A stretch of DNA of 27,086 nt, from IMG/VR virus record IMGVR_UViG_3300045260_000021, positions 1 to 27,086 of that record, one strand, 5' to 3'. The position numbers were made by a program, and so were the translations under genes. Within the stretch, counting starts at the first letter, position 1. Each line of letters starts with the position of its first letter. Origin of the DNA: a virus. Below, in pieces: positions 1 to 27,086 of this stretch. The notes beneath the pieces are model-generated. The model had not been told where the DNA came from. It was given only the letters and a program-made list of their open reading frames with translations, and did no database searches.

Positions 1-546
1 GTGGATTACCGCATTGCAACCATCCCGGTTGCGGCATCGGCGGGTTATAACGTTGGTGATAAAATCATTTTCGATAATGGCGGTACCCCCGTTGAATCGG
101 TAGGTTTGGCGGATAAAACGGCTACCGGCCAGGCAATGACATTTACCATTGTTGCAATCCCTGACGGCACCAGCATCAGCGTATACCCTAAACCCATTGC
201 GGCCGATGATGTGGCGCTATCAGCCCTCGAACAGGCGTATGCTAATATAGATACAACTATCACCAACGGTGCGCTAGTTACACGCCTCAACACTGATGCA
301 TCCGCACGTACCAATTTATTTTGGGATAAAGAGGCGGTTGAAGTGTTAGGCGGCACCATACCCGCCGACCTATTCTCTCAGTTTGACGGCATGAAAGTGA
401 TATCGTCTACTATGCGCAATGGTCAAACAATGTACATGGTGTATGACGGTAATATCGCTACATTAACATTTCGTTGCCGTTTGTTCGTCTGGTACGGCAT
501 AACCGTAGTTGATCCATCGCGATGCGGTGTAGGCGTAACATTTTAA
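1..546 (+). CDS. Major capsid protein, P22 coat (gp5)-like, C-terminal part
   Basis: Forms the icosahedral shell of the virion. The reading frame is open at the left edge of the window, and the 181 residues seen are well short of the roughly 430 residues of P22 coat protein, so the N-terminus lies outside. The last 60 residues match the P22 coat C-terminus as I know it: a LFSQFDGMK stretch aligns with ELFAGMK, followed by a strand ending in a Cys-Arg pair, then WYG and a closing GVGVTF. The gene is followed directly by a strong terminator, then by the head-tail joining genes in P22 order. The first codon in the window, GTG, is therefore not taken as the start. Family assignment is confident; strength of similarity was not computed. 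Confidence 0.9.
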   Translation: MDYRIATIPVAASAGYNVGDKIIFDNGGTPVESVGLADKTATGQAMTFTIVAIPDGTSISVYPKPIAADDVALSALEQAYANIDTTITNGALVTRLNTDASARTNLFWDKEAVEVLGGTIPADLFSQFDGMKVISSTMRNGQTMYMVYDGNIATLTFRCRLFVWYGITVVDPSRCGVGVTF

Positions 547-564
547 TTCGCTAGCCTTTTTCAC

Positions 565-589
565 AGGCGCCGTAAGGCGCCTATTTTTT
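565..589 (+). terminator. Intrinsic terminator after capsid gene
   Basis: A perfect 7-bp stem (AGGCGCC / GGCGCCT) with a GTAA loop is followed by A and six T residues. It lies 19 bases after the capsid stop codon. It could lower expression of the downstream tail genes relative to the coat protein, since no separate promoter is evident in the 20 bases before the next gene. Confidence 0.85.
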
Positions 590-608
590 ATTACGGAGTC
601 CTACACAC

Positions 609-920
609 ATGGCAACGGTATTGTATAAAGACGGCGAGAGTATAAGGGTGCATCACACTCGGATTACCGCGCATTTAGCGCTAGGCTGGAGTCTGGATTG
701 CCCAAGCAACGCCTCCGCACGCACTGATACTGCGGTTGATACGTCTGAAGTAACACCGCCGGCACGGCAACGCGATCCCGATATGCCTGATGACCCCATA
801 GCAGATATTGGAGGCGTAATGTCAGTAGCCGAAATACGTCAGCGGGCCAAAGCCGCGGGCATCTCAGGATGGGACAAAAAGCGGATATCAAGGATTAAAA
901 AAGAACTGGGTATTGAATAA
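609..920 (+). CDS. Small putative head-completion protein
   Basis: A 103-residue protein of unrecognised family. It has two visible parts. Residues 1-30 (MATVLYKDGESIRV... to LGWSL) look like a short beta fold typical of small phage proteins that follow a coat gene. A disordered, Pro/Asp-rich linker runs to about residue 68, and a basic helix-turn-helix-like C-terminus ends in KRISRIKKELGIE. The ATG is preceded by a GGAG 10 bases upstream. The stop overlaps the next start (TAATG), so the two genes are probably translated together. P22 has no gene at this place between genes 5 and 4. The role in head completion is inferred from position only. Confidence 0.7.
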   Translation: MATVLYKDGESIRVHHTRITAHLALGWSLDCPSNASARTDTAVDTSEVTPPARQRDPDMPDDPIADIGGVMSVAEIRQRAKAAGISGWDKKRISRIKKELGIE

Positions 921-1666
921 TGGCTCAGATAACGAAGATAGACGTAATAAATGATGCTTACAGCCAGTTACGCATATCTGGGCTTACGGTAGAGCCAACG
1001 CCGGAAGATACTAGCCTGGCGCTTAATGCGTTAGAAAGTATGATGGCTGAATATTTTAGCCGCAATATTTGTGTAGGCTATATTTTTGAAGACCTGCCTG
1101 ACCCTAATAGCCTGACGGGCGTTGAATTACGGTTTAAGTCAATGATGTCGGCTAATTTGGCGATGCGCATAGCGGCGGATTTTGGTAAACAGTTACCGGC
1201 ATCGCTCACGGCTCTTGCGAGCGCAGGGCTAAGTACGGCGTCACAGGCCTCGGCGATTAAAAACATACAGCACACTAATTATCCGGCACGTATGCCACGC
1301 GGCAGCGGTAACGCTACGCGTTATGATCGGTTCAATCGCTACTATCCTCCTACCATTGATGTGCCTCCTGATTGCGATACGCACCGAATTATTATCGGTG
1401 ATATTAACGACTATTACGAAGATTTCTCTGCGTACTTAAAAGATGGTGAGGCGATATCATCATTTACAATTACAGCAGATGCGGGCTTAACGCTACAAGC
1501 CAGCGCTAACGAAGACCCGCGCATAACGTATCGAGTAGAAGCCGTCAGTAACGCTACGCAAGGCAACTATCAGCAAGTTAAAATCGTTATTACTACCGAT
1601 GATGGACGGGTTAATACTCGACTGATTGATTTTGACGTGCAGTCTAGCGATACAGTAGGGGCATAG
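920..1666 (+). CDS. P22 gp4-like tail accessory factor with C-terminal fibre-tail adaptor-like domain
   Basis: Head-to-tail joining protein that in P22 binds the portal ring and closes the filled head. Residues 1-145 match the gp4 family: an N-terminal LR-K/RISG segment, ALESMMAEYF, a GYIFEDLPDPN loop, a helix with NLAMRIAADFGKQLP, and the diagnostic YPARMPRGSGN motif. P22 gp4 ends soon after this. Here about 90 more residues follow (from about 158) with alternating strands and the pattern GEAISSFTITADAGL ... DDGRVNTRLIDFDV. This resembles the beta-sandwich adaptor domain found in separate fibre-tail adaptor proteins of other phages. The fusion might let one protein both close the portal and anchor a fibre. 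The gene starts on a TAATG overlap. Confidence 0.88.
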   Translation: MAQITKIDVINDAYSQLRISGLTVEPTPEDTSLALNALESMMAEYFSRNICVGYIFEDLPDPNSLTGVELRFKSMMSANLAMRIAADFGKQLPASLTALASAGLSTASQASAIKNIQHTNYPARMPRGSGNATRYDRFNRYYPPTIDVPPDCDTHRIIIGDINDYYEDFSAYLKDGEAISSFTITADAGLTLQASANEDPRITYRVEAVSNATQGNYQQVKIVITTDDGRVNTRLIDFDVQSSDTVGA

Positions 1667-1670
1667 TGTA

Positions 1671-3080
1671 ATGGCGGAGATTAACGCGCCTCTGATAAAA
1701 GGTGATCGGGTTTCACAAAAGGCGGACTATCGCGATGCTCTACCGGTAAATTTTTTGACCGTGCAGCGCCCGATATTAAATGCCAACGGCTATTTAATAT
1801 CTATGTATGGGTTGACGCTACATGGCACCGGTCAAGGTATTGATCGCGGGGGTTATTGGAATGAAACGCAAGAGCGTCATTTTAGGGTGTCGGGCACCGA
1901 CTTATTAAGTCTATCTGCCGACGGTTCGCCCAGCATTCTAGGGGTGATATCGGGTACGGATAGAGCGGTTATGGCGCACTCATTTAACAGCCAAGCGATT
2001 GTGGCCAATAACAAAATGTGGCGCTACAGCGCGGGTGTGCTAAGTGAGGTTACCGATACTGATTTAGGGGACCCCATTTCCATAACATGGGTAGATGGTT
2101 ACTATTTTCTGACTGACGGGGATTTTTTATATCACACCGATATCAGCGACGAAACCGTTATAGACCCTTTAAAATTTTCAACATCGGCATTTAGCCCCGA
2201 TCCGACGTATGCCGTTGCCACTACCACCGATAACCAGGTTATCGTTTTTAACCGATATACGACAGAGTATTTTATTAACCAAGCAAGCGAAAATTTCGCA
2301 TTTGGGCGAATAAGCAGTAAATCTATAAAATGTGGTTGCGTGGGCACTCATGCGTTTACCGAATTAAGCGGATATTATTATGTTATTGGTAGCGGTAAAA
2401 ACGAATCAATAAGCGTGCATAGGTTATCAGCGGGCATATATCAGTCAATTGCTTCCCGCGAAGTCGATAAAATTTTAGCCGAATACAACGAAAATGAAAT
2501 AAAAGATGCGGTTATAGAATCCAGAGTACAGGATAAAGAGCAATTTTTAATTGTACATTTGCTAAATCACACATTGCAGTACAGCGCGAGTATTGCAAAA
2601 TCATTAGGGATTGAATATGCATGGACTATTCTCAAATCCGATATTGAGGGGGACACGACTTGGCGTGCAATCGGCGGCGTTTATGATCCGCGTACGCCAG
2701 GTTGGATTTATGGTGACAAACAAAATGCGAATATTGGGTTGCTAGATGACTCAGTAGCGACTCAATACGGCGATGCGGTGGAATGCATCGCGTATTCTCC
2801 GCTGATAAAAATGGAAACAATGAGTGTCGATTCTATCGAAGTGGATACGCTCCCAGGCCACCAAATAAATATTGATGATGTTACTTGCGCGGTATCGCTG
2901 ACTTATAACGGCCTAACCTATGGTAAAGAGTGGTGGAAACTGTATGGCCAGCAGTATAACTACGATACCCGATTTATTTTAAACAGACTCGGCTATGTGC
3001 AGGATAATATTGGATTTAAAATACGGTGCACATCACCTGAACGTATAGCCCTTACATTTATAAAAGTGACTTATGGCTGA
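1671..3080 (+). CDS. P22 gp10-like packaged DNA stabilisation / tail hub protein
   Basis: In P22, gp10 forms the hexameric hub of the tail machine that holds DNA in the head and anchors the tailspikes. At 469 residues this protein has the length of gp10 (about 472). Co-linear signatures include ADYRDALPVNFLTVQRPILNANGYL near the N-terminus (P22 has DYLPVNMLATPKEILNSSGYL), a central DNQVIVFNRYTTEYF strand, YYVIGSGKN, QFLIVHLLNHTLQY, and NGLTYGKEWWKLYGQ followed by DTRFILNRLGYV. All agree in order with the P22 protein. It follows the gp4-like gene by 4 bases, as in P22, and its last 8 bases overlap the next gene. Confidence 0.9.
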   Translation: MAEINAPLIKGDRVSQKADYRDALPVNFLTVQRPILNANGYLISMYGLTLHGTGQGIDRGGYWNETQERHFRVSGTDLLSLSADGSPSILGVISGTDRAVMAHSFNSQAIVANNKMWRYSAGVLSEVTDTDLGDPISITWVDGYYFLTDGDFLYHTDISDETVIDPLKFSTSAFSPDPTYAVATTTDNQVIVFNRYTTEYFINQASENFAFGRISSKSIKCGCVGTHAFTELSGYYYVIGSGKNESISVHRLSAGIYQSIASREVDKILAEYNENEIKDAVIESRVQDKEQFLIVHLLNHTLQYSASIAKSLGIEYAWTILKSDIEGDTTWRAIGGVYDPRTPGWIYGDKQNANIGLLDDSVATQYGDAVECIAYSPLIKMETMSVDSIEVDTLPGHQINIDDVTCAVSLTYNGLTYGKEWWKLYGQQYNYDTRFILNRLGYVQDNIGFKIRCTSPERIALTFIKVTYG

Positions 3081-3387
3081 TACTGAAAATAGTTTTGAAC
3101 AGTACATAACAACGTATCGGGAATTGCACGAACTGACGGGGTGGCCTGCGCAGCTAGTTGAAGATTATTTTTCTATTAAACGTAATACGGTCGTCACGGT
3201 TACCGTCGCAGATAACGCCCAATCAGCAGCGGACGATGCACAAAGCCAGGCCGAAGACGCTAACTTTTTAGCCGCACGAATACATCATATTCAGGCACAG
3301 GTTGGTAGCGGCAACCCCCTAACCAGCGATGAAACCGGTTTTACGGTGGATTCGACACGATTATCTGTTGATATGGATGAGGCGTAA
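3073..3387 (+). CDS. Small virion protein, possible fibre or needle component
   Basis: A 104-residue acidic protein with no family I can name. The middle (about residues 48-72) is an Ala/Asp/Gln-rich helix with heptad character that looks like a short coiled coil. The C-terminus has a GNPLTSDETGFTVDSTRLSVDMDEA-type strand pair. It sits where P22 has gene 26, the coiled-coil tail needle, but is less than half that length, so identity with the needle is not claimed. The start ATG overlaps the stop of the hub gene by 8 bases, and its stop overlaps the next start (TAATG). A role as an adaptor or short trimeric appendage is inferred from position. Confidence 0.7.
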   Translation: MADTENSFEQYITTYRELHELTGWPAQLVEDYFSIKRNTVVTVTVADNAQSAADDAQSQAEDANFLAARIHHIQAQVGSGNPLTSDETGFTVDSTRLSVDMDEA

Positions 3388-4643
3388 TGGTACAGCAAGT
3401 TATTGACGTAGGTACTGTAGCAAATGATCGCACCGGGGACACTTGGCGCGATGCGATGATAAAAGCTAACGAAAATTTCACCGAAGTGTTTGATGATATC
3501 GCGGCCATCGGCGTTAATTTTATCGCGCAGGAGTCTGATTTTCCTAATCAAGATGCCAATAACATTTATATTGACGGCTATTACTGGATAACCTCTTCGT
3601 TCTCCACGGCCAAAAATTTCGTTTTTACGGTAGACGGCGCAACCTTTACCTGCGGCAGCACTAATGGCCCCTTAGTGACGTTTACCGGCAGCGGCGATAT
3701 GTTTTCAGCTACGGATGTTGATGCTGCAGTTATTTACGCTCATGTTGATGCAGGCACTGGTAACCGCGCATTTAATTTTGTTGACACTGTAGGCGGTACT
3801 AAACAGGGTATCATGAGGTATACCCGCGTTGAGACTTGCGCGGCATTTGGTTATTTTGAGGATTTAACCTTTTTAAATATTTTTAATTGCGATTCAGCCG
3901 CGACTGACGGCGTAGAAATAGCAGGCACCAGCAATTTTATTATTTCTATCGCAGCGTTCGGCTTGGTGTCGAGTTCAGCGAGTTTTAAAGGTATAGACTT
4001 AGGCTCTGCAACCGCTACTGTTATAGAGTTTTCTGATTTATTGTTTGTGGCCCCCGCGGGTGCATACGGCATATCAGGGTTAGCGAGTAACGGCAACGTT
4101 GTTGCCGGATCTATAGCCACTGTAACAGGGTCTACTTTTAGCGGCGGCATGGACGCGCTAGAAAATATCACCGTTGATGATGTTAGATGGCTATTCCGGA
4201 ATAATTCGCCGATACCTGATACACAACCCGATGCGTTACTGTCATTTACAGGTAACGCTGCCGCAACCACCGTACCAGGTACCGGCGCAGGCGCCTTGGT
4301 TAATGCTACATGGACCATTAATGCCACGTCCTTCTATACGGGCACGGCGGCAGGTAGGGCGACGTACAACGGGGAGCGGGACTTGCGCAGTCCCATTGAT
4401 ATAGCGGTAGACGTGGAGCCGAGTTCCGGCACGAATAAACTGATTGCGGTTTTTGTGGCTATTAATGGCACCGTGGTGGCGAGTAGTCGGCGTATTATAC
4501 GGGCAGATGCTGGGGATCCTAAATCTATCCCCGTTATATGGCAATATACGTTTGCCGAAAACGACTATGTCGAGGTCTTTGTTGATAATCTCACCGATAC
4601 GGTAAGTATCGTTGTTAGCGCCGGTGTGCTGAGGGTTCGTTAA
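3387..4643 (+). CDS. Putative tail fibre / spike protein
   Basis: A 418-residue protein that probably contacts the host surface. The first 40 residues have the common phage fibre opening: an isoleucine/valine-rich start, GTVANDRTGDTWRDAMIKANENFTEVF (compare the familiar 'GT-NDGTGD-LR-A--K-NENF-E' pattern). The rest is rich in Gly, Ala, Thr, Val and short beta strands with Asn/Asp turns, consistent with a parallel beta-helix or trimeric fibre. The last 100 residues (from about YTGTAAGRATYNGER) may be a separate beta-sandwich receptor-binding head. No catalytic motif of a sugar-degrading spike was recognised. GAGG lies 5 bases before the ATG; junctions on both sides overlap. Confidence 0.8.
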   Translation: MVQQVIDVGTVANDRTGDTWRDAMIKANENFTEVFDDIAAIGVNFIAQESDFPNQDANNIYIDGYYWITSSFSTAKNFVFTVDGATFTCGSTNGPLVTFTGSGDMFSATDVDAAVIYAHVDAGTGNRAFNFVDTVGGTKQGIMRYTRVETCAAFGYFEDLTFLNIFNCDSAATDGVEIAGTSNFIISIAAFGLVSSSASFKGIDLGSATATVIEFSDLLFVAPAGAYGISGLASNGNVVAGSIATVTGSTFSGGMDALENITVDDVRWLFRNNSPIPDTQPDALLSFTGNAAATTVPGTGAGALVNATWTINATSFYTGTAAGRATYNGERDLRSPIDIAVDVEPSSGTNKLIAVFVAINGTVVASSRRIIRADAGDPKSIPVIWQYTFAENDYVEVFVDNLTDTVSIVVSAGVLRVR

Positions 4644-4984
4644 TGACTGATAGCGTTTTAGTTTTTAATGCAGCTAATACCGTTGTCGATACCGTAGAAT
4701 CTTTCTACACGTCGCCATCAGGGGGACTCGGCACACGTATTAAATCGTTTACAGCCGCAAATAATGGCGAAACCAGTATAAGCTACAAGGCCTACATCTA
4801 TAGCTCAAGTGGCACAGTTGTAGCGGCGATAGTGCCTCAAACTATCGTTGTCATAGACCGTGCGGACTATGGACCCGCTATTGTTAACCAAGTAATCCCG
4901 CCTGGCGGCACTTTGCGGATGGAAAGCAGCACGGCGGATGATCTTAATTTTTATGTGACCGGTGTTGAGCAGGAAAGTACGTGA
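4643..4984 (+). CDS. Small beta-rich virion protein next to the fibre
   Basis: A 113-residue, strand-rich protein: SISYKAYIYSSSGTVVAAIVPQTIVVIDRAD, then PPGGTLRMESSTADDLNFYVTGVEQ. The pattern of a single small beta-sandwich with an 'IPPGGTL' turn is common in phage fibre-associated or decoration proteins. I do not recognise the exact family. It starts on a TAATG overlap with the fibre gene, and its stop overlaps the GTG start of the next gene, so it is almost certainly co-translated with the fibre. A trimeric cap or fibre-assembly role is inferred from context. Confidence 0.7.
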   Translation: MTDSVLVFNAANTVVDTVESFYTSPSGGLGTRIKSFTAANNGETSISYKAYIYSSSGTVVAAIVPQTIVVIDRADYGPAIVNQVIPPGGTLRMESSTADDLNFYVTGVEQEST

Positions 4985-5331
4985 ATTTTGTCGAGGCGTC
5001 GACGGGATATCGTGAAGGTATTTATGCGGATGAAAACTACCGCGTATATAAGTGGGATAGGCCCGATTGTGCGGTTTATTTCTCCAGCACGCAAAAAGGT
5101 GAGGCGATATATTGCCATTTAGCCTCAGATAGGGCGGGCTTGCGGCATCTTAAAACCGCTATCGCTGACTATGAGCGGTTTTTATTTGACCAGTTCCCTT
5201 GGTGCCGTATGATTATAGTTACAATATCCCGCCCAAGTATTATGCGGCTAGTTGATAAATGTGGATTTAAGTTTGCGGGTACTATCGGTACTGGGCGTCT
5301 GTATGTGAGGTTAAAAGCATGGGTTCAATAG
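4981..5331 (+). CDS. P22 gp14-like head assembly protein (DUF2824 / GNAT-like)
   Basis: A 116-residue protein in the position of P22 gene 14, directly before the first ejection protein. The sequence has a GNAT-like layout: an N-terminal strand pair (YRVYKWDRPDCAVYFSS), GEAIYCHLASDRAG leading into a long helix, then RMIIVTISRPSIMRLVDKCGFKFAGTI, where the 'S---M-L--KCGF' turn resembles the last part of acetyltransferase folds. The family of gp14-like proteins has unknown biochemical function. The GTG start is chosen because AGGA lies 6 bases upstream and the GTG overlaps the previous stop (GTGA). Shorter than P22 gp14, so the assignment is moderate. Confidence 0.6.
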   Translation: MNFVEASTGYREGIYADENYRVYKWDRPDCAVYFSSTQKGEAIYCHLASDRAGLRHLKTAIADYERFLFDQFPWCRMIIVTISRPSIMRLVDKCGFKFAGTIGTGRLYVRLKAWVQ

Positions 5332-6173
5332 GTGATCTTTTCGGCGGAAGTGCAGCAGGTGATCTTTTCGGCGGAGATGACGACGCAGGTGACGCAGCTA
5401 TTGAGGCGTCCCAAATACAAGCAGATTATCAGCGTGAGGCGCTAGACTATCTTAAAGAAACCGAAGCACTGCCTCAGACTTACCGCGAGGGTGCGTTACA
5501 AGCGCTTGGTGCTGAGTACGGTTTTACAACGGATGCTGAGGGCAACGTTGTGCCAAGCGATCAGTCAATTACTGAGCGCGTTAAAAGTGGGGAGGTCTAT
5601 CAATCCCTGTTGGGCGGTCAAGCGGCCGGTGAAGAGGCTATTTTGCGCCAAGCATCGGCTACCGGGGGTTTAAGGTCGGGCAATGTGCAAGAGGCGCTTT
5701 ACGACTACAATACGCAGCTCGAAAACGAAGCATTCCTCACCGCGTATAACCAGCAAGTACAAGGTTTACAGGGATTAGCTGGGCTGCCCTCCCTCGCCAC
5801 TAGTATTGCATCAGGAACGTCTGACATAGGCACGACGTTAGGCCAGGGCATTGTAGCCGAAGCCCAAGCAGAGCAAGCAGCGTCTCAGCAAGGGGTAAGC
5901 AATGCGCTAAGCGCCGCTAATTTAGCGCTAGTAGCGGCCAGCACATTTTCTGACAGACGTTTAAAAACGAATATACGGTTTATTGGAAATCGCCAAGGCA
6001 TACCGTTTTATAGATGGACTTGGAATGCCCGAGCGCAAACGATGGGATTTACTGGTGAATGCGAAGGTGTTATTGCTCAAGAGGTTGAGAAAATAAAGCC
6101 AGATGCGGTTTACCAATTACCTAACGGATATTTGGCGGTTGATATGGCTAAAATCATGCAGGAGGTCGCCTGA
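5319..6173 (+). CDS. Ejection (gp7-slot) protein with C-terminal S74 intramolecular chaperone
   Basis: A 284-residue virion protein. Residues 1-210 are helical and Gly/Ala/Gln-rich, with a duplicated DLFGG segment at the N-terminus and a GGLRSGN turn (about 116-122) typical of internal or ejected podoviral proteins. Residues 211-284 are a peptidase S74 intramolecular chaperone: SDRRLKTNI, GIPFYRWTWN, a G-GVIAQEVEKI helix and a final NGYLAVD strand. In known S74 domains the Ser of SD and the following Lys form the autocleavage dyad; here these are S211 and K216, so cleavage would release residues 211-284. It starts 13 bases inside the previous gene after a GAGG site. Confidence 0.83.
   Translation: MGSIGDLFGGSAAGDLFGGDDDAGDAAIEASQIQADYQREALDYLKETEALPQTYREGALQALGAEYGFTTDAEGNVVPSDQSITERVKSGEVYQSLLGGQAAGEEAILRQASATGGLRSGNVQEALYDYNTQLENEAFLTAYNQQVQGLQGLAGLPSLATSIASGTSDIGTTLGQGIVAEAQAEQAASQQGVSNALSAANLALVAASTFSDRRLKTNIRFIGNRQGIPFYRWTWNARAQTMGFTGECEGVIAQEVEKIKPDAVYQLPNGYLAVDMAKIMQEVA
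5331..5375 (+). repeat. 18-bp direct repeat encoding GDLFGG twice
   Basis: Two exact copies of GGTGATCTTTTCGGCGGA at 5331-5348 and 5358-5375, in frame and 27 bp apart. They duplicate the GDLFGG segment at the N-terminus of the ejection protein. Exactness at the DNA level suggests a recent local duplication. Confidence 0.85.
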
Positions 6174-6670
6174 TGGCGTTTGAGTACGTACCACTAGATC
6201 AACGATACCGCACCCAATCGCTAGACTATTCTGATCTTACAGAGCAACAGCAACAATCGCAGCAAACATCCGGCTTAGGTGGGGGTGTTGGTGGTTTTGG
6301 GGGTTTAACGGATCTCATAGGCGGCGGTGGTGCCGGCACCACTGCTGCCACTGGTACTGGCACTGGCGCTACTACTGCCACTGGCATTGGCACCACCGCC
6401 GCTACTGGCGGTAGTAGTATCTCGGCATCTGCGGGGCCGTGGGCCACATTAGCGGGGATTATTGGGGCCGAGGCGGAAAATACGGGCAAAACCAGTGATG
6501 TGTCTTTTAGTGAGCAAGCGAAAAACCTAAGCCTGATACCCCAAAAGGATTTTGAGCACTGGGGGCTTGAAAAATACGCGCCACTTGGCGGCGGCGCGGC
6601 GTATAAGAGCACGTTTGATCTAAACGAATGGTGGGGAGGTGCTGCCGCCCCTTTTAAGGAGCTTTTCTGA
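6173..6670 (+). CDS. Gly/Thr/Ala-rich internal virion protein
   Basis: A 165-residue protein with three zones: a polar N-terminus with a QQQQSQQ run (residues 24-31), a low-complexity Gly/Ala/Thr stretch (about 35-85, many GTG, ATG and TTA-type triplets), and a normal C-terminal part with QAKNLSLIPQKDFEHWGLEKYAPLGGG and a WWGG motif. It lies between two ejection-type proteins and is coupled to both by TGATG overlaps; GGAGG and AAGGAG sites precede its start and the next start. Function unknown. Role as an ejected or core protein is inferred from position. Confidence 0.65.
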   Translation: MAFEYVPLDQRYRTQSLDYSDLTEQQQQSQQTSGLGGGVGGFGGLTDLIGGGGAGTTAATGTGTGATTATGIGTTAATGGSSISASAGPWATLAGIIGAEAENTGKTSDVSFSEQAKNLSLIPQKDFEHWGLEKYAPLGGGAAYKSTFDLNEWWGGAAAPFKELF

Positions 6671-7908
6671 TGGCTAACGGCAATCCATTTTATGTGCAGC
6701 CTATGGGTGATTACTCCCAACAGCTAGCGGGTATCGGCCAAACCTTGCAGCAAATAGGCGCAGAGAAGAAACGCCAAGCACGATTTAATGAGGTCAAAAG
6801 CGCAATGCAAGGCGCATGGAATAGCAAAGACCCTGATCAGATGATGCAAGTTGCGATTGAATACCCCGAGGCGCAGGCTACTGTTAAACAAATGTTTGGC
6901 TTAGTTAATCAGCAAACCGAAGACGCCGCCACACGCACTTATCGACGGGTATTGGCCGATCCTAAAAATGCTGAAAAATATCTTTCGCAGGGTATTAAAT
7001 CTGTACAGGACGCCGGGGGTAAACCTGGCAACATGCTGACCGATCTCGGCATGTATCGGCGCAATCCTCAGGGGGCATTGCGTAATATGGCAATGACTTA
7101 TGCGGCTGCCGATCCCCAAGGTTACAGAGCGCTATCTGATGCAGATAAGGCAGCTCGCAAAAACGCAGAGCCTGGCGATACCGCTGCAATTAAAGATCTA
7201 AAATTTTATACGGAGCTTAAGAAAACAGATCCTGAGTTGGCTAAACAGTTTGGACAAGAGCGCGGCTACGTATCTGACGAGGGTAAAGAGTTATCAGTGT
7301 TTTTGCAGAAACGGCTAGCCGAATCCGCCGATAATGCTATTCAGTCCGCCGGTAACGTCCGGGGCTACGAAATCCTAGCATCTGAGTTTGACAAAATCCC
7401 TGATACCGGGGGCGCCGTTAGCAAATGGGACGAAACCTTAAAACAGGTAACGGGTTCAGAGGACGCCGTATCCCAATTACGGCGCAGGTACAATGGAGTA
7501 ATTGCCAGCCAAATTATGGCTAATTTACCCCCTGGCGCGGCGTCAGACGCCGATGTAGCGCTAGCTAGATCGGGTTTTCCTGAATCGACGGCAAAACCCG
7601 CCTATTTGGCGAGTTTTTTGCGCGGACTGGCTAAAATTGAAAGTGCTAAGGCCGAATTTAACGAGTTTAAGGCCGACTACATCTCTAAAAATGGGCATGA
7701 GCGCGGTATGCTAGCTGCGTGGAAAGAAACCAAAGGCATAGGCGAGGAGCCTGCCGAAGCTGCGCCTACTGAAACAGTTGACGCCACAACCGTGATATTG
7801 ACTCACCCCCAACTAGGTGATGTTACTGAGGCGGATATACAAAATACCATGGGCAAATACAACATGACGCGCCAGCAGGTTATAAACAGACTGCAAGGGG
7901 GCCGCTAA
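6670..7908 (+). CDS. DNA ejection / transfer protein, gp20-slot
   Basis: A 412-residue, mainly helical protein in the position of P22 gene 20 (471 residues). The N-terminus (NPFYVQPMGDYSQQLAGIGQTLQQIGAEKKRQARFNEVKSAM) is the Gln-rich amphipathic opening I associate with podoviral ejection proteins. The middle has repeated short helices with conserved-looking Trp/Tyr, and the C-terminus (ILTHPQLGDVTEADIQNTMGKYNMTRQQVINRLQGG) looks like a small helical domain. Such proteins leave the virion before DNA and help form the channel across the envelope. No enzymatic motif was seen. An AAGGAG site and TGATG overlap support the start. Confidence 0.72.
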   Translation: MANGNPFYVQPMGDYSQQLAGIGQTLQQIGAEKKRQARFNEVKSAMQGAWNSKDPDQMMQVAIEYPEAQATVKQMFGLVNQQTEDAATRTYRRVLADPKNAEKYLSQGIKSVQDAGGKPGNMLTDLGMYRRNPQGALRNMAMTYAAADPQGYRALSDADKAARKNAEPGDTAAIKDLKFYTELKKTDPELAKQFGQERGYVSDEGKELSVFLQKRLAESADNAIQSAGNVRGYEILASEFDKIPDTGGAVSKWDETLKQVTGSEDAVSQLRRRYNGVIASQIMANLPPGAASDADVALARSGFPESTAKPAYLASFLRGLAKIESAKAEFNEFKADYISKNGHERGMLAAWKETKGIGEEPAEAAPTETVDATTVILTHPQLGDVTEADIQNTMGKYNMTRQQVINRLQGGR

Positions 7909-9935
7909 TGGCTAGGGATTTATTTGCGGAGTTATCCACAGAAACGTCCACAGAAATCCCCCAAGCACCTCGTGATCTGTTTGCGGAACTTAGTAAATAC
8001 CAAGCCCCCGCTACCGCCGATACTCCGCAGACTTCAGCTCCCACTCAACCAGTTGAGCCACAGGCTATACCTGCGGGGGCGTCGCAAGCACTTGCAGGTT
8101 ATCAACAGCCCCAAACCGGTCCCGGTGGATTCGCACGCATAAAAAAAGCGATTACTGGCGAGGAAATGAGCACGCCGGAAATAGAGGCTGTGCCTGAAAT
8201 CGGTATGGCGGATGAGCTTAATAGCCTTTCGCTAGATGCGCTTAAGTCTTCTTATGGCCTGCTTGCTGCCGATGACACCAACGCGGTTAAAAAAGTGCTT
8301 GAGGAACAGATGGGCGACGATATTACGTTTCGCGAAGATGCCAAGGGCAACACTATCGCGGAACTGCCGTCTGGAGATTACGCGCTGAATAAGCCGGGGT
8401 TGTCAGGTCAAGATATCGCCAGAAGCCTCTTTAATGTTGCGGCCTTTGCCAAAGCAGCAGGAGCGCGTAGCCTGTTAGGCGCGGCGGCCAAAGGCGGCGC
8501 TACTGAAGCGGCCATAGAGACGGGGGAAGCTGCGGCGGGCGGTGAGTTCGATCCTTGGGACATCCCCGAATCCGCGCTTATATCCGGGGCGTTTCGCGGT
8601 GTAGAGAAAGTCATCGGCGCGGGCTACCGGGCGCTTACGGGTACCCCAAAGGCCGAATTACAAGAGGTGGTTGAAACAGGGACGCGTATGGGTGTGCCCG
8701 TTAAAACTACCGATGTCATACCGCCGGGTACGGCGGCGGGGAAACTGGGTCAACAATTGGGCGAAAAAATACCGGTATTTGGTACGGGGGGTATTCGAGA
8801 AACTCAACAGCAGGCGAGAGAAACAGCGGTTCAGGAGTTGGCAGATCGGTATAGCCAATACAGCTACCCGGCTATTGTTTCGGGGCTTAAAGCCCAAAAA
8901 GACAAAATTAAAAGCGCTGCCGGTGATAGGTTAGGGCGCGTCGGTAAAACGCTGGATAATTACGGTGCGCTACCGCTGCAAAGCACTACTAAAAAAATCG
9001 CTGAATCGGCGGGGGAGCTGAGTAAAAAGGGAACCATAAAATCCGAAACAGCACTCCAAGATCTTAAGACTTTAATGGGGGCTCTTCGCGAAACCCCACA
9101 AACGTTTACCACGCTGCGGGAAAATTTAACGGCATTTCGAGAAATCGTAAAAGGTGCCGATAAAGCCGAACGTACGCAACTGACTAGCCGCGCTAAGGCG
9201 CTGCTAAAAAACGTCGAGTATGCGATGAAACGTGATCTCGACCGCTTCGCTAAAGAAAAATTACCTGCGCGTGAATATCAGCGATGGAAGCGGGCTAATG
9301 AGGTATATGCCGACGAAGCCGCGAAAATGACTAAAAGTAGGGTTAAAAATGTATTAGACAAAGGTGATATTACGCCCGAAACCGTAGACAGCATGCTTTT
9401 TAGTCGCCAACCGTCGGAAGTGCGTAGGCTATATACGTCTCTGAATGCCGAGGGGAAACAGCATGCGCGCGCCGCCATTATTGACAAAGTCATGACGACA
9501 CTTGGACGACGCGCCGGGGGTATTACGCCTCAAGGGTTCTCATCTGAGCTAAAAAAACTCGGGTTACAGACTGATACATTTTTTAAAGGCAATGAGAAAA
9601 AACAACTGCAGGGATTTATTAAATTACTTGATGCCACACGCCGCGCACAAGAGGCGCCGGTAGTAACTCAAACGGGCCAACAACTTATGAGTCTTAGTGC
9701 ACTTGGCGCTATCATTGCGGCACCGGTGCAAACCATCGGCGCCGGTGCTACGGTTGGAGGCTTTGCTCGCCTTTATGAGTCTCCAGCGGTGCGTAATGCT
9801 CTGATTCGTTTAGCAAATTCTCCGCGCGGTTCAACCGCATTTGACAAATCGCTAACTGAAGCCGCAAATGCGATTCAGCTTGGCGTGCGCGCCGCGCAGA
9901 GTAGTAATACTGAAAAAAGGCGTAAATCAAAATAG
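7908..9935 (+). CDS. DNA transfer protein, gp16-slot
   Basis: A 675-residue protein at the end of the virion operon, as P22 gp16 (609 residues) is. It opens with two copies of RDLFAELS (residues 3-10 and 22-29), followed by a long Pro/Gln linker. It then shows an Ala/Gly-rich segment (about 165-200) and long charged helices (about 300-560). Near residues 590-625 a weakly hydrophobic Ala/Gly/Ile-rich stretch might insert into a membrane during ejection. No lysozyme or peptidase motif was recognised. Assignment rests on gene order, length and composition, not on a detailed alignment. Its TAATG overlap with the upstream gene indicates coupling. Confidence 0.7.
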   Translation: MARDLFAELSTETSTEIPQAPRDLFAELSKYQAPATADTPQTSAPTQPVEPQAIPAGASQALAGYQQPQTGPGGFARIKKAITGEEMSTPEIEAVPEIGMADELNSLSLDALKSSYGLLAADDTNAVKKVLEEQMGDDITFREDAKGNTIAELPSGDYALNKPGLSGQDIARSLFNVAAFAKAAGARSLLGAAAKGGATEAAIETGEAAAGGEFDPWDIPESALISGAFRGVEKVIGAGYRALTGTPKAELQEVVETGTRMGVPVKTTDVIPPGTAAGKLGQQLGEKIPVFGTGGIRETQQQARETAVQELADRYSQYSYPAIVSGLKAQKDKIKSAAGDRLGRVGKTLDNYGALPLQSTTKKIAESAGELSKKGTIKSETALQDLKTLMGALRETPQTFTTLRENLTAFREIVKGADKAERTQLTSRAKALLKNVEYAMKRDLDRFAKEKLPAREYQRWKRANEVYADEAAKMTKSRVKNVLDKGDITPETVDSMLFSRQPSEVRRLYTSLNAEGKQHARAAIIDKVMTTLGRRAGGITPQGFSSELKKLGLQTDTFFKGNEKKQLQGFIKLLDATRRAQEAPVVTQTGQQLMSLSALGAIIAAPVQTIGAGATVGGFARLYESPAVRNALIRLANSPRGSTAFDKSLTEAANAIQLGVRAAQSSNTEKRRKSK

Positions 9936-10005
9936 CTACAGCTAGTGTTTTAACTGTGTCAAACATTGCGCAAGCACCCATAAACCAAAAAGGTGGTATT
10001 TTATC

Positions 10006-10095
10006 ATGGCGCTTAACCTCGTAACACCCGTTTACATTATGTTTCCGATGCTACGCCTGCTGAAAATATCCGCGTTAATTTGGGGGGTAGGCTAA
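10006..10095 (+). CDS. Tiny hydrophobic peptide (29 aa), coupled to next ORF
   Basis: A short ORF reading MALNLVTPVY... with a central hydrophobic run (YIMFPMLRLLKISALIWGVG) that could be one membrane helix. An AAGGTGG site lies 9 bases before the ATG, and the stop TAA overlaps the ATG of the following ORF (TAATG). These two signals are the reasons to call it; its small size keeps confidence low. It lies at the end of the late region, where small lysis-related membrane proteins can occur, but nothing in the sequence identifies it as one. Confidence 0.4.
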   Translation: MALNLVTPVYIMFPMLRLLKISALIWGVG

Positions 10096-10307
10096 TGGCT
10101 GATATCCCGGAAATGACAGACGACCATGCGCACTGTATCAAGATGCATACCACCCACACTCACTATGCTATGTTTATGCTGTTGTGTGAAATAAACAAAC
10201 AACACCCATCAACGCTGTTTGAATGGATGGTGGAACGCGCATGGAATGAGCATCATGCTGATGAGTCCACGCGCATTGAGTCTCAAACTATTAGTGTGCC
10301 TCTTTAG
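10095..10307 (+). CDS. Small hypothetical protein, His-rich
   Basis: A 70-residue protein starting MADIPEMTDDHAHC. An in-frame TTG 15 bases upstream is a poorer start than this ATG, which overlaps the stop of the tiny upstream ORF. Visible features are a His-rich segment (HAHCIKMHTTHTHY, about residues 11-24) that could bind metal, then a helix with FEWMVERAWNEHH. No family recognised. It ends 2 bases before the end of the convergent dUTPase gene, and no terminator hairpin is visible between them. Confidence 0.55.
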   Translation: MADIPEMTDDHAHCIKMHTTHTHYAMFMLLCEINKQHPSTLFEWMVERAWNEHHADESTRIESQTISVPL

Positions 10308-10309
10308 TT

Positions 10310-10945
10310 TTAATTATATTTGTCGGTGAGCCCGGTCCACACACGCGCCGCAAAATGCGGCGTATCTGCATCAAGCGACGCAATGATATCCATCATTGCG
10401 TCGTTATCTTCCCGACCATTTTTCCATATCTTAAAATATGAACCCGTTTTATAGCCGTTCTGAATTCGGAATTCGTTTAAAATGTTTTTACCCATATAGA
10501 GCTTATATAATCCATTAAACGATAAGTTGCAGGCGTTTTTTAAATGCAGAAATGAGGACAACTTGAAATCTTTCGTTAACAGCGTTTGTAAGGTGAAATC
10601 TTCAAGGGCCGTTCGACAGCAGCTATAAATTACGTTATCTGCAGGAAAATCTTTCTCCATAATAATATCCGATGTTTTACGTACCATCCCGTCTTCATTG
10701 CGCTGTAGCAGTGCGCTTAAACCGAAATGCCAAATATCGACTAGCTCTAAATGCGCTTGGCGAATATCTGTAGACTTTTCGGTCCACCATTTCCAATCAG
10801 TGTGTTCCATAAGTTCGGCGCATTCCACCCATATTGCGCGATACCAAGGAAAATTTTCGTCCCTCCATTGAGAATTTATTTTCATATTAAGCTGTTCCTG
10901 GCGGCTTAACATTTCTTTGAGTTTAACTTTGTATGTTGTCGACAT
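10310..10945 (-). CDS. Dimeric (all-alpha) dUTP diphosphatase
   Basis: Hydrolyses dUTP to dUMP and pyrophosphate, keeping uracil out of phage DNA and feeding dTMP synthesis. The 211-residue protein has the dimeric dUTPase / MazG-like metal site: E41-x2-E44 in a WVECAEL helix, an HTDWKWW loop (residues 48-54), and E67-x2-D70 in LELVDIWHF. The C-terminal half has the family's KLYMGKNILNEFRIQNGYKTGSYFKIW-type segment followed by GREDN. It is the last gene of the leftward early operon. An AAGGGG site, embedded in the end of the VRR-NUC gene 4 bases upstream, supports the start. Confidence 0.88.
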   Translation of the reverse strand: MSTTYKVKLKEMLSRQEQLNMKINSQWRDENFPWYRAIWVECAELMEHTDWKWWTEKSTDIRQAHLELVDIWHFGLSALLQRNEDGMVRKTSDIIMEKDFPADNVIYSCCRTALEDFTLQTLLTKDFKLSSFLHLKNACNLSFNGLYKLYMGKNILNEFRIQNGYKTGSYFKIWKNGREDNDAMMDIIASLDADTPHFAARVWTGLTDKYN

Positions 10946-10949
10946 TTAT

Positions 10950-11240
10950 CTACCCCTTATTAATTTCTAGCAATGCTTTAAATGATTCTACCGACCGCAC
11001 GATATACACTTTGTGGCCGTAGTCTAATAGGTTTTTAACGGTTTTTTCCTGTTTCGGTGATAGCCCCCCTGTAGTCGTTTTAAATTCCGCGAAAAAAAGC
11101 CGGCCATTTGGCCCTATAAAAATCTGATCTAGCCATCCTTTACCGCCGGGGCCTACATCTAGCTTACGATGCAGCCATCCGGCATCAATTGCCATATCAA
11201 CACACGGTTGCTCTATAGTTGTGGCTTCCTCTCTCGGCAT
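10950..11240 (-). CDS. VRR-NUC domain nuclease
   Basis: A 96-residue stand-alone VRR-NUC protein of the PD-(D/E)XK nuclease superfamily; such small proteins cut branched or damaged DNA and are common near phage helicases. Motifs: GGKGWLDQIFIGPNGRLFFAEFKTT, giving the Asp of the D-x-Q/R strand and the E-x-K of FAEFK, then GGLSPKQEKTVKNLLDYGHKVYIVRS, the usual end of the fold. An in-frame ATG exists 54 bases upstream at 11294, but this start is preferred because GGAG lies about 10 bases before it and it overlaps the previous stop (TAATG). Context with the SNF2 helicase suggests a joint role in recombination or replication fork repair. Confidence 0.85.
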   Translation of the reverse strand: MPREEATTIEQPCVDMAIDAGWLHRKLDVGPGGKGWLDQIFIGPNGRLFFAEFKTTTGGLSPKQEKTVKNLLDYGHKVYIVRSVESFKALLEINKG

Positions 11241-11431
11241 TATGTGATACTCCGTAATGCCCACATCTGCCCCGCCCGAGTATTTGATACCCATTGTTCA
11301 TAGGTCAAACGACTTTTTAAAAAATCGGCGCGAAATGCGCCACGTTGAGGCTCTGGGTGTATATGAGCATTGCGCTGTTTAGCGTCGTCTTTGTTGTATA
11401 AAACATCGCAAATGGCACACACTTTTAGCAT
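11240..11431 (-). CDS. Small putative zinc-binding protein
   Basis: A 63-residue protein of the kind MLKVCAICDVLYNKDDAKQ... with C5-x2-C8, then an RNAHIHPEPQRG segment containing two His, then FLKSRLTYEQWVSNTRAGQMWALRS. A CxxC plus HxH could hold one zinc. No family name can be given. An AGGAGG site overlapping the stop of the upstream tiny gene lies 4-5 bases before its ATG, a very strong start. Its stop overlaps the VRR-NUC start, so it may act with that nuclease. Confidence 0.7.
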   Translation of the reverse strand: MLKVCAICDVLYNKDDAKQRNAHIHPEPQRGAFRADFLKSRLTYEQWVSNTRAGQMWALRSIT

Positions 11432-11439
11432 ACATCCTC

Positions 11440-11583
11440 CTAATCGTCGTAATCGTCGTAATCGTCGTAATCGTCGTAATCAGAGCTTAGACTAGCACTT
11501 GCGGCGTGTTTTATAATAATCCACATAATTGCTATAACGCCTATGACCAGCAATGTTATTTTTAATAACAGTATACAATCCAT
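11440..11583 (-). CDS. Tiny membrane protein with (DYD)4 C-terminal tail
   Basis: A 47-residue ORF, too short for most callers. Residues 4-25 (ILLLKITLLVIGVIAIMWIIIK) form one clear membrane helix. The short linker HAASASLSS is followed by DYD repeated four times and a final D, encoded by the 9-bp tandem repeat listed separately. The start lies 2 bases after the stop of the winged-helix gene, with AAAGGT 7-8 bases upstream. Its stop codon overlaps the AGGAGG of the next gene. This tight fit inside the operon is the main support. Topology (acidic tail in or out) and function are unknown. Confidence 0.65.
   Translation of the reverse strand: MDCILLLKITLLVIGVIAIMWIIIKHAASASLSSDYDDYDDYDDYDD
11441..11476 (-). 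repeat. 9-bp tandem repeat, 4 copies
   Basis: The plus strand carries TAATCGTCG four times in a row, then a partial copy. On the minus strand it encodes the DYD tail of the tiny membrane protein in frame. Copy-number change would alter tail length by three residues without a frameshift. Confidence 0.9.
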
Positions 11584-11585
11584 AG

Positions 11586-11885
11586 CTATACCTTTGGCTC
11601 ATAAATGTAATCTATACTTGAGAACCGGGAAAACCGCGAACGGTTTATATAGCCTTTTTCGAACAACTTTTTTAACCGCGAATTCGCTATAGAAGGTTCG
11701 ACCATAAAAGCTTTTTCAATGTCTACCACCGTTGCCGCCCGGTTTTTCAGCACGTAATTATATACGGCTAACTGCCCGGCAGTTAGGCACATATCAGACG
11801 CTATTGTAGGGTTTTTTAAAATGTAATTTATGCACGCTAAATACTGCGTGCGGTCGTTGTCGTCGCATGATGCACATGTACTCAT
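11586..11885 (-). CDS. Winged-helix DNA-binding protein
   Basis: A 99-residue protein. Residues 1-10 hold a CASC motif; residues from about 34 form a MarR/winged-helix-like domain: LTAGQLAVYNYVLKNRAATVVDIEKAFMVEPSIANSRLKKLFEKGYINRS, with a recognition helix around VEPSIANSRLKKL and a wing-like YINRSRFSRFSSIDYIYEP end. It probably regulates early transcription or binds replication-fork DNA. An AGAGGA site lies about 9 bases before the ATG. It lies within the leftward early operon, two bases before the tiny membrane-protein gene. Confidence 0.7.
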   Translation of the reverse strand: MSTCASCDDNDRTQYLACINYILKNPTIASDMCLTAGQLAVYNYVLKNRAATVVDIEKAFMVEPSIANSRLKKLFEKGYINRSRFSRFSSIDYIYEPKV

Positions 11886-11912
11886 GTTTGCAGTCCTCTT
11901 CTATTTAAGTGG

Positions 11913-12149
11913 CTAATCTTCGGGCACGTAATGAGATGTTACGTATTGTAAATAATGGCCAGTGTCGATGCCGATACCTATACGTTTTTCACCTTCGGGG
12001 GTTAAATTTTCCAACGCATTTTTAAGATTTTCAAAATTCGCAGCGTTTAAAGTAGCTGCACCTACTACATCAATTAATAGGGCGTCGACATTACTATGGA
12101 GTGATATCGCGCAATCATCGGTGTCTACAAGTGCATAAATTTTTTTCAT
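11913..12149 (-). CDS. Small hypothetical protein in early operon
   Basis: A 78-residue protein beginning MKKIYALVDTDDCAIS. The in-frame ATG at 12203 would lie inside the helicase gene and has no ribosome site, whereas an AGAGAG stretch precedes 12149, so the shorter form is preferred. Strands and helices alternate (IYALVDTDDCAISLHSN, then a helix ANFENLKNALENL, then GIGIDTGHYLQYV). No family recognised. It lies 25 bases after the helicase stop, in the same operon. Confidence 0.55.
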   Translation of the reverse strand: MKKIYALVDTDDCAISLHSNVDALLIDVVGAATLNAANFENLKNALENLTPEGEKRIGIGIDTGHYLQYVTSHYVPED

Positions 12150-12174
12150 AAACGTTTTCTCTCTGGTTGAGTGA

Positions 12175-13617
12175 TTAGCGGCTGCAGCGTTCGCGCATAG
12201 CATCTAATAAATCGTGTTGGGTTTTTATTTTTCCATGGACGACTTTCCATCGGTCTTCATCAACAGTATTCCTAGCTAAAATGGTATGTACAAAAATGCT
12301 TTCGGCATCATTACCGGTGCGCCGTAACCGTCCTATGACTTGCTCAAACAGCCCCGCGCTGTCGGGTAGCGTTATCATGCAAATATGGTTTGCATGGGAT
12401 TTTTGCATGTTAAGACCATGCCCGGCGCTCAACGGATGTAGCGCCAGCAGTTTCAATTTGCCGCTGTTCCAACAGTTTATAGTATCGCGGGCGTCGGAAT
12501 TGCTAATGCCTCCGCCTAGATATTCAAGGTCTGGGTAACGTTTGCGTAGTTCGGCCAATTGCTCTTTAAAATGGTAGATTATCATGAGCTGTTGGCCTTG
12601 CAATTCACTGATGAGCGAATCTAGCTCTTTATATTTTTCGTAGTGATGCCATACCGCTAGCTTATCGTTACGCCGGGCAAAAAGGCGGGGGTCTTCCCCT
12701 ACATATGAAAAACCGCTTGCTATTTCGCGTAAACGTCCATAGCCCGTAGCGGCGTTAGGTGATTCTAATTCGACTTTGTGCTCATCTATGTAAACAAGCA
12801 AATCACGCTCAAATTTCCGATACATTTTTAATACCCCGCTTGGCATATCAACATAGCGTGGCGGGGTTTCAACGACAGGAGGGATGCTATCGTCGCGCTC
12901 TATACGGAAAACAATAGGCGCTAATTTGTTATATATTTTTTCTTCATACGTGGGCAACACCTCCCAGTTTCTTTGCGTATAGTCGGTGGGATAAAAATAT
13001 TCGCGCTGATACTTGTTAAAACTACGTCCCAAGGACGCGCCACCATCGACAATAAAAGCCTGAGCCCATAAATCTAATAAACCGTTACTGGCGGGCGTAC
13101 CTGTTAGGCCAATAACCGTATTAAAACCCTCACGATATTTTTTTATACCCTCGTGAATTATTTTTCCTTTTAGCTTTTTGCCGGTAAAGCGCTGTGATGT
13201 TCTGTCTTTTAGTTTGTCGATTTCGTCGCAAACCAAGCAATCAAACGGGGGCTTAGGATATGTTTCCATTAGCCAAATAAGTAGCTCATAATTAAGCACT
13301 ACAATCTGAGCATAGGGATTGGCTATAATTTCTTTACGTTTTTTCTCAGGTTTACCGGCAATAACACTAATACTCAGGTGTTTTAAGTGTTCCCACTCCC
13401 GCGCCTCTTGCTCCCAAACATCGGTAGCAACGCGCTTAGGTGCCAGTACCAATACCCGGTCAATAACGCCTTTTTCAAAAATAAGATCATCTAATGCGGT
13501 TAGCGTCATCACCGTTTTGCCGGTGCCTACATCGGCCAGCAGTAGTGACGCATAACCCCCAATTATAAAATTAATCCCTTCGTACTGCTTAGGCCGCAAG
13601 TCTTTAATTGTTAACAT
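12175..13617 (-). CDS. SNF2-type superfamily 2 helicase
   Basis: ATP-driven DNA translocase of the phage DEAD/SNF2 group, expected to act at replication forks or recombination intermediates. The 480-residue protein has the two RecA-like lobes. Motif I is ADVGTGKT (28-35), motif Ia lies near LVLAPKRV, motif II is DEID (131-134), motif III is LTGTPASN (171-178), motif V lies near HPLSAGHGLN, and motif VI is QVIGRLRRTG (about 426-435). First gene of the leftward operon that also encodes VRR-NUC and dUTPase; this helicase/VRR-NUC pairing is common in phages. The start ATG has only a weak GGGA site about 9 bases upstream. Confidence 0.88.
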   Translation of the reverse strand: MLTIKDLRPKQYEGINFIIGGYASLLLADVGTGKTVMTLTALDDLIFEKGVIDRVLVLAPKRVATDVWEQEAREWEHLKHLSISVIAGKPEKKRKEIIANPYAQIVVLNYELLIWLMETYPKPPFDCLVCDEIDKLKDRTSQRFTGKKLKGKIIHEGIKKYREGFNTVIGLTGTPASNGLLDLWAQAFIVDGGASLGRSFNKYQREYFYPTDYTQRNWEVLPTYEEKIYNKLAPIVFRIERDDSIPPVVETPPRYVDMPSGVLKMYRKFERDLLVYIDEHKVELESPNAATGYGRLREIASGFSYVGEDPRLFARRNDKLAVWHHYEKYKELDSLISELQGQQLMIIYHFKEQLAELRKRYPDLEYLGGGISNSDARDTINCWNSGKLKLLALHPLSAGHGLNMQKSHANHICMITLPDSAGLFEQVIGRLRRTGNDAESIFVHTILARNTVDEDRWKVVHGKIKTQHDLLDAMRERCSR

Positions 13618-13630
13618 GTTTTCGATCCCG

Positions 13631-13659
13631 TTGACTTAGTTTTGTTAGCATATTACTAT
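13631..13659 (+). promoter_or_regulatory. Sigma70-type promoter, rightward replication operon
   Basis: TTGACT, a 17-bp spacer, then TACTAT. The expected start near 13666 gives a leader of about 25 bases before a GGAGG-led ATG at 13690. The -10 overlaps the -10 of the opposing leftward promoter. A GTTAG half-site (13644-13648) lies in the spacer. Confidence 0.65.
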
Positions 13660-13678
13660 AGATTTCCTAACTTAACAA
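13650..13678 (-). promoter_or_regulatory. Sigma70-type promoter, leftward helicase operon
   Basis: Read on the minus strand: TTGTTA, a 17-bp spacer, then TAATAT. It faces and overlaps the rightward promoter, so both cannot be open at once. A CTAAC half-site (13667-13671) lies in its spacer. Confidence 0.5.
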
Positions 13679-13689
13679 CGGAGGATAAA

Positions 13690-13986
13690 ATGCCGAAATT
13701 AATAGGTCGTGAGGTTGTCGTCCGCCCACTAATCGACTTGGTTAGTAATAAACATTATTTTAGACGCGGCGTTATTATCGATGAGGGCGTACAAATGGGG
13801 GTTAGAAAATGCCAGGTTGTTTTAGAAACCCGTGGTAAAGAGCGAGAATGCATGGTCCGGTGGCTGCCGATTAAAGCGCTATGTTTGAGGGAACGGGTCA
13901 GTCCCCGATTTATAGAGAGCGGACGTATATGGGGTAACGATGACGCTAAAAACCGTATTAACAAAACCAACCCAAAGGAAAAATAA
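13690..13986 (+). CDS. Hypothetical protein, first gene of replication operon
   Basis: A 98-residue basic protein, MPKLIGREVVVRP..., with strand-rich N-terminus (VVVRPLIDL, FRRGVIIDEG, CQVVLETRGKERECMVRWLPIKAL) resembling a small SH3-like or KOW-like barrel, and a basic tail. The in-frame ATG at 13642 lies upstream of the likely transcription start; 13690 has GGAGG 5-6 bases before it and is preferred. Its stop overlaps the next start (TAATG). First to be made after promoter firing, so possibly a host-takeover or regulatory protein, but no function can be named. Confidence 0.65.
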   Translation: MPKLIGREVVVRPLIDLVSNKHYFRRGVIIDEGVQMGVRKCQVVLETRGKERECMVRWLPIKALCLRERVSPRFIESGRIWGNDDAKNRINKTNPKEK

Positions 13987-14204
13987 TGGCCGCAAAAACG
14001 AAAAAAACTCGTAGCACGCGGGGGCGCCCTAAAACCGCTGACGCACGTATTAGTGTTGCGTTTCGAGTAGATAGCAAAATTTATGCGCAACTTAACGAAT
14101 TGTGCGCGGTTAATCGTCGCTCACAGCGCGAACTCATAGAAATCATGATTAGTAAATATCACGGCGCTTGGCGGCGTGATCCATCTGTTAAATTAAATCC
14201 ATAA
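13986..14204 (+). CDS. Ribbon-helix-helix (Arc/CopG-like) protein
   Basis: A 72-residue protein. Basic N-terminal arm (KTKKTRSTRGRPKTADARI), then a strand SVAFRVDSKIY and helices AQLNELCAVNRRSQRELIEIMISKYH, which match the ribbon-helix-helix layout: the strand inserts in the DNA groove and a helix-turn-helix pair dimerises. GRP in the arm resembles an AT-hook. Likely a transcription regulator, perhaps of the adjoining divergent promoters 330 bp away. The family call is by pattern; no operator is proven. Coupled to the upstream gene by TAATG. Confidence 0.7.
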   Translation: MAAKTKKTRSTRGRPKTADARISVAFRVDSKIYAQLNELCAVNRRSQRELIEIMISKYHGAWRRDPSVKLNP

Positions 14205-14213
14205 GGCTTTTTT

Positions 14214-15479
14214 ATGAATCAACAAATTATAACGACTGATGCAGCGCACTCATCGGTTATGGGGGGCTCAACCGCTGAGCGTCGCATAATGTGTAAAGGC
14301 TCGCTGTTGGCGGAATGGGGTAAACCCGATACTGGAGGCGATAATAGCTATGCGAATGAGGGCACCGCGCTTCATGCCGCCATGGAATTTGTTCTGGATG
14401 TTAGTCCCGAGGTGCTCATTCCGACGGATGAAGATGCCCGTACGGTTATTGGTCAAAAATTCAATAACATAGAAATAACCGTCGAACTTTATAACGAAAA
14501 AATAGCCCCCGCGCTGCGCGCATTTGCCGATATCATTGAGCAATATGATATCGTTGACTATCTACTCGAAATTAGGGGCGGCATCCCCGAAATACCGGGC
14601 GCCTTTGGCACCATTGATATTTTGGGCTTATGTCGATCAGGGGCCATTGCGGTGCTAGATTGGAAATTTGGCGATGGGATCTATGTTGACGCGGTTGGTA
14701 GTTATCAATTGCGGTTTTATGCGGGCTGTGCACTTTTCACCGATTCAGCGGATGTTATTGAATTTATTGACGATAATCCTGAATGGGGCGTGGACTTTAA
14801 CGGTAAAATTATTGCAGGCATTATCCAACCGAGGAGAGGGCGCGATGAGGACGTTTGGCGCATATGGGAGATTAGTGAAAAGGATATTTTTGATTTTATA
14901 GATTTATGTAAAGACGCGGTTTCCACAGCGGTAGCGGCTAACCCCCCATTTCGCGCAGGGCCGCATTGTTGGAAATGTCGTAACGAGCTAACGTGTGAGG
15001 AGCGCCAAAAAATAATAGGCGGCATAGATCCGAAGATAAAACCTGAGCAGATGGACGTTGCGGCGTTAGCGGCGGCACTGCATAAGGCTAATCAAATCGA
15101 GAGCTGGATAAAAACGCTGCGAGCGTACGCACATAAAGAAGCGGAGCGAGGCGTCAAAATACCCGGATATAAACTTGTCGATAAAAGGGCGACCCGCGTT
15201 TATAGCGACGAAGAAAAAGCCAAGGGCGTACTGATGCGCCAGTTGAAGAAAAGCGGGGCGTATACAGAAAAATTGATAAGCCCGGCGCAAGCCGAGAAAA
15301 AACTAGGAAAAGCTAAATATAACAAACTCTTAGCGAAATATACGCAGTATGTTTCATCAGGTACAACGCTTGCTGACGAGCACGATAAACGTCAAGAAAT
15401 ATCGACGGAGAACCGGCTAGAAAATGTAGAATCATTATTAAAACAGTCGACACACCCTAGCTTATTTGATACAAAGTAA
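14214..15479 (+). CDS. DUF2800-type RecB-like (PD-(D/E)XK) nuclease with probable Fe-S cluster
   Basis: A 421-residue nuclease of the phage DUF2800 group, related to RecB/Cas4/AddB exonucleases, probably acting in recombination or end resection. Motifs: GGSTAERRIMCKGS at the N-terminus, GTALHAAMEFVL, the catalytic core GTIDIL (D135) and LDWKFGDG (D149-x-K151), followed by YQLRFYAGCAL. The C-terminal part has HCWKCRNELTCEER with C252, C255, C261. Together with C27 these give the C...CxxC...C set that holds a 4Fe-4S cluster in related enzymes. After about residue 265 there is a long charged helical tail. It starts 9 bases after the RHH gene. Confidence 0.82.
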   Translation: MNQQIITTDAAHSSVMGGSTAERRIMCKGSLLAEWGKPDTGGDNSYANEGTALHAAMEFVLDVSPEVLIPTDEDARTVIGQKFNNIEITVELYNEKIAPALRAFADIIEQYDIVDYLLEIRGGIPEIPGAFGTIDILGLCRSGAIAVLDWKFGDGIYVDAVGSYQLRFYAGCALFTDSADVIEFIDDNPEWGVDFNGKIIAGIIQPRRGRDEDVWRIWEISEKDIFDFIDLCKDAVSTAVAANPPFRAGPHCWKCRNELTCEERQKIIGGIDPKIKPEQMDVAALAAALHKANQIESWIKTLRAYAHKEAERGVKIPGYKLVDKRATRVYSDEEKAKGVLMRQLKKSGAYTEKLISPAQAEKKLGKAKYNKLLAKYTQYVSSGTTLADEHDKRQEISTENRLENVESLLKQSTHPSLFDTK

Positions 15480-15502
15480 AACCCTAACGGGAAACATTAA
15501 GC

Positions 15503-15530
15503 ACTAAACACTAAACAGTAAACAGTAAAA
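15503..15530 (+). repeat. Four tandem 7-bp units in leader
   Basis: ACTAAAC twice, then AGTAAAC and AGTAAAA in direct succession just before the ribosome site of the next gene. This A-rich, unstructured leader may favour high translation. Slippage could change the spacing but not the protein. Confidence 0.7.
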
Positions 15531-15541
15531 GGAAAATGAGT

Positions 15542-16420
15542 ATGGCTAATCTACCTCTGGCTTTCGCTAACGCTGGTGTACCTGATTCAATTGAAAACTT
15601 GGCACAATCGCTAAATCAAGTAGGATCGCAGACAGAAGGCGGCTTAAACGGTCGAGACCTTCTTAAACTCGACAAAAATTACGGATCTTGGGTTTTTGGG
15701 CAAGAGTCGCTAGAAATTGAAGAAAATGCGCATATCGCAATTAATCCCGCGTCTTTTCAGCACGGTTTTATTTCGTGGTCCGACCGCGATGGCCGCATAC
15801 TCGGCGAATCAATGACATCGGTTACTCAAACCATAAACCGCGCAGACCTGCCTCACACCGGCGAAAAGTGGGACGAACAATTATTGTTTGACGCCCAAAT
15901 AATAAATGGGGAGGATGAAGGGGTAGCACTTGTCTATAAGTCTACTGCGCATGGTGGTAAAGAATTTATCCGGAAAGTAATGCAGCGGGTAGCGGCTAAG
16001 ATGGCCACCGATAAAGAGTTCATAGTCCCCGTTATCACACTGTCCTCAACGTCTTATGTGCATAAAAATCCTGCGTATGGCACCATCTATAAACCTGCGT
16101 TTGATATCGACCATTGGATTAATTTCCAAGGCGAAAGGGAAGACGAAACCCCATTAATTGAAACGCCTAAGCGATCAGCTAAGCGATCAGCTAAGCGATC
16201 AGCTAAGCCCGCAGCGCAAGCGCCTGAAATTGTTGAGGATGAGGAGGACGATATAGAAGAGGAAATCGTAGAAGTAGAACCTGAAACTGAAACTGTGGCC
16301 GAAACGCCCTCAAGGCGTACACGCGCACGCAGTGCCGGTGCCTCTAAAACCACCGCAAATGAACCCCCAAAAGACGACGCACCACAACCAACCAACCGTC
16401 GAAGACGTCGTCGCGCATAA
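15542..16420 (+). CDS. Putative ssDNA-binding protein with acidic and Arg-rich tail
   Basis: A 292-residue protein. Residues to about 205 form a beta-rich domain with many aromatics (YGSWVFGQESLEI, INPASFQHGFISW, GEKWDEQLLFDAQIINGEDEGVALVYKS, VPVITLSSTSYVHKNPAYGTIYKPAFDIDHWINF). The tail has three KRSA units, an acidic block (EDEEDDIEEEIVEVEPE), and a final NRRRRRRA. It lies between the DUF2800 nuclease and the polymerase, the slot where related phages carry an SSB-like DUF2815 protein. SSB function is inferred from this slot and the acidic tail; no OB-fold match was verified. An ATG at 15536 is possible, but AAGG is then only 3 bases away; 15542 has 9. Confidence 0.7.
   Translation: MANLPLAFANAGVPDSIENLAQSLNQVGSQTEGGLNGRDLLKLDKNYGSWVFGQESLEIEENAHIAINPASFQHGFISWSDRDGRILGESMTSVTQTINRADLPHTGEKWDEQLLFDAQIINGEDEGVALVYKSTAHGGKEFIRKVMQRVAAKMATDKEFIVPVITLSSTSYVHKNPAYGTIYKPAFDIDHWINFQGEREDETPLIETPKRSAKRSAKRSAKPAAQAPEIVEDEEDDIEEEIVEVEPETETVAETPSRRTRARSAGASKTTANEPPKDDAPQPTNRRRRRRA
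16169..16204 (+). repeat. 12-bp tandem repeat, 3 exact copies
   Basis: AAGCGATCAGCT three times in succession, encoding the KRSA repeats between the folded domain and the acidic tail of the SSB-like protein. Perfect identity suggests recent slippage or expansion. Confidence 0.9.
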
Positions 16421-16447
16421 CTACAACAATATCTACCCCCAACTCTT

Positions 16448-16471
16448 AGCCGCGCATTGCGCGGCTTTTTT
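16448..16471 (+). terminator. Intrinsic terminator after SSB-like gene
   Basis: An 8-bp perfect stem (AGCCGCGC / GCGCGGCT) with an ATT loop, then a run of T residues. It ends the first transcript of the replication block and directly abuts a new promoter-operator. Confidence 0.9.
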
Positions 16472-16511
16472 ATGTTAGGTAGTTGCTAACATAAAAAAGC
16501 TGTGCTATTTT
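16472..16511 (+). promoter_or_regulatory. Promoter with ATGTTAG-N7-CTAACAT operator
   Basis: A perfect 7-bp inverted repeat (16472-16478 and 16486-16492) overlaps a TTGCTA -35 (16483-16488). After a 17-bp spacer comes TATTTT (16506-16511). A protein bound to the inverted repeat would cover the -35 region. The element recurs upstream of the 24961 gene and in part at 13644. It would drive the four small genes and the polymerase. Confidence 0.6.
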
Positions 16512-16542
16512 TGGTGCGTAAATTAACAGGGGACTGTCGATT

Positions 16543-16737
16543 ATGAAAATATATCTAGTGCAAGAAAGATATACTGCGGTTGTCTATTACTACATGGCCG
16601 ATAAAGAAGACGCCGAGTTTATGGCTGAAACCATAGCGAAAGAAAAAAACATCGAAATGGTTATCAGAGAGCGGACTTTATTTTATGGGAGGCCACCGCA
16701 TTATGACTATAACGAACAGGAGCATGGCCGTGAATAA
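16543..16737 (+). CDS. Small hypothetical protein
   Basis: A 64-residue protein beginning MKIYLVQERYTAVVYYYMADKEDAEFMAETIAKEKN: a strand, a loop and a helix, then a polar tail. Family not recognised. An AGGGG site lies about 11 bases before the ATG. First gene behind the promoter-operator at 16472-16511, and its end overlaps the next ORF. Fast evolving small genes of this type often modify the host, but that is only a general expectation. Confidence 0.6.
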   Translation: MKIYLVQERYTAVVYYYMADKEDAEFMAETIAKEKNIEMVIRERTLFYGRPPHYDYNEQEHGRE

Positions 16738-17107
16738 GGTGCTTTTGCATTTTAACAATATTAGGGCAGCAACACCTAACGAATTATCCAGCGGTTTTCA
16801 ATGGCGCGACAGAAAAGGCAATTTTCATTTCCCTCATTTAATGGAAACTCGACATCTGTTTTACACCGTGCGCATGATATGGAACCACACAATGCCCTAT
16901 AAAATACACCCATACATCCGATATAGCTTTGGTAAATTTTACACCAAAGCTTATATGGTAATGACCGTTAAAGTGATGGTTAGAGAACTGAGCAGGCGTC
17001 ATGACATTGCGCCGCAATGGCAGGCCGATATAGATATCATGATTGAATGGCTTGCCCGGTCGCAAATTGCGCACAAGAAAAACAACAAGATTAAACACCA
17101 TGAATAA
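16730..17107 (+). CDS. Hypothetical phage protein (MEtrHLFYTVRMIWNH motif)
   Basis: About 125 residues. The core HLMETRHLFYTVRMIWNHTMP, followed by a long helix with YMVMTVKVMVRELSRR and DIAPQWQADIDIMIEWLA, is a pattern I have seen in unnamed phage proteins; function unknown. The start is uncertain: in-frame ATGs at 16685, 16703 and 16724 exist. The GTG at 16730 is chosen because AGGAG lies 7 bases upstream, giving a short overlap with the previous gene; 16703 has GGGAGG 10 bases upstream and is the main alternative. It ends KHHE, as the next gene does. Confidence 0.6.
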   Translation: MNKVLLHFNNIRAATPNELSSGFQWRDRKGNFHFPHLMETRHLFYTVRMIWNHTMPYKIHPYIRYSFGKFYTKAYMVMTVKVMVRELSRRHDIAPQWQADIDIMIEWLARSQIAHKKNNKIKHHE

Positions 17108-17135
17108 TACCCTACCCACAATAGGACTAACCCCT

Positions 17136-17504
17136 ATGTCAGATGATGCAGCAATTTTATCTTATAACGGTAAAGATCCTGAATATGATGTGCTTTTTAT
17201 GGGCTGGTATAACTCGCCGGGCAGAGAGTTTTTGGACGAATTATTAATTCAGCTAAATGTGCATCCTGTAGATATAGACTGCGATATCGATGCGCTTATG
17301 GATGAGCTACCGTCTACGGGTGTCTATCACGTAGTCGCACTAGGTAAAATCATTAACGAGTCTCACTACTGCGACTATTACGGTGCGATAGATTACGACA
17401 TATTCATTGAATGGACCATAATTTCGGCTAACAAAGCGCCGTGTTTTGGCGCGCTAAAAACGTGGTATAAGGCGTGGAAAAATAGGACTAAACACCATGA
17501 GTAG
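17136..17504 (+). CDS. Hypothetical acidic protein
   Basis: A 122-residue, strongly acidic protein (MSDDAAILSYNGKDPEYDVLFMGWYN...) with many Asp and Tyr residues and no recognised motif. AGGA 9 bases upstream supports this start. The ATG at 17100, which overlaps the previous stop by 8 bases, would add 12 residues and cannot be excluded. The protein ends TKHHE, and its last 8 bases overlap the next gene. A highly acidic small phage protein could be a DNA mimic, but nothing here proves it. Confidence 0.6.
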   Translation: MSDDAAILSYNGKDPEYDVLFMGWYNSPGREFLDELLIQLNVHPVDIDCDIDALMDELPSTGVYHVVALGKIINESHYCDYYGAIDYDIFIEWTIISANKAPCFGALKTWYKAWKNRTKHHE

Positions 17505-17700
17505 AATGCTAGTTAATGGGTTTTACATAGAGCAGCGTAATTTACGTGGACAGTGGGTAGAAATAGGCTATGGCGGTGATAAGGATACACAGGCGAAATT
17601 ACGGTTTAAAAACATGCTGAATCATCGCCGTGCAACGGGTAACACCGTGCCCATGCGTCTAGTGTATCGCAAAATAGAAATAATTGAAGAGGATACTTAA
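17497..17700 (+). CDS. Small basic hypothetical protein
   Basis: A 67-residue protein, MSRMLVNGFYIEQRNLRGQWVEIGYGGDKDTQAKLRFKNML..., with two N-terminal strands, a Gly turn, a basic helix and a final strand RLVYRKIEIIEED. This could be a small alpha/beta fold that binds nucleic acid, but no family is recognised. AGGA lies 9 bases before the ATG; it ends one base before the polymerase ATG. Confidence 0.6.
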   Translation: MSRMLVNGFYIEQRNLRGQWVEIGYGGDKDTQAKLRFKNMLNHRRATGNTVPMRLVYRKIEIIEEDT

Positions 17701-17701
17701 C

Positions 17702-19834
17702 ATGCTCCATTGTGATTTTGAAACGCGGTCGTTTTGTAATCTGCTCATCAATGGCGGTTATAACTATGCGATGCATCCAACCACACAGGCGACTATGCTT
17801 GCGTTTGTTTTTGATGAGGATCCTGACCCCGAAATATGGATACCGCTTGAGGGCGCGTTTTGGGATGCATTACGCGCTGCCCTTGCGGATAATGGATATA
17901 TCGTTCACAAACATTTCCCGCAATCTATTATCCACTATATAAAAGGTGGCGGCATGATCGCCGCGCACAACGCCCAATTCGAACGCCTCATATTTGATTA
18001 CATTGTATGCCCCGATTTTAACGTAGAAAACATACCCTTAGAATCATGGTATTGCACTGCAACTCAGGCGCGGGTTAATAATATGCCTGCGACGTTAGAA
18101 GGGTGCGCACAAGCGTTAGGCGGCGAACAGCAAAAAGATTTTCGGGGTAAAAATCTCATTCAAATTTTATGTATCCCGCACGAAAATAAAGAAACCGGTG
18201 AAATGGAATTTGTCGAAGACTTAGAATCGTATATAGAATTCGCTGAATATTGTATACAAGACGTACGCACAGAGCGCAGTATATCTAACGCAATGCGGGC
18301 GCTCACAGATGCGGAGCTTGACGACTATGTCGCCAGTGAAATCGTTAACGATGCCGGACTGTTGATCGATAGGGAACTCGCAGAAGCCGCCGTGCAATAC
18401 GCAGACACCGAGCAGCTCGAATGTATGTTAGAAATTTATCGCCTTACAGATAACACCATCGATAAATGCCGAGGCAAACGATTAACTAATTGGGTTTTTG
18501 TGCGGCTTGATGACGACCAGCAAAAACATATGTATAAATATAAAAACGGCGAGCTTAAATTAACGCTCGACAGAAACGCGCGAGAACGTATTTTGCTAGA
18601 TCCCTCTATTGCGCAAACTGTCCGTGATGTTGTTGAGTTTTCGGATTTTGCGCAAGCATCTAGCACTGGCAAATTTAAAGCCATGACACACCGCGCTGAC
18701 TCCGAAGATGATCGCGTCAGAGGGGCCTATATTTTCAGCGGCGCGGCATCTACGGGGCGCTACTCGTCAAGAGGTTTGCAGTTACACAACTTCCCACGCG
18801 ATGCGCTAAAAGATCCTGACGCCGTCGCGGATATGGTGTGTGATGGCTATACTGTTGACAGCATTGAAAAAGCCGCTGGCCACAGTCTTATGCAAACGCT
18901 AAAACGGTTGTTGCGTCATTCGATTGTTGCGGACGACGGATACACATTTGTGTGCGGCGACTGGGGGCAGGTGGAAGGCCGTATGTTGCCGTGGCTATCC
19001 ATCGGCACGTCACCCGCTACTGATGTTTTTGCGCAACAGAAATTGGACGCGTATGCTAATCAAACGCACGAAAATGATGTTTATTGCCAAACGGCCAGCC
19101 AAATTTTTAACCGCAAAATATTACGCGATGGTGGTAAAGACGCTGAGGCTGATAGACAAATAGGCAAGGTGGCAGAGCTTAGCTTGGGGTTCGGCGGCGG
19201 TATCGGTGCGTTTCAATCCATGGCAGTTAATTATGGCGTCCATGTAACCGATGAGCGCGCCGACGAAATAAAATTCGCTTGGCGAGCTGCTAATCCGTGG
19301 GCACAGCCATTTTGGAATGCTTTACATAAAGCGGCCTGTACGGCAGTGCGTACGCCTGGCTATACCTTTTCAGCGGGCCGTGTGCAGTTTATGTACCACC
19401 CCGATTTACTTATGGGTGCGCTCCTGTGCTTACTCCCCTCGGGCCGCTTACTGACTTATCCTAAAGCCCGTTGCGAAATGGCTGACGGTAAATATGGCCC
19501 GCAATGGCAGCTATCCGCACTAAAAAGTAATTGGAAACCCAAAGCCGATGAAAAAGAGTGGCCGCGTGTCGCGCTATGGCCCGGTCTTATCGCCGAAAAC
19601 GTCACTCAGGCGGAATGTGCAACATTACTGCGCCAGGCGATAACGCGACTGGTTTTTGATCATAATGCGCCGCTTGTAGGCCATACTCATGATGAATTGC
19701 TGCTAGAAGTCCGCGAAGCTGAAACTGACTATTGGCGAGATTTACTAAATAGCGTTATGCTGAATAGTGAAGATTGGGCCAAGGGCTTGCCTTTAGACGC
19801 CGACATCTGGACTGGCCCTAATTTTCGTAAATAA
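17702..19834 (+). CDS. Family A DNA polymerase with 3'-5' exonuclease
   Basis: Replicative polymerase of the phage; 710 residues. The exonuclease domain has D5-x-E7 in HCDFETRS (Exo I), HNAQFE with N90 (Exo II) and Y183-x3-D187 in YCIQDVR (Exo III), so proofreading looks intact. The polymerase domain has motif A DWGQVEGR (D420 to R427), motif B RQIGKVAELSLGFGGG (R485, K489, F497-G498) and motif C GHTHDELLLEV (H663, D664, E665). All key residues are present. The start at 17702 is chosen over 17684 because GAGG lies 9 bases upstream. A strong terminator follows. Confidence 0.93.
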   Translation: MLHCDFETRSFCNLLINGGYNYAMHPTTQATMLAFVFDEDPDPEIWIPLEGAFWDALRAALADNGYIVHKHFPQSIIHYIKGGGMIAAHNAQFERLIFDYIVCPDFNVENIPLESWYCTATQARVNNMPATLEGCAQALGGEQQKDFRGKNLIQILCIPHENKETGEMEFVEDLESYIEFAEYCIQDVRTERSISNAMRALTDAELDDYVASEIVNDAGLLIDRELAEAAVQYADTEQLECMLEIYRLTDNTIDKCRGKRLTNWVFVRLDDDQQKHMYKYKNGELKLTLDRNARERILLDPSIAQTVRDVVEFSDFAQASSTGKFKAMTHRADSEDDRVRGAYIFSGAASTGRYSSRGLQLHNFPRDALKDPDAVADMVCDGYTVDSIEKAAGHSLMQTLKRLLRHSIVADDGYTFVCGDWGQVEGRMLPWLSIGTSPATDVFAQQKLDAYANQTHENDVYCQTASQIFNRKILRDGGKDAEADRQIGKVAELSLGFGGGIGAFQSMAVNYGVHVTDERADEIKFAWRAANPWAQPFWNALHKAACTAVRTPGYTFSAGRVQFMYHPDLLMGALLCLLPSGRLLTYPKARCEMADGKYGPQWQLSALKSNWKPKADEKEWPRVALWPGLIAENVTQAECATLLRQAITRLVFDHNAPLVGHTHDELLLEVREAETDYWRDLLNSVMLNSEDWAKGLPLDADIWTGPNFRK

Positions 19835-19858
19835 AAAAGCCCGCTTTGGCGGGCTTTT
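19835..19858 (+). terminator. Intrinsic terminator after DNA polymerase
   Basis: Stem GCCCGC / GCGGGC with a four-base loop, flanked by an A run before and TTTT after, so extra A-U pairs lengthen the stem. It begins at the base after the polymerase stop codon. Read-through or a weak local promoter must supply the next gene. Confidence 0.9.
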
Positions 19859-19901
19859 CCCACGATAACACCCTGGCAATAATGTTAACGGAGGACTGCA
19901 C

Positions 19902-22124
19902 TTGGAGTCTAACATAACCCCCGTCGAATTTGTAACCGCTATATATCGGGATTTACCTGAAAACGAATTTGTATGTCTCGCTAAACCCTCGAATACGGGT
20001 TTTACGCACTATCCGGGCTCGACCCGTCGCTTAAAAAAGGCCGAAAGCCACCCTCAAGAATACTATATTTGTGTAAGCACCGTCGCCGCCGCTGACCCGC
20101 TACGCCGCCGTAAGCAGGATTGCCGGTGCGTTTATGTGCTCATGCTCGATGATATCGGTACCAAAGCCAAAGCGCCCGAACTGGCGCCCAGTGCCATTTT
20201 AGAAACGTCTGAGGGCAATTATCAGTACCTCTATTTTTTAGAACCTTATGAGCTTAGCAACTCCGGGGATATCGATTATTTCGAAGCCTGTAACCGCGCG
20301 GTTGTTAATGCGGGTTACGGCGATACCGGCTCACAGGGCGTTAACCGTATTTATCGGTTACCCGCTAGCGTTAACACCAAAGAGGGACGCGGACAATGGC
20401 AGACTACTGTCACCTATTGGCAGCCGAATAGATGTTGGGAACTCAGTAAACTCATGGACGCGTTAGAACTAGATCCTGTCTATAAAGAGGACCGTTTTGA
20501 CGGTGTTACCGGCAAAGAATATGTCGGTGACGTTCCTGACGGTTTTAGCGATAGCGTGCTAGATTGGCTACAGGAACAGGGGTTATTGGGGGAGCGTCGG
20601 TCTGATTTTTTTGACATAAAATGCCCATGGTCGGACCAGCATACTACGGGCAATGACACCGCCGGCTACTCCCCGCTGGGCGTTGGGCCTATGAAACTGC
20701 TACGCGGCTTTAACTGTTTTCACGGTCACTGCGCGCACCGCACCGCCAATGATTTTCTTGCGTGGGTGCAGAGCGAAGGGGGGCCAGGCGCGCTAGCCAG
20801 TGGCATTAGCGAAATTGAGGCAGAGCGCCTACGTGAGGAAAAACGGCGGCTTACTCAGCCCGAACGCATTGCGGTACTCTATGCCTCGCTGCCGCCCGTT
20901 TACCGCACGAACCTGCCCGATGTCGCGTATACGGCTAACGGTAATGTCGCGGGCGCGCAACGTCCGACGCGGCCTAATGTGCAGTACTTAATTGATACTC
21001 TTGGCGTGCAAGCGCGCATGGATATGCAAGAGCACAAAGTTGAGTATTCGTTTCGCGATGATGCTATTTCGGAATTTATCGACCATCCAGACGAAATAGA
21101 GCGCGTGGTGCTTGATGCAGGGCAGCGGTGCGGGCTTGGGGGTGTGTCAACCGAGCTTCTGCGCATATCGCAAGAGATGGCGCTCAATGATAAATATCAT
21201 CCGATGGCCGAATGGATTGCGTCCAAGCCGTGGGATAAAAATGACAGATTTATACCTCTGGCTAATAGTGTACATGTGGATAGCATTTATGCGGATGTGT
21301 GGCCGCGTTACCTAAAACGGTGGCTCATCCAAGGGGTGCAGGCCGTCATGGGGTGGCAAAATCCTCAGCAAATGCGCGGGTGTGTTGTATTTGCGGGAGA
21401 CCAAGAAATCGGTAAGTCCCGCTGGTTTGCATCACTCGTGCCTGATGAATATTTTTTAGAGGGCGCTCACATAGAGTTGCAAGGGGGTGCAGCAAAAGAT
21501 TCCATTATGCAAACTACGGCGTACCCTATCGTTGAACTAGGGGAACTCGAAACAACGTTCGGAAAATCAGCTACCGGTCAGTTAAAAGCGTTTTTAGCGA
21601 TGAAAAAAGACGTCTACCGGGCGCCCTATGACACTAAGCCGCGATCATGGCCGAGATGTACGATATTTTGTGGCACGGTTAACCGCATGGATTTTTTAGT
21701 CGATGAAACGGGGTCTACGCGATTTTGGCCGGTGTGGGTTGATCAGGTTAATCCTCAGCATGGTATTGATATGCAACAGCTCTGGGCTCAGGTTTACAGC
21801 TGGTGGCGATCAGGGGAAACGTGGTGGCTGGATGAGGCGGAGAGTGCAACGCGTGCGCAGCAAGCTGAAGAGTTTGAGGTTACGACGGATGTTAAAGAGG
21901 CGTTGGTCGAATGGCTTAAGACACATAAGTGGCCGGGCAATGCGATGAATGTAACTAACATCGCTAAAATATTGGACGTTAATACCACTAAGCAAAATCT
22001 CTCACAGTTACGCGTGTTGCTCACACGGTATTTGGGTAAGCCGAAACGCCAACTTGACGGCGTCGCTAACGCTTGGGATGTGCCAACCACTAACGGTAAA
22101 AACGTAAAATTTGACGCGCTGTAG
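19902..22124 (+). CDS. Primase-helicase, VapE / P4-type
   Basis: Bifunctional replication initiator of 740 residues. Residues 1-200 resemble an archaeo-eukaryotic primase: CVYVLMLDDIGTKA supplies the Asp pair, ETSEGNYQYLYFLEP, then GSQGVNRIYRLPASVNTK. A zinc-binding segment (C241, then C272, H274/H276 and C277) follows. The C-terminal part is a VapE-type SF3-like helicase: Walker A GDQEIGKS (499-506), ELGELETTFGKSATGQLKAFL, DVYRAPY, and FCGTVNRMDFLVDETGSTRFWPV with the sensor/Arg region. The start is TTG, supported by GGAGG exactly 7 bases upstream and no better ATG. P4 alpha-type proteins of this layout can prime, unwind and bind iterons, which makes the iteron region at 25.6-25.9 kb a candidate target. 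Confidence 0.88.
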   Translation: MESNITPVEFVTAIYRDLPENEFVCLAKPSNTGFTHYPGSTRRLKKAESHPQEYYICVSTVAAADPLRRRKQDCRCVYVLMLDDIGTKAKAPELAPSAILETSEGNYQYLYFLEPYELSNSGDIDYFEACNRAVVNAGYGDTGSQGVNRIYRLPASVNTKEGRGQWQTTVTYWQPNRCWELSKLMDALELDPVYKEDRFDGVTGKEYVGDVPDGFSDSVLDWLQEQGLLGERRSDFFDIKCPWSDQHTTGNDTAGYSPLGVGPMKLLRGFNCFHGHCAHRTANDFLAWVQSEGGPGALASGISEIEAERLREEKRRLTQPERIAVLYASLPPVYRTNLPDVAYTANGNVAGAQRPTRPNVQYLIDTLGVQARMDMQEHKVEYSFRDDAISEFIDHPDEIERVVLDAGQRCGLGGVSTELLRISQEMALNDKYHPMAEWIASKPWDKNDRFIPLANSVHVDSIYADVWPRYLKRWLIQGVQAVMGWQNPQQMRGCVVFAGDQEIGKSRWFASLVPDEYFLEGAHIELQGGAAKDSIMQTTAYPIVELGELETTFGKSATGQLKAFLAMKKDVYRAPYDTKPRSWPRCTIFCGTVNRMDFLVDETGSTRFWPVWVDQVNPQHGIDMQQLWAQVYSWWRSGETWWLDEAESATRAQQAEEFEVTTDVKEALVEWLKTHKWPGNAMNVTNIAKILDVNTTKQNLSQLRVLLTRYLGKPKRQLDGVANAWDVPTTNGKNVKFDAL

Positions 22125-22169
22125 CTTGCAACGCTAAAAGTCTTTATAGAATTTTTCGATAAAATCATA

Positions 22170-22197
22170 AGCGCGGCATCGCCGCGCTGTATTTTTT
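22170..22197 (+). terminator. Terminator between convergent modules
   Basis: A perfect 8-bp stem (AGCGCGGC / GCCGCGCT) with a 3-base loop, then GTA and six T residues. It ends the rightward replication block two bases before the end of the leftward accessory block. The minus side has only a weak T tract, so it probably acts mainly rightward. Confidence 0.88.
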
Positions 22198-22199
22198 CA

Positions 22200-22652
22200 C
22201 TAACACGCAATGTAATTGAGTGTTGCTGATCCGCTGTACACATTCATGAACGTAGGCATGTCGCCCAGATGTTCTACATCCAACATTACAAATATTTCTA
22301 GGGGCGCCCCGCATTCGGAGATTAACGTGTCATCACTCTCGGCCATATACCCTGTGGTATTTGCATACAAATAAGCCGTCTCATTGAGTGTAAGCGCCGC
22401 GTAACCTGTATCAATAAACACTGATCCGGCTACGGCAATATCGCTGATAACCGCTTTATAATTAGCAGGGGTTGGCACGCTAACAGCGCATTGCACCTCA
22501 TATTCGATATCGGGATAAATCGATGTTACGTTAAAATTATTAAACGCAATATCAAATGAGCCGTCATTCATCGATAGTTCATAGTTGCATGCGGCGGAGG
22601 CGTTAAGGCAGGTAAAAAATGTGAGAAATAAAAACATTGATATCAATTTCAT
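22200..22652 (-). CDS. Secreted protein with four cysteines
   Basis: A 150-residue precursor: a signal peptide (MKLISMFLFLTFFTCLNASA, cleavage likely after ASA) followed by ACNYELSMNDGSFDIAF... The mature chain is beta-rich and has four Cys (in ACNYEL, VQCAVS, SECGAP and the terminal YIAC), fitting two disulfides in the periplasm or outside. The layout loosely recalls pilus or spore-coat-U-like secreted beta proteins, but I cannot assign it. The ATG at 22682 is rejected since GGAG lies 5 bases before 22652. The gene follows the LuxR-type gene in the same direction, so it may be regulated with it and act on the host surface. Confidence 0.75.
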   Translation of the reverse strand: MKLISMFLFLTFFTCLNASAACNYELSMNDGSFDIAFNNFNVTSIYPDIEYEVQCAVSVPTPANYKAVISDIAVAGSVFIDTGYAALTLNETAYLYANTTGYMAESDDTLISECGAPLEIFVMLDVEHLGDMPTFMNVYSGSATLNYIAC

Positions 22653-22706
22653 AGTCACTCCGATAGGTTTAGGATTGAGCACTATACCTTAAACATCAGA
22701 GTGACT
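22653..22706 (-). promoter_or_regulatory. Inverted repeat that can pair with the ribosome site of the secreted-protein gene
   Basis: AGTCACTC (22653-22660) and GAGTGACT (22699-22706) are perfect 8-bp complements 38 bases apart. In the leftward mRNA the second arm contains GAG of the GGAG ribosome site and runs up to the ATG. A TATAGT -10-like box lies between the arms. Transcripts from upstream could mask the site while transcripts starting between the arms could not. This is an inference from geometry. Confidence 0.4.
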
Positions 22707-22726
22707 GTGAGCCGATATGGCGCCAA

Positions 22727-23536
22727 TTAAATTTCGATTAATCCATGCTTAACCGCTGTATATACTGCCTGAGCGACGGTCTTTGACTGTAGCTGTCTTT
22801 TAACGGCGGCTATATGTTTATTAGCGGTGTCCGAACTTATGCACATAACCTTGCTAGCGTCTTTGAGCAGTAATCCGCGTGTTGCCATAATTTCTAGTAA
22901 TTTCAGTGGTTTATTACCCAGTCGATTGCCACGTACGTAGCGCTTATTTAACACAGGTGTAGGTAACAATCGCGTGCCGAAATGTACGATAGTGTGAGAC
23001 ATCATTGCCATTGCAATTCCGTTTTTTAGCGCACACTCGGCGATAGCGTCGCGGCTTAATCCTTTCGCGTAAAACATTAACAGCGCATTTACGCCGTCAG
23101 AGCGATATACCGAGCAGTACGCGTCGTAGTATTTATGCTGCTCCAGCAATTTAAAATACTGTAGGTCGTCGTCTAGGTGTCGTGTCGTTAAAGGCGCATT
23201 ACGGATATAGTCTGTCAATTTCGACAACATCACATCATCATCGCCATATTTTGCGTGGTCCTTTAGCATATTTAGCGATATAACCTCCTGTTTGCTGATA
23301 AATTCTGCAATATCATTCGGCAGTGTTGTTACGTGTTTTTCGGGTATTGTGTTCAACGTAACAAGGTAAAAATCGGAAAAGCCTAATTTTTTACAGAGAT
23401 GTTGTGTATGTATTTTAAAAGATTCTAGGTCTTTGCAATTTGATAACCGTGCGACAAAATTAAGACTGTTGTCATTTTCGGTGTGGGGGGTTTCGTTCGT
23501 TTCGTTCGTTTCGTTCGTTTCGTTCGTTTCGTTCAT
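22727..23536 (-). CDS. LuxR-type transcription regulator (quorum-sensing receptor-like)
   Basis: A 269-residue protein. After an (NET)5 N-terminal tail (residues 2-16), residues of about 25-190 resemble an autoinducer-binding domain by size and layout (KKLGFSDFYLVTLNTIP, NDIAEFISKQ, AYCSVYRSDGVNALLMFYAKG, a helix of about IAECALKNGIAMAMMSH). Residues 206-269 are a LuxR/GerE helix-turn-helix: KLLEIMATRGLLLKDASKVMCISSDTANKHIAAVKRQL, ending VAQAVYTAVKHGLI. The protein contains no Trp, although AHL receptors conserve two in the ligand pocket, so the ligand is probably different or absent. The ATG has GAGG about 9 bases upstream. It probably controls this accessory block or the lysis-lysogeny choice. 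Confidence 0.8.
   Translation of the reverse strand: MNETNETNETNETNETPHTENDNSLNFVARLSNCKDLESFKIHTQHLCKKLGFSDFYLVTLNTIPEKHVTTLPNDIAEFISKQEVISLNMLKDHAKYGDDDVMLSKLTDYIRNAPLTTRHLDDDLQYFKLLEQHKYYDAYCSVYRSDGVNALLMFYAKGLSRDAIAECALKNGIAMAMMSHTIVHFGTRLLPTPVLNKRYVRGNRLGNKPLKLLEIMATRGLLLKDASKVMCISSDTANKHIAAVKRQLQSKTVAQAVYTAVKHGLIEI
23491..23535 (-). repeat. 9-bp tandem repeat, 5 copies, encoding (NET)5
   Basis: TTTCGTTCG on the plus strand occurs five times in a row, the last copy with one change. It lies at the very start of the LuxR-type gene and encodes Asn-Glu-Thr units. Copy changes keep the frame. Confidence 0.9.
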
Positions 23537-23564
23537 TGTGTTTTCCTCATGGCGTAATTGACAG

Positions 23565-23600
23565 CCGTCAAGTGAGCTGCAACTCGCTTGACGGATTTTT
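23565..23600. other. 12-bp hairpin in the LuxR-gene leader
   Basis: CCGTCAAGTGAG and CTCGCTTGACGG pair over 12 positions with one G-T pair and a six-base loop. A T tract (23596-23600) follows on the plus strand, so it could end rightward (antisense) transcription. In leftward luxR mRNA the same hairpin would sit in the 5' leader about 30 bases before the start codon. Confidence 0.6.
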
Positions 23601-23617
23601 GGTCTACGGATATGTAT

Positions 23618-23646
23618 ATAATCTACCGTGCGTAAATACTATGCAA
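23618..23646 (-). promoter_or_regulatory. Candidate promoter of the LuxR-type gene
   Basis: Minus strand: TTGCAT (23641-23646), 17-bp spacer, GATTAT (23618-23623). Both boxes are imperfect. A dyad with CTACCG (23623-23628) and CGGTAG (23649-23654) arms spans it, so a bound regulator could block or recruit polymerase. Confidence 0.4.
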
Positions 23647-23666
23647 CGCGGTAGGATCCTATATTA
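23647..23666. promoter_or_regulatory. Lux-box-like palindrome next to the LuxR-gene promoter
   Basis: A perfect 10-bp palindrome TAGGATCCTA (23652-23661) lies just upstream of the -35. Its core resembles the centre of the Vibrio fischeri lux box (TAGGATCGTA in ACCTGTAGGATCGTACAGGT). The centre would be about 45 bases from the predicted transcript start, close to the usual lux-box position. The outer arms do not match. Confidence 0.35.
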
Positions 23667-23694
23667 TGCGGTCGTGCCTATGACCGAGTCCCCG

Positions 23695-23967
23695 TTATAT
23701 TTTTATTAAAAGCATTCTATGTGGCGGACAACATCTATCAAGGCGGCCATCGGCGCGCATTAACGGACAGCCATCCCCTGTTAACATACTGCCGTCAGGC
23801 CTAAGCCGTACGTCTAGCATGTAGTGTTCGGTAGTGATATGTAAATGGAGCGTGCCGGTGAATCTATCGCGCTGTATGCAATCACAAGACGCGGGGGTGG
23901 TTTGGTGTGTGAGTTTTAAGAGTCTATCTATATTTTTCTGTTGTGCAGCGTTTAACGTGATAATCAT
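23695..23967 (-). CDS. Cys-rich hypothetical protein
   Basis: A 90-residue protein with a helical N-terminus (LNAAQQKNIDRLLKLTHQT), a CDC motif near residue 29, a strand pair (TGTLHLHITTEHYMLDVRLRPDGSML), then GCPLMRADGRLDRCCPPHRM. Five Cys and several His could bind metal. A GGGAG site lies about 9 bases before the ATG, which supports a real gene. No family recognised. It lies upstream of, and in the same direction as, the LuxR-type gene, with 158 bases between them. Confidence 0.55.
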   Translation of the reverse strand: MIITLNAAQQKNIDRLLKLTHQTTPASCDCIQRDRFTGTLHLHITTEHYMLDVRLRPDGSMLTGDGCPLMRADGRLDRCCPPHRMLLIKI

Positions 23968-24042
23968 TGGGTGCAGCTCCCAGATAGCCGTCCTTGGCGG
24001 TACAACGTTAACGGTTAGGTGTAGTTGCAGGAATTCACTTAT

Positions 24043-24753
24043 TTAATTACCGTTTGTGAAAATAGCGCCCCCAGTATTAGTGTTTGTAAAATCAGCGTCC
24101 GTAAAATTAGCGTCCGTAAAATTAGCGCCCGTAAAATCAGCGTTCGTAAAATTAGCGCCCGTAAAATTAGCGCCCGTAAAATTAGCGCCCGTAAAATTAG
24201 CGCCGTAGCAGTTGGCATATCGTAAATCAGCGCCCGTAAAATCAGCGCCGGTAAAATTAGCGCCCGTAAAATCAGCGCCGTAGCAGTTGGCATATTGTAA
24301 ATCAGCGCCCGTAAAATTAGCGCCCGTAAAATCAGCGTCGTAGTAGTTGGCATATCGTAAATCAGCGCCCGTAAAATTAGCGCCGGTAAAATTAGCGCCC
24401 GTAAAATCAGCGTCGTAGCAGTTGGCATATCGTAAATCAGCGCCCGTAAAATTAGCGCCGGTAAAATTAGCGCCGGTAAAATCAGCGCCGTAGCAGTTGG
24501 CATGTCGTAAATCAGCGCCCGTAAAATTAGCGCCGGTAAAAATTGCCTCACGTAAATCCATTTTACGAAGCGTTAAACCTGATAAATCCGTATTGGCAAA
24601 ATTAAGATCACGCGCATTAATTTTTTCGTCGAGTTGAGCCTGGCTAAATTTTTTACTGGGTGTACTGGGTGTACCGGGTGCACTAGGGGATACTTCGATA
24701 CCTAGCGCGGTGGTATCACTATAACGCTCATCATTTGATTGTGTGTCGTTCAT
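24043..24753 (-). CDS. Pentapeptide-repeat protein
   Basis: A 236-residue protein. Residues 1-50 are a polar, Ser/Pro-rich tail with a short helix (KKFSQAQLDEKI). From about residue 53 nearly every five residues follow A(D/N)(L/F)xx, mostly ADFTG, ANFTG and ADLRY, through to the end (about 35 repeats), which folds as a right-handed square beta helix. Such helices can mimic DNA and bind gyrase (as in Qnr/MfpA), or act as scaffolds; which applies here is unknown. Several repeats share the longer unit ...ADLRYANCYGADFTGANFTG. GGAG lies about 10 bases before the ATG. Confidence 0.88.
   Translation of the reverse strand: MNDTQSNDERYSDTTALGIEVSPSAPGTPSTPSKKFSQAQLDEKINARDLNFANTDLSGLTLRKMDLREAIFTGANFTGADLRHANCYGADFTGANFTGANFTGADLRYANCYDADFTGANFTGANFTGADLRYANYYDADFTGANFTGADLQYANCYGADFTGANFTGADFTGADLRYANCYGANFTGANFTGANFTGANFTNADFTGANFTDANFTDADFTNTNTGGAIFTNGN
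24205..24514 (-). repeat. Nested superrepeat in the pentapeptide gene
   Basis: The segment GTAGCAGTTGGCATATCGTA (with small changes) recurs at 24205, 24280, 24340, 24415 and 24490, with spacings 75, 60, 75 and 75 bp, all multiples of the 15-bp pentapeptide unit. The regular spacing fits duplication or loss of whole turns. Confidence 0.85.
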
Positions 24754-24769
24754 GTTAAAGGTCTCCAGA

Positions 24770-24961
24770 TTAACAGTTGTTATTGCCAGTGTTGGAAAAT
24801 TTAATGTTGTCAGCGCTAATCTCGGCCGTTTGACGACCTGAGTGCGATAAGAGGATGTAGGTGTAGTGGGCTTTAATGCGTCTTCTATCGTGCAATATCC
24901 AGCCTAAACGCTTTAATACGTCTATTGCGCCTTTCTGGTGGTGGGTCATTATCGTTGTCAT
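24770..24961 (-). CDS. Small hypothetical protein
   Basis: A 63-residue protein, MTTIMTHHQKGAIDVLKRLGWILHDRRRIKAHYTYILLSH..., which looks like one helix plus a strand pair, possibly a very small winged-helix fold, but no family is recognised. GGAG lies about 10 bases before the ATG, in a leader (GGAGACTGCACA) almost the same as that of the primase-helicase gene (GGAGGACTGCAC). The promoter-operator at 24998-25035 lies upstream; it is the first gene of its transcript and the pentapeptide gene follows 16 bases on. Confidence 0.55.
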   Translation of the reverse strand: MTTIMTHHQKGAIDVLKRLGWILHDRRRIKAHYTYILLSHSGRQTAEISADNIKFSNTGNNNC

Positions 24962-24997
24962 TGTGCAGTCTCCGTCGGTTTGCTGAATTACGGGTAT

Positions 24998-25035
24998 ACG
25001 TTATCACGGCTTAATTATGTTAGCAATGTTCTAAC
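24998..25035 (-). promoter_or_regulatory. Promoter with GTTAG-N7-CTAAC operator
   Basis: Minus strand: TTGCTA (25021-25026), 17-bp spacer, TAACGT (24998-25003; weak -10). An inverted repeat GTTAG/CTAAC with a 7-base gap (25019-25035) overlaps the -35. The sequence TTGCTAACATAA...AAGC.GTG is shared with the promoter at 16483, which argues for common control. Confidence 0.5.
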
Positions 25036-25069
25036 CCTGTATTTTTCGAGTTTTAATATCGTATATACA

Positions 25070-25384
25070 CTATTCAATAAATCGTATAAGTGCTTGATTT
25101 ATAACTATAATTTTGCAATATGGATTTTTGATCGATAAATAATCGACGATAAATTTGGGGGTGGAGCCTGCATCTAAGCGCAATAGACGCTCATGTTTTT
25201 TAAGGAGGGGGACATACGCAGCGACTTCATAGGGTTCGGTATTGTGAGGTATACCGGGGGCGTAACGCGCAAAATTCAGCGACACCTTTTTGCCCTCATA
25301 TAGGGTCGCAATTAAGTAGCACCCGTAGCGTCGGACGACAATTGTGTAGTACCCAGTAGCGCATTTTCTAGGCTTTATGTTCAT
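25070..25384 (-). CDS. Hypothetical strand-rich protein
   Basis: A 104-residue basic protein: CATGYYTIVVRRYGCYLIATLYEGKKVSLNFARYAPG gives three or four strands, then PYEVAAYVPLLKKHERLLRLDAG and a C-terminal helix. No family recognised. A CAGG site lies about 9 bases before the ATG, and a TATAAT box sits about 33 bases upstream on the minus strand, although no good -35 was seen. The last leftward gene before the palindrome and iteron region; it may belong to the same control region. Confidence 0.55.
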   Translation of the reverse strand: MNIKPRKCATGYYTIVVRRYGCYLIATLYEGKKVSLNFARYAPGIPHNTEPYEVAAYVPLLKKHERLLRLDAGSTPKFIVDYLSIKNPYCKIIVINQALIRFIE

Positions 25385-25452
25385 AATTTGACCTGTATCA
25401 ATAGTGGATATATCAAATTATAAAAGGGCGGGTGCCTGATTAAAATACATGC

Positions 25453-25540
25453 AATTTAATATATACGAAATTAAAAACAGAATTTTAACTGTATAGATAT
25501 ACAATTAAAATTCTGTTTTTAATTTCGTATATATTAAATT
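25453..25540. repeat. 88-bp near-perfect palindrome
   Basis: The 36 bases at 25453-25488 are the exact reverse complement of 25505-25540. The centre is TGTATA-GA-TATACA, pairing again after one mismatch (C25489 against A25504) and leaving a 2-base centre. The arms are AT-rich with ACAGAATTTTAA inside. Flanking bases do not pair further. It could extrude as a cruciform, or act as a bidirectional terminator since A and T tracts flank an inner stem. Confidence 0.93.
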
Positions 25541-25569
25541 AACTAATTATGTTAGAGGAAAAAGCCGGA

Positions 25570-25944
25570 GTTCGTTGACACTTTTGGGCCGTTCGTTGAC
25601 ACTTTTGGGCCGTTCGTTGACACCAGATTGACACTTTCGAAAAAAAAATTTCCTTATAAATCAATAACTTATTTTATATTATGTAAATGTGTTAATGAAT
25701 TATATATATAGAGTAGTCTGAGAAGTAGTAGTGGTAAGTTGGTTGACCAAACACGCGTTGAGACGCTAAATAGAAAAACCCCGTTCGTTGACACTTCTAT
25801 GCAGAATCAGCCGTAAGTCTTTGATTTATAACGATTTATTTGGTTTTTCGTTCGTTGACAGTTCGTTGACACTTTTGTAAGTCATTGATTTTATTGAAGT
25901 TTTTTTGGCCTAATGTGACTTGGAGTGTCAATCAAGTGTCAATC
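25570..25944. repeat. GTTCGTTGACA iteron array
   Basis: Six exact copies of GTTCGTTGACA begin at 25570, 25591, 25612, 25783, 25850 and 25861. The first two lie in identical 21-bp units (GTTCGTTGACAC plus TTTTGGGCC). A shorter relative, GATTGACACTT, occurs at 25626 and twice inverted (AGTGTCAATC at 25924 and 25935). Spacing of the first three is exactly 21 bp, two helical turns. This arrangement fits binding of one protein to several sites. Confidence 0.9.
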
Positions 25945-25990
25945 TACTTTTTTTAGTTTGCTATTTTCGACGTAAGTTATTGATTTATAA
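25654..25990. repeat. Four copies of TAAGTTATTGATTTATAA
   Basis: An 18-bp sequence occurs inverted at 25654-25671 and, in identical form, direct at 25973-25990. Two variants lie between, at 25814-25831 (TAAGTCTTTGATTTATAA) and 25878-25895 (TAAGTCATTGATTTTATT). The outer pair frames the right half of the iteron array. Confidence 0.85.
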
Positions 25991-26084
25991 GAAAAAAATA
26001 GCATTTTTAGATTTTTCTGCGGTAAAAGCCCCCCGCTGTTGATATACGCGCCATTGCTTGATGCGCACCGGCGCGCTGCTCCCG

Positions 26085-26114
26085 TTGACGCTCCGGCCCC
26101 CTGGCTAATATGAT
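26085..26114 (+). promoter_or_regulatory. Sigma70-type promoter for the right-hand operon
   Basis: TTGACG, 18-bp spacer, TATGAT; both boxes match consensus at five of six positions. A start near 26121 would give a leader of about 35 bases before the GTG at 26155. Confidence 0.65.
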
Positions 26115-26154
26115 ATATCCATTATTAACAGTGGATTGAGCGTAGGGGGTTACA

Positions 26155-26397
26155 GTGTTGTCGGGTGAGCAGATGAGGGCCGCATTAGCGGTTATGCGAT
26201 GGTCGCGAGCGCAGCTAGCCGAGTTGAGCGACGTTAAGGTTGGCACGCTCATGCGGGCGTTAGACGCTGACGGAGTGCCTCCGATGAACGCCCAGTTTTT
26301 AGCAAGCATTCAGCAAGCATTTGAAGCGGGCGACGATAAGGGCAGTATCGAATTTATTTACACGCCGGTACCCGGCATTGTATATCACCAGCGTTAA
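26155..26397 (+). CDS. Small XRE-like helix-turn-helix protein
   Basis: An 80-residue protein: LSGEQMRAALAVMRWSRAQLAELSDVKVGTLMRALDADGVPPMNAQFLASIQQAFEAG then IEFIYTP. This matches the compact HTH type with 'iTgaQiRAARaLLgWsq-eLAe-sgVs--Ti-r-E', usual in phage and plasmid regulators. The GTG at 26155 (or TTG at 26158) is the start, with AGGGGG 5 to 8 bases upstream. It is the first gene behind the strong promoter. It may regulate the adjoining repeat region, but its target is not shown. Confidence 0.68.
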   Translation: MLSGEQMRAALAVMRWSRAQLAELSDVKVGTLMRALDADGVPPMNAQFLASIQQAFEAGDDKGSIEFIYTPVPGIVYHQR

Positions 26398-26400
26398 CCG

Positions 26401-26613
26401 ATGGCCGCTAGAAAACGGCGCCCCAGCATCTCCCCTCTGGGTCGCAAATGCAAACGCCTGTTTTCGCTCACCCCTGAACTCAATTGGGCGCTTGATCAGT
26501 TTGACACGCCCCTGGCGGTTGTTGTTGATGAAGCGCTGTGGGCATGGCTAGATGTTAATGAGCCTGATGCGGCGGAGGCTGCCCGTAAATTACGCGAGGA
26601 CGCCGCCAAATGA
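26401..26613 (+). CDS. Small basic protein, possible regulator
   Basis: A 70-residue protein with a basic N-terminus (MAARKRRPSISPLGRKCKRLFSLTPELN) and an Ala-rich helical C-terminus (DAAEAARKLREDAAK). The middle FDTPLAVVVDEALWAWLDV resembles the helix of small DNA-binding proteins such as ribbon-helix-helix dimers, but the pattern is too short to be sure. It starts 3 bases after the HTH gene, so the two are surely co-transcribed. Confidence 0.55.
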   Translation: MAARKRRPSISPLGRKCKRLFSLTPELNWALDQFDTPLAVVVDEALWAWLDVNEPDAAEAARKLREDAAK

Positions 26614-26708
26614 CCCCTACTGGACGCAACCGCGTAATAAGTACCTCGGCATACCCCCGGTCGTTAAACGCCGTCATACGCGCTGTGATTAGCTCAGAGG
26701 ACCTATTG

Positions 26709-26815
26709 AATATTAGAGATATCTAATATTAGGGGCGTTGTAACCGCCCCGAATACGAGCGGGTATTGCTGCAATATCCGCTCATAACCACACTCCGTTA
26801 TCTTGATAGCGGAGT
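26709..26815. other. Cluster of four inverted repeats before the last gene
   Basis: In order: AATATTAG-N6-CTAATATT (26709-26730); GGGGCG-N7-CGCCCC (26732-26750); a 13-bp arm pair with one G-T pair, GAGCGG ... CCGCTC (26757-26783); and an 11-bp arm pair with one G-T pair, ACTCCG ... CGGAGT (26792-26815). The last two share the same plan of six GC-rich pairs, a wobble, then an AT-rich end. They fit a structured RNA leader or a tandem operator; no T tract for termination follows. Confidence 0.6.
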
Positions 26816-26844
26816 AATACATAAAAACCGCGATTGGAGACTTT

Positions 26845-27086
26845 ATGACAGCCGAACCCGCGTTAAATCCCAAGCATGAAACATGTACCGAAAAAACGAC
26901 ACGTCCACCGCCGGAGGCTATGGATATCAGTATACGCAATGCGCGCAAACTGTACGCCACTATACTCAGAGCCCGCAATGGTTTGCGCGGCGCCATAGAG
27001 CGCAGCAGCTTAGGGGATATTGGTTATTATTTTGGGTGGCTGGATAGTGAGTTAACCAAACTATACGCCGCGTTGCCCGATACTGT
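26845..27086 (+). CDS. Hypothetical protein, 3' end outside window
   Basis: An ORF open at the right edge, 80 residues seen: MTAEPALNPKHETC..., a polar Pro-rich start, then helical MDISIRNARKLYATILRARNGLRGAIERSSLGDIGYYFGWLDSELTKLYAALPD. A GGAG site lies 6 bases before the ATG. Preceded by the hairpin cluster. No family recognised from the part seen. Confidence 0.6.
   Translation, partial: MTAEPALNPKHETCTEKTTRPPPEAMDISIRNARKLYATILRARNGLRGAIERSSLGDIGYYFGWLDSELTKLYAALPDT

Follow-up and report, generated by a model that had tools for sequence, protein, structure and literature searches.

The LuxR receptors reported in phages bind AHLs of the host (PMC6456758, PMC10432266), and in phage LuxR modules luxR pairs with xre and acts through a smORF on cI (PMC10432266). 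The virus record IMGVR_UViG_3300045260_000021, which is covered from end to end by the window analyzed here (27,086 bases), encodes a protein that a sequence-only reading described as a LuxR-type receptor without tryptophan, possibly coupling lysis-lysogeny to quorum sensing and reading another ligand or none. The question raised by this locus is whether such a protein, here called P0001, senses AHLs at all. The reading favored on sequence comparison and structure modeling, with a probability of about 0.5, is that P0001 is a remodeled LuxR-type regulator that has lost the AHL pocket and would act without AHL, perhaps free of any ligand. A phage LuxR-type protein without the AHL-contacting set would show that the scaffold can be reused for other regulation, and the annotation "phage-encoded LuxR" does not alone mean quorum sensing; inspection of the pocket residues is simple and applicable to many phage proteins labeled LuxR.

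The viral record

The virion genes of the record are P22-like (Hc3, PHROG match at 6.9e-94; DNA transfer protein, 2.7e-103) and have Vibrio phage 1.275.O and Pseudomonas phage AH02 as their nearest named relatives, Hc3 being 48% identical to its counterpart in Vibrio phage 1.275.O. The same record also encodes its own DNA polymerase, primase/helicase, helicase and exonuclease, for which the nearest relatives found are other metagenomic phages. It is a fragment that begins inside the counterpart of the AH02 capsid gene and is missing portal and terminase. No tyrosine integrase was detected in the window record or in nine related records, several of which, the window included, are fragments, and no Rfam family was found across the window. 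A dUTPase_2 family protein (PF08761, 3.1e-27) is encoded at 10310-10945 on the minus strand. Perfect short tandem repeats of 9-21 bp occur at 11441-11481, 16167-16208, 23490-23534 and 25570-25623; several of these in a small phage are unusual and they are possibly variable sites.

An intact ORF in an accessory block

The features that define the gene are the following.

22727-23536, minus strand: ORF P0001, 269 amino acids from ATG to stop with 0 Trp; divergent LuxR-type regulator
23490-23534, minus strand: (NET)5-coding repeat, 5.0 perfect 9-bp copies by TRF (100% match), in frame
23542-23548, minus strand: likely Shine-Dalgarno sequence GAGGAAA of P0001 (AGGAAA motif, ATG 5 nt downstream)

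The ORF proposed at this position is real, as indicated by its intact frame, the ribosome-binding-like motif and codon statistics (trained on core genes) that place its frame at the top of six, yet under the scores of the core genes themselves. The (NET)5 stretch at the N terminus is probably disordered, and the AF2 model has a pLDDT below 50 over residues 1-22. P0001 is set among small orphan genes that form an accessory block on the minus strand, in agreement with its earlier description as part of an accessory block of a P22-like podovirus; the small ORFs around it belong to no families and the block has no DNA relative within the phage collection. Searches of IMG/VR, GTDB species genomes, GenBank phages and PLSDB returned no reliable homologues of P0001 at the sensitivity of each search; viral and genome contigs were scanned by pattern, which detects close relatives only, and distant ones may exist. 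Related phages found via other genes are devoid of the P0001 gene. The sole homologue match was discarded as a chance occurrence of KYGDDDVM within an unrelated 717-aa ORF, which was read as an S46-type peptidase.

It is very improbable that P0001 is an accessory gene that is decaying or without function, set in a block that evolves fast. The protein is an orphan with a repeat-bearing N terminus and its codon adaptation is weak relative to core genes, but the frame of 269 codons is intact, the helix-turn-helix (HTH) is recognizable and a ribosome-binding-like motif precedes it.

The likely C-terminal helix-turn-helix

22736-22924, minus strand: GerE/LuxR-type helix-turn-helix, residues about 205-267 of P0001

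The C-terminal part of P0001 is likely a GerE/LuxR HTH, judging from sequence comparison. The Pfam profile GerE (PF00196) gives 12.4 bits against a curated cut-off of 23.5 (E 0.13), or E 0.0031 when the window record alone is searched, whereas in NCBIfam the last 69 amino acids alone match MadR at 3.4e-6 and TIGR03541 at 6.5e-5. Since Pfam stays below its cut-off, it is the NCBIfam matches that make the assignment credible; the HTH of the sequence-only reading is likely (NCBIfam E about 1e-5), though not "clear" as it was described. A profile of our own, built from 17 LuxR proteins, gives 19.9 bits for this part, the helices predicted by AF2 between residues 208 and 263 mostly have a pLDDT of 80-94, and the protein ends in QAVYTAVKHGLI, which is family-typical of GerE/LuxR. 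AHL-type LuxR proteins conserve E178, L182 and G188 in the HTH (TraR numbering; PMC10134790); the corresponding residues of P0001 are P210, L214 and G221, so that two of the three positions (L182 and G188) are kept and E178 is lost. A PHROG match to "sigma factor" (0.003) was rejected as the identity of P0001, as it spans the HTH only and the C-terminal signature is GerE-like.

The N-terminal domain

22973-23467, minus strand: autoinducer-binding-like domain, residues about 24-188 (weak profile similarity, partly circular model)

Residues 17-200 retrieved nothing related in Pfam, NCBIfam or PDB sequence searches. PF03472, one of the two profiles by which the quorum-sensing reading was to be checked, has no match in P0001, either in the Pfam scan or in a search of the window record at E<=10. 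The same reading held that a PAS or other sensor fold at the N terminus would speak against quorum sensing; none was found, P0001 having no Pfam match to PAS, GAF, REC or another sensor fold.

Weak similarity to the autoinducer-binding domain (ABD) emerges with profiles built from LuxR proteins of phages, plasmids and E. coli (17, then 21 sequences). With the 17-sequence profile the P0001 domain scores 8.4 bits, a value reached by one of 5000 shuffled sequences and by none of the roughly 500 unrelated ORFs tested; the 21-sequence profile gives 8.3 bits and none of 10,000 shuffles is as high, while reversed P0001 (-1.7 bits) and the PAS-type N terminus of VqmA from phage VP882 (-1.9 bits) fall below zero. 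The match is in register and involves chiefly the first helices and the first strand. In hhalign the whole protein aligns colinearly (41-267 with 27-243, probability 82) and the N-terminal part alone reaches a probability of 7-18 (p = 0.0013), again in register. The length of 269 amino acids lies within the range of two-domain LuxR proteins (230-270). The N-terminal domain may belong to the ABD fold as a very divergent member, or may only resemble it, because true ABDs, left out one at a time from the same profile, reach 62-171 bits against the 8 of P0001. The top NCBIfam match of P0001, the PA1136-family autoinducer-binding regulator TIGR03541 (8.4e-6 over residues 106-267; 25 bits against a cut-off of 216), was set aside as N-terminal evidence, given that the last 69 amino acids alone contribute 22.5 of the 25 bits.

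The structure models bear on the same point. From the single sequence AF2 yields an uninformative model (pLDDT 38); with nine LuxR sequences from viral contigs the pLDDT rises to 72.7 and the helix-strand order is that of an ABD. This alignment presupposes homology through its LuxR rows, which makes the model and its fold matches partly circular; with this proviso, the nearest solved structures are all AHL receptors (TraR, QscR, SdiA, RhlR, LasR) and the LasR ligand-binding domains show a TM-score of 0.64-0.71 by target length. The early helices of the single-sequence model (23-32, 37-50, 74-82 and 88-97) occupy nearly the same residues as those of the LuxR-aligned model, an agreement between predictions that may be considered partly independent of the alignment. 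The proposed LuxR-type two-domain architecture is accordingly supported in part, and weakly in its N-terminal half, by a profile score above shuffles, the hhalign probability of 82 and the model from the LuxR alignment.

An alternative that is unlikely but deserves serious weight is that a GerE-type HTH has been joined to an orphan phage domain unrelated to ABDs, devoted to protein contact or built on another small-molecule fold. Pfam, NCBIfam and PDB do not recognize the N-terminal half, homologues for an independent alignment are lacking, and free LuxR-type HTHs on other scaffolds are common in phages; against it stand the in-register ABD similarity above shuffles, the LuxR-like length and domain order, the colinear whole-protein hhalign alignment and the absence of a PAS/GAF/REC match.

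Replacement of the conserved pocket residues

AHL receptors conserve the pocket residues W57, Y61, D70, P71, W85 and G113 (TraR numbering; PMC10134790). In a MAFFT alignment none of the six is kept in P0001 (W57I, Y61I, D70N, P71M, W85L and G113A, at I76, I80, N89, M90, L104 and A139, respectively), and the hhalign register agrees with MAFFT for the first four positions. All six are retained in the nine viral LuxR proteins of the alignment, although seven of these were retrieved with a DNA pattern in which W57, Y61, D70 and P71 are obligatory, so that W85 and G113 provide the free evidence. Canonical AHL binding by P0001 is unlikely on this alignment, because all six conserved residues have been replaced. 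Beside the pocket, some 12 extra residues are predicted to form a helical insertion.

The absence of tryptophan, which the translation of P0001 bears out, says little by itself about a ligand. If Trp were as frequent as in the core genes (105 in 6581 amino acids), zero Trp in 269 residues would have a probability of about 0.013, but the trait is not specific to P0001, because the five ORFs that share its block are also nearly Trp-free (1 Trp in 643 amino acids) and it is a property of the whole block. Absent Trp as a sign of a new ligand was downgraded for this reason; the suggestion of another ligand or of none remains consistent with the loss of all six pocket residues, whereas the tryptophan argument offered for it is weak evidence.

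Comparison with known LuxR-type regulators

The closest reported phage systems are the LuxR proteins of Aeromonas phages phiARM81ld and Apop, which like P0001 are phage-encoded, combine an ABD with GerE and have a similar length (252 amino acids in ARM81ld, 269 in P0001; PMC6456758, PMC10432266). These proteins keep the AHL pocket and bind C4-HSL (PMC6456758, PMC10432266), whereas the pocket of P0001 is gone. Their genes form an xre-luxR operon by par genes, in temperate phages of plasmid-like type, and the cI repressor is inactivated through a smORF that they drive; neither arrangement was seen near P0001. The probability that P0001 is a canonical AHL receptor of this kind, tying lysis to host density, is accordingly minimal: it shares length and domain order with the phage receptors, but it retains none of the six pocket residues and lacks a PF03472 match, an xre partner and par genes were not found beside it, unlike in ARM81ld (PMC10432266), and no integrase was found.

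In Photorhabdus, PluR and PauR deviate from the WYDPWG motif at four positions and respond to pyrones and dialkylresorcinols (PMC10134790). They share with P0001 the LuxR architecture, the absence of a LuxI partner and substitutions in this motif (PMC10134790); they differ from it in altering four of the six positions and keeping Y and D, whereas P0001 alters all six and has an N-terminal domain that Pfam does not recognize. A LuxR solo with a remade pocket, sensing a non-AHL metabolite of the host or environment tied to phage gene expression, is a doubtful reading of P0001. It gains from the precedent of PluR/PauR, where four motif substitutions accompany other ligands (P0001 has six; PMC10134790), and from the insertion predicted beside the pocket; it loses from the lack of a synthase or ligand-related gene found nearby and from the retention of Y and D in PluR/PauR and of neither in P0001. 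More doubtful still is the bolder claim that the pocket of this LuxR-type protein, in a podovirus whose virion is P22-like, was completely rebuilt for a non-AHL signal outside the known AHL, DPO and arbitrium systems; if true, the expression of phage genes would be linked through it to a cue from the host or the environment.

The ligand-independent solos MalR, CarR and CepR2 (class E in PMC10134790) provide the model for the favored reading, the remodeled regulator acting without AHL, with activity proposed to be set by expression, though they retain all six pocket residues and P0001 none (PMC10134790). VqmA of Vibrio phage VP882 is, like P0001, a phage-borne sensor-type regulator with a LuxR-type HTH, but its sensor domain is a PAS domain, for which P0001 has no match in Pfam; BLASTP between P0001 and the phage VqmA gives 0.073 in the HTH region only, without meaningful similarity.

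Proposed mode of action and gene neighborhood

P0001 would be a transcription factor of LuxR architecture, in which a linker connects an N-terminal domain, most likely of the ABD fold, to a GerE-type HTH. Having lost all AHL-holding residues, the ABD-like domain would serve mainly for dimerization or as a scaffold, and the protein would bind DNA without AHL, its activity depending on how strongly it is expressed, as in ligand-independent LuxR solos. Its first target may plausibly be the accessory block in which it lies, for instance via a palindrome upstream of its start.

23565-23594, unstranded: inverted repeat CCGTCAAGTGAGCTGCAACTCGCTTGACGG, 30 nt, 28 nt upstream of the P0001 ATG
22200-22652, minus strand: downstream ORF with a signal-peptide-like N terminus MKLISMFLFLTFFTCLNASAAC; candidate co-transcribed neighbor

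The palindrome could be an autoregulatory operator or, on the plus strand, an intrinsic terminator; its half-site is found elsewhere no more often than expected by chance. The downstream ORF belongs to no Pfam or NCBIfam family and has only a marginal PHROG match of unknown function. Upstream of P0001, at 24043-24753 on the minus strand, lies a gene for a pentapeptide-repeat protein of 236 amino acids (PF00805, 9.2e-63), which is encoded by long degenerate tandem repeats. Neither an AHL synthase nor an XRE partner was found among the neighboring ORFs scanned, and no xre-luxR-type operon was seen at 22.2-25.4 kb of this fragmentary record. The quorum-sensing or lysis-lysogeny role suggested at first is unsupported because no integrase, AHL synthase or partner gene was found in the window, a fragmentary record, and PF03472 has no match.

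Several other elements occur in this region. The leader of ORF 22200-22652 can form a hairpin (22640-22725, minus strand, z -3.96) that covers the likely Shine-Dalgarno sequence and start codon and has a TATAGT motif in its loop; it would block translation of read-through transcripts and not of those from a loop promoter. A similar layout is seen at 25380-25424 (minus strand), where an inverted repeat with 12-nt arms lies over the start codon of ORF 25070-25384. Noncoding DNA at 25453-25540 contains an almost perfect 43-bp inverted repeat, its copies 2 nt apart. The noncoding stretch 25570-25945 is rich in CGTTGACAC, which matches 15 times in the window where 4.6 matches are expected; this stretch includes 21-bp tandem copies and inverted TGTCAA copies, and is a candidate for origin iterons, an operator array or the end of a mobile element. 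Further on, at 26155-26397 on the plus strand, a small ORF encodes a weak Fis-type HTH (Pfam 0.0031; PHROG transcriptional regulator, 1e-4).

Follow-up and report, generated by a model that had tools for sequence, protein, structure and literature searches.

A probable iteron origin of replication in a phage with a VapE-type primase-helicase

PICI origins are built from two sets of iterons that lie 3' of rep with an AT-rich region between them, an architecture described in 2018 as common to no other known replicon and as unique to phage satellites (PMC6092414). In SCCmec, Cch2 uses its C-terminal domain to bind repeats located on the 3' side of its gene (PMC7581432), while the alpha protein of P4 is said to bind its repeats via a winged helix and the origin of pRN1 is a stem-loop 3' of the primase-helicase (PMC4234260). 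The P4 record (NC_001609) has annotations for ori and, 3' of alpha, for crr, with type 1 repeats running both ways. For the NrS-1 PrimPol, the site TTTGGTTA has been defined as a primase recognition sequence on single strands (PMC8718748).

Here we describe an array of short repeats in the viral record IMGVR_UViG_3300045260_000021, a linear, partial record of 27,086 bases that is taken in full (the window). From sequence comparison and structure modelling, we consider it probable that this array is the replication origin of a VapE-helicase phage, bound most likely by the helicase encoded at 19902-22124.

The repeat array and its setting

The record starts inside what we take, from the list of open reading frames, to be a P22-type coat gene; tail genes follow, then a replication module, and small rightward genes run from the array-bearing gap to the end of the record. 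The genes and intervals around the array are as follows.

14214-15479: exonuclease-like gene of the replication module
17684-19834: Pol I-type polymerase gene of the replication module
19902-22124, + strand: gene for a RepB-primase and VapE-type helicase of 740 aa (Pfam PF16793, PF05272; related to 7pds by sequence and by the fold of its model)
22200-25384, - strand: leftward gene group between helicase and array, a layout also seen in the relative G018
25385-26154: divergent intergenic gap of 770 nt, which holds the array
26155-26397: gene for a helix-turn-helix (HTH) protein, the first rightward gene after the gap (weak match to phrog_4779, E=1e-4)

On the 3' side of the helicase gene, 3.4 kb with oppositely oriented genes thus separate it from the array. 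This leftward group includes a pentapeptide-repeat protein (24043-24753) and a protein encoded at 22727-23536 whose C-terminal end weakly resembles a sigma-factor/HTH family (phrog_3282, E=0.003). Within the gap, the following elements can be told apart.

25453-25540, no strand: AT-rich palindrome of 88 bp beside the array, with 43-bp arms and a 2-bp loop
25570-25634, + strand: left iteron set, three GTTCGTTGACA at 21-bp steps plus GATTGACAC 11 bp further (25628)
25627-25719, no strand: AT-rich core, the probable melting region; its 80-bp window 25640-25719 is tied as least stable of the record
25649-25671, - strand: second element, TAAGTTATTGATTTATAAG, which fits the IHF consensus
25743-25748, + strand: degenerate iteron TTGACC
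25783-25794, + strand: single iteron GTTCGTTGACAC
25814-25831, + strand: second element, copy 2
25850-25872, + strand: two iterons GTTCGTTGACA, 11 bp apart
25878-25896, + strand: second element, copy 3
25925-25942, - strand: two inverted iterons TTGACAC, 11 bp apart (25925-25931, 25936-25942), at the right edge of the array
25973-25991, + strand: second element, copy 4

A sequence-only reading of this DNA had reported six exact repeat copies, three of them at 21-bp spacing, together with degenerate and inverted relatives next to an AT-rich stretch and a palindrome. A position scan places exact copies of GTTCGTTGACA, all on the + strand, at 25570, 25591, 25612, 25783, 25850 and 25861, the first three in 21-bp steps and the last two 11 bp apart, and the 21-mer GTTCGTTGACACTTTTGGGCC is repeated perfectly at 25570 and 25591. 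Between 25570 and 25945 there are ten cores of the form TTGACA or TTGACC, of which the two at the right edge are inverted; the relatives are GATTGACAC at 25628, TTGACC at 25743 and the two TTGACAC on the - strand. These counts are far above expectation for the gap 25385-26154, being reached in none of 500 dinucleotide-preserving shuffles: GTTCGTTGACA occurs six times (shuffle mean 0.0), TTGACAC eight times (mean 0.06, maximum 1) and TTGACA nine times (mean 0.37, maximum 3).

The iterons flank the AT-rich core (25627-25719) on either side. Windows of 60 bp with at least 83% AT occur in the record only there and in the palindrome region, 25439-25564, and it is also in these two regions that the two 80-bp windows of lowest stability in the 27 kb are found. 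The palindrome is the only one in the record with arms of at least 18 bp. All the structural claims of the earlier reading are thus borne out. The palindrome itself may be an additional part of the origin, comparable to the stem-loop of pRN1, or possibly a two-way terminator. A telomere (protelomerase) reading of it was considered and rejected; a protelomerase gene was not noted in the record.

The helicase and arrays in related phages

The protein encoded at 19902-22124 matches 7pds ("similar to D. nodosus vapE") by sequence with E=4e-15, and with 3e-41 in a profile comparison. An AlphaFold model of its C-terminal 399 residues (pLDDT 85) finds its best match in the same entry, SaPI PriRep1 with dsDNA, at a Z of 25.3 over 380 residues, followed by the C-terminal region of NrS-1 (Z 14.6) and the SaPI5 primase-helicase (Z 11.8). 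The C-terminus is predicted to end in a winged helix, which the order of helices and strands in residues 322-384 fits, and the model suggests that this RepB-primase/VapE helicase is a self-loading initiator resembling PriRep1.

The first lead to arrays in relatives came from three loci (L007, L008, L020), in which two-way arrays begin at the helicase stop codon or right beside it and surround an AT-rich stretch, with repeats that differ from TTGACA (CTGACAAA, CTGACC and GTAACTAC). We surveyed 103 VapE-helicase loci from viral and genome collections, falling into 46 clusters at 70% identity, of which 45 were scored; four closer helicases were aligned as the search query, an alignment of seven distant ones being too divergent. 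A two-way array, defined by a total of at least four heptamer copies, was present within 500 bp of the 3' end of the helicase gene for 16 of the 45 non-redundant relatives, three of which (L047, L048, L020) had prompted the test, leaving 13 without them. The control windows gave 1/38 for the 500 bp 5' of the gene, 7/387 further downstream and 4/335 upstream (the latter two together 11/722), and shuffled sequences gave 0/225.

Arrays displaced by 2-5.6 kb to the 3' side of the helicase, as in this record, were seen in eight further loci (L028, L051, L052, L058, L059, L060, L063, L096). The closest syntenic relative, G018/L028, has the exonuclease, the polymerase and most of the helicase length in common with the record, and likewise has oppositely oriented genes between the helicase and a displaced array; the second element is present there too. 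Closer conservation was not apparent: a DNA-similarity search of phage records with 22000-27086 returned no match, a search of IMG/VR for the exact double-repeat pattern found none, and neither search turned up a close relative that conserves the exact repeat.

Ten short repeats around an AT-rich core here, and comparable arrays past the helicase gene of related phages, most likely mark the place where the helicase loads and copying of the phage DNA begins. The similarity of iterons among 24 arrays follows the similarity of the last 95 helicase residues (Mantel r=0.25, p=0.002) more than that of the helicase core (r=0.12, p=0.08), suggesting that repeats track the C-terminal domain, in a modest correlation to which shared ancestry may contribute.

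With PICI/SaPI origins (Pri-Rep/PriRep1; PDB 7pds, 7ola) the locus shares short iterons that flank an AT-rich core in two sets, the fold of the initiator helicase (the Z of 25.3 to 7pds), an initiator encoded in the same element and a position 3' of the initiator gene. It differs from them in belonging to a phage that has coat and tail genes of its own, and in its TTGACA repeats, IHF-like second element and palindrome. An origin immediately 3' of the initiator gene would be expected of the PICI/SaPI type, whereas 3.4 kb with oppositely oriented genes intervene here, and the arrays of other phage relatives are displaced too; as the array is thus set apart from the gene and its function is putative, we do not formally place it among PICI origins.

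The locus resembles P4 crr and ori, both of which are recovered by the array scan used on the relatives, in its short two-way repeats, tandem steps of 9-11 bp, adjoining AT-rich DNA and location 3' of a primase-helicase gene. In P4, however, the repeat is GTGAACAG instead of TTGACA, the primase of alpha is of the TOPRIM type where the protein here has an N-terminal RepB_primase domain, and the second element has no copy. Cch2 parallels the proposed arrangement of a C-terminal domain and repeats 3' of the helicase gene, but has only three AAGTG iterons and belongs to a different element with a different partner primase. pRN1 has a large stem-loop, comparable to the palindrome at 25453-25540, 3' of a winged-helix primase-helicase, yet lacks iterons. 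NrS-1 PrimPol is the second-best fold match to the helicase model, and its 8-nt recognition site is identical to the array repeat of G018/L028; a PDB search with L028 gave no sequence match to NrS-1.

In its architecture the array equals P4 crr/ori and the PICI/SaPI origins, and it would probably work like these and like the systems of Cch2 and pRN1. The C-terminal winged helix of the helicase would bind the TTGACA iterons that flank the core; helicase rings assembled at the array would melt the AT-rich DNA and go on to unwind it. Priming would fall to the N-terminal primase domain, and the phage's own Pol I-type polymerase could extend the primers. The second element between the iteron clusters would probably be bound by a bending protein such as IHF, or mark a priming site. 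The sequence-only reading had proposed an origin of plasmid-like replication, possibly bound by the VapE/P4-type primase-helicase. The initiator part of that proposal gains support from the arrays 3' of the gene in relatives, the PriRep1-like model and the P4 crr/ori layout; "plasmid-like" is apt in the sense of an iteron origin only, and nothing points to plasmid maintenance. A GC-skew check that the same reading had suggested was also run, and is uninformative because the record is partial and the skew is positive on either side of the array, with no switch.

The second repeat element

The earlier reading missed a second repeat family, TAAGTYNTTGATTTATAA, which alternates with the iteron clusters in four copies. 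A fifth copy (25087-25115, + strand) has no iterons around it and lies close to the 3' end of a leftward open reading frame, 25070-25384. Together, the five copies match the IHF consensus WATCAANNNNTTR, as putative sites, and make up five of the six exact IHF-consensus sites of the record.

An exact search with the second element retrieved no fewer than 119 viral loci. Some heptamer occurs four or more times within 280 bp of the element in 43 of 113 loci, compared with 16 of 289 control windows, and six or more times in 20 of 113 compared with none of 289; the 113 loci are partly related, forming 71 groups by their flanks, 26 of which have four or more copies. The heptamers vary between phages. 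No VapE-type helicase was detectable by tblastn at the loci of this search. The Prim-Pol/AAA_25 phage family (L150, L163, L185, L198, L215, L235 and relatives) has two-way arrays just before terS; its repeats differ (AGGGTCA, AGGGGCA, AGGTGCA, GTAGGTA) and its second element is identical.

Binding by IHF is the simplest reading of the element's sequence, although a GC-rich counterpart, present in other VapE arrays, does not fit the IHF consensus. Furthermore, IHF-consensus sites without the full motif are surrounded by six or more heptamer copies less often (5/232) than those with it (20/113), which makes a plain IHF reading only partly satisfying. That the element and its GC-rich counterpart form one family is a guess. 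Perhaps TAAGTYATTGATTTATAAG, and with it the GC-rich CAAASCCTTAnccAGnAAGGGTTT, is a module common to a broad class of phage origins, constant in sequence while the surrounding iterons vary and found with unrelated initiators (VapE type, and Prim-Pol with a RecA-like helicase); it would then be a docking site for a common factor (IHF or primase), an idea that we put forward tentatively and hold to be somewhat less likely than not.

Competing readings and implications

Some points speak against an origin: the 3.4 kb to the helicase gene; a strict 3' position of the array in no more than 16 of the 45 relatives, three of them the loci that prompted the test; the predominance of one repeat direction, with just two copies inverted; the lack of a close relative that conserves this exact repeat; a GC skew that does not switch at the array; and the situation in a divergent gap near a possible Cro-like gene, towards the packaging genes. 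The last of these bears on a packaging initiation site of the pac or cosB type, in which the small terminase would bind the repeats and IHF would bend the DNA between them. Lambda cosB and P1 pac likewise consist of short repeats plus IHF-like sites. We weighed this reading because the second-element-bearing Prim-Pol/AAA_25 family has its arrays 119-407 bp before terS; the layout of the window is P22-like, and the record probably runs into terS near its end, the gene itself lying beyond. In VapE phages with helicase-side arrays, however, the small terminase is at distances of ~0.85 kb (G001), 2.4 kb (G002), 3 kb (G019, G039) and 8.3 kb (G026), and 3.4-4.8 kb separate the displaced arrays of G024 and G030 from the large terminase. 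Arrays that track the helicase gene, repeats that covary with its C-terminal domain and an AT-rich core, unexpected at a packaging site, further make packaging an unlikely function.

The array also fills a divergent gap whose next rightward gene, at 26155-26397, weakly matches phage transcriptional regulators, and TTGACA is also a -35 box, so that the repeats could serve a repressor or early regulator, for instance this HTH protein, as operators. Ten direct and inverted, non-palindromic sites in 11- and 21-bp steps around an AT-rich core look instead like iterons, a search among them for a sigma-70-type promoter found none, and the arrays of relatives track the helicase gene, which together render operators quite improbable. 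That the second element recurs beside different repeats in phages lacking a VapE helicase could point to an origin bound by another, unseen initiator, encoded for instance in the missing part of the genome; the association of arrays with VapE genes, and of their repeats with the VapE C-terminal domain, leaves this only a slender chance. Arm-type integrase sites with IHF sites between them look similar to the array, and the array scan also picks the attP arms of P4, but a phage attachment site is very unlikely here, since the partial 27-kb record has no integrase, nor have G018 or G016, and the integrases of G020, G021, G024, G025 and G030 lie 17-24 kb from the arrays. Ends of a Tn7- or Mu-like transposon, considered on account of the repeated TTGACA sites, were rejected; a scan of the ten proteins at 19902-27084 turned up no transposase.

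The array is most likely an origin served by the VapE-type helicase, of a kind already known but in a setting that has seen little description. It would extend a layout called unique to phage satellites (PMC6092414) to VapE-helicase phages with their own structural genes, and offers a search rule for further cases, namely short two-way repeats around an AT-rich core, either 3' of a VapE gene or a few kb further on. It leads us, moreover, to expect that the winged-helix end of VapE-type helicases sets the repeat sequence. VapE, named for virulence, looks here like a replication initiator.

Repeats of other kinds were seen in the surveyed loci as well. Tandem 14-bp repeats, ATTTGTCGCGCTCC, lie near the array of G018 (L029:15040-15110), and two related viral contigs contain 36-bp tandem repeats that are probably coding (L035:6776-7660, L043:10170-11020).
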